A stretch of DNA of 64,000 bases, taken from positions 1,054,001 to 1,118,000 of the forward strand of contig CP074381.1 in assembly GCA_022041995.1 (NCBI GenBank), written 5' to 3'. Within the stretch, counting starts at the first letter, position 1. Every line of letters begins with the position of its first letter. A program made the position numbers and the translations under genes. The notes beneath the pieces were generated by a model that was given only the letters and a program-made list of their open reading frames with translations, was not told the DNA's origin and made no database searches. The stretch comes from Cupriavidus necator (GTDB lineage Bacteria; Pseudomonadota; Gammaproteobacteria; Burkholderiales; Burkholderiaceae). This document shows, in pieces, positions 1-64,000 of the stretch.

Positions 1-649
1 CATGAACCCCTTCGACGAAATCGCCGTGGAAGAGGCCGTGCGCCTGAAGGAAGCCGGCGTTGTCACCGAAGTGATCGCCGTCTCGTGCGGTGTCACGCAG
101 TGCCAGGAAACCCTGCGCACCGCGATGGCCATCGGTGCCGACCGCGGCATCCTGGTGGAATCGACCGAAGACCTGCAACCGCTGGCCGTGGCCAAGCTGC
201 TGAAGGCGCTGATCGACAAGGAACAGCCGCAACTGGTGATCCTGGGCAAGCAGGCCATCGACGACGACTCCAACCAGACCGGCCAGATGGTGGCCGCGCT
301 GGCTGGCCTGCCGCAAGCCACGTTCGCCTCGAAGGTGGTGGTTGCCGATGGCAAGGCCTCGGTCACGCGTGAAGTCGATGGCGGTCTGGAAACGCTGTCG
401 CTCAAGCTGCCGGCCGTGGTCACGACCGACCTGCGCCTGAACGAGCCGCGCTACGTGACGCTGCCCAACATCATGAAGGCCAAGAAGAAGCAGCTCGATA
501 TCGTCAAGCCGGAAGACCTCGGCGTCGACGTCAAGCCGCGCCTGTCGACCCTGAAGGTGGTCGAGCCTGCCAAGCGCAGCGCGGGTGTGATGGTGCCGGA
601 CGTCGCGACGCTGGTGCAGAAGCTGAAGAACGAAGCCAAGGTTATCTGA
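1..649 (+). CDS. etfB: Electron transfer flavoprotein beta subunit (5' truncated)
   Basis: EtfB pairs with EtfA to carry electrons from acyl-CoA dehydrogenases to ETF:quinone oxidoreductase. The gene enters from the left edge: 215 residues are visible and roughly 34 N-terminal ones are missing, judged from the usual length of about 249. The first visible Met lies inside the conserved segment [19 protein letters not shown], so it is not the true start. The C-terminus is complete. It lies 18 nt upstream of etfA, so the two are almost certainly cotranscribed. A substrate dehydrogenase follows. Confidence 0.96.
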
Positions 650-667
650 GCGCGGGGGAGAAATAAC

Positions 668-1603
668 ATGACTGCACTCGTCATTGCTGAACACGACAAT
701 CAATCCATCAAGGCCGCCACGCTGAACACCGTGACCGCCGCTGCCCAGTGCGGCGGCGACGTGCACGTGCTGGTGGCCGGCGCCAACGCCAAGGCCGCGG
801 CCGATGCCGCCGCCAAGATCGCCGGCGTGACCAAGGTCCTGCTGGCCGACGCACCGTACTTTGGTGACGGCCTGGCCGAGAACGTGGCCGAGCAGGCGCT
901 GGCCATTGCCAACGACTACTCGCACATCCTGGCTCCGGCCACCCCGTACGGCAAGAACATCCTGCCGCGCGTGGCTGCCAAGCTGGACGTGGCCCAGATC
1001 TCGGAAATCTCCAAGGTCGATGCCCCGGACACGTTCGAGCGCCCGATCTACGCCGGCAACGCCATCGCCACGGTCAAGTCGGAAGACAAGATCAAGGTCA
1101 TCACCGTGCGCGGCACCGCCTTTGACGCCGCCGCCGCCGAAGGTGGCTCGGCTGCCGTCGAGACCCTGCCGGCCGTGGCCGATGCAGGCGTTTCGCAGTT
1201 TGTTTCGCGCGAAGTGGCCAAGAGCGACCGTCCGGAACTGACCGCCGCCAAGATCATCGTCTCGGGTGGTCGTGGCGTGGGTTCGGGTGAGAACTACACC
1301 AAGGTGCTGACGCCGCTGGCCGACAAGCTGGGCGCCGCGCTGGGTGCCTCGCGCGCCGCCGTGGACGCCGGCTTCGTGCCCAACGACTACCAGGTCGGCC
1401 AGACCGGCAAGATCGTCGCGCCGCAGCTGTACATCGCCGTCGGTATCTCCGGCGCGATCCAGCACCTGGCCGGCATGAAGGACTCCAAGGTGATCGTCGC
1501 GATCAACAAGGATGCCGAGGCCCCGATCTTCTCCGTGGCCGACTACGGCCTGGTGGGCGACCTGAACACCGTGGTGCCGGAGCTGGTGGCAGCGCTGGGC
1601 TGA
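668..1603 (+). CDS. etfA: Electron transfer flavoprotein alpha subunit
   Basis: This is the FAD-binding partner of EtfB, 311 residues, the normal length. The C-terminal FAD domain is clear: [11 protein letters not shown] near residue 200, then the segment around [20 protein letters not shown] near 240-260 and [15 protein letters not shown] near 280. A GGGGAG-type ribosome-binding site lies just before the ATG. It forms an operon with etfB and is followed by a strong terminator before the acyl-CoA dehydrogenase gene. Confidence 0.97.
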
Positions 1604-1646
1604 TGCCTCGCCGGCCGCCCGGCGGCCGGCACGGGTAGCAAGTACG

Positions 1647-1680
1647 AGCCGTTCCGGGGGTGACCCGCGAACGGCTTTTT
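1647..1680 (+). terminator. Rho-independent terminator after etfBA
   Basis: AGCCGTTC pairs with GAACGGCT, an inner CGGG/CCCG extends the stem, and a T5 run follows. It ends etfBA about 20 nt before the start of the acyl-CoA dehydrogenase gene. A second GC-rich inverted repeat without a T-tract lies at about 1611-1631. Confidence 0.8.
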
Positions 1681-1701
1681 CACACATGTTGGGAGACATC
1701 G

Positions 1702-3485
1702 ATGACCTACCGTGCGCCGATCAAGGACATGCTGTTCGTCATGAACGAGCTGGCCGGGCTTGAGGCCGTCAGCAAACTGCCGGGCTTCGAAGAAGCCACG
1801 CCGGAAACGGCCGAGGCCGTGCTGGATGAGGCCGCCAAGTTCAACGAGCAGGTCGTCGCGCCGCTGAACCGCGCCGGCGACCTGGACCCGAGCAGCTGGA
1901 AGGACGGCGTGGTCACCACCACGCCCGGCTTCAAGGACGCCTTCCGCCAGTTCGGCGAAGGCGGCTGGCAGGGCGTGCTGCACCCGCAGGAGTTCGGCGG
2001 CCAGGGCCTGCCCAAGCTGATCGCCACCGCCTGCAACGAGATGCTGAACAGCGCGAACCTGTCGTTCGCGCTGTGCCCGCTGCTGACCGACGGTGCCATC
2101 GAGGCGCTGCTGACGGCAGGCACGGATGAGCAGAAGGCCACCTTCCTGCCCAAGCTGATCTCGGGCGAGTGGACCGGCACCATGAACCTGACCGAGCCGC
2201 AGGCCGGCTCGGACCTGGCCGCGGTGCGCACCCGTGCCGAGCCGCAGGGCGACGGCACCTACAAGGTGTTCGGCACCAAGATCTTCATCACCTACGGCGA
2301 GCACGACATGGCGAAGAACATCGTCCATCTCGTGCTGGCCCGCACGCCCACCGCCCCGAGGGCGTCAAGGGCATCTCGCTGTTCATCGTGCCGAAGTTCA
2401 TGGTCAACGCCGACGGCAGCAGCGGTGAGCGCAACGATGTGCATTGCGTGTCGATCGAGCACAAGCTGGGCATCAAGGCGAGCCCCACGGCAGTGCTGCA
2501 GTTCGGCGACCATGGCGGCGCCATCGGCACGCTGGTCGGCGAAGAGAACCGTGGCCTCGAGTACATGTTCATCATGATGAACTCGGCACGCTTCTCGGTC
2601 GGCATGCAGGGCATCGCAGTGTCCGAACGCGCCTACCAGCAGGCGGTGGGCTTTGCGCGCGAGCGCGTGCAGAGCCGCCCGGTCGATGGTTCGGCGCGCG
2701 CGGCGGTGACCATCATTCACCACCCGGACGTCAAGCGCATGCTGATGACCATGCGCGCGCTGACCGAAGGCGCGCGCGCCGTGGCCTACGTGGCCGCGGC
2801 CGCCAGCGACGCGGCGCACCAGCATCCCGACGAGGCCGTGCGCAGGCAGAACCAGGCCTTCTACGAGTTCCTGGTGCCGGTGGTGAAGGGCTGGAGTACC
2901 GAGCTGTCGATCGATGTCACCAGCCTGGGCGTGCAGGTGCACGGCGGCATGGGCTTTATCGAGGAAACCGGCGCGGCGCAGCACTACCGCGACGCGCGCA
3001 TCCTGCCGATCTACGAAGGCACCACGGCAATCCAGGCCAACGACCTGATCGGCCGCAAGACCTTGCGCGACGGCGGCGCCGTGGCACGCGCGATCTGCGC
3101 GCAGATCGCCGAAACCGAGGCCGCGCTGGGCAAGCATGGCTGCACCGCGTTCACCGCGGTGCAGGCGCAGTTGGCCAAGGGCCGCGCGGCGCTGGAAGAC
3201 GTAGTGGCGTTTGTTGTGGCCAATGCCAAGTCCGATCCGAACGCCGTCTTTGCCGGCAGCGTGCCTTATCTGAAGCTGTGCGGCATCGTGTTCTCCGGCT
3301 GGCAGTTCGGCCGTGCGATGCTGGCTGCCGATGCGAAGCGCGCGGAGGATCCGGCCTTCCACGACGCCAAGATCGCGACCGCGCATTTCTTCGCCGAGCA
3401 CATCCTGTCGCAGGCGTCGGCATTGCGTGATGCCGTCGTCAGCGGCGGGGCGCCGGTCAATGCGCTGACCGCCGAGCAGTTCTGA
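1702..3485 (+). pseudogene. Acyl-CoA dehydrogenase, long type with C-terminal extension (frameshifted)
   Basis: A flavin acyl-CoA dehydrogenase of about 594 residues once the frame is repaired. It is of the long type with an extra C-terminal domain (as in DmdC-like and AcdH proteins) that passes electrons to ETF. Frame 1 encodes the N-terminus through residue about 218 (start MTYRAPIKDMLFVMNELAG, with TEPQAGSDLAAV in the substrate-binding region). The rest (from EGVKGISLFIVPKF on) lies one frame over. The switch falls in the C4 run at 2354-2357. One extra C restores continuous homology, so a base is missing from the sequence or the gene has a true -1 mutation. Its position behind etfBA fits beta-oxidation. 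The exact substrate is unknown. Confidence 0.88.
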
Positions 3486-3510
3486 ACGGCACGCGCGTTG
3501 AGGAAATGTG

Positions 3511-3540
3511 AAGGGCGACCCTGCGGGGTCGCCCTTTTTG
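3511..3540. terminator. Terminator between convergent acyl-CoA dehydrogenase and dadA genes
   Basis: AAGGGCGACCC and GGGTCGCCCTT form an 11-bp stem with a short loop, followed by T5 on the plus strand. The A-rich 5' arm makes it usable from both sides. Confidence 0.85.
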
Positions 3541-3561
3541 CTGGTCGGGACGGTGTCTGGG

Positions 3562-4866
3562 TCAGGCGGCAGCCGGGCGCGGTGCCAGGCGCTGGCGCGC
3601 CGGCTTCAGGTAGCGCCCCACCGACAGGTCGTCGGCGCGGATCGCGGGCGACTTGCCCGAGACCAGGTCCGACAGCAGCTTGCCCGAGCCGCAGGCCATG
3701 GTCCAGCCCAGCGTGCCGTGGCCAGTGTTCAGCCACAGGCCGCGTACCTGGGTCGGGCCGACGATAGGCGTGCCGTCAGGCGTCATCGGGCGCAGGCCGG
3801 CCCAGAAGGTGGCGCGGCTGACATCGCCGGCGCCGGGGAAGAGATCGGTCACCACATGCTCGAGCGTGCGGCGCTTGGCGGGGTCCAGGTTGCGGTCATA
3901 GCCGACGATCTGCGCCATGCCGCCTACGCGGATACGGTCGTCGAAGCGGGTGATGGCGACCTTGTAGGTCTCGTCCAGCACGGTCGACACCGGGCTGCGC
4001 GAGGCATCGCTGAGCGGCACGGTGATCGAAAATCCCTTGAGCGGGTAGATCGGCAGGTTGGACATGCCGCGCAGGAACGGCTTCACCAATTGCGTCGACC
4101 AGCTGCCCAGCGCTACCACCACCAGGTCAGCGCCCATCGGCTCGCCATTGACCACGGCGCCGGTGACGGCATCGCCCTGGGTCATCAGGCTGTCGATCGA
4201 ACGGTTGTACAGGAACCGGACGCCCAGCATCTCACCCATGCCAGCCAGCCGTTGGGTGAACAGCGCGCAGTCGCCGGTTTCGTCATTGGGGAGGCGCAGG
4301 CCGCCGGCCAGCTTGTGGCGGACGGCGGCCAGCGCCGGTTCGCTCGCGGCGAGTTCCTCGCGCGAAAGCAACTGGTAGGGCACCCCGGCTTCTTCCAGCA
4401 CGGCGATGTCCTTGGCCGCGCCTTGCAGCTGCTCTTCGGTGCGGAACACCTGCAGCGTGCCTTGCTGGCGGCCTTCGTAAGCGATGCCGGTTTCCGCGCG
4501 CAGCGCGCGGATGCAGTCGCGGCTGTACTCGGCCAGCCGCACCATGCGCTCCTTGTTGACGGCGTAGCGCGCGGCGCTGCAGTTCAGCAGCATCTGCCAC
4601 ATCCATTGCAGCTGGAACAGCGTGCCGTCCGGACGGATGCTGAGCGGCGCGTGTTCCTGGAACATCCACTTGATTGCCTTGAGCGGCACGCCGGGCGCGG
4701 CCCACGGCGATGCATAGCCGGGCGAGATCTGCCCCGCGTTGGCAAAGCTGGTGCCGAGCGCGGGACCCGCCTCGCGGTCGACGACGGTCACTTCGTGACC
4801 GGCCTTGGCCAGGTACCACGCACTGGTGACGCCAATAACGCCACTGCCAAGTACGAGAACGCGCAT
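3562..4866 (-). CDS. dadA: D-amino acid dehydrogenase small subunit
   Basis: FAD-dependent membrane-associated dehydrogenase that oxidises D-alanine and other D-amino acids to 2-oxo acids. The protein has 434 residues, the family's normal length. The N-terminus [20 protein letters not shown] holds the GxGxxG dinucleotide motif. [20 protein letters not shown] (about 44-63) and the C-terminal [17 protein letters not shown] are typical DadA signatures. The ATG at 4866 was preferred over one 27 nt upstream because the family begins MRVLVLG. It is divergent from an Lrp-type regulator that probably controls it. Confidence 0.95.
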
Positions 4867-4919
4867 GTTCGGGGGCTCCAACTGCGATGACAACTAGATG
4901 AAGGATTTGTCTCTATACT

Positions 4920-4931
4920 ATTGAATACAAT
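4920..4931. promoter_or_regulatory. Candidate Lrp-type operator between dadA and its regulator
   Basis: The 12-mer ATTGAATACAAT is an imperfect palindrome (arms ATTG/CAAT) in an AT-rich stretch of the 108-nt divergent intergenic region. Lrp/AsnC proteins favour such weak dyads. The assignment rests on position and symmetry only. Confidence 0.35.
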
Positions 4932-4974
4932 CCAGTCATAGTTACCGAATTTCTCAGGAAAACAGGAAAAACTC

Positions 4975-5478
4975 ATGAGAACGAGTCGTCAGCCGACCCG
5001 CACCCTCGACCGGCTCGACCGCAAGATCCTGATGGCGCTGCAGAGCGACGGCAGGATGTCGATGAAGGACCTGGCCGAGGCGGTCGGGCTGACCATCACG
5101 CCCTGTATCGAGCGCGTCAAGCGCCTGGAGCGCGATGGTGTCATCATGGGCTACTACGCGCGGTTGAACCCGACGCTGCTGGGCAGCGCGCTGCTGGTGT
5201 TCGTCGAGATCTCGCTGGGTAACAAGTCGGGCAATATGTTCGAGCAGTTCCGGCGCGAGGTGCTGCGCATCCCGGAAGTGCTGGAATGCCACCTGGTCTC
5301 CGGCGATTTCGACTACCTGATCAAGGCGCGCATCCGCGAGATCGGCGAATACCGCCGGCTGCTGGGCGATATCCTGCTGCAGCTGCCCGGCGCAGCGCAG
5401 TCGAAGAGCTATGTGGTGATGGAAGAGATCAAGGAGACGCTGGCGATTTCCGTCGAGGAGAAGAGCCAGGCAGTGTGA
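4975..5478 (+). CDS. Lrp/AsnC family transcriptional regulator (DadR-like)
   Basis: 167 residues: an AsnC-type helix-turn-helix at about 11-62 (LDRLDRKILMALQSDGR, then LAEAVGLT and CIERVKRLERDGVI) and a RAM ligand-binding domain at about 70-150. A ribosome-binding site AGGAAAA lies ahead of the ATG. Its divergent placement next to dadA is the usual arrangement for an Lrp-like activator that responds to alanine, so it most likely regulates dadA. That role is inferred from context. The downstream radical-SAM gene begins immediately after and may share the transcript. Confidence 0.93.
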   Translation: MRTSRQPTRTLDRLDRKILMALQSDGRMSMKDLAEAVGLTITPCIERVKRLERDGVIMGYYARLNPTLLGSALLVFVEISLGNKSGNMFEQFRREVLRIPEVLECHLVSGDFDYLIKARIREIGEYRRLLGDILLQLPGAAQSKSYVVMEEIKETLAISVEEKSQAV

Positions 5479-5489
5479 CCAAGGCCAGC

Positions 5490-6710
5490 ATGGAGCGCCC
5501 CCCGCAGAAACCCAAGCCCGCCGGCAGCCGCCCGACGCGGCCCGATGCCGACCCGGACGCGGTCGCGCCGCAGGCAGGCCCGCGGCCGGCCGTGGCGCGC
5601 AAGGGCCGGGGTGCCGTGAGCAACCTGCAGGGGCGTTTCGAGCGCGACCTGCGTGAAGCGTTCGACGATGGCTGGGGCAGTGCACCGGAAGCGGCACCGG
5701 GTACCACCGAGGCCGCGGCGTCGCCTGAGGCAGCCCCGCTGCCGCCGCTGCGCACGGAAGTCCATATCGAGCGCGCCCGTTCGGTCCTGACGCGCAATGC
5801 ATCGCCCGACATCCCGTTCGATGTCTCGCTCAACCCCTACCGCGGTTGCGAGCACGGCTGCATCTACTGCTTCGCCCGGCCGACGCACGCCTACCTGGAC
5901 TTGTCGCCAGGGCTGGACTTTGAAACGCAGCTTTATGCCAAAACCAACGCCGCCGAGCGGCTGCGCGAGGCGCTGGCACGGCCGTCGTACCACTGCGAGA
6001 CTATCGCGCTGGGCGTCAACACCGACGCCTACCAGCCGATCGAGCGCGAACAGCGCATCACGCGCGGCCTGCTGGAGGTTCTGAACGAGTGCGACCACCC
6101 GGTGGCGCTGATTACCAAGTCGTCGCTGATCGAGCGCGATATCGACCTGCTCGCGCCGATGGCGGCCAAGCGGCTGGCGGTGGCGGCGGTCACCATCACC
6201 ACGCTGGACGCCGGCATCGCGCGCACGCTGGAGCCGCGCGCGGCGACGCCGTCGCGTCGGCTGCGCACCATCCGCACGCTGACCGACGCGGGCATCCCGG
6301 TGGGTGTGAGCATCGCCCCGGTGATCCCGTTCATCACCGAACCCGACCTGGAGCGTGTATTGGAAGCGGCGCACGAAGCGGGCGCCGTCTATGCAAACTA
6401 CATCGTGCTGCGGCTGCCCTGGGAAGTGCGGCCGCTGTTCGAGGAATGGCTGCTGGCGCATTTTCCCGACCGCGCGGAACGGGTGATGAACCGCGTGCGT
6501 GACATGCGCGGGGGCAAAGCCTACGATGCCAGCTTTGCCTCGCGCATGCGCGGTACGGGCGCGTGGGCGGACTTGCTGCGCCAGCGCTTCTACAAGGCCG
6601 CCGATCGGCTAGGTTTCCGTTACAACCGGTTCGAGCTGGATACGTCTCGTTTCCGCCCGCCAGTCAGGGGGCCCCGCGGCAAGGACGATCCGCAGGGTTC
6701 GCTGTTCTGA
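5490..6710 (+). CDS. PA0069-family radical SAM protein
   Basis: A 406-residue radical-SAM enzyme. The iron-sulfur motif CEHGCIYC is seen at residues 120-127, preceded by NPYRGCEHG and followed by FARPTHAYLDL, the signature of the PA0069/SPL-like family. The first 90 residues are a low-complexity Pro/Arg/Ala-rich tail. The substrate is not known; members are often annotated near photoproduct-lyase-like proteins. A GTG at 5475 overlapping the lrp stop (GTGA) is an alternative start that would give translational coupling. Confidence 0.88.
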   Translation: MERPPQKPKPAGSRPTRPDADPDAVAPQAGPRPAVARKGRGAVSNLQGRFERDLREAFDDGWGSAPEAAPGTTEAAASPEAAPLPPLRTEVHIERARSVLTRNASPDIPFDVSLNPYRGCEHGCIYCFARPTHAYLDLSPGLDFETQLYAKTNAAERLREALARPSYHCETIALGVNTDAYQPIEREQRITRGLLEVLNECDHPVALITKSSLIERDIDLLAPMAAKRLAVAAVTITTLDAGIARTLEPRAATPSRRLRTIRTLTDAGIPVGVSIAPVIPFITEPDLERVLEAAHEAGAVYANYIVLRLPWEVRPLFEEWLLAHFPDRAERVMNRVRDMRGGKAYDASFASRMRGTGAWADLLRQRFYKAADRLGFRYNRFELDTSRFRPPVRGPRGKDDPQGSLF

Positions 6711-6859
6711 GTCTTCTGAGCGCGCTCGGTGGCCTGCTGGTCGCCGATCATGCTGCTGGCGAGTTCCAGCGCGGCCTTCGCGCTCGATGGCGGCAGTCCC
6801 GAGGACAGCGCCAGCCTGACAGCGATCGCCGCCAGGCGTCCTTCCTCATAGGTTGGCAT
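6620..6859 (-). CDS. Hypothetical 79-residue protein
   Basis: Begins MPTYEEGRLAAIAVRLALSS with GGAG placed about 10 nt before the ATG. The first 45 residues look like an ordinary soluble helical protein. The rest runs antisense through the last 90 nt of the radical-SAM gene and is low-complexity, so the true end could differ if a base is missing here. I recognise no family. It may be real because of its start region and non-random amino acid use. Confidence 0.45.
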   Translation of the reverse strand: MPTYEEGRLAAIAVRLALSSGLPPSSAKAALELASSMIGDQQATERAQKTQNSEPCGSSLPRGPLTGGRKRDVSSSNRL

Positions 6860-7006
6860 GTCGATGCTTGCTCCTTTGCGCCAGGGTATGGCCCCGCCGC
6901 GCGTGACGCCGCCGGAATCGGACGGCTCTACCAGTATGGGCGAATTGACGGAAAGGGGAGCCGCGGTTTGAGCCGGCCTTGATCATGCGCAAGCGTGGAG
7001 TGCGCT

Positions 7007-7245
7007 CTAGATGTCGGGCCGGTCCCAGTAGGGCGGGTTGCCGAAGCGCTCGGCGAAGACGTCCACGAAGGCGCGTGTCTTGGGCGGTACCAGGTGCCGG
7101 CTGGGAAACACTGCCCAGATCGACACGGCTGGCACCACCGGGTGGTGCGGTGCAACAGGCGGCTGCCCAGCGACTGTTCCAGCCGGCCCAGGCGGGCGCT
7201 GGCGGTGGAGGTGGACCCGCCCAGCTCGCTCAGGTAGAAATGCAC
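7007..7245 (-). pseudogene. Internally deleted LysR-family regulator remnant
   Basis: Two pieces of a LysR regulator lie side by side. At 7245-7136 is the helix-turn-helix end, with SARLGRLEQSLGSRLLHRTTR, the classic end of a LysR DNA-binding domain. At about 7140-7007, in another frame, is a LysR C-terminus (FPSRHLVPPKTRAFVDVFAE through to the stop). The roughly 200 residues between them are absent and the frames differ, so the gene is dead. The junction sits at the small palindrome CCACCCGGTGG. No mobile element is visible at the scar. Confidence 0.75.
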
Positions 7246-7266
7246 GGCGCCGATGTCGCCGCGCCG

Positions 7267-7755
7267 CTATTGCGACAACGCGCGGGCGGCCTCGACCTGT
7301 GATTCGAAGAAGGTCTGGAAACTGATCGCCAGCCCGGCCATCAGCAGGCCGGTGCCGATCAGCAGCGACAGGATCACCAGGATCACCACCGGCCAGCCGG
7401 AGCGCGTAGGTTTGCCGGTCAGGTTGAAGCGTGCGTCCCATTTGTCGTCCGGGCGCAGCCCGTAGACGATGGCCGCCAGGAAGGCGCTGATGACGGAGGC
7501 TCCGCCGGCGACGGCGAAGGCCCAGTTCAGCGCCGGGGTGCCCGCGCCGGTCGCCATCGAGGTCACGCCGATAGCGCCCGCCAGCAGCGCCAGCAGGTGC
7601 GCCCAGCCATACGGGTCGCGCAGGCCGCCCAGGTAGAAGCGATGCGCGCCGAGGCTGCCGAACAGGAATGCCAGTGCCACGGTCAGCAGCTTCGATTTGC
7701 CGCGGGCGGGCGGCACGAGCGTGGAGGCATGGCGGGCTGGCGTGGCTGCAGGCAT
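7267..7755 (-). CDS. TM2-domain membrane protein
   Basis: 162 residues. A TM2-type module at about 20-65 carries the hallmark segment FLFGSLGAHRFYLGG, and further hydrophobic segments lie at about 45-60, 75-95 and 125-150. The start is the ATG at 7755 (MPAATPARH); an upstream in-frame ATG would add only a low-complexity Pro/Arg stretch. TM2 proteins are small membrane proteins, mostly of unknown function. It lies directly next to the LysR remnant and ends 21 nt beyond it. Confidence 0.8.
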   Translation of the reverse strand: MPAATPARHASTLVPPARGKSKLLTVALAFLFGSLGAHRFYLGGLRDPYGWAHLLALLAGAIGVTSMATGAGTPALNWAFAVAGGASVISAFLAAIVYGLRPDDKWDARFNLTGKPTRSGWPVVILVILSLLIGTGLLMAGLAISFQTFFESQVEAARALSQ

Positions 7756-7891
7756 GGTCGGGTATCCGGCGGTTGCGGGCCGGCAATGCACCGGCACAGG
7801 AACGGCGGCACACGGGTACCGGCCGGCCCACATTGTACGCCGGCAGTCAGCGCAAGAAAGGGACGTGCGTCAGAAGACGCGCAGGACGGCG

Positions 7892-8047
7892 CTAATGCCA
7901 GCCGGACTGCAGGCCGTCCAGGAAGGCCACCGCGTGCTCGCTGATATGGGTTTCGCCATAGAGGACCAGCGTCAGGATGCCCATGAACAGGATTGACAGC
8001 GATAACTGGCCCGCGTGTTCGGCCAGGTCGCTAAGAAGGGGTGACAT
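7892..8047 (-). CDS. Small membrane protein, 51 residues
   Basis: A short reading frame, MSPLLSDLAEHAGQLSLSIL and onward to GLQSGWH, with a GAGG ribosome-binding site 7 nt before the ATG. A single hydrophobic segment at about 16-31 suggests one membrane span, followed by a His/Glu-containing tail. No family is recognised. The good start site and the intact frame between two non-coding gaps make it plausible. Confidence 0.55.
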   Translation of the reverse strand: MSPLLSDLAEHAGQLSLSILFMGILTLVLYGETHISEHAVAFLDGLQSGWH

Positions 8048-8339
8048 GACAAACCTCACAGAATTATTGTCTTTCTGGAGGCTGCGCCCGGGCCGTCTTG
8101 ATCGGGTCCGGCAGGAGGTGTCGGGCAGAGGCAGGTCAGTTCGATTGCCGTCTGCACTGGACGGCACGCTGTGAGCCCCGGGCAGCGCCGGGCGGCAGCC
8201 TGTGCGTGGCACCCGGCAAGCGGGGCACACACTTAAATAGAGACAGGGGCAGCGGGGGAGGAGTTCCGCGAACCGCGGAAAGACCGTTGGGCCGTGCGGC
8301 AATGGGCGGGATTGCGCCGGCAGCCGTCAGCAGCGACCT

Positions 8340-8741
8340 TTATCGGCCATTGTCGCGGCCACGTGCCTGCCAGCCGGGGCCGACGTTGCTTGGCCGGGAG
8401 TCGTTGCGGGCTTCATTGGGGTTGTCGCGTTCCTGGCCCCGGCCGCGGTTGTCGTCGCGGGCACCAGCCAGCGCGGCGCGGCGCCCGCTCAGGCGATCGT
8501 CGGCACGGGCGCGTGCCTCCATGCGGTCGATCTGGGCTTGCACGTGCTCGCGGCTCTCGGCGCGCACGGTTGCCATCTGCCAGCCGTCGCGGGGCTGCGA
8601 CTGCATCCGTGCGGGCCGGCCATCGGGCCGTACTTGTTGCCAGAACGCGACCTGGGCATGGCTGGCGGCAACCGCGCCGACCAGGCCCGAGGCCACCAGG
8701 ATGCCAGCCACCAGGTCGCGCAGGAGAGAGCGGGTGAGCAT
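8340..8741 (-). CDS. Putative secreted Arg/Asp-rich protein
   Basis: 133 residues. The N-terminus MLTRSLLRDLVAGILVASGL continues to a cleavage-like AVAASHAQV at about 22-30, a plausible Sec signal peptide. The mature part is very hydrophilic, rich in Arg, Asp, Gln and Asn, and probably disordered toward the C-terminus. No catalytic motif is seen. The 286-nt gap on its left (8048-8339) shows nothing I can identify. Confidence 0.6.
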   Translation of the reverse strand: MLTRSLLRDLVAGILVASGLVGAVAASHAQVAFWQQVRPDGRPARMQSQPRDGWQMATVRAESREHVQAQIDRMEARARADDRLSGRRAALAGARDDNRGRGQERDNPNEARNDSRPSNVGPGWQARGRDNGR

Positions 8742-8894
8742 GCGGATTCCCAGGTTCCTGACGCGCTGTGTTGCTGTTGGAAGATGGGTTCATGGTACGC
8801 ATGGGTCATCAGGGCGCCTATGCCAATCCCGTTACCGGTGTAACGGATTGTTTCGGCCACCCAGACCCCCGTTCCGTGGGGGTTTCAGCGGGAT

Positions 8895-10022
8895 TCAGGG
8901 TCGGTACCGGATGCGGTAAATGGCCCCGGCAAGGTCGTCGCTGACCAGCAGCGAACCGTCCGGCGCAACCAGGACGTCGACCGGGCGGCCCCAGGGCCTG
9001 CCGCCGCGCAGCCAGCCTTGCGCGAACACCTCCTGGTGCACCGCCTTGCCGGCATCGTCCAACGCCACGCGGACCACGCGGTAGCCGGACGGCTCGCTGC
9101 GGTCCCAGCTGCCGTGCTCGGCAATGAAGACGTTGTTGCGGTAGGCCGCCGGGAATTGCGTGCCAGTGTAGAAGCGCATGCCCAGGGCCGCCACGTGCGC
9201 GCCCAGGCGGGCCACCGGCGGCACGAACTCGGCGCAGGGGCGCTGGCTGCCGTATTCGGGATCGGCAACCGTGCCGGCATGGCAGTATGGGTAGCCGAAA
9301 TGCTGGCCGGCAGCGGTGGCGCGGTTGAGTTCGTCGTCGGGCAGGTCGTCGCCCATGCGGTCGCGGCCATTGTCGGTGAACCACAGTTCGCGCGTGGCCG
9401 GGTGCCAGTCGAAGCCGACGGTGTTGCGCACGCCGCGTGCCACCACCTGCAGGTCGCTGCCATCTGGCTTCATCTTCATGATGTTGGCGTAGCGGTTCTC
9501 GTCGGGCGCGCAGATATTGCATGGCGCACCGACCGGCACGTAGAGATAGCCGTCGGGACCGAAGGCGATGAATTTCCAGCCGTGGTGCCCGTCCGTCGGG
9601 AAGCGGTCGCTCACCACCGTTGGCGCCGGCGGCTTGTCGAGGCTGGCCTCGATTTGGTCGATCCGCACGATCTTCGACACCGAGGACACGTACAGGCTGC
9701 CGTCGTGCAACGCCACGCCGACCGGCATGCGCAGCCCGGTGGCGACCGTGCGCACGCGCGGCCGGGTCCCCAGCGCGTCGGTCACCGCGTAGACCTTGCC
9801 TTCGCTGCGCGAGCCGACGAAGAGCGTGCCTGACGGCGACATCGCCATGGCGCGTGCCCCTGGCACGTCCTGTGTCAGCACCTCGATGCGAAAACCAGGC
9901 GGCAGCCGGACCTGGTCCAGCGGCAGGGCGGCCGGCGCGGATCCGGTGCCTGCCAGCAGTACAATGGCGAGCAGGGCCGCAGGCCGTACGGTGCGTGCCA
10001 TGAAGTGCAGAGCCGGGCGCAT
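8895..10022 (-). CDS. Secreted PQQ-dependent sugar dehydrogenase / sorbosone dehydrogenase-like protein
   Basis: 375 residues. A signal peptide covers about 1-38 (hydrophobic [18 protein letters not shown]). A six-bladed beta-propeller of the soluble glucose/sorbosone dehydrogenase type follows. Characteristic pieces are [20 protein letters not shown], the calcium/PQQ-type segment [19 protein letters not shown] and [22 protein letters not shown]. The start at 10022 is supported by AGGAGG 7 nt upstream. It would act in the periplasm; the substrate cannot be told from sequence. It is divergent from the rpsP operon. Confidence 0.85.
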
Positions 10023-10090
10023 GTCGGGCCTCCTGTCGCGTTTTTTGCCACGATGCCTGCGCGGCAGGCGCGCGTCAATCACCTAAGTGT

Positions 10091-10119
10091 TTGTTTGGCC
10101 TCGGTAATTGGGCTATACT
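10091..10119 (+). promoter_or_regulatory. Sigma-70 promoter of the rpsP operon
   Basis: TTGTTT (10091-10096) and TATACT (10114-10119) are separated by exactly 17 nt. They lie about 55 nt upstream of the rpsP start codon. The spacing and the near-consensus boxes make this the best promoter in the region. Confidence 0.8.
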
Positions 10120-10129
10120 CTTGCGTTTC

Positions 10130-10151
10130 GTGTTCGAACGTCCTCGAACAC
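10130..10151 (+). promoter_or_regulatory. Inverted repeat in the rpsP 5' leader
   Basis: GTGTTCGA and TCGAACAC flank the six-base loop ACGTCC. They would form an 8-bp hairpin in the mRNA starting shortly after the predicted transcription start and ending 23 nt before the start codon. It could be a regulatory leader or a DNA operator; the sequence does not decide. Confidence 0.45.
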
Positions 10152-10174
10152 CCCGTTTTCTGAGGAATCATTCC

Positions 10175-10429
10175 ATGGTCGTTATCCGTCTGGCTCGCGG
10201 CGGCAGCAAGAAGCGCCCGTTCTTCAACATCGTCGCCACCGACTCGCGCAACCGTCGCGATGGTCGTTTCATCGAGCGCGTTGGTTTCTACAACCCGCTG
10301 GCTTCGGAAGGTGAAGAAGGCCTGCGCCTGGCGCAAGACCGCCTGGCCTACTGGCAAGGCGTTGGCGCGCAACTGTCGCCGACCGTTGCCCGCCTGGTCA
10401 AGCAAGGCGCCGCCAAGGCTGCTGCCTGA
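10175..10429 (+). CDS. rpsP: 30S ribosomal protein S16
   Basis: 84 residues, [20 protein letters not shown], typical of bS16. A TGAGGA ribosome-binding site precedes the ATG. It is the first gene of the conserved operon rpsP-rimM-trmD-rplS. It is probably transcribed from the promoter 55 nt upstream, with a hairpin in the leader and an attenuator-like hairpin after the stop. Confidence 0.98.
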
Positions 10430-10442
10430 TCGTCGCCTGCAG

Positions 10443-10486
10443 CGCGCCCGGCCGAGCCGTTTTCACGGCCGGCCGGGCGCGTTCTT
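10443..10486 (+). terminator. Attenuator-like hairpin between rpsP and rimM
   Basis: CGCGCCCGGCC pairs with GGCCGGGCGCG (11 bp). An inner GCCGT/ACGGC stem is capped by TTTC, and TTCTT follows. It fills the rpsP-rimM gap. Its place inside an operon suggests partial termination that would make S16 in excess over RimM and TrmD; this is inference. Confidence 0.6.
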
Positions 10487-10495
10487 ATTGCACAC

Positions 10496-11164
10496 GTGAC
10501 TGAACGAAAGCAGGGCGCTGCCCGGCCGCTGAACCGACCGCTGGTTCAGTCCCCGGGCGAGCCGCAAAAGGCTTGCAAACTGCCCGCGGCGCTCCTTTAT
10601 GCCGACCCCCTGCCAGAAGACCTGGTGGAGGTCGGCTATATTGGCGCTGCCTACGGCATCCGTGGCTGGATCAAGGTCTTGCCGCATGCCGATGATGCTT
10701 CGGCCTTGCTGCATGCCCGCCGCTGGTGGCTGCTGGCACCGCCGCAGGCGGGGCTGGTGGTGGCCGATGCGTCGCGTGCCCAGCCCGTCTGCGTAAAGAT
10801 CGCGCAGTCGCGCGAGCACAGTGGCACCGTCGTGGCGCAAGCGTCCGGCGTGGCCGACCGCAATCTTGCGGAAGCGCTCAAGGGCCGTCGCGTGTGGATC
10901 CGGCGTGCGGATTTTCCCGCGCCGGAAGAAGATGAGTTCTACTGGGTCGACCTGATCGGCTGCACCGTCAGCAACGAGCAAGGCGAGTTGCTGGGCGAGG
11001 TGTCCGGGCTGATCGACAACGGTGCCCACCAGATCCTGCAGGTGGCCTGCGTGCTCCCTGACGGCAAGGCCGGCGAACGGCTGATTCCGTTTGTCGATGC
11101 GTTCCTGCGTTCGGTGGATACCGCGGGCAGGCGCATCGTGGTGGACTGGGGGCTCGACTACTGA
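10496..11164 (+). CDS. rimM: Ribosome maturation factor RimM
   Basis: 222 residues, starting at a GTG. RimM assists 16S rRNA processing and 30S head assembly around S19. The conserved N-terminal [20 protein letters not shown] lies near 45-64 and the PRC-barrel part near 135-215 ([34 protein letters not shown]). The first 40 residues are a non-conserved extension common in Burkholderiales. It is the second gene of the rpsP operon. Confidence 0.96.
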
Positions 11165-11208
11165 GCCTGTGCCCGCGATGGCGCAGGATTGGCATTGGGA
11201 GAGAGCGG

Positions 11209-12069
11209 ATGCAGTTCGATGTGATCACGCTGTTTCCCGAGATGTTTCGCGCGTTGACCGACTGGGGTATCACCAGCCGGGCAGCCAAGCAGCAGCGGTA
11301 TGGCTTGCGTACCTGGAATCCGCGTGATTTCACGGTCGACAACTACCGCACCATCGATGATCGTCCTTACGGCGGCGGCCCCGGCATGGTGATGCTGGCC
11401 AAGCCGCTGGATGACGCGATCGATGCCGCGGTGGCGGCGCAGGCGCAGGCCGGCGTGCCAAAGCCGCATGTGGTGCTGATGTCTCCGCAGGGCAAGACGC
11501 TGTCGCATGCCAAGGTGATGGAGCTGGCCGAACGGCCGGGCCTGGTCCTGCTGTGCGGCCGGTACGAGGCCATCGACCAGCGGCTGATCGACCGCCGCGT
11601 GGATGAGGAAATCAGCCTCGGCGACTTCGTGCTGTCGGGCGGCGAGCTGCCGGCGATGGCGCTGATCGACGCCGTGGTGCGGCACTTGCCCGGCGTGCTG
11701 GGCGATGCCCAGTCGGCCGTGCAGGACAGCTTCGTCAACGGCCTGCTGGATTGTCCGCACTACACGCGGCCGGAAGAATATGAAGGCGTGCGGGTCCCCG
11801 ACATCCTGCTCGGAGGCCATCACGCCGAGATCGAGAAATGGCGGCGCCAGCAGGCGCTGGCCAATACCGCGAGCAAGCGCCCCGACCTGATCGAGGCCGC
11901 CCGCGAACAAGGTTTGCTGACCCGGGCCGACGAGAAATTCTTGTCGGAATGGGCGGCGAAGGAAGGGCGGGGGAGACCCCCGCCAGGTAAAACCCCATCC
12001 TCTGCCGGGGCCCGGGCAATGCCTGGGGCATACAACGCCGGCACGATGGTTACGGAGAAAAAACGATGA
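11209..12069 (+). CDS. trmD: tRNA (guanine37-N1)-methyltransferase
   Basis: TrmD uses S-adenosylmethionine to make m1G37, which prevents frameshifting in tRNAs reading CNN codons. The trefoil-knot methyltransferase is complete, with [13 protein letters not shown] at the start, [11 protein letters not shown] near 56-66 and [14 protein letters not shown] near 109-122. As written it has 286 residues, but the last 30 or so are a Pro/Gly-rich read-through that overlaps rplS by 4 nt (ATGA). One more G in the G5 run at 11969-11973 would give a stop at 11988-11990 and a normal 260-residue protein, so the tail may be an artefact. Confidence 0.95.
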
Positions 12070-12458
12070 ACATCATCGAGCAGATCGAGAAGGAAGAGAT
12101 CGCGCGTCTGACCGCGAACAAGACCATCCCCGCATTCGCACCTGGCGACACCGTGATCGTCAGCGTGAACGTGGTGGAAGGTACCCGCAAGCGCGTGCAG
12201 GCCTACGAAGGCGTCGTGATTGCCAAGCGCAACCGCGGCCTGAATTCGTCCTTCATCGTGCGCAAGATCTCGTCGGGTGAAGGCGTGGAACGTACGTTCC
12301 AGCTGTACTCGCCGCTGATCGCTGCCATCGAAGTGAAGCGTCGCGGCGACGTGCGTCGCGCGAAGCTGTACTACCTGCGCCAGCGTTCGGGCAAGTCCGC
12401 ACGTATCAAGGAAAAGCTGGTGTCGAAGGCTGCTGTCGCTGCCAAGGCTGCACAGTAA
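12066..12458 (+). CDS. rplS: 50S ribosomal protein L19
   Basis: 130 residues, [20 protein letters not shown], with the bL19 hallmarks [16 protein letters not shown] and [18 protein letters not shown]. It is the last gene of the rpsP operon and is followed 45 nt later by a strong terminator. A GGAG ribosome-binding site lies within the apparent end of trmD. Confidence 0.98.
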
Positions 12459-12502
12459 GCTGGGCATGCCGGCCGGGGCAGCCCGGCCAGCGTTTCCTCA
12501 GG

Positions 12503-12529
12503 AAGGGCACCCCAGGGTGCCCTTTTTGC
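12503..12529 (+). terminator. Terminator of the rpsP-rimM-trmD-rplS operon
   Basis: AAGGGCACCC and GGGTGCCCTT pair with a minimal loop, followed by T5. It is placed directly downstream of rplS. Confidence 0.88.
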
Positions 12530-12602
12530 ATTGGCGCGGCGGCAACGGCAGGCGCTTTTGCTGCGGCGCCAGAATGCGCGCTTCTGTCATACTTGCGATG
12601 TT

Positions 12603-13283
12603 ATGCGTCCTGCTTTCGATCCCGAATCCCTCCCCGTCATCGACACCGACCTGCGCAACGGCGCCCTGAGCGCGCCGCGGCTGGAGGTGGACTTTATCCG
12701 GCACCGCTTCCAGGTGCCGCCGGCCTGGGCGCCGGAGCTCACTGATGAATCGCGCGTCTATGACCGCAGCCGCGGGCTGCGCGACGCCGCCGTGCTGGTG
12801 CCGCTGGTGGAGCGCCGTGACGGCCTGACGGTGCTGCTGACGCAGCGCAATGCCAACCTGAGCGCGCATGCCGGGCAGATCAGCTTCCCGGGCGGGCGGC
12901 AGGAGTCATGGGATGTCAACCGTATCGACACGGCGCTGCGCGAGACGGAAGAAGAAGTGGGGCTGGCGCGCGACTATGTGGAAGTGCTGGGCGCGCTGCC
13001 GGACTACATCACCGGCACCGGTTTCCATGTGAGCCCCGTGGTAGGGCTGGTGCGTGACGGTTTCACGCTGCGCCCGGATGCCTCGGAAGTTGCCGATGTC
13101 TTCGAAGTGCCGCTCGCGTTCCTGATGGACCCGTCCCACCATGAACGGCGCCTGTTCCGCTGGGTTGACGGTGAGCGGGTGTTCTACGCCATGCCCTATC
13201 CGCGCGAGACTGGCGGCCACCGCTTTATCTGGGGCGCCACCGCGGGCATGCTGCGCAATCTTTACCACCTGCTGGCGGCCTGA
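12603..13283 (+). CDS. Nudix hydrolase, CoA pyrophosphatase type
   Basis: 226 residues. The segment LLTQRNANLSAHAGQISFPGG (written here to residue 97) is the CoA-pyrophosphatase (NudL/Nudt7) signature. It is followed by a Nudix box near 97-119 containing RETEEEVGL. The enzyme would cleave coenzyme A or acyl-CoA to 3',5'-ADP and 4'-phosphopantetheine. The start is an ATG with only a weak ribosome-binding site; a CATACT box ends 8 nt earlier. It stands alone between the rplS terminator and the convergent trhO. Confidence 0.87.
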   Translation: MRPAFDPESLPVIDTDLRNGALSAPRLEVDFIRHRFQVPPAWAPELTDESRVYDRSRGLRDAAVLVPLVERRDGLTVLLTQRNANLSAHAGQISFPGGRQESWDVNRIDTALRETEEEVGLARDYVEVLGALPDYITGTGFHVSPVVGLVRDGFTLRPDASEVADVFEVPLAFLMDPSHHERRLFRWVDGERVFYAMPYPRETGGHRFIWGATAGMLRNLYHLLAA

Positions 13284-13295
13284 GCCGCCGGGTGC

Positions 13296-14144
13296 TTACG
13301 CTGCGGCCTGGTCCTTGCTGCCGATGCAGCGGGGGCAGCTCTTGCCGACCACGTAATGCGGGCTTTGCTGCTCCTGCGGCGTGACCACCGCGCGGCAGGC
13401 AAAGCACTGCTTGGGGCCAGCCGGCTCCAGGCTGGGGTTCAGCGCGGTGCGGTAGTCAAAGACGAAACAGTCGCCGCGATAGTGGCTGCCGCCGACTTCC
13501 TCGAAGTACTTCAGGATGCCGCCCTCAAGCTGGTACACGCGCTCGACCCCGACTTCCTGCATATGGATCGCCGCCTTCTCGCAGCGGATGCCGCCGGTGC
13601 AGAACGACACCACGGTCTTGCCTTCCAGCTCCGCCTTGTGGGCCGCCACTGCGTCGGGAAATTCGCTGAACTTGGCGATGTCGTATTCGACGGCGTCTTC
13701 GAACGTGCCAACCGCGACTTCGAAATCATTGCGCGTGTCCAGCAGCACCACCGGGCGGCCTTCGTCGTCGTGCCCCTGGTCCAGCCAGCGCTTCAGGTCG
13801 GCCGGCCGCACTGACGGCGCGCGGCCTTCCTCGGGGCGGATCAGCGGCATCTTCATGGTGATGATTTCCTTCTTGGCGCGCACCAGCATGCGCTTGAAGG
13901 GCTGGTTTTCCGACAGGCTTTCCTTGGGCGCGATATCGGCAAAGCGCGCATCGGCGTGCAGCCAGGCCATGAAACCGTCGATGGCTGCGCGCGGGCCGGC
14001 CAGGAACATATTGATGCCTTCCGGCGCGAGCAGGATCGTGCCCTTCAGGCCGGCCGCTTCGCAACGCTCGCGCATGGCCGGGCGCAGGGTCTCGATGTCA
14101 TCCAGCGAGACGAATTTGTAAGCGGAAATATTGACGATCTGCAT
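13296..14144 (-). CDS. trhO: tRNA uridine(34) hydroxylase, rhodanese type
   Basis: 282 residues, starting [20 protein letters not shown]. It has an N-terminal ferredoxin-like domain and a rhodanese domain at about 125-225 with the active loop [11 protein letters not shown] (Cys near 182). A C-terminal zinc-like CFACRA...CPRC pair lies near 250-275. TrhO (YceA) hydroxylates U34 of tRNAs with O2. It is convergent with the Nudix gene (only 12 nt apart) and divergent from dnaE. Confidence 0.94.
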
Positions 14145-14338
14145 GAGAGACTGTGCCTGCACGGCTGCGTCCGGGAGGGCGCCGACGGCTTGCGATAACT
14201 GCCTGATTGGAAAGGCGAAATTATAACGCGTGCGGGCGCCGGCGCCGCGCATTCCCAAGCGCTGCGATCAGCTATGCCAGGCGCTCGCGCCAGGCCGCCT
14301 GCACGCAATATCGGAGGCATGCCAGCGGGCTGAGCCGG

Positions 14339-14344
14339 TACAAT
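14339..14344 (+). promoter_or_regulatory. Possible -10 box giving a near-leaderless dnaE mRNA
   Basis: TACAAT ends 7 nt before the dnaE ATG, which would put the transcription start at or next to the A of the start codon. No Shine-Dalgarno sequence is seen between them. No good -35 box is present 16-18 nt upstream, so this is tentative. Confidence 0.3.
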
Positions 14345-14351
14345 ATCGCCC

Positions 14352-17300
14352 ATGTCCGCACCCCGCTTCGTACACCTCCGCCTGCATTCCGAATATTCCA
14401 TCGTGGACGGCATCGTCCGCCTGGAAGACGCCGTCAAGGCCGCCGCCGCCGATGGCATGGGCGCGCTCGCCCTGACGGATCTTGCCAACGCCTTCGGGCT
14501 GATCCGTTACTACAAGGAGGCGCGCGCCGGCGGCGTGAAGCCGGTGGTCGGCGCCGACGTCTGGCTCACCAACGCCGAGGACCGCGACAAGCCGTCGCGC
14601 CTGCTGCTGCTGGTGCAGGACCGCCGCGGCTACCTGAACCTGTGCATGCTGCTGTCGCGCGCGTGGCTGGGCAACCAGCACCGCGGCCGCGCCGAGATCG
14701 ATCCGGCCTGGTTCCTGGAACCCGGCGAAGACGACCTGCCGCTGGCGACCGGCATGATCGCCCTGTCGGGCGCAATGGGTGGCGATATCGGCATGGCGCT
14801 GGCTAACGGCAATGCCGACAGTGCGCGCCGCGCGGCACTGCATTGGTCCACGGTATTCGCGCAGCGCTTCTACATCGAACTGCAGCGCGCCGGCAATGCC
14901 GGCACCGATGCCTACGTACAGCAGGCCGTGCAGCTGGCGGCGGAACTGCAACTGCCGGTGGTGGCCACGCATCCGGTGCAGTTCATGACGCCGGACGACT
15001 ACACCGCGCACGAGGCGCGCGTGTGCATCGCCGAGGGCGAGCTGCTGGCCAATCCGCGCCGCACCCGGCGCTTTACCACCGACCAGTACTTCAAGACCCA
15101 GGACGAGATGTGCGCGCTGTTCGCGGACATCCCCTCGGCGCTGGAGAACGCGGTCGAAATCGCGCGCCGCTGCAACCTGACGCTGGAGCTGGGCAAGCCG
15201 CGCCTGCCGCTGTTCCCGACGCCCGACGGCATGTCGCTGGACGACTACCTCGTCCACATGGCCAAGGACGGCCTGGAGAAGCGCCTGGCGGTGCTGTTCC
15301 CCGACGAGGCGGTGCGCGAAGCCAGACGCCCGGAATACTACGCACGGCTGGAGTTCGAGACCGGCACCATCATCAAGATGGGCTTCCCCGGCTACTTCCT
15401 GATCGTGGCGGACTTTATCAACTGGGCCAAGAACAACGGCGTGCCGGTGGGACCGGGCCGCGGCTCGGGTGCCGGTTCGCTGGTGGCGTATGCGCTGGGC
15501 ATTACCGACCTGGATCCGCTCAAGTACGCACTGCTGTTCGAGCGTTTCCTGAACCCGGAACGGGTCTCGATGCCCGACTTCGACATCGACTTCTGCCAGC
15601 ACGGGCGCGATCGCGTGATCACGTACGTGAAGGAGAAGTACGGCAAGGACGCGGTGTCGCAGATCGCCACCTTCGGCACCATGGCGGCCAAGGCCGCGGT
15701 GCGCGACGTGGGGCGCGTGCTCGACCTCGGCTACGGTTTTGTCGACGGCATTGCCAAGCTGATCCCGTTCAAGCCGGGCAAGCTGGTCACCATCGAAGAG
15801 GCCAAGAAGGAAGAGCCGCTGCTGACCGAGCGCGAGAGCAACGAGGAAGAAGTGCGCCAGCTGCTGGAACTGGCGCAGCGCGTGGAAGGCATGACGCGCA
15901 ACGTCGGCATGCACGCCGGCGGCGTGCTGATCGCGCCCGGCAGGCTGACCGATTTCTGCCCGCTGTACACGCAGGGCGCGCAGAACGACGGCATGAGCGG
16001 CGTAGTCAGCCAGTACGACAAGGACGACGTCGAGGCCGCGGGCCTGGTCAAGTTCGACTTTCTGGGCCTGACCACGCTGACCATCCTGGACTGGGCCGAG
16101 CGCTATATCCGCCGCCTGGACCCCGGCAAGGCCGACTGGAACTGCAGCCATATCCCGCTCGACGACAGCCCCGCCTTCGATATCCTCAAGACCGCCAACA
16201 CGGTCGCCGTGTTCCAGCTGGAAAGCCGCGGCATGCAGGGCATGCTCAAGGACGCCAAGCCTGACCGCTTCGAGGACATCATCGCGCTGGTGGCGCTCTA
16301 CCGCCCCGGCCCGATGGACCTGATCCCCAGCTTCTGCGCGCGCAAGCACGGCCGCGAGAAGGTGGAGTACCCGGATCCGCGCGTCGAGCCCGTCCTGAAA
16401 GAGACCTACGGCATCATGGTCTACCAGGAGCAGGTGATGCAGATGGCGCAGATCATCGGCGGCTACTCGCTCGGCGGCGCCGACCTGCTGCGCCGCGCCA
16501 TGGGCAAGAAGAAGCCCGAGGAAATGGCGCAGCACCGCGTGATGTTCCGCGAAGGTGCCGACAAGAACGGACTTTCCGCGCAGCAGGCCGACGACATCTT
16601 CGACCTGATGGAGAAGTTCGCGGGCTACGGCTTCAACAAGTCGCACGCGGCGGCCTATGCGCTGCTGGCGTACTACACCGCGTGGCTCAAGGCTCACCAC
16701 CCGGCCGAATTCATGGCAGCCAACATGTCGCTGGCCATGGATGACACCGACAAGGTCAAGATCCTCTACGAGGACTGCAAGCTCAACAAGCTCGCGGTGC
16801 TGCCGCCCGACGTCAACGCCAGCGAATACCGCTTCGCGCCGACCGACGCCAAGACCATCCGCTACGGCCTGGGCGGCATCAAGGGCAGCGGCCAGGGCGC
16901 CATTGAAGACATCCTGCGCGCGCGCGAAGAGCGCCCGTTCACCGATCTGTTTGATTTCTGCGAGCGCGTCGACCGCCGCCAGGTCAACCGCCGCACCATG
17001 GAGGCCCTGATCCGCGCGGGCGCTTTCGACAGCCTGAACGACAACCGCGCCCAACTGCTGGCATCGGTGCCGATCGCCATGGAGGCCGCCGAGCAGAAGG
17101 CCGAGTCCGCCAACCAGGTGTCGCTGTTCGACCTGATGGGCGATGCCGGCGAAGCGCACCGCCCCGAGCTGCTCGACGAGGCGCGCTGGAGCGCCAAGCG
17201 CACGCTGCAGGAAGAGAAGCAGGCGCTTGGCTACTACTTCTCCGGCCACCTGTTCGACGCCTACCGCGACGAGGTCCGCCGCTTCAACAAGGGCACGCTG

Positions 17301-17864
17301 GCCGCGCTGGAAAAGGAAGTGCAGGGCAACGGCGGCGGCTTCGGCCGCGACGTGCGCGGCAAGACCATCGCCGGCGTGATCGCCGGCATCCGCACGCAGA
17401 TGACCCAGCGCGGCAAGATGCTGATCGTGACGCTGGACGACGGCACCGGGCTGGTCGAGATGACGGTGTTCAACGAGGTCTTCGACGCCAACCGGCAAAT
17501 GTTCCGCGAGGACGAGTTGTTGATTGCCACGGGGAATGCGCGGCACGATACGTTTACCGGCGGGGTCAGGTTTACGGCGGAGTCGGTGATGGACCTGGTG
17601 GCCGCACGCGTCAAGTTTGCCAGTGCCGTGCGGTTGTCGATGAATGGGAATTCGTCGGCCGGGATGTTGCGTGAACTGCTGATGCCGCACCTGGCCCGGG
17701 CCAGCGGTGCGCAGGGTCTGCCGGTGCGCATCCACTACCAGTCGGCGGCGGCCTCGTGCGAGGCCATGCTGGGCCCTGACTGGCGTGTGGTGCCGTCGGA
17801 CGATGCGCTGATGGCCTTGCGGCTGGCGCTGTCGCCGGACAGTGTCAGCACGGTTTACGAATAA
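14352..17864 (+). CDS. dnaE: DNA polymerase III alpha subunit
   Basis: 1,170 residues: the replicative polymerase catalytic subunit. The PHP domain starts at once (FVHLRLHSEYSIVDG). The polymerase active site includes GPGRGSGAGSLVAYALGITD (near 370-390) and the catalytic MPDFDIDFC (near 407-415). AMGKKKPEEM and GFNKSHAAAYA lie in the fingers near 715-765. The OB fold (KTIAGVIAGIRTQMTQRGKM) lies near 1005-1025. The length is normal for DnaE1. A long open frame on the opposite strand is a GC-codon shadow. Confidence 0.98.
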   Translation: MSAPRFVHLRLHSEYSIVDGIVRLEDAVKAAAADGMGALALTDLANAFGLIRYYKEARAGGVKPVVGADVWLTNAEDRDKPSRLLLLVQDRRGYLNLCMLLSRAWLGNQHRGRAEIDPAWFLEPGEDDLPLATGMIALSGAMGGDIGMALANGNADSARRAALHWSTVFAQRFYIELQRAGNAGTDAYVQQAVQLAAELQLPVVATHPVQFMTPDDYTAHEARVCIAEGELLANPRRTRRFTTDQYFKTQDEMCALFADIPSALENAVEIARRCNLTLELGKPRLPLFPTPDGMSLDDYLVHMAKDGLEKRLAVLFPDEAVREARRPEYYARLEFETGTIIKMGFPGYFLIVADFINWAKNNGVPVGPGRGSGAGSLVAYALGITDLDPLKYALLFERFLNPERVSMPDFDIDFCQHGRDRVITYVKEKYGKDAVSQIATFGTMAAKAAVRDVGRVLDLGYGFVDGIAKLIPFKPGKLVTIEEAKKEEPLLTERESNEEEVRQLLELAQRVEGMTRNVGMHAGGVLIAPGRLTDFCPLYTQGAQNDGMSGVVSQYDKDDVEAAGLVKFDFLGLTTLTILDWAERYIRRLDPGKADWNCSHIPLDDSPAFDILKTANTVAVFQLESRGMQGMLKDAKPDRFEDIIALVALYRPGPMDLIPSFCARKHGREKVEYPDPRVEPVLKETYGIMVYQEQVMQMAQIIGGYSLGGADLLRRAMGKKKPEEMAQHRVMFREGADKNGLSAQQADDIFDLMEKFAGYGFNKSHAAAYALLAYYTAWLKAHHPAEFMAANMSLAMDDTDKVKILYEDCKLNKLAVLPPDVNASEYRFAPTDAKTIRYGLGGIKGSGQGAIEDILRAREERPFTDLFDFCERVDRRQVNRRTMEALIRAGAFDSLNDNRAQLLASVPIAMEAAEQKAESANQVSLFDLMGDAGEAHRPELLDEARWSAKRTLQEEKQALGYYFSGHLFDAYRDEVRRFNKGTLAALEKEVQGNGGGFGRDVRGKTIAGVIAGIRTQMTQRGKMLIVTLDDGTGLVEMTVFNEVFDANRQMFREDELLIATGNARHDTFTGGVRFTAESVMDLVAARVKFASAVRLSMNGNSSAGMLRELLMPHLARASGAQGLPVRIHYQSAAASCEAMLGPDWRVVPSDDALMALRLALSPDSVSTVYE

Positions 17865-17882
17865 GCCACGGAAGCGGCGGCC

Positions 17883-18956
17883 TCAGGCCGCCTGCCGGGC
17901 GGCGCGCGCGCTGGCGGCCAGCGTCAGCAGGGCATCGACATGGGCGTCGATGCCGGGATCGTAGTCCAGCATCGCAATCGGGTTCGCCAGCCGGCCCTTG
18001 CCGGCGCGCGCCGAGTCGACCGCGGCGCGAATGGCATGGTCCAGCGTTTCGGCACGTTCGCGTGAAAACGCATGCACGGCCTGCGCCCGGATCACCTCCA
18101 GGCAGGCGATATTGTCAGCAAAGACCAGCGGTGTGCCGCACAGCACCGATTCCACGCCGACCAGCCCGAACGGCTCATAGCCTGATGCCAGGATGGTGAA
18201 GTCCGCGGCGCGGTAGAGCGCGTCGATCCTGCTGCTGTAGCCCAGTTCACGGACCCGCGCGATGGTGCGCCCGACCGGGCGCCCAGCCACCGCCAGTGTG
18301 ATCGGCAGGCTGGATTTCGAGAAGTAGTCGGCCAGCAGGTCGAAGCCCTTGCGGGCATGGCCCGACGACGGGAACAGGAAGACGATCTCGTCGTCGCCGA
18401 AGCCGAACTCGCGGCGCAGGGCCGCCCGGGTGGCGGCATCGACCGGGGTGAAGCGCTGCGTATCGACCGGCGGGTAGATCAGCTCGACGCGATCTTCGGG
18501 GATGCCGTACAGCTCAACTACCTCCCGCTGCATCAAGGCGGAGTGCGCGACCACGCGGTGCGCCCCGGCGTACTGGGCACTCTCAAGTTCGATCTGCCAG
18601 TGGTCCGAGCGGCGCGCTGTCGTGCCGCGTGCAGCGAGATAGCCGCGATGGGTGCCGCCGCAGATGGCGATATCGGAGCCGCGCACGCGGTTGCAGCCGA
18701 TCAGCACTTCATCCGCGGGACGGCGCGCTTGCAGCCGCCACGAGAAGTAGCGGTCGCGCAGCTTGCCGGGCAGCCACGACACCACGATCCGGTGCGGGGC
18801 AATGCCGGCCGACTGCGCCATGCCGGCGTCGAAGCGGCGCGCGTAGACCGATACCTCGGTGCCGGCGCGGCCCGCCATTGCCCGGCTGATGTCGAGCGCA
18901 TAGCGTTCCAGGCCGCCGCCAGCGCCGAAGCGATTGCAGGAGATGCCAACTTTCAT
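17883..18956 (-). CDS. Glycosyltransferase family 4 (LPS core type)
   Basis: 357 residues, two-domain GT-B fold. The N-terminus MKVGISCNRFGAGGGLERYA is typical of LPS core glucosyltransferases (RfaG-like). The C-terminal nucleotide-sugar site includes FPSSGHARKGFD near 205 and EPFGLVGVESVLCGTPLV near 265-285, the EX7E motif region. The start is the ATG at 18956. It lies with a GT2 gene upstream on the same strand and a GT25 gene, msbA and waaC on the right, so it probably acts in lipopolysaccharide core assembly. The exact linkage is unknown. Confidence 0.85.
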   Translation of the reverse strand: MKVGISCNRFGAGGGLERYALDISRAMAGRAGTEVSVYARRFDAGMAQSAGIAPHRIVVSWLPGKLRDRYFSWRLQARRPADEVLIGCNRVRGSDIAICGGTHRGYLAARGTTARRSDHWQIELESAQYAGAHRVVAHSALMQREVVELYGIPEDRVELIYPPVDTQRFTPVDAATRAALRREFGFGDDEIVFLFPSSGHARKGFDLLADYFSKSSLPITLAVAGRPVGRTIARVRELGYSSRIDALYRAADFTILASGYEPFGLVGVESVLCGTPLVFADNIACLEVIRAQAVHAFSRERAETLDHAIRAAVDSARAGKGRLANPIAMLDYDPGIDAHVDALLTLAASARAARQAA

Positions 18957-18993
18957 CGATGCATGGAATAGAGAGGAGGGGCGGCCGGCGACC

Positions 18994-19773
18994 TCAACGG
19001 GTGACCTCAGGGGCGGCTGCCTTGATATCGGCGTCGGCCTGCAACTGCGCCAGCTTGGCGTACTTGTAGTAGCTTGCCTGCGCATTCATCAGCGCCACGC
19101 CGAAGCCTGCGCTGCCGTCCAGGAAGCCGCGTTTGAGCAGATAGGTCCGGATGAAGGCCCACAGGCCGTGGCCCGCGGCGGACGCCACCGAGCTGCGCTT
19201 GCCCCGCGCGTAGGCCTGCTGCGCGCCTGCGCTGGAGTAGCTGTCGATCTTGCGCAGCACGTCCGACAGTGTGCGGTAGCTGTAATGGATCAGCGGCTCG
19301 CGCAGATGGGTGACCGGATCGTCCACCTTCAGGTGTTCGTGGACCAGGTCATTCGTGAAGCGGCCGCGGCCCTTGCGGAAGACGCGGGTCACATAGTCCG
19401 GATACCAGCCTGCGTGGCGCACGAAGGTGCCGCAGAACGCTGACAGGCGCGGCAGCGCAAGCGCGTGGGCGTTGGCGCGCTCCAGCTGGCCCAGGATCTC
19501 GTCGCGCAAGGCGGGCGTGACACGTTCATCGGCATCGAGACTCAGGATCCAGTCGCCCGTGGCGGCGTCGACCGCGCGGTTCTTCTGCGGGCCGAACCCG
19601 GGCCAGTCGTCGGTCTGGATGACCGTGGCGCCGGCGGCACGCGCAATCGCCACTGTGTCATCCGTGCTGGCCCAATCCACTATAATCGCCTCTTCGCACC
19701 AGGACACGCTTTCGAGGCATGGCCCGATATTGTGAGCTTCATTCCTGGTAATGATGACGGCCGAGACTCTCAT
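18994..19773 (-). CDS. Glycosyltransferase family 2 (WaaE/KdtX-like)
   Basis: 259 residues, GT-A fold. It starts MRVSAVIITRNEAHNIGPCL, and the donor-binding DxD-type motif lies in ILSLDADERVTPAL near 94-107. The pattern GFGPQKNRAVDAA and a late YYKYAKLAQLQ match WaaE/KdtX-type LPS core glucosyltransferases. The ATG at 19773 gives the family's usual length. It is transcribed just before the GT4 gene and divergently from the GT25 gene. Confidence 0.87.
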   Translation of the reverse strand: MRVSAVIITRNEAHNIGPCLESVSWCEEAIIVDWASTDDTVAIARAAGATVIQTDDWPGFGPQKNRAVDAATGDWILSLDADERVTPALRDEILGQLERANAHALALPRLSAFCGTFVRHAGWYPDYVTRVFRKGRGRFTNDLVHEHLKVDDPVTHLREPLIHYSYRTLSDVLRKIDSYSSAGAQQAYARGKRSSVASAAGHGLWAFIRTYLLKRGFLDGSAGFGVALMNAQASYYKYAKLAQLQADADIKAAAPEVTR

Positions 19774-20072
19774 GGAACATAGGGGAGGCACGCAGGTCGG
19801 ACAAGACCGGCGGGCCGCCGGAGTCGCCCACGGCGCCAGGCGCTGGATCGAGACCGCGTATTCTACCGCACCGGCGCATGGCGCCCTTCGCGCACCCTGA
19901 TGCCATCGAGTCGGCTCGCGGGCCGTTTCCTGAAACACAAATTGATGATACGAGCACAATTGTCCCGTTCCGCCGGGATGAAAGAAGTCTCCCTTCTGCC
20001 TGCGCGTGCAGCATTGGTCTCTCTCTTCCCGGCTGCAATCCGGGCAAGACCGGACGCACAGGCGCTGGCCGC

Positions 20073-20846
20073 ATGATCGGCGCTTACGTCATCAATCTCG
20101 ACACCGCGCTGGAACGCCGGGAGCGCATTTCCGGCCAGCTGGCGGGCCTTGGCATCCCGTTCCAGGTGTTCCGGGCCGTGGATGGCCGCGTGCTGGCGGA
20201 GGAGGAGGTGGCCAGCAAGTACGATGCCGCCGCGGCCGCCGCGCGCTACCGGCCCATGAGCCGGGGCGAGGTCGGGTGCGGGTTGAGCCACCTTGGGGTG
20301 TACCGCAAGATGCTGGACGACGGCGCCGCCTTTGCGCTGGTGCTGGAGGACGATGCTTCGCCTGGCCCCGACCTGGCCACCGTGCTGGCCGACCTGGAGT
20401 CGCGCCTGGATCCGGACCGGGCCGAGGTGGTGCTGCTGTCCCATGTCGACAAGTACACCCGCTGGGGTGCCCGCAGGCTCGGCGGCGAACGACGCCTGGT
20501 CAGGCGCTACGGCGAATGGTGGCGCGCGCACGGCTACGTGGTGACGCGCGCCGCGGCGCAGCGGCTGCTGGCGGGCTTGCAGCCGATGTGGTGCGCGGCC
20601 GACTACTGGTCGGCCTTCGAAAAGCAGGGCCTGGTGTCGGTCAGCGCGGTGGTGCCGTATTGCATCGGCCTGACCGACCTGGCCGAGACCTCGTCGCTCG
20701 AAACGCATCGCGCCGACCTGGACGCCACCGACAAGGCTCGCCGCAGCATCGGCTATTATCTGCGCCGCTACGTCTATCAGCGCTTCCTGTTCCAGCTCAT
20801 CGTCAGGCCCTTCCTTCGGGTAGCCCGGCAGAAGCGGCCGGGCTAG
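20073..20846 (+). CDS. Glycosyltransferase family 25 (LOS biosynthesis)
   Basis: 257 residues. The start [20 protein letters not shown] is the GT25 signature. [14 protein letters not shown] near 69-82, [11 protein letters not shown] near 89-99 (the ED-D motif) and the late ADYWSAF follow. GT25 enzymes add galactose or similar sugars to lipooligosaccharide, using UDP-sugars. It lies 40 nt before msbA on the same strand, so it is likely cotranscribed with it. The 300 nt between it and the divergent GT2 gene carry no recognised feature apart from their shared promoters. Confidence 0.86.
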
Positions 20847-20886
20847 CGCCGGGCCGGCACGCCGCCTCCACACAGAAGACATATCA

Positions 20887-22668
20887 GTGACCACATCCAA
20901 ACCGCCCATTTCGCCAGGTGCCGCCGTGCCGTCCAGCATGGCCAGCCGGCTCTGGTCTTACCTGCGCCCTGAACTGCGCATCTTCGTCGGCGCCATCCTT
21001 GCCATGGCGGTCGTGGCGGGCAGCGAAGGGGTGATTCCCAAGGTCGTCAACGATCTGCTCGACAAGGGCTTCGGCGGCGATTACGCCGGCACGCTGTGGC
21101 ATGTCCCCGCCATCCTGACCGGCGTGGCCCTGATCCGCGGCGTGGCGCAGTTTGCCTCGGGCTACCTGCTGAACCTGATCTCGAACCGCGTGCTGCTGAA
21201 GATGCGCCTGCAGATGTTCGAGCGCCTGCTGCAGGCGCCGGCGTCGTTCTTCCACCGCAACACGGCGGCTTCGCTGATCAATGCCGTGATCTTCGAGGTC
21301 AACCAGGTGCTGCAGATCCTGACCAGCGTCTTTATCACGCTGGTGCGGGACTCGCTGACGGTTGTCGCGCTGCTGATCTACCTCTTCTATACCAACTGGC
21401 GCCTGACCCTGATCGTGGCGGTGATCCTGCCGGTGATTGGCTACCTGATGTCGAAGATCAACCGCCGGCTGCGCAAGCTCAACCGCGATCACCAGGCATT
21501 TACCAACAACGCTGCCTATGTCGTGGAAGAGGCCGTGGGCGGCTACAAGGTGGTCAAGCTGCACGGCGGCGAAGCCTACGAGATGGGCCGCTTCCGCACC
21601 GTGGCCGAGCGGCTCAAGAACTACTCGATGCGCATGGCGGTTGCCGGCGGGCTGAACCAGCCGGTCACGGCCTTCCTGGCCGCGCTGGCGCTGTCGGTGA
21701 TCATCACCATTGCGATGGTGCAGGCGCAGGCCAACCAGACCACGGTGGGGGGTTTTACCGGCTTTGTGATGGCGATGCTGCTGCTGATCTCGCCGCTCAA
21801 GCACCTGACCGACATCAACCAGCCGCTGACGCGCGGCATCACCGCAGCTGAGATGATCTTCCGGCTGATCGATGAACCGATCGAGCCGCAGGACGGTGGC
21901 AAGATGCTGGATCGTGCCCGTGGCGAATTGGCCTTCGAGCAAGTCGGCTTCCGCTACGGTGAAGCATCGCGCGCCGCGCTGGAGGGCATTGACCTGCGTG
22001 TCAGTCCGGGCGAGGTGGTGGCGCTGGTGGGCCCGTCGGGCAGCGGCAAGACCACGCTGGTCAACCTGGTGCCGCGCTTCTTCGACCCCACTGCCGGGCG
22101 CATCCTGCTGGACGGCACGCCGCTGACCGAGTTGTCGCTGAAGGACCTGCGCAACCAGATTGCCTTCGTCAGCCAGGACGTGGTGCTGTTCAACGACACC
22201 GTCGCCGCCAATGTGGCATATGGCACGCAATCCGACAGCGAGATCGACATGGCCCGCGTCGAGCGCGCGCTGGCGGCCGCCTACCTGACGGAAACGGTCA
22301 AGGGGCTGCCGGAGGGCCTGAACACCAATATCGGCGACAACGGCATGAAGCTGTCCGGTGGCCAGCGCCAGCGGCTGGCGATTGCCCGGGCGCTGTACAA
22401 GAACGCACCGATCCTGATCCTGGACGAGGCCACTTCGGCACTGGATTCGGAGTCGGAGCGCCAGGTGCAGGCGGCGCTGGAGGCACTGATGAAGGGCCGG
22501 ACCACGCTGGTGATTGCGCACCGGTTGTCCACCATCGAGAACGCCGACCGCATCGCCGTGCTGGACCAGGGCCGCGTGGCGGAGCAGGGCACGCATGCGC
22601 AGCTGCTGGCGGCCAACGGCCTGTACGCCGGGCTGCACCGGATCCAGTTCGCGACGCAGCGAGGGTAA
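20887..22668 (+). CDS. msbA: Lipid A export ATP-binding/permease protein MsbA
   Basis: 593 residues: a half-transporter with six membrane spans in residues 20-320 fused to an ATPase domain. The Walker A motif is GPSGSGKT near 382, the signature [15 protein letters not shown] near 489 and the Walker [13 protein letters not shown] near 510. The homodimer flips lipid A-core from the inner to the outer leaflet of the inner membrane. The GTG/ATG ambiguity is settled by the annotated start at a GTG, 20887 ([11 protein letters not shown]). The neighbouring LPS glycosyltransferases and waaC support the role. Confidence 0.95.
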
Positions 22669-22680
22669 CGGACCTACCAA

Positions 22681-22714
22681 CGACAAAGGCCGGCGCTTGC
22701 GCCGGCCTTTGTCG
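22681..22714. terminator. Bidirectional terminator between msbA and waaC
   Basis: A perfect 16-bp stem (CGACAAAGGCCGGCGC paired with its complement) with a two-base loop TT. The A-rich and T-rich ends of the arms let it work for both convergent genes. Confidence 0.9.
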
Positions 22715-22726
22715 TTTCCATCGTGC

Positions 22727-23713
22727 TCAGTTTGGCGAGGTGACGGGCGGCTGCACGCCCAGCACTTCATCGATGGCAGCCAGCACCTGATCCCGCCGCG
22801 GCACCGCGCCGCCGCCGCCCAGCGAGACCGCGCGGCCCGGCGCATCGACGCCGTACAGGTGGCGCGACGTGGTCGTGAACAGGATCACGGTCGGGCGGCG
22901 CAGCGCATCGGCGATATGCACGAAGCCGGTGTCCATGCCAACCACCAGCGATGCCTTGCCTACCATCTGCGCCACGCCGGTGATGCTCAGGCGCGGCATC
23001 ACTTCGGCGTTGGGCACGCTGGCGGCGATGGTTTCGGCTTCCTTGCGCTCCGCGTCGTTGCCCCAGGGCACCAGCACGCGCAGCCCGCGCGCCGAGATCG
23101 CGCTGCCCACGCTGATCCAGTCGGCGACCGGCCACTTCTTTTCTTCGCTCGAGGTGGCATGGAACAGCATCGCGTACGGACCCTTGGCGGCCAGCGCCGG
23201 CGTGTCTGCGGGCATCTCCAGGCCGTAGTCCATCTCCCTGGCCAGCTCATAGCCCAAGGCGCGGCTGACGGCGCGGCGCATCCGCTGCCGCGCGCAATCT
23301 TCTTCGACAAATGGCTGGAACACACGGTTGTAGGCGAAGCGAGCGCCGCTCTCGCCCAACTCTTGCACGGGGTAGCCATAGCGCTTGCGCGTGCGTGCCA
23401 GGAACGTCACGATGGCGCTCTTGTAGACGCCGTGGACGTCCAGCACCGCATCATACTTCTCGCGGCGCAGTTCACGCAGTGCACTGAAGATCGCACGCAA
23501 GCCAGCCCAATTGCGCGACTTCTTGAAGCCGCGCAGCGGCGCGGAAATCACACGCTCGATATTCGGATTCCAGCGCGGCACGTCGGCGCAATATTCGTCG
23601 GCGATCCAGTCGATCTTGACGCCGGGAAAAGCCCGCTGCAGGTCTGCGACCAGCGGCTGGGTGAACACCATGTCGCCGAGGGAGGTCAGCTTGACGATGA
23701 GAATACGTTTCAT
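22727..23713 (-). CDS. waaC: Lipopolysaccharide heptosyltransferase I
   Basis: 328 residues, GT9 family. WaaC transfers L-glycero-D-manno-heptose from ADP-heptose to Kdo2-lipid A. The start MKRILIVKLTSLGDMVFTQP matches the family, as do VKIDWIADEYCADVPRWNP near 35-53 and the C-terminal VVGMDTGFVHIADALRRPTV near 258-277. The ATG at 23713 is chosen because the family begins at this Met. A small GGCGGGCA/TGCCCGCC hairpin sits just upstream (23727-23745). Confidence 0.92.
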   Translation of the reverse strand: MKRILIVKLTSLGDMVFTQPLVADLQRAFPGVKIDWIADEYCADVPRWNPNIERVISAPLRGFKKSRNWAGLRAIFSALRELRREKYDAVLDVHGVYKSAIVTFLARTRKRYGYPVQELGESGARFAYNRVFQPFVEEDCARQRMRRAVSRALGYELAREMDYGLEMPADTPALAAKGPYAMLFHATSSEEKKWPVADWISVGSAISARGLRVLVPWGNDAERKEAETIAASVPNAEVMPRLSITGVAQMVGKASLVVGMDTGFVHIADALRRPTVILFTTTSRHLYGVDAPGRAVSLGGGGAVPRRDQVLAAIDEVLGVQPPVTSPN

Positions 23714-23893
23714 CAGGAACAGTAGGGCGGGCAGCATGCCCGCCTGGTTCGGAAGGTGCGTAGTATGCCTTATCCATCGGACATGTGTCCGTGCGATGCG
23801 TGGGCGACATGGCGCCCGCCACGCACGAGCCGATCCGTTAGTATCTGCATCAGAAGCTCACGATCGATGAAGCATATCCAACCGGAGACCACC

Positions 23894-24484
23894 ATGTCCG
23901 ACACGGCATTCCCCATCAGCCGCTACCCCATCCCCGCGCTGACCGATCTCCCCGACGACATCCGCGCCCGCATCCTGGAGGTCCAGGAAAAAGCCGGCTT
24001 CGTCCCCAACGTCTTCCTGGCGCTGGCGCACCGACCCGACGAGTTCCGCGCGTTCTTCTCCTACCACGACGCGCTCATGCTCAAGGACGGCGGCCTGACC
24101 AAGGGCGAGCGCGAGATGATCGTAGTGGCGACCTCCGGTGCCAACCAGTGCCTGTACTGCGTGGTAGCGCATGGCGCGATCCTGCGCATCTATGAGAAGA
24201 AGCCGCTGGTGGCGGACCAGGTGGCGGTGAACTACCTGAAGGCGGATATTGCGCCGCGCCAGCGCGCGATGCTCGACTTTGCGATGAAGGTGTGCAAGGC
24301 GTCGCATGAAGTGGGCGATGCCGACTTTGCTGCGCTGCGCGAGCACGGTTTTTCCGAGGAGGATGCCTGGGATATTGCCGCCATCACGGCGTTCTTCGGC
24401 CTGTCGAACCGGATGGCGAACACGATCAGCATGCGCCCGAACGACGAGTTCTACCTGATGGGCCGGGTGCCAAAGGCCAGGTAA
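23894..24484 (+). CDS. Peroxidase-related (AhpD/carboxymuconolactone decarboxylase-like) protein
   Basis: 196 residues, all-helical. The redox motif CLYCVVAHG near 86-94 (CxxC followed by H) and the preceding LTKGEREMIVVATSGANQ are those of uncharacterised peroxidase-related enzymes in the AhpD-like superfamily. A role in peroxide reduction or a related thiol chemistry is likely; the physiological substrate is unknown. The ribosome-binding site GGAGACC precedes the ATG at 23894. It is convergent with a secreted hypothetical gene. Confidence 0.87.
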   Translation: MSDTAFPISRYPIPALTDLPDDIRARILEVQEKAGFVPNVFLALAHRPDEFRAFFSYHDALMLKDGGLTKGEREMIVVATSGANQCLYCVVAHGAILRIYEKKPLVADQVAVNYLKADIAPRQRAMLDFAMKVCKASHEVGDADFAALREHGFSEEDAWDIAAITAFFGLSNRMANTISMRPNDEFYLMGRVPKAR

Positions 24485-24505
24485 AGGTAACGCCGGCGAT
24501 CGGGG

Positions 24506-25015
24506 TCAGCGCACTTCGGCGCAGGCTCCGCTCTTCGGATCGAACAGCACCGGCCACGCCTGCTCGTAGATGCCGGGCGTGCAGTGCTTCTCGCAGCGGG
24601 CATGGGCCAGCGTCACGCGGCGCGGGTCCTGCCACACCAGCAGCTTGCACTGGCTGCCGTCGATGGCCTGCAGTTCGATGTGCGGGGTCTCGCGGACCTG
24701 GCGGAACTCGGCCAGGTTGAATTCGCAACTGCCGCGCCGCGATACCCACAGCTTCCACTTGAGCGCACGCACTTCGTTGGCCTTGACGTCCATCAGCGCG
24801 TCTTCGCGGAAGCCGTCTTCCTCGGTGCGCTTGCAGGCGGCGGCAATGTTGATGGTCTTGTTCGCGATCGGGGTGGCGCGCTCCTTGGGCGCGGCGGCAG
24901 CTTCGCCCTTCGCCTCGGGCGGCGGTACGGGCGCGCGCTGGGCGATCGGCAATGGCGCGCACGCCACCGACAACAGAACGGCCAGCAGACAGGCCCCATG
25001 GTTCGTGGCGTTCAT
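24506..25015 (-). CDS. Putative lipoprotein, Cys-containing
   Basis: 169 residues. The N-terminus MNATNHGACLLAVLLSVAC gives a signal with a possible lipobox (LSVAC, Cys 19). A Pro/Ala linker leads to a domain with five further cysteines (near positions 61, 97, 123, 144 and 148), suggesting disulfides in the periplasm. No family is recognised. The ATG at 25015 is preferred because it places the hydrophobic segment correctly. Confidence 0.6.
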   Translation of the reverse strand: MNATNHGACLLAVLLSVACAPLPIAQRAPVPPPEAKGEAAAAPKERATPIANKTINIAAACKRTEEDGFREDALMDVKANEVRALKWKLWVSRRGSCEFNLAEFRQVRETPHIELQAIDGSQCKLLVWQDPRRVTLAHARCEKHCTPGIYEQAWPVLFDPKSGACAEVR

Positions 25016-25285
25016 GCCGGACTCCTTGCTTGCCGACCGGGCCGCGCCTCGCATCGGGGCGGCAAGCCGGGCGCGGCATCCGTGCGGATGCCGCTGACTA
25101 CCTTGGCTTAGTTATAGCGGATGGCAAACGGAATTGGAGTAGGACCATCCCCGAGTCCGTAAGGAGGCGGACGCAGGCGGACAGGCGCAGGCGCCGCAAC
25201 GTGGTTACGTTCGTAAACAGCTTGATACACAGATGCGGGATTTGGCGTGCTAGCCTTCCTCAACCATCGCTTGCCGCCCCCAAAA

Positions 25286-25591
25286 ATGAAGCCCCGCGTC
25301 TTTGTTTCCCTAGTTGTATTGCCCGTGCTCCTTGGCACCATCTCCGCCGCCGCCCATGCCGACGACTGGGACGACGATCACCACTACGCGCGCCGGTACA
25401 AGGGCGGCGACTACAAGGAAGAGTTCTGGGTCGGCAACTGCAAGATCAAGCGCAAGTGGAAAGACAACGGCGAGTACAAGGAAGAGCGCAAGTGCAAGGA
25501 CCGGCCGGTCGTGTACCAGCCGCCGCCGGCTGTGTATTACCAGCCCGAACCCGCCTTCGTGGTGAGTCCGCAAGTCGTGATCCGGCCCTAG
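25286..25591 (+). CDS. Small secreted protein with charged repeats
   Basis: 101 residues. A signal peptide MKPRVFVSLVVLPVLLGTIS ends near AAAHA (residue 25). The mature part has an acidic/His start (DDWDDDHHY), a Lys/Glu-rich centre with two cysteines in NCKIKRKWKDNGEYKEERKC, and a Pro/Tyr-rich tail. This layout resembles small periplasmic proteins found widely in Burkholderiales, function unknown. A terminator follows. Confidence 0.65.
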   Translation: MKPRVFVSLVVLPVLLGTISAAAHADDWDDDHHYARRYKGGDYKEEFWVGNCKIKRKWKDNGEYKEERKCKDRPVVYQPPPAVYYQPEPAFVVSPQVVIRP

Positions 25592-25606
25592 CCCGGCCAG
25601 AATGCA

Positions 25607-25634
25607 GAAAGGCCCGCCAGTGAGCGGGCCTTTC
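25607..25634. terminator. Bidirectional terminator between the secreted-protein gene and rng
   Basis: GAAAGGCCCGC pairs with GCGGGCCTTTC around the loop CAGTGA. The A- and T-rich ends suit both convergent genes. Confidence 0.8.
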
Positions 25635-25653
25635 CATGCCTGCGCCGGCATCT

Positions 25654-27120
<1,467 letters not shown>

Positions 27121-27207
27121 AGCGGGTGAAACGCGTCGCCGGTGGCCCGGCTGTATAGGGTGGCCCGGCGCGGGGGCCGGGTCTTGTCTGGGCACGGAGG
27201 GCGCTGC

Positions 27208-27821
27208 TCAGAACTGCAGGCGGGCCTGGCGAAGTAACGCCGCCGTCTCAAACAAGGGCAAGCCCATGATACCTGAATAGCTGCCCGCGATCCGCTCCAC
27301 GAACTCGGCCGCGCGGCCCTGGATGCCGTAGGCACCGGCCTTGCCGAGCGGCTCGCCGCTGGCGACGTAGCGCTCGATCTCGGCGGGCTGCATCGGGCGG
27401 AAGGTGACTTCGGAGATCGACAGCGCATGCCGCATGCCTGTGGTCGACACGATCGTCACTGCGGTCAGGACGCGGTGGGTGCTGCCCGAGAGCGCGCCCA
27501 GCATGGCCGCGGCATCGGCGCCGTCGGCGGGTTTGCCCAGGATGCGGCCGCCCAGGCAGACCGTGGTGTCGGAGGTCAGCACCGGCGCATCGGGCAGCGC
27601 GCGGCGTTCGCGGCGGCGCAGCGCGGCTTCGGCCTTCAGCGCGCAGACGCGCTGGACGTAGTCGTCGGGGTTTCGCCGGGCTGGACGGCCTCAAGCGCTT
27701 CGGCATCCTCGTCGTCATCAGCCAGCAGCAGTTCGTAGCGCACGCCGAGCTGGGTCAACAGCTCGCGGCGGCGCGGGCTCTGCGAGGCGAGGTAAAGATA
27801 GTCGTGCAGGGTGTCGGGCAT
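27208..27821 (-). pseudogene. maf: Maf-like nucleoside triphosphate pyrophosphatase (frameshifted)
   Basis: Maf proteins hydrolyse dTTP, UTP or modified nucleotides to monophosphates. The start [20 protein letters not shown] contains the family motif SxSPRR. The second part carries the catalytic [18 protein letters not shown] and [10 protein letters not shown]. The two parts lie in different frames; the switch is at the run of four G (C on the coding strand) at 27667-27670. Adding one base gives [20 protein letters not shown], a normal Maf sequence of about 204 residues. It is probably intact in the organism. Confidence 0.9.
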
Positions 27822-27854
27822 CGCGGCGGAGGGGCCTTCCGGCGATAGCCGGGA

Positions 27855-28334
27855 TCAGGCCCGATGATAGGGGTGGTTCTGCGTGACGGACCAGGCGCGG
27901 TACAGCTGCTCGGCCAGCAGCACGCGCACCATGCCGTGCGGCAGGGTCAGGCTGGACAGCCGGATCAGGGTGCTGGCGCGGGCTTTCAGGGCCGGGTCGA
28001 GCCCGTCGGCGCCGCCGATCAGGAAGGCCACGTCGCCGCCCTCGCGCTGCCAGTCGGTCAGCTGCGCGGCCAGTTGCACAGTGGTGAAGTCGCGCCCGCG
28101 CTCATCCAGCGCGACGATGCGGCACTGCTTCGACAGCGAGCCCAGCACCGCCTCGATGCGCGCAGCTTCGCGCTGCATCACGGTGGCGGCGTTGTTGCTG
28201 GACGAGCGGGTTTCGGGCTTGACCTCGCGCAGTTCGATGCGCAGCTCGGGCGGCATGCGCTTGGCGTACTCGCTGAAGCCGGTTTCGATCCAGCCGGGCA
28301 TCTTGTGGCCGACGGCCACGATCACCAGTTGCAT
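27855..28334 (-). CDS. rlmH: 23S rRNA (pseudouridine1915-N3)-methyltransferase
   Basis: 159 residues, SPOUT family. RlmH methylates pseudouridine 1915 of helix 69 on assembled 70S ribosomes. It begins [19 protein letters not shown]. The AdoMet pocket [11 protein letters not shown] lies near 105-115 and the C-terminal [20 protein letters not shown] near 128-147. It lies between rsfS and maf, the usual neighbours. Confidence 0.97.
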
Positions 28335-28387
28335 GGGGCTGAGGATGGGTCATGCGGCGCGGCCGCCTGGCGGCCGCGCAGCGGGGC

Positions 28388-29137
28388 TCAGGCCGAGCGG
28401 GTGGTGCGCTTGCGCGCGGCCGGCTTGGCCGCTGCGGTCTTGCTGGCAGCGGTCTTGCTCGGGGCCTTCTTCGCCGCGGTCTTGGTTGCAGCCTTGCGCG
28501 CGGTGGTGCCGGCAGCGGTCTTGCGCGGCGCGGCGGCACGGGTGCCGGCGGTCTTGGTGGCTGCCGTCTTGGTGGCGGTCTTGGTGGCGGTCTTGCGGGC
28601 CGGCTTGCGGATGGTGGCGATGGCGTCCGCGTCGGTGTCCTCATGGCCCATCGGCGGCGACGGCTCCTTCATGCCTTCGGGCAGGCGGGCCAGCGCGGGG
28701 CGCAGGTTGCTGGCGCGGCGCACGGTGCGCACCGGGGCTTCATCCTCGTCCTCGTCCATCGGCTCGCTGGCCTTGGCCAGGCCACGGCCGCCGGTGGCCA
28801 GCTTCATGCGCACCGGCTTGTCGCCCCAGATCTCTTCCAGGTTGTAGTACAGGCGCAACTGCGGCTGCAGGATGTGGACCACGGCGTCGCCGCAGTCGAC
28901 CAGCACCCATTCGCCGGTTTCCAGGCCCTCGACCGCCACGATATGGCCGCCGGCTCCCTTCACCGTATCCCGCACCGACGCTGCCAGCGCCTTGGTCTGG
29001 CGGTTGGATGTCCCGCTGGCAATCACCACCCGGTCGAACAGTTCGGTCAGGTGGCTGGTGTCGTACACCTTGATGTCCTGCGCTTTGACATCCTCGAGGC
29101 CGTCGACGATGGCGCGTTGCAGTTTACGAATATCCAT
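28388..29137 (-). CDS. rsfS: Ribosomal silencing factor RsfS with a histone H1-like tail
   Basis: 249 residues, about twice the usual RsfS length. The first 110 residues are a complete RsfS domain (MDIRKLQRAIVDGLEDVKAQ, IASGTSNRQTKALA, GETGEW-type loop VEGLETGEWVLVDCGD), which binds uL14 and blocks subunit joining in starvation. An acidic linker (MDEDEDEAP, near 127-135) follows. A tail of about 73 residues made almost only of Lys, Ala, Thr and Arg runs from about residue 177 (repeats such as KTATKTATKTAATKTAG). The tail resembles histone H1 or AlgP C-termini. The ATG at 29137 is fixed by the family N-terminus. Confidence 0.94.
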   Translation of the reverse strand: MDIRKLQRAIVDGLEDVKAQDIKVYDTSHLTELFDRVVIASGTSNRQTKALAASVRDTVKGAGGHIVAVEGLETGEWVLVDCGDAVVHILQPQLRLYYNLEEIWGDKPVRMKLATGGRGLAKASEPMDEDEDEAPVRTVRRASNLRPALARLPEGMKEPSPPMGHEDTDADAIATIRKPARKTATKTATKTAATKTAGTRAAAPRKTAAGTTARKAATKTAAKKAPSKTAASKTAAAKPAARKRTTRSA

Positions 29138-29202
29138 GGTGTCTTCTTGTTCAGCTGAGATCGGTTGGGGGTGGGCGCCGGGATTGGTACAACCAACCCC
29201 GG

Positions 29203-29936
29203 TCATGCCCTGGCCGGGGCGTTGCGGTACAGCCCGTGGTTGGCAATGTAGTGTGCCACGCCGGGCGGCAGTTGGTCATCTGCCGGCTGGCCGGCTGCCA
29301 GCCGCTGGCGCAGGTGGGTGGAAGACAGGTCGACGGCGAGCGTCTGGTCAATCCACATCCGGCCGGAGGGCGTGCATTGTATCAGGTGCGTGTCAGCCTG
29401 GCGCTCGGCCAGTGCCGCCAGCACCGGCCCCTCCAGTGCCGCCAGCGCAAAGCGCGGCCGCGTGGCGGTGCACAGGTGCACGTGTTCGAACAGTGCCTGC
29501 CAGCCGTGCCAGGTGTGCAGGCGCAGCAGCTGGTCGGCGCCCATCAGCCAGCACAGCGAGGCTTCGGGCCGTATTCGGCGCGCAGCTGGCGTACGGTGTC
29601 GATGGTGTAGCTGGGACCGGCGCGGTCCACTTCCATGCGGCTCACGCGGACTTTGGCGCCGCTGTCGCCAAGCGCCGCGGCGGCCAGTCCGGTCATGGCC
29701 AGGCGATCGGCGGCAGGGGTCACGTCGTCGCCTTTTTGCCACGACTGGCCGGTGGGAATCCACACCAGCTCATCCAGCCCAAGGTGTTCGATGCACAGCC
29801 GCGCCAGTGCCAGGTGGCCGACATGGGGTGGGTCGAAAGTGCCGCCAAGGATACCCAGGCGATAGGGGCGGGCGGACGGTTGCGGCGGTTCTCCCGCGTC
29901 GGCGGCGGGCTTGCGGCGTTGCGCTGGATTGGCCAT
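29203..29936 (-). pseudogene. nadD: Nicotinate-nucleotide adenylyltransferase (frameshifted)
   Basis: NadD adenylates nicotinate mononucleotide, an essential step of NAD synthesis. The first part has LGILGGTFDPPHVGHLALAR with the HxGH nucleotidyl-transfer motif. The second has LCWLMGADQLLRLHTWHGW and, near the C-terminus, VDLSSTHLRQRL, the SSTxxR motif. The two lie in different frames. The switch is in the G3 run at 29566-29568 (C on the coding strand), and one extra base gives LRAEYGPEASLCWLMGADQ. Since NadD is normally essential, a missing base in the sequence is the better explanation. A pyridine-degradation island lies 8 kb away. Confidence 0.92.
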
Positions 29937-29946
29937 AGGTCAGGCG

Positions 29947-30858
29947 TCAGGCCCAGTCGCGCGCCGGCAGGAAATCGGTGTACAGCGCCGCTTCGGGGCT
30001 GCCCGGTTCCGGTTGCCAGTCATAGCGCCAGGTCACCAGCGGCGGCATCGACATCAGGATGGATTCGGCGCGTCCGCCCGATTGCAGGCCGAACAGCGTG
30101 CCGCGGTCGAACACGAGGTTGAATTCGACGTAGCGCCCGCGCCGGTAGGCCTGGAAGCCGCGCTCGCGCTCGCCGTAGGGCGTGTCCTTGCGCGCCTGCA
30201 GGATCGGCAGGTAGGCCGCCAGGAAGGCGTCGCCGACCGATTGCATCATCGCAAAGCTGCGCTCGAAGCCCAGCGCGGAAAAGTCATCGAAGAAGATCCC
30301 GCCCACGCCGCGCGCCTCGTTGCGGTGGCGCAGGAAGAAATACTCGTCGCACCACTGCTTGAAGCGCGGGTACAGGTCGTCGCCATAGGGGGCCAGCGCC
30401 TGCTGGCAGGTGCGGTGGAAGTGGGTGCAGTCGCCGGCGTCGCCGTAGTAGGGCGTCAGGTCCATGCCGCCGCCGAACCACCATACCGGCTCGGCCCCGG
30501 GCTTGACCGCCAGGAAGCAGCGCACGTTCATGTGGACCGTGGGCACATAGGGATTGCGCGGGTGGAACACCAGCGACACGCCCATGGCCTCGAAGCTGCG
30601 CCCGGCCAGCTCCGGCCGGTTGGCCGTGGCCGACGGCGGCAGGGTGTCGCCGCTGACGTGCGAGAAGCCCACGCCGGCGCGCTCCATCACCGCGCCGCCT
30701 TCCAGGATGCGGGTGCGGCCGCTGCCGCGCAGGCGGTCGGTGGGCGGTTTCTCCCAGGCGTCGGTCAGGAACGGCTGGCCGTCGATGGCACCGATGGCAT
30801 CGGTGATGCGGTCTTGCAGACCGAGCAGATAGGCACGGACTGCCTGGGAATCGATCAT
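29947..30858 (-). CDS. hemF: Oxygen-dependent coproporphyrinogen III oxidase
   Basis: 303 residues, the family length. It converts coproporphyrinogen III to protoporphyrinogen IX with O2 in haem synthesis. The signatures [20 protein letters not shown] near 47-66, [14 protein letters not shown] near 103-116 and [13 protein letters not shown] near 128-140 are present. It lies between purD and nadD on the same strand, 10 nt from nadD. Confidence 0.97.
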
Positions 30859-30971
30859 GATTGGCGGAATGCGGGTGGACCCGGCTGTGGGCGTCCGGCA
30901 GCCGTGCTGGCTGCCGGGTGCTTCACAATGTTGTCACGATTGTACTGGCTGAGGCCGTTCGCCGTGACGGT

Positions 30972-32240
30972 TCAGCGCTTGATGGCGCGGTAGCCGATGT
31001 CGGTCCGGTACTGCATGCCGTCGAAGCGGATCTGCTCGACCGCGGCATAGGCGGCGCGCTGCGCTGCCTTGACGGTGTCGGCCAGGCCCACCACGCACAG
31101 CACGCGCCCGCCCGAGGTCAGCAGGGTGCCGTCCTTGAGGGTGGTGCCGGCGTGGAAGGTCACGCTGTCGTCGGTTTCCGCCGGGATGCCGGTGATGGCA
31201 TCACCCTTGCGCGGGCTGTCGGGATAGCCGTAGGCGGCCATCACCACGCCCAGCGCGGTGCGGCGGTCCCAGTCCAGTTCGATGCTGTCGAGCTTGCCAT
31301 TGACGGCGTGCTCCATCACATCGACCAGGTCGGTCTTCAGGCGCGCCAGGATCGGCTGGGTTTCGGGGTCGCCCATGCGGCAGTTGAATTCCAGCGTCTT
31401 CAGGTTGCCATCCTTGTCGATCATCAGGCCGGCGTACAGGAAGCCGGTGTACGGGATGCCGTCCTTTTCCATGCCGCGCACGGTCGGCAGGATGATCTCG
31501 CGCAGCGCGCGCGCATGCAGCGCGGGCGTGACCACCGGGGCGGGGGAATACGCGCCCATGCCGCCGGTGTTGGGGCCGGCGTCAGCGTCCAGCAGGCGCT
31601 TGTGGTCCTGGCTGGTGGCCAGCGCCAGCACGTTCTTGCCGTCGACCAGCACGATAAAGCTGGCTTCCTCGCCGTCCAGGAACTCTTCGATCACCACGCG
31701 CGCGCCGGCATCGCCGAGCTTGTTGTCGGCCAGCATCATGTCGACCGCGGTGTGCGCTTCTTCCAGCGACATCGCCACTACCACGCCCTTGCCCGCGGCC
31801 AGGCCGTCGGCCTTGATCACGATCGGCGCGCCCTGGGCGTCGATGTAGGCGTGCGCCTGGGTGGCGTCGGAGAAGGTCTGGTAAGCGGCGGTCGGGATGC
31901 CGTGGCGCTCCATGAACGCCTTGGCGAAGTCCTTGGATGATTCCAGCTGCGCGGCAGCCTGGGTGGGCCCGAAGATGCGCAGGCCCTTGGCGCGGAAGAT
32001 ATCGACGATGCCTGCGGCCAGCGGGGCCTCGGGGCCGACCACGGTGAAGGCCACGCCCTCGCGCTCGGCAAAGGCGGCGATGACCTCGGGATCGGTCAGC
32101 GGAACATTCTGCAGGCGCTTGTCGAGCGCGGTCCCGCCGTTGCCTGGCGCGACGTACACCACCTGCACCTTGGGGGACTGGGCCAATTTCCAGGCCAGCG
32201 CGTGTTCACGTCCACCCGAGCCGACAACCAATACTTTCAT
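30972..32240 (-). CDS. purD: Phosphoribosylamine-glycine ligase (GARS)
   Basis: 422 residues, ATP-grasp enzyme for the second step of purine synthesis. It starts MKVLVVGSGGREHALAWKLA. The ATP-grasp centre APIVIKADGLAAGKGVVVAM lies near 143-162, and EFNCRMGDPETQPIL, with the metal-binding Glu/Asn, near 283-297. The ATG at 32240 is chosen because it is the conserved first residue; an upstream ATG adds only ten non-conserved residues. It follows yebC on the same strand. Confidence 0.97.
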   Translation of the reverse strand: MKVLVVGSGGREHALAWKLAQSPKVQVVYVAPGNGGTALDKRLQNVPLTDPEVIAAFAEREGVAFTVVGPEAPLAAGIVDIFRAKGLRIFGPTQAAAQLESSKDFAKAFMERHGIPTAAYQTFSDATQAHAYIDAQGAPIVIKADGLAAGKGVVVAMSLEEAHTAVDMMLADNKLGDAGARVVIEEFLDGEEASFIVLVDGKNVLALATSQDHKRLLDADAGPNTGGMGAYSPAPVVTPALHARALREIILPTVRGMEKDGIPYTGFLYAGLMIDKDGNLKTLEFNCRMGDPETQPILARLKTDLVDVMEHAVNGKLDSIELDWDRRTALGVVMAAYGYPDSPRKGDAITGIPAETDDSVTFHAGTTLKDGTLLTSGGRVLCVVGLADTVKAAQRAAYAAVEQIRFDGMQYRTDIGYRAIKR

Positions 32241-32328
32241 GATCCACTGCCAGAAAAGAAACGCATGCAAAAAGGCGGCAGCTTGGGTCTTTGGAGCCGG
32301 GCTGCCGCCGTTGGGGCTTGTTACTGTT

Positions 32329-33053
32329 TTAGTCTTCGATCACCGCGTTGGTGAAGACTTCCTGCACGTCGTCCAGGTTTTCCAGGGCGTCGAGCAGTTT
32401 CTGCATCTTGACCGCGTCATCGCCGCTGAAGCTGACTTCGTTCTGCGGCTTCATCACCACGTCGGCCACTTCCGCCTTGAAGCCGGCGGCTTCCAGCGCG
32501 GCCTTGACCGCCGAAAAATCGTTGGGCGGGCAGGTGACTTCGATCGAGCCGTCGTCGTTGGTGACGACATCGTCGGCGCCGGCTTCCAGCGCGGCTTCCA
32601 TCAGCTTGTCTTCCGGCGTGCCGGGGCATACAGGAACTGGCCGCAGTGGGTGAACATGAACGCCACCGAACCCTCGTTGCCCATGTTGCCGCCGTGCTTG
32701 GAGAACGCGTGGCGCACTTCGGCCACGGTGCGGGTGCGGTTGTCGGTCAGGCAGTCGACGATGATCGCCGCGCCGGCCAGGCCGTAGCCCTCGTAGCGGA
32801 TTTCTTCGTAGTTGGCGCCTTCCATGCCGCCCACGCCGCGCTGGATGGCGCGCTGGATGTTGTCCTTGGGCATGTTCGCGTCCATGGCCTTGTCGATCGA
32901 CAGGCGCAGGCGCGGGTTGGAGTCGACATCGCCGCCGCCAAGCTTGGCGGCAACGGTGATTTCCTTGATCAGGCGGGTCCAGATCTTGCCGCGCTTGGCG
33001 TCAGCGGCGGCCTTCTTGTGTTTGATATTGGCCCATTTCGAGTGACCGGCCAT
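32329..33053 (-). pseudogene. yebC: YebC/PmpR-family regulatory protein (frameshifted)
   Basis: YebC/TACO1 proteins help translation of proline-rich stretches or act as DNA-binding regulators. Start [20 protein letters not shown] at 33053. The first frame runs to TACO1-type HCGQFLYAP near 143. The rest ([16 protein letters not shown] to the stop) is in another frame. The break is in the G4 run at 32623-32626; one added base gives [20 protein letters not shown]. The repaired protein has about 241 residues, the normal size. Confidence 0.92.
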
Positions 33054-33271
33054 GATTCTCTCCGAAGCGGAATGCGGTGATCTGCGGTGATGTTGTGCGG
33101 GGTCGCCATGCACGCCGTGGCGGGGGCGGCAAAGCCCTCGGACAGCGCGCGCCAGGTGACGGATATGCCTGGCGGCTGGCTATAATCAGCCGAGGATTTT
33201 ATCACGCGGGCCTGCCCGCGCCGCCCCGATCCACCAGATCCCATCAGACACTTACGTAACCCAGGAACATC

Positions 33272-34794
33272 ATGGCCGACCCCATCCTCATCGCCAAGAA
33301 CGCCGAACATGAACTGGTGCTGCTGCCGCAGATGGGCAACCGGCACGGGCTGATCACCGGCGCCACCGGCACCGGCAAGACTGTCACGCTGCAGACGCTG
33401 GCGCAGGGCTTCTCGCGCCTGGGCGTGCCGGTCTTCATGGCGGACGTCAAAGGTGACCTGACCGGCATTTCGCAAGCCGGCCAGCCGTCCGACAAGCTCA
33501 AGCAGCGGCTGGCCGACCTGAACCTGCCCGAGCCGGTATGGGGCGCGTGCCCGACCACGCTGTGGGATGTGTTCGGCGAGAAGGGCCACCCGGTGCGCGC
33601 CACGGTCTCGCACATGGGCCCGCTGCTGCTGTCGCGCATGCTGGAGCTGAACGATACCCAGCAGGGCGTGCTGAACCTGGTGTTCCGCATTGCCGACGCC
33701 AACGGCCTGCTGCTGCTCGACGCCAAGGACCTGCGCGCCATGCTGCAGTATGTCGGCGACAACGCCGGGCAGTTCACCACCGAATACGGCAATATCTCGG
33801 CCGCCTCGATCGGCGCCATCCAGCGCGGGCTGATCGCGCTGGAATCGCAGGGTGGGGATGTCTTCTTCGGCGAGCCGATGCTGAACCTGGAAGATTTCAT
33901 CCAGACCGAGAACGGCCAGGGCGTGGTCAATATCCTGGCCGCCGACAAGCTGATGAACGCGCCGCGGCTGTACGCCACCTTCCTGCTGTGGATGCTGTCC
34001 GAGCTGTTCGAGAAGCTGCCCGAGGCCGGCGACCTGGACAAGCCAAGCTGGTGTTCTTCTTCGACGAGGCCCACCTGCTGTTCAACGATGCGCCCAAGGC
34101 GCTGCTCGACAAGATCGAGCAGGTGGTGCGGCTGGTGCGCTCCAAGGGCGTGGGCGTGTACTTCGTCACGCAGAACCCGACCGACATCCCCGACACCGTG
34201 CTGGGTCAGCTGGGCAACCGCGTGCAGCATGCGCTGCGCGCCTTTACCCCGCGGGACCAGAAGGCGGTCAAGGTGGCGGCCACCACCATGCGCGCCAACC
34301 CCGGGCTGGACCTGGAAACCGCCATCAGTGAACTGGGCGTGGGCGAGGCGCTGGTGTCGTTCCTGGACGCCAAGGGCACGCCCTGCGTGACCGAACGCGC
34401 CTGGGTGCTGCCCCCCGGAAGCCGCATCGGCCCGGCGACCGAGGAAGAGCGCAAGCAACTGATCGCCAGTTCGCTGGTGGCGGGCACTTACGAGAAGACC
34501 GTTGACCGCGAATCCGCCTATGAGAAGCTGCGCGGCAACGTGCCGACGGTGGCCAACGGCAATGGCAAGGGCGGCGGCGCGCCGGCCGGCCAGCCGGCGG
34601 GCGAACAGGACAGCGGCTGGCTCGGCACGGCCGGCGAGATCTTCGGCACCCTGACCAAGGGCACCGGCAAGACCGGCCGCGGCGATTCGATCCTGGAGTC
34701 GATGGCCAAGTCGGCCGCGCGCACGGTGGGGTCGCAGGTCGGCCGCGAACTGATCCGCGGCGTGCTTGGCAGCCTGCTTGGCAAGAAGAAGTAG
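33272..34794 (+). pseudogene. HerA-like ATPase, DUF853 (YjgR-type), frameshifted
   Basis: A RecA-fold ATPase of about 507 residues when repaired. The Walker A motif [12 protein letters not shown] lies at about 29-40 and [11 protein letters not shown] just after. The Walker [13 protein letters not shown] lies at about 260-271, and [13 protein letters not shown] is the sensor-like strand. The break falls between DLDKP and [10 protein letters not shown] at the CC of 34043-34044, where one C is missing. The C-terminus is Gly-rich and ends in LLGKKK. The cellular role of this family is unknown. Confidence 0.88.
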
Positions 34795-34811
34795 AAAAAA
34801 CAGGAAGGGAC

Positions 34812-34832
34812 GGGCGGCACCGGGGGCCGCCC
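34812..34832. terminator. GC hairpin between convergent genes
   Basis: GGGCGGC and GCCGCCC flank a seven-base loop. There is no adjacent T-tract on the plus strand; on the minus strand a T6 run lies about 11 nt after the stem. It may end one or both convergent transcripts. Confidence 0.4.
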
Positions 34833-34840
34833 TGAGCTGG

Positions 34841-35014
34841 TCAGCGGCGTTGCGCCGCTTGTGCCGTCTCCCGCGCCTTGGCCGCTTCCCCATCCTCGCG
34901 CATCTTGCGCGCGAACATCCGCGCAAAGAACCACCCCATGCCGATGATGAAGACGATCACGCCCAGGCTCATCAGGCCGGTGCTGGTACTGATCAGGATC
35001 TTGAAGGCTTCCAT
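34841..35014 (-). CDS. DUF3149-family small membrane protein
   Basis: 57 residues, beginning MEAFKILISTSTGLMSLGVI, with one membrane span at about 10-32 and a charged tail rich in Arg, Ala and Glu. This matches the DUF3149 family of single-span bacterial proteins of unknown function. GGGAG precedes the ATG by about 6 nt. It is short enough to be missed by length-based gene finding. It is convergent with the HerA-like gene. Confidence 0.75.
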   Translation of the reverse strand: MEAFKILISTSTGLMSLGVIVFIIGMGWFFARMFARKMREDGEAAKARETAQAAQRR

Positions 35015-35143
35015 GCTTGGCTCCCTTTGCGTTGGCGATGGCGGCCGGCGAGGTCTCGCCGGCGCTTGCCGCCAGTGTAGGGAGCCCTGTGGCGCGGACT
35101 ATTGAGGCCGGTCAAGAGCCAGGCCAGCCCGCCGCCGCACCGC

Positions 35144-35794
35144 TCAGTTCTTGGTGCCGAACAGGCGGTCGCCCGCATCGCCCAGGCCCGGCACGATATA
35201 GGCGTCGCCGTCCAGGTGGCTGTCCAGCGAGGCGACGAACAGCTTCACCCCCGGATGCGCCTTCTGGAACACTTCCACGCCCTCGGGGGCTGCCACCAGC
35301 GCAACGAAGGTGATGGCTTCGTCCTTGACACCGCGGCGCTTGAGCACCTCAACCGCGTGCGCGGCGGAGTAGCCCGTGGCCACCATCGGGTCGCACAGGA
35401 TGAAGCTGCGGTCTTCCAGGTCGGGCAGCCGCACCAGGTATTCCACCGGGCGGTGCTGCTCGTCACGGTACACGCCGATATGGCCGATGCGCGCCGAAGG
35501 GATCAGCTCGACCAGGCCGTCGCTCATGCCCACGCCCGCGCGCAGCACCGGCACGATGGTCAGCTTCTTGCCGGCGATCACTGGCGCTTCCAGCGCTACC
35601 AGCGGCGTTTCGATGCGGCGCGTGGTCAACGGCAGGTTGCGGGTGATCTCATAGCCCATCAGCAGCGTGATCTCGCGCAGCAGTTCGCGGAAGGTGCGCG
35701 TCGACGTCTCCTTGTCGCGCAGGTGCGAGAGCTTGTGCTGGATCAGCGGGTGGTCGAGGATGAACAGGTTGGGAAAGCGCGGATCTTGTTTCAT
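35144..35794 (-). CDS. upp: Uracil phosphoribosyltransferase
   Basis: 216 residues. It salvages uracil to UMP with PRPP. It starts [40 protein letters not shown] lies near 87-106 and the PRPP loop [20 protein letters not shown] near 133-152; the C-terminus ends [13 protein letters not shown]. All are UPRT hallmarks. The ATG at 35794 gives the family length. It is unlinked to the neighbouring transport gene, with 200 nt between them. Confidence 0.97.
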
Positions 35795-35997
35795 GGCTGG
35801 CGGCGAGGGCTCGGCGGGATAGGGGCAAGCAGGTGAAGCGGGCGGCGAGATCGGGTGGATCGGCGCGCCGCGCCGTTGCAGCCGGATTGTAATGGAAGCG
35901 GGCCGCCCTGCCTGTGGCTTCGCTTTCGATACCTGCCCCATGGCAGCGCTGTCGGCGGGCCCCCTGAACTGCCGGGGCCGGCCGACGGCGCCTTGTG

Positions 35998-37398
35998 TTA
36001 GTCAAGCGCGCGATTCTTCGACTCGATATCCACCATGTAGATGGCGACCGCCGCCACGGCAAGAAATGACGAAAGCAGCGCCAGGGCAAGGGTGAACTGG
36101 CTGGCCATGATCGGTGCGATGATGGACGGTGCGAAGAGGCCGCCAAAGCGCGCCATCGCGCCGGCAGTGCCCATCCCGCTGGCGCGCAGGTCGGTCGGGT
36201 ACACCTCGGGCGTGAAGGCGTAGAGAGCGCCCCAGGTACCGAGGAGCGAGAAGCTCATCAGCAGGGTCGAGCCGACCACGAGCGCAGGGGACTGGCCCAG
36301 GCTGTAGAGCATGCAACCTGCCGCGCTGAGCAGCAGGAAGCCGATCAGGGTCGGCTTGCGGCCCCAGCGCTCGACGCCGTGCGCGGCCAGCGCGAACCCG
36401 GGAAGCTGCACCAGCGCGAGCACGATCAGGAAGACCTGGCCACGCATGAAGCCAAAGCCCTGGCCCGCCAGCTTGACCGGCAGATAAACGAAGACGCCGT
36501 AGTAGGCGATCGAGATAAGCGCCCAGGCGGCAAGCAGGCAGATGGTGCGGCGCCGGCATCCGGGCGCGAAGAGCGCAAAGACCGACTTGCGCTCCATCGG
36601 CTGGGGCTCCAGCTTGCCAATTTCCACGGATACGCGATTGGCGGTGGCGACACGCTGCAGCACCGCGCGTGCCTCGGCTGAGCGCCCCGATTTGTTCAGG
36701 TAGAGCGGAGACTCGGGTACAAAGAACCGGAAAACCACGCCGACCAGGGCGGGGATGCCCGTGACGAGGAAGATCAGCCGCCAGGCACCATCGCCTCGCG
36801 ACACGGCGATCAGCGCAAGAATGGCGAGCAGGATCGTGCCAACGGCCCAGAACGACTCCAGCAGGACCAGCCAGCGGCCGCGCCGGTCCGAGGGCAGGAA
36901 CTCGGCCATCATGGTGTAGTCGACGGGCAGCGTGCCGCCGACGCCGATGCCGGTCAGGAAGCGCAGCAGCAGCAGCCACTGGAAGTCCGGTGCGAAAGCG
37001 GAAGCGACACCGCAGATGGCGTCGATGACCACCGCCATCATCAGCACGGGCCGGCGGCCGATCCTGTCAGCCAGCCGGCCGAACACGAAAGCGCCGATCA
37101 GCATGCCGACAAAGAACATCGTCCCGGTCTGCAAGGCCGTCGGTACGGGAATGCCAAACGTCGCCGCGATCGACGGCGCGGTGAAGCCGATCGACAGCAC
37201 CTGCATCGCGTCGGCGAGCCAGACCAGGCCGAAGATGACAAAGAGCCGATACTGGAACCGGCCGACTCCGGCCGCGCGGATGCCTTGCTCGATCGTGATG
37301 GTTTGAGACGACGCTCCCCGCGCGCCTGGCTGTGGGGCCGAGCCTAGCGTTGCTTCTGGGATTGCCGTTGTTGTCATGGATGAAATGGATGACGACAT
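35998..37398 (-). CDS. niaP: MFS transporter, NiaP-like (probable nicotinate importer)
   Basis: 466 residues and 12 predicted membrane spans. The MFS loop [16 protein letters not shown] lies near 105-120. The stretch [20 protein letters not shown] near 145-164 and [16 protein letters not shown] near the C-terminus resemble the NiaP subfamily, which is known to carry nicotinate in Burkholderiales. It lies at the end of the nicotinate-degradation island, on the same strand as nicC-nicA-nicB, which supports nicotinate as substrate; other aromatic acids remain possible. The start at 37398 has no clear Shine-Dalgarno sequence. A TATAAA box lies about 15 nt before it. Confidence 0.82.
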
Positions 37399-37549
37399 GT
37401 TGTCTACCTGTCTTTATAGGCTGGTTCTTGAACTCGGAAGCACACGTTTATCGAAGCAGGGCCAGACTACGGTACGCAATGACTGCGTGATGCAACGGCA
37501 CCGGGTTGCAACGAAACGTGGTGACTACTCCATCTTGGCGAGGCTCGAA

Positions 37550-37597
37550 CTAACCCGGCAGCACGCTCGCAACAACTTCCTGGTACTGATGCGACAT
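37550..37597 (-). CDS. Possible 15-residue leader peptide upstream of niaP
   Basis: Encodes MSHQYQEVVASVLPG. AAGGAG stands 5 nt before the ATG, the best ribosome-binding site in this region. It lies 150 nt upstream of the transporter start. It may be a translated leader, or the surviving start of a lost gene; the shared sequence before both start codons favours a duplication. Confidence 0.35.
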   Translation of the reverse strand: MSHQYQEVVASVLPG

Positions 37598-37787
37598 AGT
37601 CACTCCTTGTTGTCTACCCTTGGTTGGTCCAGGCCCGGCCTCCCGGTTGGCATGACGGTGGACTATGCAAGCCTCGGGCCAGCGCTTCCGGTGATGTATA
37701 GGGCCAATCTTGTAGTTATGGTCTCGTTCGCCGCTTGCGGCACGCCGTCCTTGTGCGGGGGAGGCACCGCTGCGCGTCACGCGGCAC

Positions 37788-37809
37788 TCATGTAGTGCAC
37801 ACTACATGA
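37788..37809. promoter_or_regulatory. Perfect palindrome, candidate operator of niaP
   Basis: TCATGTAGTG and CACTACATGA are exact inverted repeats around the two bases CA. A further half-site, CTACATGA, lies at 37824-37831. The 10-bp arms with a 2-bp spacer are typical of a dimeric TetR- or MarR-type repressor. The central AGTG..CACT is shared with the operators between nicC and nicE. Confidence 0.65.
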
Positions 37810-38018
37810 TCGTTCAGCGTAAGCTACATGAAACTGGCGGGCAAGGCCGAATTGCGATTTCCCTCCTCGGGGTTTTCCCGCGCGTGGCGCGCATGCGGCC
37901 GGCGTTTGGGGCGCACGTCTGCCGGCCGGTGGCGAAGCGCCTTGCCAGGCACGGCGTATGTGCGGTTAGCGTGGATGCGGAAGGCGCGGCGAGCCGGCCT
38001 CGCGGTCATTCCTTGGTC

Positions 38019-40946
38019 TTAATGGGCAGGCATCGCGCGCAGGCGCGCGACGGTGTTCTCCAGGCCCTGCCAGGCGGGTTTGTCGGGCGCAAAGCGCGCG
38101 CGCAGGTACTGCGCGAGCTGCGCGATCTGCTGGTTGTCGAGCGTGTCGGCATAGGCCGGCATCGCACCCAGTTCGCTGTTGGGTGGGGCAGGCATGCCGT
38201 GCAGCAGCACCTGGATCACGTTGTCCGGCAGCTTGCTGTGCAGGTTCGTATTAAGCGCGAGCGAAGGCTTGACGCCGAACTGGGCAATGCCCTGGTCCGA
38301 TTGATGGCAGACCGCGCATGCGCTCTGGTACAGGCGCTCGCCGGGACCGCTCAGGGTGCGCGCGGCTTGCGCGCTGCGTTGCTCGATCTGCGCTGCCTGT
38401 GCGGCCAGTACTGTCGGTGCCGGCGGCGGGGTTCCAAACGAGGCCACGTAGTGCGCGATCGCGCGCACATCGGCTTCAGGCAGTTGCGCCAGCTCTTCGA
38501 CCACCGGTGCCATCGGCCCCGCCGCGGCGCCATGGTGCGGCGCGTAGCCGCCGCGCAGGTAGGAGAACAGTGCCGCCTCGGTCCAGGGCAGCGGTGCGTG
38601 CGACAGTGCGCTCAGCGGCGGCGCTTCCCAGCCTTCGGCGCTGCCGCCGCTCAGGTACTGGCGGCCGCCTTGCTCGGCGCCGAGCGCATTGCGCGGCGAA
38701 TGGCAGGCACTGCAATGGCCGAGCCCTTCGGCCAGATAGGCGCCGCGATTCCATTGCGCGGAGCGCGACGGGTCCGGCGTAAAGCGTTCGTTGCGATGGA
38801 ACAGCAGGTTCCAGCCCGCCAGCAGCGGGCGCACGTTGAAGGGGAACGCAAGCTGCGTCTGCGGGACTTCGGATTTCACCGGCTCCGCCGACATCAGGTA
38901 GCCATACAGCGCCTGCATGTCGCCGTCGCTGATTTTCGCGAATGCGGTGTACGGGAACGCGGGATACAAGCGCCGCCCGTCGCGGTGTATGCCCTCGCGC
39001 ATGGCGCGCTCGAACGCGGCAAAGGACCAGTTGCCGATGCCGGTCTGCACATCCGGGGTGATATTGGTGCTGTAGACCGTGCCGAAGGGCGTCTCCAGCG
39101 GCAGGCCACCGGCGTTCTTCACGCCGCCCGGCGCGGTATGGCATACCGCACAGTCTCCCGCAGCGGCCACCAGCCGGCCGCGTTCGAGCGTGGCGGCGGA
39201 ATAGAAGCCGGCCTCGGGCGGCGCCACCGGTGCGACCGGCGCGCGCCAGGGCAGCAGCGTGGCGCACACGCCCGCCGCGGCTGCGGCGGCAGCGGCGATC
39301 CAGCCGCGCTTGCTGCGCTGGTTGCCGGGCCTGGCCTCGGCCAGCGCCAGGCGGATGCGATCGGCGCTGAAGGGTGGCGCGCGCAGGCGCACGCCGGTGG
39401 CGTCGTAGATGGCATTGGCCACGGCCGCGGCGGCGGGCATGGTGTCGGCCGGGCCGGCAGCCAGCGCGTCATGCGTGGCGAGCGTGCCGGCCAGGCGGAC
39501 TTCCGGCGGGGTGCCGCCCGGCACGGCTGGCAGGGTCTGGCTGGCAGGTGGCGCCTCGGCCGGCCAGGTGTCGAAGGCGGGCGTGGCCGACGTCAGCTGC
39601 AGGGCAGCATCGGCCACGGCCTGCTCGAGCGAGCGCGCCGACGGCGCGGCTTGTGCGCGCGGCAGCGATTCACTGTCATGCCCCACCGTCACGCGCGTGA
39701 CCGCCAGCTCGCCGGTGGTGCCGTCGACCTCGACCTCGGCCACCCATGCCGACCAAGTCTGCCCGGCATCGTGATCGACGGTGTGGGCATAGGCAAAGCC
39801 GCGGCCGCGCTGCACGTTGCCGGCCGCTGAGTTGGCGCGGGGCGCGGCCGGCGTCCAGCCGGCGCGCTGCGACACTTGCCGTACCAGTGCCGTGCCGCGC
39901 GCGTCGTCGAGATGCGCCAGCCGCAGCGCGACCGGGTCGGTGCCGGAGGCGGCGGCAAGCTCGTCGAGATGGGATTCCCGGGCGAACACCTGTGCCCGGG
40001 CGGTCGCCAGTGGCGCCGCATCGAACGCGGCGGGGTTGCCTGTCGCAACCAGGTCGACATGCGGGATGCGATAGGGCGGCATGGCGGCATCGCCGGCGCG
40101 GTCGGCATCGATGCTGTCCGCCACGGGCGATGCCGTATGCGTGAGCCACAGCGCCAGCGGCACGGCCGGAGCGGCCGTGCCCGCCAATGTTGCGGCGTAG
40201 GCTTCGACGGCAGTGCCGGCCAGCGCGGTGTCGACCCGTACATTGAGAGCGGCATCGGCAAGGCCCACGTCGGCGGCACACAGCCGACGCATCACGGGCT
40301 GCCCGGCGGCGTGGGCCAGCAGCGCCGCGTCGGCGGCGGCGTGCGGCGCGAGCAGCGCGGGGTCCGCGCGGTCGTCGGGCGCCTGCCAGCAGGCCAGCAC
40401 CACCTGTTGCGGCGCGATGCCCAGCAGCGCGGCAAGCTCGGCGCGCAGCGCGCCAGGGCGCGTGCTCGGCAGCCACACGGTCAGCTTGCCGTCGCGCCAG
40501 TCGGCGACGGCAGTGCAATACGCTTGGCCACGGGCTCCGGCCAGCGGCCACTGGTAGTGCTGCGTCTGGCGTGCCTCGGCGCTGGCCAGGGCCGCATTGG
40601 CGTTGCCGCGCTGAGCCAGCGCGCGGCGCGCTATCGGCGCGCCGTCTGCGCGGGGCGCGGCGGACCAGCGTGCCTGCAGCGCATGGATGGCGCCGGCGCC
40701 CTGTGCAGGCGAAGCCGCGGCCACGCCGGCAAAGTTGTTGCGGATCACGACCGCGCGGATGCCGGGCAGCGCCAGCGCGGCCTCGCGCTCTGCGCCCAGC
40801 AGGCGCGCTGCGAGCGGCTGGCCGTCGATCCAGCGCAGGCCGGGCGGTGTCAGCACCTGTGCGACCAGGCAGTCGGCGGCGGGCGGCGGCATGCTGCCCG
40901 CAACCGCAGTGGCGCAGGTGGCCTGCGAAGCGCGTAGTTCGTTCAC
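38019..40946 (-). CDS. nicB: Nicotinate dehydrogenase cytochrome c subunit (NicB-like, with degenerate molybdopterin domain)
   Basis: 975 residues. Residues 1-535 resemble a molybdopterin-binding dehydrogenase domain, but the usual Moco contacts are eroded and the catalytic GAGE is replaced by AAGP. A membrane span follows at about 545-565 (SKRGWIAAAAAAAAGVCATL). Three cytochrome c domains then carry CAVCH (near 599), CSACH (near 745) and CAVCH (near 878). This would pass electrons from nicotinate hydroxylation to the respiratory chain, with haems in the periplasm. The GTG start overlaps the nicA stop (GTGA), showing translational coupling. The intact molybdopterin subunit appears to be encoded at 47236-49509. 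Confidence 0.87.
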   Translation of the reverse strand: MNELRASQATCATAVAGSMPPPAADCLVAQVLTPPGLRWIDGQPLAARLLGAEREAALALPGIRAVVIRNNFAGVAAASPAQGAGAIHALQARWSAAPRADGAPIARRALAQRGNANAALASAEARQTQHYQWPLAGARGQAYCTAVADWRDGKLTVWLPSTRPGALRAELAALLGIAPQQVVLACWQAPDDRADPALLAPHAAADAALLAHAAGQPVMRRLCAADVGLADAALNVRVDTALAGTAVEAYAATLAGTAAPAVPLALWLTHTASPVADSIDADRAGDAAMPPYRIPHVDLVATGNPAAFDAAPLATARAQVFARESHLDELAAASGTDPVALRLAHLDDARGTALVRQVSQRAGWTPAAPRANSAAGNVQRGRGFAYAHTVDHDAGQTWSAWVAEVEVDGTTGELAVTRVTVGHDSESLPRAQAAPSARSLEQAVADAALQLTSATPAFDTWPAEAPPASQTLPAVPGGTPPEVRLAGTLATHDALAAGPADTMPAAAAVANAIYDATGVRLRAPPFSADRIRLALAEARPGNQRSKRGWIAAAAAAAAGVCATLLPWRAPVAPVAPPEAGFYSAATLERGRLVAAAGDCAVCHTAPGGVKNAGGLPLETPFGTVYSTNITPDVQTGIGNWSFAAFERAMREGIHRDGRRLYPAFPYTAFAKISDGDMQALYGYLMSAEPVKSEVPQTQLAFPFNVRPLLAGWNLLFHRNERFTPDPSRSAQWNRGAYLAEGLGHCSACHSPRNALGAEQGGRQYLSGGSAEGWEAPPLSALSHAPLPWTEAALFSYLRGGYAPHHGAAAGPMAPVVEELAQLPEADVRAIAHYVASFGTPPPAPTVLAAQAAQIEQRSAQAARTLSGPGERLYQSACAVCHQSDQGIAQFGVKPSLALNTNLHSKLPDNVIQVLLHGMPAPPNSELGAMPAYADTLDNQQIAQLAQYLRARFAPDKPAWQGLENTVARLRAMPAH

Positions 40947-41440
40947 GATGCCGCTCCCCCGGCGGCTTGCCGTTGCAGCACCGCGGCGCGCTTGACCGCG
41001 CGCACGATTTCCACATGCGTGCCGCAGCGGCACAGGTTGAAGCGCAGCGCTTCGCGGATCTGCGCTTCGTCGGGATCGGGATTCTGGGCGAGCAGTGCCT
41101 TGGCGGTCATGATCATGCCATTCAGGCAGTAGCCGCACTGCGCGGCCTGCTCGTCGATAAAGGCCTGCTGCACCGGATCGGGACGCTGCGCCGTGCCCAG
41201 GCCCTCGAGCGTGGTCACAGCATGGCCCACCGCGGCCCTGACCGGCAGTACGCAAGAGCGTGCGGGCAAGCCGTCCACCAGCACCGTGCACGCGCCGCAC
41301 TGGCCCAGGCCGCAGCCGTACTTGGGCCCGTTGCAGCACAGGTCGTTGCGCAGGATGTAGAGCAGCGGCGTGTCAGGCGCAGCGCTGAGCGTGTGCTCGG
41401 CGTGGTTGACCTGCAGTGTCAGGGGGCGGGGCGTGTTCAT
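40943..41440 (-). CDS. nicA: Nicotinate dehydrogenase [2Fe-2S] subunit
   Basis: 165 residues. The plant-type ferredoxin cluster is bound by NDLCCNGPKYGCGLGQCGAC (near 33-52) with a further Cys near 64. The second, all-helical cluster domain has QCGYCLNGMIMTAKALL (near 102-118) and CRCGTH (near 137). This is the small subunit of xanthine-oxidase-family hydroxylases. Placement between nicC and nicB and overlap with nicB identify it as NicA, which works on nicotinate to give 6-hydroxynicotinate. Confidence 0.93.
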   Translation of the reverse strand: MNTPRPLTLQVNHAEHTLSAAPDTPLLYILRNDLCCNGPKYGCGLGQCGACTVLVDGLPARSCVLPVRAAVGHAVTTLEGLGTAQRPDPVQQAFIDEQAAQCGYCLNGMIMTAKALLAQNPDPDEAQIREALRFNLCRCGTHVEIVRAVKRAAVLQRQAAGGAAS

Positions 41441-41530
41441 CGGGGGCTGGGGGCGGTTTGAACATCACGCATCGCGGCGCCGCGCCCCTTCGTTGGCGAG
41501 GGGCTGCGGCGGGCAGGGGCGGTCAGGCGA

Positions 41531-42865
<1,335 letters not shown>

Positions 42866-42938
42866 TTATGCGCAAAAACAGGGATTGATTAATTAAGCAT
42901 GCACTGAACGAGTGAATTCGCGACGGCACAGATTCTGT

Positions 42939-42967
42939 TTGCTTAGATAAAGTGTGTACACTACAAT
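42939..42967 (+). promoter_or_regulatory. Promoter of nicEDXF with embedded operator
   Basis: TTGCTT (42939-42944) and TACAAT (42962-42967) are 17 nt apart. The palindrome AGTGTGTACACT at 42951-42962 fills most of the spacer and touches the -10 box. A repressor bound there would block RNA polymerase directly. The predicted leader is about 60 nt. Confidence 0.75.
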
Positions 42968-43033
42968 CAATCGCAGCATGCAGGGCCGCCAGGCCGAGGC
43001 AGGCGGGTAGACAGACAAAGCGCAGACAAACAG

Positions 43034-43801
43034 ATGACGGAGTCGACAGTGCAGAAAGTTTTCCGAATCGGCCAGATCGTGCCGAGCTCCAACACCACCA
43101 TGGAAACCGAGATCCCGGCGATGCTGGCCGCGCGCCAGCTGGTGCGCCCGGAACGCTTCACCTTCCACTCAAGCCGGATGCGGATGAAGAAGGTGGTCAA
43201 GGAAGAGCTGGCGGCCATGGACGCCGAATCCGACCGCTGCGCGGTGGAACTGAGCGACGCCCGCGTCGACGTGCTCGGCTACGCCTGCCTGGTGGCGATC
43301 ATGGCGATGGGCCACGGCTACCACCGTGTGTCCGAGCAGCGCCTGCAGGCGCATACCGCCGAGAACGGCGGCGACGCGCCAGTGATCACCAGCGCCGGCG
43401 CGCTGGTCGATGCGCTCAAGGTGATGGGCGCGAAGCGCATCGCCGTGGTGGCGCCCTATATGAAGCCGCTGACCGAGCTGGTGGTCGACTACATCCGCAA
43501 TGAAGGCTATGAGGTGGTCGACTACCGCGCGCTGGAGATCCCCGACAACCTTGAGGTGGGTCGCCACGACCCGGCGCGGCTGCCGGAGATCGTCGCGCAG
43601 ATGAATACGGCCGACGCCGATGTCATCGTGCTGTCGGCGTGCGTGCAGATGCCGTCGCTGCCGGCCGTGGCCAAGGTCGAGGCGATGACCGGCAAGCCGG
43701 TGGTCACCGCCGCCGTCGCCACCACCTATGCGCTGCTGAAGCGGCTGGGGCTGGAGCCGGTGGTGCCGGGCGCCGGCGCGCTGCTGTCGGGCGCGTACTG
43801 A
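43034..43801 (+). CDS. nicE: Maleate isomerase
   Basis: 255 residues, Asp/Glu racemase fold. It isomerises maleate to fumarate, the last step of the nicotinate pathway, without cofactor. The start region RIGQIVPSSNTTMETEIPAM is typical of maleate isomerases. Two active-site cysteines lie in LGYACLVAIM (Cys 85) and LSACVQMPSL (Cys 203), equivalent to the pair known in the family. It is first in an operon, with nicD 11 nt downstream. Confidence 0.94.
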   Translation: MTESTVQKVFRIGQIVPSSNTTMETEIPAMLAARQLVRPERFTFHSSRMRMKKVVKEELAAMDAESDRCAVELSDARVDVLGYACLVAIMAMGHGYHRVSEQRLQAHTAENGGDAPVITSAGALVDALKVMGAKRIAVVAPYMKPLTELVVDYIRNEGYEVVDYRALEIPDNLEVGRHDPARLPEIVAQMNTADADVIVLSACVQMPSLPAVAKVEAMTGKPVVTAAVATTYALLKRLGLEPVVPGAGALLSGAY

Positions 43802-43812
43802 AGGAGGCGGCC

Positions 43813-44643
43813 ATGGCAGACAGCACCTTTCTCTACGGCGCCAACGTGAACGCCAACGGCATCCGCCAGCACTACCTGCGCTATGGCGGGCAGGGCGGCG
43901 CGCGTGCGCAGCGCGATGCCGTCATCATCGTGCCGGGCATCACCAGCCCCGCGGTGACCTGGGGCTTTGTCGGCGAGCAGTTCGGGCAGCAGTTCGATAC
44001 CTATGTGCTCGACGTGCGCGGCCGCGGCCTGTCGCAGGCCGGCGCGGAGCTGGACTACAGCCTCGATGCGCAGGCTGCCGATGTGATCGCGTTTGCTGGC
44101 GCGCTTGGCTTGCAGCGCTACGCCATCGTTGGCCATTCGATGGGCGCGCGCATCGGCATCCGCGCCGCGCGCAGCAAGCCGGCAGGCCTGACGCGCCTGG
44201 TGCTGGTCGATCCGCCGGTGTCGGGCCCGGGCCGCCGCCAGTATCCGTCGCAACTGCCGTGGTACATCGATTCGATCCGGCTGGCGCAGCAGGGCATCGA
44301 CGTGGAAGGCATGCGCCGCTTCTGCCCGACCTGGACCGAGGACCAGCTGCGCCTGCGCGCGCAATGGCTGCATACCTGCGACGAGCGCGCGGTCCTGGCC
44401 AGCTTCAATGGCTTCCATGAGGACGATATCCACGCCGACCTGCCGCACGTGGCCGTGCCGGCCCTGCTGATGACCGCGGGGCGTGGCGACGTGATCCGCG
44501 AGGAAGACGTCCAGGAGATGCGCAAGCTGCTGCCCGCATTGCTGCTTGCGCATGCCGCCAACGCCGGCCACATGATCCCGTGGGACGACGAGGCCGGTTT
44601 CTACCGCGCCTTCGGCGACTTCCTGGGTGCGGCACTGAACTGA
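43813..44643 (+). CDS. nicD: N-formylmaleamate deformylase
   Basis: 276 residues, alpha/beta hydrolase. It releases formate from N-formylmaleamate to give maleamate. The nucleophile elbow GHSMGAR has Ser near 109. The oxyanion segment IIVPGITSPAVTWGFV lies near 38-53. A late His sits in AANAGHMIPWDDEAGFY near 251. An AAGGAGG site overlaps the nicE stop, suggesting coupled translation. The operon context makes NicD the clear choice among alpha/beta hydrolases. Confidence 0.92.
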   Translation: MADSTFLYGANVNANGIRQHYLRYGGQGGARAQRDAVIIVPGITSPAVTWGFVGEQFGQQFDTYVLDVRGRGLSQAGAELDYSLDAQAADVIAFAGALGLQRYAIVGHSMGARIGIRAARSKPAGLTRLVLVDPPVSGPGRRQYPSQLPWYIDSIRLAQQGIDVEGMRRFCPTWTEDQLRLRAQWLHTCDERAVLASFNGFHEDDIHADLPHVAVPALLMTAGRGDVIREEDVQEMRKLLPALLLAHAANAGHMIPWDDEAGFYRAFGDFLGAALN

Positions 44644-44656
44644 TCAAGGAGCGAAT

Positions 44657-45736
44657 ATGCCCGTAAGCGATTACGACCTGACCACGGCGTGGAAGCAGGT
44701 GCTGACGCTGTCCAGGCTTGAGCCGGGGCAGACCGTCACCGTGCTGACCGGCGCCGCCACGCATCCGCAGACGCTGCGCACCGCAATGGTGGCGGCGGCA
44801 TCGATGGGCGCCATCGTCAACCGGCTCGACCTGCCGCCGGTCAATGGCGAAAAGGCGCTCAGCCGCGACGCGCTGGCCTATCTGGGGACCACGCCGCTGA
44901 CCGGCAACCCGGCCGCGATTGCCGCGCTCAAGGCCAGCGACCTGGTGCTGGACCTGATGACGCTGCTGTTCTCGCCCGAGCAGCACGCGATCCTGGCGCA
45001 AGGCACCAGGATCCTGCTGGCGGTGGAACCGCCCGAAGTGCTGGCGCGGCTGGTGCCGACCGAAGCCGACCGTGCCCGCGTCAAGGCCGCGGCCGCGCGG
45101 CTGGGCAAGGCGCGCGAGATGCATATCGTGTCTGACGCCGGCATGGACCTGCGCTGCCGCCTGGGCGAGTTCCCGGCAATCAGCGAGTACGGCTTTGTCG
45201 ACGAGCCCGGCCGCTGGGACCACTGGCCGAGCGGCTTCGTGCTGACCTGGCCGGACGAGGGCGGCACCAACGGCACCATCGTGCTGGACCGCGGCGACAT
45301 CCTGCTGCCGATGAAGTCCTATATCCAGGCGCCGATCCGCATTACGGTCGAGGCCGGCTACGTGCGCGGCATCGAGGGCGACGTGGATGCCGAGCTGCTG
45401 GCCGACTACATGGCCTCGTTCAACGACCCCGAGGCCTATGCCATGTCGCATATCGGCTGGGGCCTGCAGCCACGTGCCAGCTGGTCGGCGCTGGCGATGT
45501 ACGACCGCGAGGCCACCATCGGCATGGACGCGCGCGCCTACGAGGGCAACTTCCTGTGCTCGTTCGGCCCCAACAACGAAGCGGGCGGCAGCCGCACCAC
45601 CGCCTGCCATATCGATATCCCGGTGCGCCACTGCACCGTAAGCCTCGACGGTGAGCCGGTGGTGGTGCGCGGCAAGGTGATGGACGGGCACCACGTTCCC
45701 GCCGCATCGCTCTACAAGGAATCGCGCCATGGATGA
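44657..45736 (+). CDS. nicX: 2,5-dihydroxypyridine 5,6-dioxygenase
   Basis: 359 residues. A non-haem Fe(II) ring-cleaving dioxygenase that turns 2,5-dihydroxypyridine into N-formylmaleamate. His 265 (MSHIGWG), His 318 and Asp 320 (ACHIDIP) sit at exactly the positions of the iron ligands described for Pseudomonas putida NicX. A leucine-aminopeptidase M29-like fold is expected. A CAAGGAG site precedes the ATG. Its last 8 nt overlap nicF (ATGGATGA). Confidence 0.95.
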   Translation: MPVSDYDLTTAWKQVLTLSRLEPGQTVTVLTGAATHPQTLRTAMVAAASMGAIVNRLDLPPVNGEKALSRDALAYLGTTPLTGNPAAIAALKASDLVLDLMTLLFSPEQHAILAQGTRILLAVEPPEVLARLVPTEADRARVKAAAARLGKAREMHIVSDAGMDLRCRLGEFPAISEYGFVDEPGRWDHWPSGFVLTWPDEGGTNGTIVLDRGDILLPMKSYIQAPIRITVEAGYVRGIEGDVDAELLADYMASFNDPEAYAMSHIGWGLQPRASWSALAMYDREATIGMDARAYEGNFLCSFGPNNEAGGSRTTACHIDIPVRHCTVSLDGEPVVVRGKVMDGHHVPAASLYKESRHG

Positions 45737-46364
45737 CGCAGTGCAGACCTACCAGCGCCAGGGCTTCGGCGCGTCGATGGAACTCAAGGCGCCGTACGGC
45801 CTGCTGATCATCGACTTCGTCAACGGCTTCGCCGATCCGGCGGTGTTCGGCGGCGGCAATATCCCCGAGGCGATCCGCAATACGCAGCCGCTGCTGCGCA
45901 CCGCGCGCGAGCAGGGCTGGCCGGTGGCGCACAGCCGTATCGTGTTTGCCGACGATGACAGCGACCACAACATCTTCACGCTGAAGGTGCCCGGGATGCT
46001 GACGCTGAAGGAGGCTGGGCACAACAGCCAGATCGTGCCGGAGCTGGCGCCCGCGCCGGGAGAGCTGGTGGTGCGCAAGACGGTGCCGTCGGCGTTCTTC
46101 GGCACCTCGCTGGCGGCGTGGCTGACGCAGCGTGGCGTGCAGACGCTGCTGGTGGCGGGTTGCGTCACCAGCGGCTGCGTGCGCGCCAGCGTGGTCGACG
46201 CGATGTCTCTGGGCTTGCGCCCGCTGGTGGTGTCGGATTGCGTGGGCGACCGCGCGCTGGGCCCGCATGACGCCAACCTGTTCGACATGGCGCAGAAATA
46301 CGCCACGGTGCTGACGCGCGACGAGGCGCTGGCACAGGTTGCCAGCGTGCGGGCCGCCGCCTGA
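45729..46364 (+). CDS. nicF: Maleamate amidohydrolase
   Basis: 211 residues, isochorismatase-like cysteine hydrolase. It hydrolyses maleamate to maleate and ammonia. The triad is visible: Asp in LLIIDFVNGF near 35, Lys in VVRKTVPSAFFGT near 117, and Cys in VAGCVTSGCVRAS near 150. The start overlaps the end of nicX, so translation is coupled. It is the last gene of the nicEDXF operon and is convergent with the TetR gene, 27 nt away. Confidence 0.93.
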   Translation: MDDAVQTYQRQGFGASMELKAPYGLLIIDFVNGFADPAVFGGGNIPEAIRNTQPLLRTAREQGWPVAHSRIVFADDDSDHNIFTLKVPGMLTLKEAGHNSQIVPELAPAPGELVVRKTVPSAFFGTSLAAWLTQRGVQTLLVAGCVTSGCVRASVVDAMSLGLRPLVVSDCVGDRALGPHDANLFDMAQKYATVLTRDEALAQVASVRAAA

Positions 46365-46391
46365 GGCGTGGCGATGCGGGCGGGCCTGGCG

Positions 46392-47153
46392 TCAGCCTGC
46401 CGCCGTGCGCCGGCCGCGTGCCGGCTTGCGCGGCGCGGCCGGCGGCGCCACGTCCGCATCCGCCACCGCGCCGGGCACGGCCACCGCGCGCAGCACCGTC
46501 TGCTGGATCACATCGCGCCAGTGCGCCAGCGCGGGCGGGCTCATCATGGGTTCGCCCAGGAAGGCGCTGAGCGTATGATGGTTGGAGTTGTAGAAGTAGC
46601 CAAGCGAAGCGATCACCATATAGACATCGCGCGCGCCCGCGTCTGGCCGGAACAGCGCCGCGGCCTTGCCGCGCGCGAGGATGCCGTCAAGCACCGACAG
46701 CGCGTAGCTGGAGATCTCGCGCAGCCGCACCGACTTCTTCGCGTGCTTGCCCTGGCTCATGTTCTCGCTGGTCAGGATGGCGACGAACTCCGGATGATCC
46801 AGGTAGTACTGCCAGACGAAATCGATCAGCTGCGTCAGCGCGCGCACAGGATCGGCGGCGTCGAGCTCATGTTCGAGCTGCTGCTCGGCTTCATTGAGTT
46901 GCAGGTAGATGGTCTCGAGCACTTCGACAAACAGTTTTTCCTTGCTGCCGAAGTAGTAGTAGATCATCCGGTCGTAGGTCTTGGCCAGCGACGAGATGCG
47001 TTCGATGCGGCCCCCGTCGTAGCCGCGCTGGGCGAAGACCTTGATCGCAGCCTTCAGGATGCGGTCGCGGCTGTCCTGCGCTTGCCTGGCCCGCGTGCCG
47101 GCTGCCGCCCGCTTCGCGGCTGGCTTGGGCGCAGGTCTGGTCGTGATCGTCAT
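46392..47153 (-). CDS. nicS: TetR-family regulator (NicS-like)
   Basis: 253 residues. The TetR helix-turn-helix lies at about 29-75 (RILKAAIKVFAQRGYDGGRI, then MIYYYFGSKEKLFVEVL). A long helical ligand domain and a basic, Pro/Ala/Lys-rich tail (ARGRRTAAG end) follow. The start at 47153 (MTITTRP) leaves a Lys/Ala-rich N-terminal arm. It lies inside the nicotinate island, divergent from the molybdopterin subunit gene, matching NicS, which controls the nicotinate dehydrogenase genes in Pseudomonas. The name is given by context. Confidence 0.82.
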   Translation of the reverse strand: MTITTRPAPKPAAKRAAAGTRARQAQDSRDRILKAAIKVFAQRGYDGGRIERISSLAKTYDRMIYYYFGSKEKLFVEVLETIYLQLNEAEQQLEHELDAADPVRALTQLIDFVWQYYLDHPEFVAILTSENMSQGKHAKKSVRLREISSYALSVLDGILARGKAAALFRPDAGARDVYMVIASLGYFYNSNHHTLSAFLGEPMMSPPALAHWRDVIQQTVLRAVAVPGAVADADVAPPAAPRKPARGRRTAAG

Positions 47154-47235
47154 GGTCGATGCCTGGGCTATTCCACTGTTGGCTTGCAGTATAACGGCGC
47201 CCCGGGGCGCAGCCGGTGAAGGAGATGGCAGAACG

Positions 47236-49509
47236 ATGACGGCAACCAACCTGCAACCCGCGGCACAGTCCGACGCCGACACGCCGCGCACGCTGCGGCT
47301 GGCGCTGCTGCGGGCCACCGGCGTGCTGCTGGTGACGCGCGCCCCGCAGGCGGCCGCACGGCCAGCGCCCGGCCAGCCCGGCGCGGCGTCGGACTACGTG
47401 CCGGCGCTGCCGGACCTCTTCATTGCCGTGCGCGACAGCGGCGAGGTGCTGGCCTTCAACGGCCACGTCGACCTTGGCACCGGCATCCGCACGGCGCTGG
47501 CGCAGATCGTGGCGGAAGAACTCGACGTGCCGCTCGAACGCGTACGCATGGTGCTTGGCCACACCGAAGCCACCCCCAACCAGGGTCCCACCATCGCCAG
47601 CGCATCGATCCAGATCTCGGCGCTGCCGTTGCGCCGCGCCGCCGCCCAGGCGCGTGCGTGGCTGCAGGCGCGCGCCGCGCAGCGGCTCGGCGTGGAATCC
47701 GGCCGGCTGGAGGCAGAGGACTGCGTCTTCCGCGTTCCCGGCACCCAGGCCAGCATCGGCTACGGCGCGCTGGTTTCCGGCGAGCATGTGGAACTGCAGC
47801 TGGCAGACGACATACCCACCAAGCCGGTCGAGTCCTACCGTATCGTCGGCCGCGCCGCGGGCCGCGTTGATATTCCTGACAAGGTGCGCGGCGCGCTGAC
47901 CTTTGTCCACGACGTGCGCGTGCCCGGCATGCTGCATGGCCGCGTGGTGCGACCGCCGTATGCGGGGCGCGACAGCGGCGGCTTTGTCGGCAATAGCCTG
48001 CTGGAAGTCGACCGCGATTCCGTGCGCCATATACCCGGCCTGGTCGATGTGGTGGTGCAGGGCGATTTTGTCGGCGTGATAGCCGAGCGCGAGGAATACG
48101 CGGTCCAGGCCGCGCGCCGGCTGCGCGTGCGCTGGAAGCCGGTGCCGCCGCTACCCGCGCTGGACGATCCGGAGCCCGCGCTGCGCGCCAACCCGGCCAC
48201 GCGGCGCGAGCTGCTGTCCGACGGCGAGCTGCCGGCAAACGGCGCCGGCACGGTATTGCAGCGGCGCTTCGTCTGGCCGTACCAGATGCATGGCTCGATC
48301 GGCCCGTCATGCGCCGTGGCCGACTGGCATGACGATGGCCTGACGGTGTGGTCCGGCACGCAGAACCCGCATGTGCTGCGCATCGATCTGGCAAAGCTGT
48401 GCGGGCTCGGCGAAGACCGCATCGAGATCGTGCGCATGGAGGCCGCCGGCTGCTACGGGCGCAACTGCGCCGACGATGTATGCGCCGACGCGGCACTGCT
48501 GTCGCGTGCCGTTGGCCGGCCCGTGCGCGTGCAGCTCTCGCGCGAACAGGAGCATCTGTGGGAGCCCAAGGGCGCGGCCCAGCTGATGGACGTCAGCGCC
48601 ACGCTGGGCCCGGACGGGGCGCTGCTCGGCTATGACTTCACCAGCCGCTATCCGTCCAACGATGCGCCCACGCTGGCGCTGGTGCTGACCGGTGCCGTGC
48701 CCAACGCGCCGCGCACACTGGAGATGGGCGACCGCACCGCCGTGCCGCCATACGCATACGGCGCGCGCCGCATCGGTTGCGACGACACGCCCGCAATCGT
48801 GCGCGCGTCCTGGCTGCGTGGCGTGTCGGCGCTGCCCAATGCGTTTGCGCATGAGTGCGTGATCGATGAGCTGGCCGCGCAGGCGGGTGCCGATCCCGTG
48901 GATTTCCGGCTGCGGCACCTGCCGGATGAACGTGCCGCGGCCTTGCTGCGTGCCGTGGCCGAAGCGGCTGGCTGGCAGCGGGGCGTGGCCGGGTCGCGCG
49001 GCATCGCGGATGCCGAAGGCCGCTTGCGCGGCCGGGGCGTGGCCTATGCCCGCTATATCCACAGCCGTTTCCCGGGCTTCGGCGCAGCCTGGTCGGCCTG
49101 GGTGGTGGACGTGGCGGTGGATGCCGGCACCGGCCGCATCACCATCGAAAAGGTGGTGGTCGGGCAGGACACCGGCATGATGGTCAATCCCGACGGCGTG
49201 CGCCACCAGATCCACGGCAACGTGGTGCAGACGCTCAGCCGGGTGCTGAAGGAGCAGGTGCGCTTCGATGCGGAGGGTGTCGCCAGCCGCGAATGGGGCA
49301 GCTATCCGCTGCTGACCTTCCCGGAAATCCCGCAAATTGACGTGGTGCTGATGCCGCGGCAGTCGGAGCCGCCGCTGGGCGCAGGCGAATCGGCCTCGCT
49401 GCCGGGCGCGCCGGCGATCGCCAATGCCTTGTTCGATGCCCTGGGGGTGCGCCTGCGCCGGCCGCCGTTCGTGCCCGAGACGGTGCTGGCGGCGATGACG
49501 GCTCGCTGA
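47236..49509 (+). CDS. Nicotinate dehydrogenase molybdopterin subunit
   Basis: 757 residues, xanthine-oxidase family, isoquinoline-1-oxidoreductase-beta-like. FNGHVDLGTGIRTALAQIVA lies near 75-94. The Moco-binding EAAGCYGRNCADDVCADAAL lies near 400-420. The C-terminal PLGAGESASLPGAPAIAN carries the catalytic Glu near 717. It has no cytochrome or iron-sulfur domain, so it needs NicA and a cytochrome subunit. The one in this window with a dead molybdopterin domain (NicB-like) is the obvious partner. A GGAG lies 11 nt before the ATG; an ATG nearer to it runs straight into a stop. Confidence 0.85.
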   Translation: MTATNLQPAAQSDADTPRTLRLALLRATGVLLVTRAPQAAARPAPGQPGAASDYVPALPDLFIAVRDSGEVLAFNGHVDLGTGIRTALAQIVAEELDVPLERVRMVLGHTEATPNQGPTIASASIQISALPLRRAAAQARAWLQARAAQRLGVESGRLEAEDCVFRVPGTQASIGYGALVSGEHVELQLADDIPTKPVESYRIVGRAAGRVDIPDKVRGALTFVHDVRVPGMLHGRVVRPPYAGRDSGGFVGNSLLEVDRDSVRHIPGLVDVVVQGDFVGVIAEREEYAVQAARRLRVRWKPVPPLPALDDPEPALRANPATRRELLSDGELPANGAGTVLQRRFVWPYQMHGSIGPSCAVADWHDDGLTVWSGTQNPHVLRIDLAKLCGLGEDRIEIVRMEAAGCYGRNCADDVCADAALLSRAVGRPVRVQLSREQEHLWEPKGAAQLMDVSATLGPDGALLGYDFTSRYPSNDAPTLALVLTGAVPNAPRTLEMGDRTAVPPYAYGARRIGCDDTPAIVRASWLRGVSALPNAFAHECVIDELAAQAGADPVDFRLRHLPDERAAALLRAVAEAAGWQRGVAGSRGIADAEGRLRGRGVAYARYIHSRFPGFGAAWSAWVVDVAVDAGTGRITIEKVVVGQDTGMMVNPDGVRHQIHGNVVQTLSRVLKEQVRFDAEGVASREWGSYPLLTFPEIPQIDVVLMPRQSEPPLGAGESASLPGAPAIANALFDALGVRLRRPPFVPETVLAAMTAR

Positions 49510-49528
49510 GGCGATCCCCTAACTTAAA

Positions 49529-49550
49529 GCGGCGCCTGCTCAGGCGCCGC
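49529..49550. terminator. Hairpin between the molybdopterin subunit gene and the MarR gene
   Basis: GCGGCGCCTG and CAGGCGCCGC form a perfect 10-bp stem with a CT loop. On the minus strand an imperfect T-rich stretch (TTTAAGTT) follows, so it suits the end of the MarR gene best; it could also slow the plus transcript. Confidence 0.6.
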
Positions 49551-50019
49551 CATTCCCCTCGTCGATCTCACTCATCTTGCGCAGCAGGTAAGTCACCGCG
49601 ACGCGCTCGGCCGGGTTCAGGTTGCCGAAGGTCTGCTCCGAGATCTCCTTCGCGAACGGCACGGTCTCGTCGATCAAGGCCAGCCCGTCTGGCGTGACCG
49701 TTACCACCACCTTGCGCCGGTCGTTGGGGTCGTGCGATACCGCAATCAGCTTGCGCGACTTCAGCCGGTCGATAATGCCCCGCACCGTGGCCTGGTCGAT
49801 GGCGGTGGCGCGCACCACCTCGTTCATCGAACACGGCTGCCGGTCCCTGACCGCGCACAGCACCACGAACTGCGCCGCGGTCAGCTGCGAATCCGGGATG
49901 GTCTGCTGGAAGATCGCCACATGGCGCTGGTAGGCGCGCCGCAGCAGGTGGCCCACCTGCTCGGTGAAATCATAGTCGGCGGCGGTCTTGCCGGAAGGCG
50001 TGTCGGCGGGTTGGGGCAC
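49540..50019 (-). CDS. nicR: MarR-family regulator (NicR-like)
   Basis: 159 residues from a GTG at 50019. The winged helix has AIDQATVRGIIDRLKSRKLI (near 80-99) and the wing DPNDRRKVVVTVTPDG. NicR in Pseudomonas represses the nicotinate genes and responds to 6-hydroxynicotinate. The position at the edge of the island suggests the same role, but it is not next to nicX as in Pseudomonas. The GTG lacks a strong ribosome-binding site; no in-frame ATG exists near the expected start, so the start is uncertain. Confidence 0.8.
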   Translation of the reverse strand: MPQPADTPSGKTAADYDFTEQVGHLLRRAYQRHVAIFQQTIPDSQLTAAQFVVLCAVRDRQPCSMNEVVRATAIDQATVRGIIDRLKSRKLIAVSHDPNDRRKVVVTVTPDGLALIDETVPFAKEISEQTFGNLNPAERVAVTYLLRKMSEIDEGNGGA

Positions 50020-50205
50020 GAAATGGGTGCAGTGGATGAGGTGACTCAGAGTATACCGAGGAAGGTGGCGCGAAGGTGGCGCGAAGGCAAAGGAAAGGTG
50101 CCGGGGCCACTGGGTGACGCCCGATGCCATTGCGTCTTTTCGAATACAATCGTCGGGTCGTTTCGCGGGGCCGCGAGGCCCGCCCGCTTTCCCCTGTATT
50201 CCCCC

Positions 50206-51132
50206 GTGCCCGCCTCCCAGAAGTCTCTCGCCGCACCTGCCGTGCTGCCGTCGCCGCAGCACTCTGGCCTTGTCATCGCCGCCGTCGGTGCGGTGCTGTT
50301 CTCCGCCAAGGCGATCGTCGCCAAGCTGATGTACCGCTACCACGTCGATGCGGTGATGGTGATCACGCTGCGCATGCTGTTCGCCGTGCCGCTGTTCATG
50401 GCGATCGGCTGGTGGCAGTCGCGCCGGCTGGCGCCGCTGTCGTGGGCGGATCGCGGGCGCGTGGTGTTTCTCGGCTTCATCGGCTACTACCTGTCGAGCT
50501 TCCTCGATTTCATCGGCCTGCAATACATCACCGCCGGGCTGGAGCGGCTGATCCTGTTCCTGACGCCGTCGTTCGTGCTGCTGGCCACCGCGCTGGTCTT
50601 CCGCCGGCCCATTGCCATGCGCCAGTGGCTGTCGCTGCTGCTGGCCTACGCCGGCATCGTGCTGGTATTCGCGCACGACCTGGACGTCAGCGGCAGCGAG
50701 GTGTGGCTGGGCGGCGCGCTGGTGCTGGGCAGCGCCATGACATATGGTATCTACCTGATCCTGAGCGGCGAGCTGGTGCGGCGCATCGGCTCGCTGCGGC
50801 TGGTGGCCTATGCGATGTGCGTCTCGACCGCCTGCTGCGTGATCCAGTACCTGGTGCTGGGCCGGCCGGTGGCGGAACTGGCGCAGCCGGCGCCGGTGAT
50901 GTGGCTGTCACTCATCAATGCGGTGTTCTGCACCGTGCTGCCGGTGTCGCTGACCATGGTGGCGGTGTCGCGCATCGGCGCGCCGATGGCCTCGCAGGCC
51001 GGCATGATCGGCCCGGTGTCGACCCTGTTGCTGGCCTTCTGGCTGCTGGGCGAGCCCGTCAGCGGCGTGCAGCTGGCCGGCAGCGCGCTGGTGATGGGCG
51101 GCATGTATTTGCTGTCGGCAAGAAAGACGTGA
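50206..51132 (+). CDS. EamA/DMT-family transporter
   Basis: 308 residues with ten predicted membrane spans in two EamA repeats (first begins GLVIAAVGAVLFSAKAIVAK, second around WLGGALVLGSAMTYGIYLIL). Such proteins export amino acids, metabolites or similar small molecules; the substrate is unknown. The start is a GTG at 50206, chosen because the preceding frame is low-complexity. It is divergent from the MarR gene, which may or may not control it. An SDR gene follows 55 nt later on the same strand. Confidence 0.85.
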   Translation: MPASQKSLAAPAVLPSPQHSGLVIAAVGAVLFSAKAIVAKLMYRYHVDAVMVITLRMLFAVPLFMAIGWWQSRRLAPLSWADRGRVVFLGFIGYYLSSFLDFIGLQYITAGLERLILFLTPSFVLLATALVFRRPIAMRQWLSLLLAYAGIVLVFAHDLDVSGSEVWLGGALVLGSAMTYGIYLILSGELVRRIGSLRLVAYAMCVSTACCVIQYLVLGRPVAELAQPAPVMWLSLINAVFCTVLPVSLTMVAVSRIGAPMASQAGMIGPVSTLLLAFWLLGEPVSGVQLAGSALVMGGMYLLSARKT

Positions 51133-51187
51133 TTTCGGGCCGGCCCCGGGGCTGGCCCGCCAAAGACAACAGACAAAGGAGAAGGAC

Positions 51188-51976
51188 ATGGATCTGGGAC
51201 TGCGCGGCAAGCATGCGCTGGTATGCGGCGCCAGCAAGGGCCTGGGCTTTGCCTGCGCCGACGCGCTGGCGGCCGAGGGCGTTGACGTGGTGATCGTGGC
51301 GCGCGGCGCCGAGGCGCTGGAAAAGGCCGCCGCCGGCCTGCGCGCGCGCCATGGCCGCCGCGTGATCGCGGTGGCGACCGATATCACCACGCCCGAAGGC
51401 CGCAAGGCGGCGCTGGACGCCGTGGCCAAGCTGGGCGATCTCGACATCCTGGTCAATAACGCCGGCGGTCCGCCGCCGGGCAACTTCCGCGACTGGGAGC
51501 GCAGCGACTGGCTGGCCGCGCTGGACGCCAACATGCTGACCCCGATCGAGCTGATCAAGGCCACCGTCGACGGCATGATCGCGCGCCAGTGGGGCCGCAT
51601 CATCAATATCACCAGCGGGGCGGTCAAGGCGCCGATCGATGTGCTGGGCCTGTCCAATGGCGCGCGCTCGGGCCTGACCGGCTTTGTCGCGGGCGTGGCG
51701 CGCGAAGTGGCGCAGCATGGCGTGACCATCAACAACCTGCTGCCGGGTCCGTTCAACACCGACCGCCTGCTCAAGACCATGGAAGGCGGGGCCAGGAAGG
51801 CTGGCCTGACCGTCGATGAGGTGGCGCAGCGCCGCGCCGCGGCGAACCCGTCGCGCCGCTTCGGCGAGCCGGCCGAGTTCGGCGCCACCTGCGCCTTCCT
51901 GTGCAGCCGCCATGCCGGCTACATCACCGGGCAGAACATCCTGCTCGATGGCGGCGCCTACCCGGGCACCTTCTGA
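51188..51976 (+). CDS. SDR-family oxidoreductase lacking the YxxxK motif
   Basis: 262 residues, Rossmann fold. The cofactor motif GASKGLGFA lies at 14-22, NNAGG near 90 and the catalytic-type Ser in IINITSGAV near 138. Where the Tyr and Lys of YxxxK are expected the sequence is LSNGARSGLTGF, with Ser and Arg instead. PGPFNTDRLL and a final GQNILLDGGAYPG are normal SDR elements. It is annotated FabG-like by similarity, but the missing Tyr/Lys argues against ordinary ketoreductase chemistry. AAAGGAGAAGG gives a strong ribosome-binding site. Confidence 0.85.
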   Translation: MDLGLRGKHALVCGASKGLGFACADALAAEGVDVVIVARGAEALEKAAAGLRARHGRRVIAVATDITTPEGRKAALDAVAKLGDLDILVNNAGGPPPGNFRDWERSDWLAALDANMLTPIELIKATVDGMIARQWGRIINITSGAVKAPIDVLGLSNGARSGLTGFVAGVAREVAQHGVTINNLLPGPFNTDRLLKTMEGGARKAGLTVDEVAQRRAAANPSRRFGEPAEFGATCAFLCSRHAGYITGQNILLDGGAYPGTF

Positions 51977-52033
51977 TCCCGCTGCTTTCTCTTGTTTCCT
52001 GACGCTCACCGACCCCGCAACAAGGAACCCCTG

Positions 52034-52426
52034 ATGACTCGCCCCCGTATCGCGCTGATCGCCCACGACCACAAGAAGGACGATATCGTCGCCTTCGCCA
52101 CGCGCCACCGCGCCTTCCTTTCGCAGTGCGAGCTGCTGGCCACCGGCACCACCGGCGGGCGCCTGATCGACGAGGTCGGGCTGGAGGTGACGCGCATGCT
52201 GTCGGGGCCGTGGGGCGGCGACCTGCAGATCGGCGCGCAGCTGGCGGTAGGCCAGGTGCGCGCCGTGGTGTTCCTGCGCGACCCGATGACGCCGCAGCCG
52301 CATGAACCCGATATCAACGCGCTGGTGCGCGCCTGCGACGTGCACAACGTGCCGTGCGCCACCAACGTGGCCACCGCCGAGTTGTTGATCGCCGGGCTGA
52401 CGCGCGAGGCTGAAGCCGGCAACTGA
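52034..52426 (+). CDS. mgsA: Methylglyoxal synthase
   Basis: 130 residues. It makes methylglyoxal and phosphate from dihydroxyacetone phosphate, a bypass of glycolysis under phosphate limitation. It begins [20 protein letters not shown]. The phosphate-binding [12 protein letters not shown] lies near 36-47 and the catalytic Asp in [12 protein letters not shown] near 63-74. [16 protein letters not shown] closes the fold. The ATG at 52034 has AAGGAA upstream and fits the family start. Confidence 0.95.
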
Positions 52427-52465
52427 ATTCCCATCGATGCATCACCATAACGAGGAGCGACACAG

Positions 52466-53443
52466 ATGAGCAAAGCCATCCGGATCGAGCAGACCGGCGG
52501 TCCCGAAGTCATGCAGTGGGTCGATGTCCAGGTGGGCGACCCCGGTCCCGGCCAGGTGCGCGTGCGCCATGAGGCGGTGGGCCTGAACTACATCGATGTC
52601 TATTTCCGCACCGGGCTGTACAAGCAGCCGCTGCCGGGCGGGCTGGGCATGGAAGGCGCCGGCGTGGTCGAAGCGGTGGGCGAGGGCGTGCGCCACGTCG
52701 CCGTGGGCGACCGCGTGGCCTACGCCGGCCGCCCCACCGGCGCCTATGCGCAGGTGCGCGTGATGCCGGCCGATATCGTGGTGCGGCTGCCCGATGCGAT
52801 CCCGTTCGACACCGCCGCGGCGATGATGCTGCAGGGCCTGACCGCGCAGTATCTGATCCGCGACAGCTACAAGGTGCAGCCGGGCGACACGGTGCTGCTG
52901 CATGCGGCCGCCGGCGGCGTTGGCCTGATTGCCAGCCAGTGGCTCAAGGCGCTGGGCGTGACCGTGATCGGCACCGTCGGCAGCGACGAGAAGGCCGAGC
53001 TGGCGCGCGCCAACGGCTGCGCCCACACCATCGTCTACACGCGCGAGTCGTTCGTGGAGCGGGTCAGGGAGATCACCAACGGCAAGGGCGTGCCGGCGGT
53101 CTATGACTCGATCGGCAGGGACACCTTCCAGGGTTCGCTCGACTGCCTGGCGCCGCGCGGCACCATGGTCAGCTTCGGCAACGCCTCGGGCCCGGTGCCG
53201 CCGTTCGACCTGTCGGTGCTGAGCAGCAAGGGGTCGCTGCGGCTGACGCGCCCGACGCTGATGACCTACGTGGTGAATCGCGAGCTGCTGGAGCCGATGG
53301 TGGCCGACCTGTTCGACGCCGTGGCCACCGGCAAGGTGAAGATCGACATCCGCCAGCGTTACGCGCTGTCGGAGGTGGCGCAGGCACACCGCGACCTGGA
53401 ATCGCGCAAGACCACCGGCTCGACCATCCTGCTGCCGAACTGA
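52466..53443 (+). CDS. NADPH:quinone oxidoreductase, MDR family
   Basis: 325 residues, zinc-free medium-chain dehydrogenase/reductase. It begins MSKAIRIEQTGGPEVMQWVD. The substrate domain has GLNYIDVYFRTGLYK near 35-49. The nucleotide-binding loop is LLHAAAGGVGLIASQWLKAL near 145-164. SFGNASGPVPPFDL is typical of Qor. It would reduce quinones by NADPH. GAGGAG precedes the ATG. It is the last gene of the EamA-SDR-mgsA-qor run and is followed by a terminator. Confidence 0.93.
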   Translation: MSKAIRIEQTGGPEVMQWVDVQVGDPGPGQVRVRHEAVGLNYIDVYFRTGLYKQPLPGGLGMEGAGVVEAVGEGVRHVAVGDRVAYAGRPTGAYAQVRVMPADIVVRLPDAIPFDTAAAMMLQGLTAQYLIRDSYKVQPGDTVLLHAAAGGVGLIASQWLKALGVTVIGTVGSDEKAELARANGCAHTIVYTRESFVERVREITNGKGVPAVYDSIGRDTFQGSLDCLAPRGTMVSFGNASGPVPPFDLSVLSSKGSLRLTRPTLMTYVVNRELLEPMVADLFDAVATGKVKIDIRQRYALSEVAQAHRDLESRKTTGSTILLPN

Positions 53444-53465
53444 GCGATAGCCAGGCAGGCAAGCT

Positions 53466-53508
53466 AAAGCCCCGGAGCGGCAGGTGCCGCCCCGGGGCTT
53501 TTTTTATT
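53466..53508 (+). terminator. Strong terminator after the quinone oxidoreductase gene
   Basis: A 17-bp stem (AAAGCCCCGG at the base, GGCA/TGCC near the top, one mismatch) with a GG loop and a long T7 tract. It also faces the convergent DUF1232 gene. Confidence 0.9.
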
Positions 53509-53519
53509 GAACGGTGCCG

Positions 53520-53813
53520 TCAGTGCGGCCGGACCGTGGTGGCAGTGGCGCGCCTCTGTGCCTGGCGCAGGATATGCGGCGGCAGGCGCTTCAGGATCAG
53601 GTGCACCGCGAGCGGAATCAGCACCACGTCATCGACGATGCCCAGGCCCGCGACCACGTCGGGGATCAGGTCGATCGGCGAGATCGCATAGAGCAGCAGC
53701 CCGAAGGCAGCGGGCTTGAGCCACGGCGGCGCATCCGGGTGGCGCAGCGCGTACCAGAACAGGCGGCCGTCGCTACGAACCAGCGTCCACAGGGCCGAAA
53801 ATCGCTTCCACAT
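53520..53813 (-). CDS. DUF1232 (YkvA-like) membrane protein
   Basis: 97 residues. The motif LLYAISPIDLIPDVVAGLGI near 40-59 defines DUF1232. Two hydrophobic segments flank it. The end is basic. The function of this family is not known; it is often found as a small membrane protein. It begins at the ATG at 53813. The next 212 nt (53814-54025) hold no recognised feature apart from its promoter. Confidence 0.88.
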   Translation of the reverse strand: MWKRFSALWTLVRSDGRLFWYALRHPDAPPWLKPAAFGLLLYAISPIDLIPDVVAGLGIVDDVVLIPLAVHLILKRLPPHILRQAQRRATATTVRPH

Positions 53814-54025
53814 GAGAGGCCTCCTTCACATTGCGGGCGCCGGTCACTGGCGCATGCACAGATAGCTTGGGCCGTTATCGGCGGCTTCAAGTTCCGCAAG
53901 GTAGGGGCGGTGCGGGGAGGGTCCCGGAAAGGGCGGCAGGGCTGGGAATTGTGGCGATTCCGCCCCCGCGCGGCGGAGGCGGGCGCCGCGCACCATCACC
54001 GGCGCGCGGCTGGGCTGCGTGGCGA

Positions 54026-55171
54026 TCAGCCCGGGATCTTGCCTTCCACGCCTTCGACGTAGAACTTCACGCCGTGCAGGAAACCGTCGTCGGCCACCTG
54101 GTCCTTGGCCAGCTGTTCCTTGCCGGTGTTGTCCTTGATCGGACCCTTCCAGATCGGCGCGCTGCCGTCGGCGATGCCCTTCTTGCGCGCTTCGACCAGC
54201 GCCTTGACCTCAGCCGGCACGTCCGCGTTGAAGCCCTTCAGGTCGATCATGCCTTCCTTCAGGCCCCACCACGTGGTGCTGTTTTTCCACTGCTTGCTCA
54301 GCACGTCTTCCACCACCTTGTTGTAGTAGACGCCCCAGGAGATCACCGACGCGGCCAGGTGGGCCTTGTCGCCGAACTTGCTCATGTCGCTGTCCCAGCC
54401 AAAGGCGTGCACGCCCTTTTCCTGCGCGGTCTGCACCACGGCGGCGGAGTCGGTGTTCTGCATCAGCATGTCAACGCCCTGGCCGATCAGCGTGGTCGCG
54501 GCTTCGCGCTCCTTGCCCGGATCGAACCACTTGTTGACCCACACCACCTTGACCGTGGCCTTGGGGTTGACGCTGCGCGCGCCCAGCGTGAACGAGTCGA
54601 TATTGCGGATCACCTCGGGGATGGGCACCGATGCCACCACGCCCATCTTGCCGGTCTTGCTCATCTTGCCGGCGACCACGCCCGCCAGGTAGGCGCCCTC
54701 ATAGGTGCGCACGTCGTACTGGGCCAGGTTCTCGGCGGTCTTGAAGCCGGTGGCGTGCTCGAACTTCACGTCCGGGAATTCCTTGGCGACCTTGAGCATC
54801 GACTCCATGTAGCCGAAGGTGGTGCCGAAGATCAGCTTGTTGCCCTGGCTGGCCAGGTCGCGGAACACGCGCTCGGCGTCGGCGGCGGATTCGGGCACGT
54901 TCTCGACGAAGGTGGTCTTGACCTTGTCGCCGAACTTCTCTTCCACGGCCTTGCGCCCGGTGTCATGCGCGAAGGTCCAGCCGGCATCGCCGACCGGCCC
55001 GATATAGACGAAGGCGACCTTGAGCGGCTCGGCCTTTTGCTCGGCTGCGGGCGCGGAGGCGGGGGCCGCCGTCTCGGCAGGCTTCTCGGCCTCTTTCTTG
55101 CCGCAGCCCGCCAGGGCCAGCACGGCGGTGGCGGCCAGGGCCGCCAGGGTCTTCCTGCGCGTGACGATCAT
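54026..55171 (-). CDS. BMP-family ABC transporter substrate-binding lipoprotein
   Basis: 381 residues. The signal has a lipobox LALAGC (Cys near 23), then an Ala/Pro/Glu linker. The BMP domain begins KVAFVYIGPVGDAGWTFAHD near 51. TTFGYMESM, QYDVRTYEGAYLAGVVAGKM and QNTDSAAVVQTAQEKGVHAF follow. BMP proteins bind nucleosides or purines; this branch sits with two permeases and a duplicated ATPase in one operon, which fits purine or nucleoside uptake. It is the last gene of the operon. Confidence 0.92.
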   Translation of the reverse strand: MIVTRRKTLAALAATAVLALAGCGKKEAEKPAETAAPASAPAAEQKAEPLKVAFVYIGPVGDAGWTFAHDTGRKAVEEKFGDKVKTTFVENVPESAADAERVFRDLASQGNKLIFGTTFGYMESMLKVAKEFPDVKFEHATGFKTAENLAQYDVRTYEGAYLAGVVAGKMSKTGKMGVVASVPIPEVIRNIDSFTLGARSVNPKATVKVVWVNKWFDPGKEREAATTLIGQGVDMLMQNTDSAAVVQTAQEKGVHAFGWDSDMSKFGDKAHLAASVISWGVYYNKVVEDVLSKQWKNSTTWWGLKEGMIDLKGFNADVPAEVKALVEARKKGIADGSAPIWKGPIKDNTGKEQLAKDQVADDGFLHGVKFYVEGVEGKIPG

Positions 55172-55232
55172 GATTTCTCCTTGTGATGAATTGTTGGTAG
55201 CTCAGGGATTTCCGTCAAAAAAAGCTCGAGAC

Positions 55233-56153
55233 TCAGGCATTGCCGGGCCGGAACGGCTTGCCCAGCGAGGCCGGCATGTTCAGCCGGATCCAGGCCGGAT
55301 TGCGCGAGATCAGTGCCAGCACCACGATGGTGGCCGCGTAGGGCAGCATCGACAGGAACTGCGACGGCACCGACACGCCGATCCCTTGCAGGTAGAACTG
55401 CAGGATGGTCACGCCGCCAAAGAGCCACGCCCCCACCAGCACGCGGCCCGGCCGCCAGGTGGCGAAGGTGGTCAGCGCCAGCGCGATCCAGCCGCGGCCG
55501 GCGACCAGGTTCTCGACCCACATCGGCGTGTACACCAGCGACAGGTAGGCGCCGGCCAGCCCGCAGCAGGCACCGCCGAACAGCAGTGCGCCAAAGCGGA
55601 TGGTGCGCACCGGGTAGCCCAGCGCGTGCGCCGATTCCGGCGCTTCGCCGATCGCGCGCAGCGTCAGCCCTGCGCGCGTGCGGAACAGGAACCACATGAT
55701 GGCGAAGCACAGCAGCAGGCTGAAATAAACCATCCAGTGATGCTGGAAGAAGGCCGGCCCGAAGAAGGGCAGGTCGGCCAGGCCGGGCACGGCCTTGGCC
55801 TGCGCCGGCATGGCATGGCCGACGAAGCGCTGGCCCATGAACGCCGACAGCCCGGTGCCGAAGATCGACAGCGCCAGGCCGGTGGCGACCTGGTTGGTGG
55901 CCAGCACCAGCGCCAGCCATGAGAACAGCGTGGCCATCAGCATGCCGGCGAGCGCGCCGGCGGCAAAGCCGAGCAGCGGCGACTGGGTCTGATAGCCGAC
56001 CATGAAGCCGGCCACCGCCGCGACCAGCATCATGCCTTCGGCGCCCAGGTTGAGCACGCCCGAGCGTTCGTTGATCAGCAGGCCGAGCGCGGCCAGCAGC
56101 AGCGGCGTGCCCGCGTTGATGGCGGTGGCGATGAGGGGAGCGAGTTGTTCCAT
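55233..56153 (-). CDS. BMP-type ABC transporter permease (second permease)
   Basis: 306 residues, about nine membrane spans. It begins MEQLAPLIATAINAGTPLLL. The motifs LINERSGVLNLGAEGMMLVA (near 26-45) and TLRAIGEAPESAHALGYPV are those of the YufQ/NupQ-like permeases of nucleoside transporters. It is cotranscribed with the other permease (18 nt upstream) and the binding protein (61 nt downstream). Confidence 0.92.
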   Translation of the reverse strand: MEQLAPLIATAINAGTPLLLAALGLLINERSGVLNLGAEGMMLVAAVAGFMVGYQTQSPLLGFAAGALAGMLMATLFSWLALVLATNQVATGLALSIFGTGLSAFMGQRFVGHAMPAQAKAVPGLADLPFFGPAFFQHHWMVYFSLLLCFAIMWFLFRTRAGLTLRAIGEAPESAHALGYPVRTIRFGALLFGGACCGLAGAYLSLVYTPMWVENLVAGRGWIALALTTFATWRPGRVLVGAWLFGGVTILQFYLQGIGVSVPSQFLSMLPYAATIVVLALISRNPAWIRLNMPASLGKPFRPGNA

Positions 56154-56171
56154 ATTGTTCCGTAGCTCGGC

Positions 56172-57209
56172 TCAGGCCGTGGTGGCGCGCCAGCGCAGGC
56201 GGTTTTCGATGAGCGTGTCGCAGGCCAGCAGGAAGAACAGCAGCATGCCCTGGAACACCCAGCCAAGGGCTGATGGCAGGCCCAGGCGCGACTGCGCCAT
56301 CTCGCCGCCGATATAGAACAGCGACATCATGATGCCGCCGAAGACCGTGCCGACCGGATGCAGCCGGCCAATAAAGGCGACGATGATGGCGGTGAAGCCG
56401 TAGCCCGGCGAGATCGACGGCAGCAGCTGGCCGATCGGGCCGGTCACTTCGAACGCGCCCGCCAGGCCCGCGGTGGCGCCCGAGATCAGCAGCGCGCTCC
56501 ACAGCGCGCTGCGCGCCGAGAAACCCGCGTAGCGAGCCGCCGCCGGTGCGGTGCCGCCCACCTGCAGGCGGTAGCCGGCAAAGCTGCGGAACACGAACAC
56601 CGTCATCACCGCCACCAGCACCAGCATCACCACAAAGCCGGCGTGCAGGCGCGAACCCGACATCAGGTTGGGCAGCAGGTACTCGGACGAGAACACCTTC
56701 GACTGCGGGAAGTTCATGCCGTTGGGATCCTTCAGCGGCCCGTTAACCACCCATAGCAGCAGCTGCTGCGCGATATAGGTGAGCATCAGCGAAACCAGGA
56801 TCTCGTTGGCGTTGAACCTGTCCTTGAGCACCGCCGTGAGCGAGGCCCACAGCATGCCGCCGATCATGCCGGCCAATGAGGCCAGCACCAGCACCACGGT
56901 GCCGTTCATGGCCTGGCCCGGCACATCGAAATAAAGCACGGTGGCGCCGGCGCAGATGCCGCCGGCAACCAGCTGCCCGTCGGCGCCGATATTCCACACG
57001 TTGGCGCGGTAGCACACCGACAGGCCGAGTGCGCACAGCACCAGCGGCACGGTCTTGAGCAGCACCTCGCCGATGGCGCGCTGGTCGCGCAGCGGATCGG
57101 CCAGGAACACCTTGAGCGCGGCCACGGGATCCTTGCCGAGCGCCAGGAACAGCAGCGCGCCGAACAAGAGCGTCAGCGCCAGTGCGATCACCGGCGAGGC
57201 ATAGGCCAT
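56172..57209 (-). CDS. BMP-type ABC transporter permease (first permease, 5' end disturbed)
   Basis: 345 residues as an intact frame from the Met at 57209, with about ten membrane spans. NVWNIGADGQLVAGGICAGA and RFNANEILVSLMLTYIAQQL are the YufP/NupP-type landmarks. The natural start is probably the ATG at 57280, which overlaps the ATPase stop (ATGGCTGA). That frame reaches this one only if one C is added in the run at 57245-57249, giving RSPLSLAPRGLPSRTMAYAS. The N-terminus is therefore likely 24 residues longer in the real protein. Confidence 0.88.
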   Translation of the reverse strand: MAYASPVIALALTLLFGALLFLALGKDPVAALKVFLADPLRDQRAIGEVLLKTVPLVLCALGLSVCYRANVWNIGADGQLVAGGICAGATVLYFDVPGQAMNGTVVLVLASLAGMIGGMLWASLTAVLKDRFNANEILVSLMLTYIAQQLLLWVVNGPLKDPNGMNFPQSKVFSSEYLLPNLMSGSRLHAGFVVMLVLVAVMTVFVFRSFAGYRLQVGGTAPAAARYAGFSARSALWSALLISGATAGLAGAFEVTGPIGQLLPSISPGYGFTAIIVAFIGRLHPVGTVFGGIMMSLFYIGGEMAQSRLGLPSALGWVFQGMLLFFLLACDTLIENRLRWRATTA

Positions 57210-57272
57210 CGTGCGCGAGGGCAGGCCACGCGGCGCCAGTGAGAGGGGGAGCGGGGCAGCAGTTGTCGCACA

Positions 57273-58834
57273 TCAGCCATGGCTTGCCACCTCCGCGCCG
57301 GATTGCGCCTGGGCGGGTCCGCCTTCCCACAGTCCGCTCATCCACAGGCCGACCTGCTCGCGCGTGGCGGTCTCGGTCGGCACCGAAGGCGACAACCGGC
57401 CCTTGGCGATCACGTGCAGCCGGTCGCAGATCGCGAACAGCTCATCGAGCTCTTCCGACACCACCAGGATGGCGCAGCCGGTGGCCTTCAGCGCCAGGAT
57501 CTCGTTGTGGATCTGCGCGGCGGCGCCCACGTCCACGCCCCAGGTCGGTTGTGCCACGATCAGTACCTTCGGGCCGCTTTCGATCTCGCGGCCGACAATG
57601 AATTTCTGCAGGTTGCCGCCCGACAGGCTGCGCGCCAGCGCCTGCGGCCCGCTGGCCTTGACGCGGAAGCGGCTGATCACCGCCGCGGCCAGTCCGGTGG
57701 CGGCCTTGGGCGAGATCATGCCTTGCTGCACATAGGGCGGCGTCTGGTGCGACAGCAGGATATTGGTGGCCAGGCTCATGCCCGGCACCGCGCCGCGGCC
57801 CAGGCGCTCTTCCGGCACGAAGGCCAGGCCCGCGCGGCGGCGCTGGCGCGCATCGAGCCGGCCGACGGGCTTGCCGCCAAGCTGCACGGACGTGTTGTCC
57901 GCGCGCGTGTCTTCGCCGGACAGAGCGGCCAGCAGTTCCTGCTGCCCGTTGCCGGACACGCCGGCGATGCCGACGATCTCGCCGGCATGGACATCCAGCG
58001 AAATCCGGCTCAGCTCGGTCGCGAAGGCATGCGCGCGCGGCAGCGCCAGGCCCTGCACGCTGAGCCGCACCGCGCCGCGTTCGGCAGCCACGCGCGTCTC
58101 GCGCGGGGCTCGCCGCCGATCATCAGGCGCGACAGCGACGCCGCGGTTTCCTGGCGCGGATCGCACACGCCGGTGACCTTGCCCATGCGCATCACGGTGG
58201 CCTGATGGCACAGCGCGCGGATCTCGTCGAGTTTATGGCTGATGTAGAGGATGCTGGTGCCTTCGGCGGCCAGCTGGCGCAGCGTGACGAAGAGCGTTTC
58301 CACCGCCTGCGGGGTCAGCACCGAGGTGGGCTCGTCCAGGATCAGCAGCTGCGGATTGGCCAGCAGCGCGCGCACGATTTCCACGCGCTGGCGCTCGCCG
58401 ACCGACAGCGTATGCACATGGCGGTTCGGCTCCAGCGGCAGCCCGTAGCGCTCGGCGGTAGCACGGATGCGCTCGGCCAGCTGCTTGATGTTGCCTTGCT
58501 GTCCCGCGGGCAGGCCGAGCGCGATGTTCTCGGTCACGGTCAGCGTGTCGAACAGCGAGAAATGCTGGAACACCATGGCGATGCCCAGGTTGCGGGCGTC
58601 GTGCGGGCTGTTGATGCTGACCGGCGCCCCGTTGAAGTGCATCTCGCCGGCATCCGGACGGACCGCGCCAAAGATAATCTTCATCAGGGTGGACTTGCCT
58701 GCGCCGTTTTCACCCAGCACGGCATGAATCTCGCCGGGAGCGACGCTGAGGCTGACGTCGTCATTGGCGACGACGCCCGGGTAGCGCTTGCTGATATGGG
58801 CCAGCGCCAGCCTGGGAGGGAGTTGTGATGTCAC
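57273..58834 (-). pseudogene. BMP-type ABC transporter ATPase, duplicated (frameshifted)
   Basis: A double ATPase of about 520 residues when repaired, as in nucleoside and sugar importers. The first half has GENGAGKSTLMK near 40, LSVGERQRVEIVRALL near 142 and LLILDEPTSVLTP. The second half has GVSGNGQQELLAALSG (degenerate Walker A, as usual here) and SLSGGNLQKFIVGREI. The halves lie in different frames. The switch is at the G4 run at 58105-58108 after IGGEP; one base restores it. It is the first gene of the operon ATPase-permease-permease-binding protein. Confidence 0.9.
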
Positions 58835-59154
58835 TGAGGCGGCTCGGGTTGTGGTGGTGGCAGCAACGTGGGATGAGTCAACGGCGCGGCAGTGCGTGGC
58901 GCAGCATCGCCGCGACGCATTGCAGCATTCATCATGGTTTGGTGATGCCCGATATTGGTGATGGATTATATAAGTGACGGGGGGCCGGGCGGGCCGATTC
59001 CGGCGTCATTCCAGTCCCTGCAACGGTTTGGGGGTGGTTGCAAGTCGCGTGCCGACGACAGCACGAAAAAAAGCCGCCGGCTCCTTGCGGGAGCCAGCGG
59101 CTGGACTGGCGCGGCAGCGGCGGGCGGGCCAGGGCGGCTGCTCGCAGGCTGGAC
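58835..59154. other. Intergenic region upstream of the BMP transporter operon
   Basis: 320 nt between the divergent-tail pirin gene and the ATPase start. Reading the minus strand, a TATAAT lies at about 58966-58971 without a good -35 box, so it is a weak promoter candidate for the transporter. The right end holds the pirin terminator. Nothing else is recognised. Confidence 0.45.
59066..59102 (-). terminator. Terminator of the pirin gene
   Basis: On the minus strand AGCCGCTGGCTCC and GGAGCCGGCGGCT form a near-perfect stem (one mismatch), followed by T7. It lies about 50 nt after the pirin stop codon. Confidence 0.85.
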
Positions 59155-60087
59155 TCAGGCGTCGATGGCGGCGGCGCTGGTGGCGAAGCGCCCGTCGCGG
59201 AAGTCCGCCAGCGTCTGGTAGATCTGCTCCTGCGTGTTCATCACGAACGGCCCGTACTGCGCGATCGGCTCGTTCAGCGGCTGGCCCGCGATCAGCAGGA
59301 AGCGCGCGTCGGCCTCGGCCCTGACGATGACGCCGTCAGAGTGGCCGGCGTTGTCCAGCACGCCCATGCGCTGGGCCTCGACCACGGCGCGGTCGTCGCC
59401 GCTGCCGATCGAGACCTCGCCCCGGTACACGTAGACGAACGCGTTGTGCCCGGCCGGCAGCGTCTGCGCAAAGGTCTGGCCGGCCGGCAGGTGCACGTCC
59501 AGGTAGACCGGCTCGGTCACCGGGCGCGTGATCGCGCCGGCCACGCCGTGCGTGGCGCCCGCCAGCACGCGCACCGCGCCGCCGTTTTCCAGCGCGACCG
59601 TCGGGATCTCGGCGGCGGGCAGGTCGCGGTACCACGGCGCGGTCATCTTGTCCGCGGCCGGCAGGTTCAGCCACAGCTGGAAGCCTTCCATGCGGCCGTC
59701 TTCCTGCTCAGGCATTTCCGAGTGGACCACGCCGGCGCCCGCCACCATCCACTGCGCACCGCCATTCTGCAGCAGGCCTTCGTTGCCGGCGCTGTCGCGA
59801 TGGCGCATGCGCCCGGCCAGCATGTAGGTGATGGTCTCGAAGCCGCGGTGCGGGTGGTCGGGGAAGCCGCCGATGTAGTCGTCCTTGCTGTCGGTGCCGA
59901 AGGCATCGAGCATCAGGAACGGGTCCAGCCGGCGCTGCAGGTTCTGCGTCAGCACGCGGGTCAGCTTGACGCCGGCGCCGTCCGAGGTGGCGATGCCCCG
60001 CACGACGCGGTCCACGGCGCGCGAGCGTTGCACGGTTTCCGCGGCGGCGGCGGGAACGGTGGCAAGTGGGGTGGTACGGGTGTCCAT
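59155..60087 (-). CDS. Pirin-family protein
   Basis: 310 residues, bicupin. The metal motif in FPDHPHRGFETITYMLAG (near 75-92) with two His, and a later His and Glu in VAGAGVVHSEMPEQED (near 115-130), are the iron ligands of pirins. The C-terminal cupin has PAGHNAFVYVYRGEVSIG. Some pirins act as quercetin dioxygenases; others are redox-sensing regulators. The start at 60087 is chosen by the frame and length. It is a single-gene unit with its own terminator. Confidence 0.9.
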   Translation of the reverse strand: MDTRTTPLATVPAAAAETVQRSRAVDRVVRGIATSDGAGVKLTRVLTQNLQRRLDPFLMLDAFGTDSKDDYIGGFPDHPHRGFETITYMLAGRMRHRDSAGNEGLLQNGGAQWMVAGAGVVHSEMPEQEDGRMEGFQLWLNLPAADKMTAPWYRDLPAAEIPTVALENGGAVRVLAGATHGVAGAITRPVTEPVYLDVHLPAGQTFAQTLPAGHNAFVYVYRGEVSIGSGDDRAVVEAQRMGVLDNAGHSDGVIVRAEADARFLLIAGQPLNEPIAQYGPFVMNTQEQIYQTLADFRDGRFATSAAAIDA

Positions 60088-60362
60088 GTCTTTCTCCTGT
60101 GGGCGGGGCCCGCGCGGCAAGGGCCAGGCCGGGTTCCCGTCGTTTCAGCTACCTCGTCAATTTAGTGGTTTGGCGGAGAAAGAGTAGAGGGGCGCCGGGC
60201 AACAGATTGTTCTGCTGGCGTGACAATAAGCCGTACTTGTTGTGGCGAATTCAGAACAATGTGGGCTGTCGCGGTGTGGCACTTAATGCATGCCTTGCAT
60301 GCCTGCCCAATGCCCTCAATTCGCGCCAGATCGCCGCAGGAAGGCCGTAAGAAAGCGGGAAG

Positions 60363-60391
60363 ATGACAAGATCGATGAAGATCGCTATAAT
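60363..60391 (+). promoter_or_regulatory. Promoter for the quaternary-amine ABC operon (long leader)
   Basis: ATGACA (60363-60368, five of six consensus bases) and a perfect TATAAT (60386-60391) are 17 nt apart. The spacer has the direct repeat GATCGATGAAGATCG. Transcription would start near 60398, about 375 nt before the first start codon. Confidence 0.75.
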
Positions 60392-60408
60392 AGCGCTCTC
60401 TTTGTCAT

Positions 60409-60464
60409 CCGTTGAGGCGAAATGCGGGGCGGGTAAAACCTCGCCAGCCCTTGCCAGTCAACGG
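60409..60464 (+). ncRNA. Candidate structured leader RNA
   Basis: CCGTTGA (60409-60415) pairs with TCAACGG (60458-60464), and inside this GGCGA (60416-60420) pairs with TCGCC (60441-60445), stacked directly on the first stem. The element starts about 10 nt after the predicted transcription start. I do not recognise a known riboswitch class. No terminator T-tract follows, so a leader is more likely than an independent small RNA. Confidence 0.35.
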
Positions 60465-60774
60465 CCGATGGACCGGCGGCGCGTCGGAAAACTTCAACAC
60501 TGCGCTGCCACTGGCCAACCGATCGCAACACGCTTGCGTCGCCGGTTGCGCCGCTTCAGGGACTGCCATCCAACCCGGCATCCCGTCAATCGGACTTCCC
60601 GCCCACGGCGGAGGAATCCACAGACCGTCCGCCGGCAATCGTGCCGGTCATGGCGGCAATGCAATCTGAACCGGGCCTGGTGGCGCTCCATCTCCGCACG
60701 CACCAGCCCATATTGTTTTCCATTGCCGGGAAGTGGCGTGCTGCGCGCTTTTCGGTTTCGGAAAAGGGGAGAGT

Positions 60775-61491
60775 ATGTCAAAGCACTCGGCGCGGGCCTT
60801 CGCCTGGGCAGGACTGACGCTTGCCGCGCTGGCCGCACTGGTGGCATGGATCGGCGTCGATGTGATCCGCCAGTACCAGGAGCGCCTGGTTTACGACGTG
60901 GCCGATCACCTGCGCCTGGTGGTGCTGTCCATGGCGCTGGCGCTGGCCACCGGCATCCCGGCCGGCATCGCGCTGAGCCGCCCGTGCATGCGCCGCTGGG
61001 CCGACCGCCTGATGCAGGTCTTCAACGTGGGCAACACTGTGCCGTCGCTGGCGGTGCTGGCCCTGGCCCTGGCCGTGCTCGGCATCGGCGAGCGGCCCGC
61101 CATCCTGGCGCTGTGGCTGGCCTCGCTGCTGCCGATCGTGCGCAACACCTACGAAGGCCTGCGCAATGTCTCGCCCACGCTGCTGGAAGCGGCGCGCGGC
61201 ATTGGCATGACGCCGGTGCAACGCCTGGTGCGCGTGGAACTGCCCAACGCGCTGCCGGTGATGCTGGCCGGCATCCGCATCGCCCTGGTCATCAACGTGG
61301 GCACGGTGCCGCTGTCGTTCCTGATCGGCGCCAACAGCCTGGGCGAGCTGATCTTCCCGGGCATCTACCTGAACAACCAGCCGCTGCTGCTGCTGGGCGC
61401 TGCCGCCACGGCGCTGCTGGCGCTGGCACTGGACGCGCTCTTTGCCGCCTCCGGCCAGCTGTACCTGCGCCGCCGCGGCCTGGCGCGCTGA
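60775..61491 (+). CDS. Quaternary-amine/osmoprotectant ABC permease (OpuB/YehW-like), first copy
   Basis: 238 residues, about six membrane spans. The coupling-helix region LLEAARGIGMTPVQRLVRVE (near 133-152) and PNALPVMLAGIRIALVINVG are typical of glycine-betaine/choline-type permeases. GGGGAGAG precedes the ATG. It begins an operon permease-binding protein-permease-ATPase. The ligand may be glycine betaine, choline or a related compound. Confidence 0.92.
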   Translation: MSKHSARAFAWAGLTLAALAALVAWIGVDVIRQYQERLVYDVADHLRLVVLSMALALATGIPAGIALSRPCMRRWADRLMQVFNVGNTVPSLAVLALALAVLGIGERPAILALWLASLLPIVRNTYEGLRNVSPTLLEAARGIGMTPVQRLVRVELPNALPVMLAGIRIALVINVGTVPLSFLIGANSLGELIFPGIYLNNQPLLLLGAAATALLALALDALFAASGQLYLRRRGLAR

Positions 61492-61505
61492 CCTTGGGGA
61501 CCGAA

Positions 61506-62453
61506 ATGGAAAACCAGATGCAATTCATCCGCCGCCGTGCCCGGCGTGTCGCCATGGTGGTGGCTGCCGTCACCGCGCTTGCGGCGGGCCTGGCGCTGGC
61601 CACTGCGCCTGAAGCGCATGCCGAGGCCACGCCGATCCGCGTGGGCGGCAAGAACTTCACCGAGCAGCTGCTGCTGTCGTCGATGACTTCGAAGTACCTG
61701 CGCGCCAAGGGCCTCACCACTGAACTGACCGCCGGCCTGGGCAGCACGCTGATGCGCCAGGCGATGGAGAGCAACCAGCTCGACGTGGTGTGGGACTACA
61801 CCGGCACCGCGCTGATCGTGTTCAACAAGGTCCAGGAAAAGCTGGGCGCCAAGGAAAGCTACGAGCGCGTCAGGCAGATGGACGGCGCGCGCGGGCTGGT
61901 GTGGCTCGATGCCTCGAACATCAACAACACCTATGCGTTGGCGATGCCGAAGGAACGCGCAGCGGCCAGCGGCGTGACCACGCTGTCGGGCTTTGCCGGG
62001 CAGATGCGCCGCGCCGGTCCCGACGCCAGCCACCCGTTTGCGGTCGACATGGAATTCGCCGCGCGCCCGGACGGGCTGGAGCCGCTGAAGGCGCTATACA
62101 AGCTGCCGTTCTCGCGCCGCGACGTGATCCAGCTCGATCCGGGGCTGGTCTACACCGCACTGAAGAACAACCAGGTCGAGCTGGGCCTGGTCTATGCCAC
62201 CGACGGCCGCGTCAAGGGTTTCGACCTGGTGCTGCTGGAAGACGACCTGCATTTCTTCCCGCCTTACAACGCCGTGCCGGTGGTGCGCAAGCCGGTGCTG
62301 GACCAGCACCCGGAGCTGGCGGGCCTGCTCAACGCGCTGGCGGCCAAGCTCGACAACGAGAGCATGACCGACATGAACTACAAGGTGGACATCGGCCAGC
62401 AGCCGGTGGACAAGGTCGCGGAGGACTTCCTGCGCAGCCACGGACTGATCTGA
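61506..62453 (+). CDS. Quaternary-amine ABC substrate-binding protein (OpuBC/OsmF-like)
   Basis: 315 residues. A signal peptide covers about 1-40 (RRVAMVVAAVTALAAGLALA to EAHAEA). The mature protein begins TPIRVGGKNFTEQLLLSSMT, the hallmark of OpuBC/OsmF binding proteins. Later VWDYTGTALIVFNK and LVYATDGRVKGFDLVLLEDD follow. The start MENQMQF at 61506 is used; an upstream frame without a start signal runs through the permease gene and is rejected. Confidence 0.92.
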   Translation: MENQMQFIRRRARRVAMVVAAVTALAAGLALATAPEAHAEATPIRVGGKNFTEQLLLSSMTSKYLRAKGLTTELTAGLGSTLMRQAMESNQLDVVWDYTGTALIVFNKVQEKLGAKESYERVRQMDGARGLVWLDASNINNTYALAMPKERAAASGVTTLSGFAGQMRRAGPDASHPFAVDMEFAARPDGLEPLKALYKLPFSRRDVIQLDPGLVYTALKNNQVELGLVYATDGRVKGFDLVLLEDDLHFFPPYNAVPVVRKPVLDQHPELAGLLNALAAKLDNESMTDMNYKVDIGQQPVDKVAEDFLRSHGLI

Positions 62454-62463
62454 GGAGGGCCGC

Positions 62464-63110
62464 ATGGACTTGTTCTCTTACCTGCAGCACAGCTGGCCCA
62501 CGCTGCTGAAGATGACCGGCGAGCACCTGGCGCTGGTGGGCTCGGCCGTGGGGCTGGCGATCCTGATCGGGGTGCCGCTGGGCATCGTGATCACGCGCTT
62601 CCGGGCGCTGGCCACGCCGCTGCTGGCGCTGGCCACGATCGTGCTGACGTTGCCGTCGATCGCGCTGTTCGGGCTGATGATCCCGGTCTTTGCGCGCTTC
62701 GGCCATGCGCTGGGCTACGTGCCCGCGGTGACGGCGGTGTTCCTCTACTCGCTGCTGCCGATCATGCGCAACACCTACACCGCGCTGGCCAATGTCGACC
62801 CCGGCATCCAGGAAGCGGGCCGCGGCATCGGCATGACCACCTGGCAACGGATGCGGCTGGTGGACCTGCCGCTGGCGGTGCCGGTGATCCTTGGCGGGGT
62901 GCGTACCGCCGTGGTGATGAATATCGGGGTTGCCACCATTGCCGCCATCATCGGCGCGGGTGGCCTTGGGGTGCTGATCCTGCAGGCGATCAGCCAGAGC
63001 AACATGAGCAAGCTGGCCGTGGGCGCGGTCCTGGTCAGCCTGCTCGCCATCGTGGCGGACGCCTTCCTGCAGTGGCTGCAGCGGGCGCTGACGCCAAAAG
63101 GAATCCGGCT

Positions 63111-63114
<4 letters not shown>
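62464..63114 (+). CDS. Quaternary-amine ABC permease, second copy
   Basis: 216 residues, about six membrane spans, homologous to the permease at 60775. EAGRGIGMTTWQRMRLVDLP near 118-137 is the coupling helix. GAGGAGGG lies 5 nt before the ATG, overlapping the preceding stop. It overlaps the ATPase by ATGA. With two different permeases the transporter is likely a heterodimer in the membrane, as in YehW/YehY. Confidence 0.93.

Positions 63115-64000
<886 letters not shown>

Follow-up and report, generated by a model that had tools for sequence, protein, structure and literature searches.

The window, the whole stretch of 64,000 nucleotides analysed here, holds a Cupriavidus nic cluster that includes a three-gene nicotinate dehydrogenase. 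One subunit fuses a molybdopterin (Moco)-type domain to cytochromes c, and a second Moco protein is encoded nearby. What is the fused domain, where did it come from, and what does it do next to an intact copy? The first-pass annotation took it for a catalytically dead remnant and suggested that a duplication had separated catalysis from electron transfer. We re-examined the locus and its relatives by sequence comparison, structure prediction and phylogeny.

Gene content of the nic cluster

NicA and the 975-residue fused protein are encoded by adjoining genes on the minus strand, and the gene of the 757-residue Moco protein sits on the plus strand at a distance of about 6 kb. The coordinates first given for the fused and the 757-residue genes are right; the former can further be placed on the minus strand, running from 40946 to 38019 with a GTG start and a 4-base overlap with the end of NicA. 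The features are:

35998 to 37398, minus: MFS transporter in the NicT position (PF07690, E 1.4e-49)
38019 to 40946, minus: 975-residue pseudo-Moco, membrane helix and triheme cytochrome c protein, nicB2-type (open frame; 48 distinct relatives of the same build)
38022 to 39200, minus: its three haem-c domains, residues 583–975, with CxxCH at 599, 745 and 877 (CxxCH motifs, Pfam, 8gy3_A)
39249 to 39305, minus: its predicted membrane helix, residues 548–566, with a basic stretch before it (Kyte-Doolittle 1.63 over 19 residues)
39327 to 40868, minus: its degenerate Moco domain, residues 27–540 (profile match, predicted fold)
39450 to 39452, minus: codon of Pro499, in the place of the catalytic Glu (alignment)
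40943 to 41440, minus: NicA, [2Fe-2S] subunit, 165 aa (Fer2_2, E 2.2e-29, and Fer2; best solved relative 8gy3_B)
41531 to 42847, minus: NicC, 6-hydroxynicotinate 3-monooxygenase (5eow, E 5e-165, from ORF residue 51; true start probably later)
43034 to 43801, plus: NicE, maleate isomerase (4fq7, E 1e-112)
43639 to 44643, plus: NicD-like alpha/beta hydrolase (Abhydrolase_1 from residue 94; true start later than the ORF start)
44657 to 45736, plus: NicX, 2,5-dihydroxypyridine dioxygenase (7cn3, E 1.2e-121)
45729 to 46364, plus: NicF-like isochorismatase-fold hydrolase (PF00857, E 5.9e-45)
46392 to 47318, minus: TetR-type regulator between nicF and the Moco gene (PF17938 and PF00440 from residue 87; true start later)
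47236 to 49509, plus: intact 757-residue Moco catalytic subunit, nicB1-type (MoCoBD_1, MoCoBD_2; GCYGRN and GESAS kept)
49387 to 49389, plus: codon of the catalytic Glu718 (motif, alignment)
49540 to 50676, minus: ORF whose C-terminal part is a MarR-type regulator, in the NicR/BpsR position (PF01047 at residues 265–323)

The set has the NicA/NicB1/NicB2 layout: a [2Fe-2S] subunit with two Cys motifs, an intact Moco subunit of the xanthine oxidase family (the 757-residue protein), a triheme cytochrome c subunit (three CxxCH motifs, Pfam, and a match of the cytochrome part to 8gy3_A with an E value of 1.6e-102), and adjoining genes of the maleamate pathway (NicC, NicX and NicE, with NicD- and NicF-like proteins assigned by Pfam). 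Judging from these genes, the three-part enzyme would convert nicotinate to 6-hydroxynicotinate. Two regulator genes flank the Moco gene, a TetR-type before it and a MarR-type after it. An open frame at 46368 to 47219 on the plus strand was rejected as a gene, having no Pfam match and lying opposite the TetR gene.

A degenerate Moco domain in the fused protein

The 975-residue protein begins with the degenerate Moco domain (about residues 27–540), followed by the membrane helix and then the three haem-c domains. About 535 of its residues had been reported to align with a Moco domain, and this is borne out by a profile of 109 intact rows (the 757-residue protein, 45 separate Moco subunits and 63 NicB fusions), in which residues 28–538 match positions 222–747 with an E value of 3e-63. 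Chance similarity was rejected, as none of 1020 shuffled sequences reached an E value of 10.

The earlier observations that the catalytic Glu is lost and the GCYGRN-type loop unrecognisable proved correct. Specifically, Pro499 aligns with Glu718 of the 757-residue protein, Asp191 aligns with the first Gly (405) of GCYGRN, and neither GES[AS] nor GCYGRN occurs in any of the 48 distinct relatives. The alignment with intact relatives thus shows neither a conserved catalytic Glu nor the GCYGRN loop, the outcome that would have refuted the first-pass annotation. It also uncovers a loss that had gone unnoticed, that of the N-terminal ~220 Moco residues with their HVDLGTG and NQGPTIAS motifs: the window match begins at profile position 222, and none of 51 domains matches before position 218. 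The 757-residue protein retains HVDLGTG, NQGPTIAS, GCYGRN and GESAS.

The dead domain is predicted to have the fold of a Moco subunit still. AlphaFold modelling of the fused protein gave a mean pLDDT of 72.2. Within the dead domain, pLDDT lies mostly above 80 up to residue ~420 and at 26–73 per ten residues at ~421–500; model numbers are protein numbers minus one, the start residue having been left out. Model residues 16–539 superpose on residues 220–771 of 8gy3_C with a Z score of 28.0 and an rmsd of 4.0 over 459 residues, in a model that may be pulled toward the enzyme fold since 11 of the 35 rows in its alignment were intact NicB. As a control, the 757-residue model gave a Z score of 33.9 over 661 residues (model 15–757 on chain 40–769). 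Among solved structures, the 8GY3 entry, a membrane-bound aldehyde dehydrogenase of Gluconobacter oxydans, comes closest in sequence to all three proteins, and the dead-domain model likewise finds its best match in the Moco subunit of this enzyme; its cytochrome chain (444 residues), unlike the window protein, has no pseudo-Moco domain.

Three gene layouts among relatives

Loci were sorted by layout for the best 80 of 182 places in named genomes, together with further relatives; within those 80, the closest named relative is C. lacunae, whose fused protein is 89% identical. Layout A, NicA with an intact NicB fusion, comprises 63 loci and 63 distinct proteins, all with GCYGRN and the Glu (as GES[AS] in 62 and GEST in one). 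No second Moco gene lies within the stretches of 3.7 to 23 kb around these loci. Layout B, the dead domain-cytochrome fusion with a separate Moco gene, was found at 50 loci with 48 distinct fused proteins (the window uncounted). An intact separate Moco gene accompanies 46 of the 48; the gene is cut short in one genome (G047), and the contig ends in another case (L046). Among these 46 partners, 45 are full-length and carry both motifs without exception, the 46th being that of L121 on the neighbouring stretch L169. The partner sits on another contig in two layout B genomes (G015 and G052). Layout C consists of NicA, Moco subunit and plain cytochrome (L133, L162 and L163).

Layout B is represented in Cupriavidus, Herbaspirillum, Pusillimonas, Eoetvoesiella, Alcaligenes and Azoarcus; its more trimmed version is seen in Paraburkholderia largidicola and, to judge from the match range, Burkholderia stagnalis. 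The public record of P. largidicola names the fused protein merely a c-type cytochrome. Left out of the counts were L001–L035 (the window's own copies, paralogues and duplicates of other loci), the contig-end fragments L019 and L051, and L145, which matches in the cytochrome part only and has no adjacent NicA; L139 and L140 repeat L047 and L049.

Several loci stand apart. One genome (G505) carries both a dead-domain layout B set (L158) and an unfused layout C set (L163). In G047 (L118, L179, L186) the Moco gene ends after about residue 316, with no remainder within 18 kb, and the dead domain-cytochrome gene is open; the catalytic subunit seems to have been lost naturally in this genome. Sets of a NicA-like protein, a Moco protein (35–39% identity) and a plain triheme cytochrome occur in the same genus and family (L164, L165 and L166), and their Moco proteins have neither GCYGRN nor GES[AS]. 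On plasmid pBYT1-1 of Pseudomonas sp. BYT-1, typed as conjugative, a stretch (L183) that shares 53% identity with the final two thirds of the fused protein lies near IS6100.

Decay and constraint in the dead domain

The Cupriavidus-type dead domain matches the profile from ~219–243 to 743–750, in two or more pieces in some members; in the trimmed, Burkholderia-type domain, what can be recognised is mostly limited to ~520 to 750 (weakest E 1.2e-9). The blocks FA-ES--DE, DPVALRL-HL, RGRGFA, WSAWV and AAAIANA--DATGVR-R-PPF can be recognised in both types. We counted a near-invariant enzyme column as kept when present in at least 80% of members, and compared five cofactor motif windows, picked from what is known of the family, with the remaining positions. 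The 30 Cupriavidus-type members, including the window, kept 5 of 43 columns in the motif windows versus 63 of 148 elsewhere (p 1.2e-4); for the 19 trimmed members the figures were 4 of 23 versus 27 of 62 (p 0.041). By this count, the losses are concentrated in the cofactor motifs. A Glu at the aligned column in some dead domains was considered and set aside: it occurs in four of 48 rows (47 loci and the window; L116, L117, L122 and L132), in the context IEQA or IEHA and not GES, where the alignment is uncertain.

In 12 close pairs, dN/dS was 0.19–0.38 for the dead domain and 0.04–0.15 for the cytochrome part, a ratio of about 1.7–7.6; the live Moco subunit gave 0.07–0.27 in 11 close pairs and lay below the dead domain in 10 of them. 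Between the window and distant relatives, dead-domain dN/dS reached up to 0.79, with dS near saturation. These values indicate that the dead domain is constrained, less so than the neighbouring parts; to judge by dN/dS, it is under purifying but relaxed selection.

Origin of the three-part enzyme

In a Moco tree of 42 rows, the free subunits come together in one clade (99*) that sits inside the intact NicB fusions over starred branches, and layout C falls outside the grouping of both. The position of this clade inside the intact fusions supports the view that a NicB gene was duplicated and that the copies specialised, as the first-pass annotation had proposed. In a tree built on shared columns, the dead domains group together (84), next to NicB fusions from the family to which the window belongs (88), a placement that is weaker because of long branches. 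The cytochrome tree requires two changes for layout B; a single clade is not rejected for B (p 0.105) and is rejected for A (p 0.019). All three trees were made by a quick method, the Moco and cytochrome trees with 12 of the 63 intact fusions and 23 of the 50 dead-domain loci plus the window, and the shared-column tree with 14 of the 50 plus the window. The simplest account of these topologies would lead from an unfused set to a fusion (A) and then, by duplication and re-splitting, to B. On sequence grounds, we regard the dead domain and its origin as solid.

Discussion

We consider it probable that duplication of NicB gave rise to a three-part nicotinate dehydrogenase in which the pseudo-Moco domain serves as a docking platform. 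The ancestral NicB would have joined a Moco domain and a membrane-anchored triheme cytochrome c in one protein, and its duplication probably took place in an ancestor among the betaproteobacteria. One of the copies would then have lost its cytochrome and become the free catalytic Moco subunit; the other would have lost the first third of its Moco domain with the catalytic and cofactor motifs, keeping the cytochromes and a folded pseudo-Moco domain. In the resulting enzyme, nicotinate would be hydroxylated at C6 on the free Moco subunit, and electrons would travel from there by way of the two NicA clusters to the haems. Most likely, the pseudo-Moco domain docks NicA and the live Moco subunit beside the cytochromes, and may do so through the faces that joined NicA and the Moco part in the ancestral fusion. 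The layout, the lost residues, their conservation and the nested Moco tree can be read directly from sequence; the reaction, the electron route and the scaffold or docking role are what we infer, and relaxed purifying selection is consistent with the last of these.

The most serious competitor, unlikely as we judge it, is that the pseudo-Moco domain is a decaying relic with no job beyond carrying the helix and the cytochromes, trimmed at different speeds in different lineages. It would account for a dN/dS that exceeds the cytochrome value in every one of the 12 close pairs, for a first haem that lies anywhere from residue 387 to 649 across 47 layout B loci, for the loss of the whole middle in Burkholderia-type members, and for the existence of plain cytochrome sets. 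The elevated dN/dS and the restriction of recognisable positions to ~520–750 in the Burkholderia type do suggest that part of the domain may be free to decay. A pure relic is harder to reconcile with a dN/dS below 0.4 in all 12 close pairs, with the retention of 63 enzyme columns outside the motifs in at least 80% of 30 members (and of 27 out of 62 in the 19 trimmed ones), and with a frame that, at 47 loci, stays open from the NicA end (gap −17 to 143 bases) up to and including the third haem, in a sorting that broken-frame loci would escape. The layout C sets (L133, L162, L163), one of which shares its genome (G505) with a dead-domain set, nevertheless suggest that the pseudo-domain is perhaps dispensable in some enzymes of this kind.

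Two further explanations fare worse. The free Moco subunit might have been recruited from an unfused three-gene enzyme and not born by NicB duplication; unfused NicA/Moco/cytochrome sets are indeed present in the order, but the free subunits branch within the NicB fusions and the unfused sets outside them, which makes recruitment very improbable. Hardly credible at all is a fused protein that is itself catalytic through an unusual Moco site, leaving the 757-residue protein for another substrate. Both genes belong to one nic cluster and both proteins keep the overall fold, yet GES and GCYGRN are gone from 48 of 48 fused proteins, none of 51 domains matches the profile before position 218, and an intact separate Moco gene goes with 46 of the 48; in one case this gene is broken, and in one the contig ends.

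As to the docking platform that we favour, a hydrophobic stretch with net positive charge ahead precedes the haems in the 27 relatives checked and in the window; it lies between the Moco-type part and the haems in layouts A and B, and near the start in layout C and in L164–L166. The charge before the helix suggests that NicA and the Moco part would be cytoplasmic and the haems periplasmic, an arrangement predicted from sequence features that does not account for how electrons would cross the membrane. In 8gy3, chains B and C as deposited align from near their first residues, though a processed signal would be invisible there. The pseudo-Moco domain and the live Moco subunit might form an asymmetric pseudo-dimer, one half live and one dead, that docks a soluble cytoplasmic hydroxylase on a membrane cytochrome with its haems across the membrane; it would resemble a xanthine dehydrogenase dimer with one half blinded. 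We offer this only tentatively.

Several known systems bear comparison. The nicA-nicB pair of Pleomorphomonas sp. SM30, of the P. putida NicAB type, likewise combines NicA, a Moco domain and a cytochrome part, and its NicB Moco part is 61% identical to the window's 757-residue protein. That type has a single intact NicB of 1188 residues, whereas in the window the live Moco protein is separate and the fused one dead. NicB of P. putida KT2440 presumably belongs to this type. In one review a three-gene enzyme appears with subunits of 21, 82 and 46 kDa, the 46 kDa subunit being called a flavoprotein (PMC10331938). By size such an enzyme would fit layout C; it is presumably that of Comamonas.

The first-pass annotation had surmised that a three-component enzyme might already be described in Comamonas. 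The three-part gene set is indeed in print for other genera. Delftia acidovorans Cs1-4 carries nicB2, nicA, nicC, nicE, nicD, nicX, nicF and nicB1 in the same order as the window (excerpt of PMC4572682), and the enzyme of Burkholderia gladioli and Bordetella is termed 'tripartite' (excerpt of PMC10269826). The NicA/NicB1/NicB2 enzymes of Delftia, B. gladioli and Bordetella match the window's layout to judge from these descriptions, and the same excerpts make no mention of a degenerate Moco domain. Growth on nicotinate is on record for a strain of Alcaligenes aquatilis (PMC6460240), which is only circumstantial because the layout B Alcaligenes (L062) is a different species. In the open literature searched, no account of a degenerate Moco domain as part of a nicotinate dehydrogenase came to light; this is weak evidence, since the primary papers on P. 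putida and Bordetella nic lay outside that search. A Moco-type fold without cofactor within a redox complex is reported for NuoG of respiratory complex I (PMC10609526). NuoG is a precedent for a cofactor-free Moco fold, in the Mo/W-bisPGD family and not, as here, the xanthine oxidase family. No live sister subunit is known beside NuoG in complex I.

Taken on its genes and their conservation, the window's system is a genuine variant of a known enzyme, conserved and well supported. It belongs to a natural series from live domain to trimmed scaffold, with intact fusions, dead domains of ~530 residues and remnants of ~225 positions in related species, in which the dead domains coexist with a live replacement copy, adjoining or in the same genome. 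The finding also bears on annotation, given that one public record reduces the fused protein to its cytochrome. Why the dead catalytic domain is retained is a question open to a simple deletion test, and if the pseudo-dimer were true, the protein would be a pseudoenzyme scaffold within the xanthine oxidase family that arose through fusion, duplication and re-splitting.
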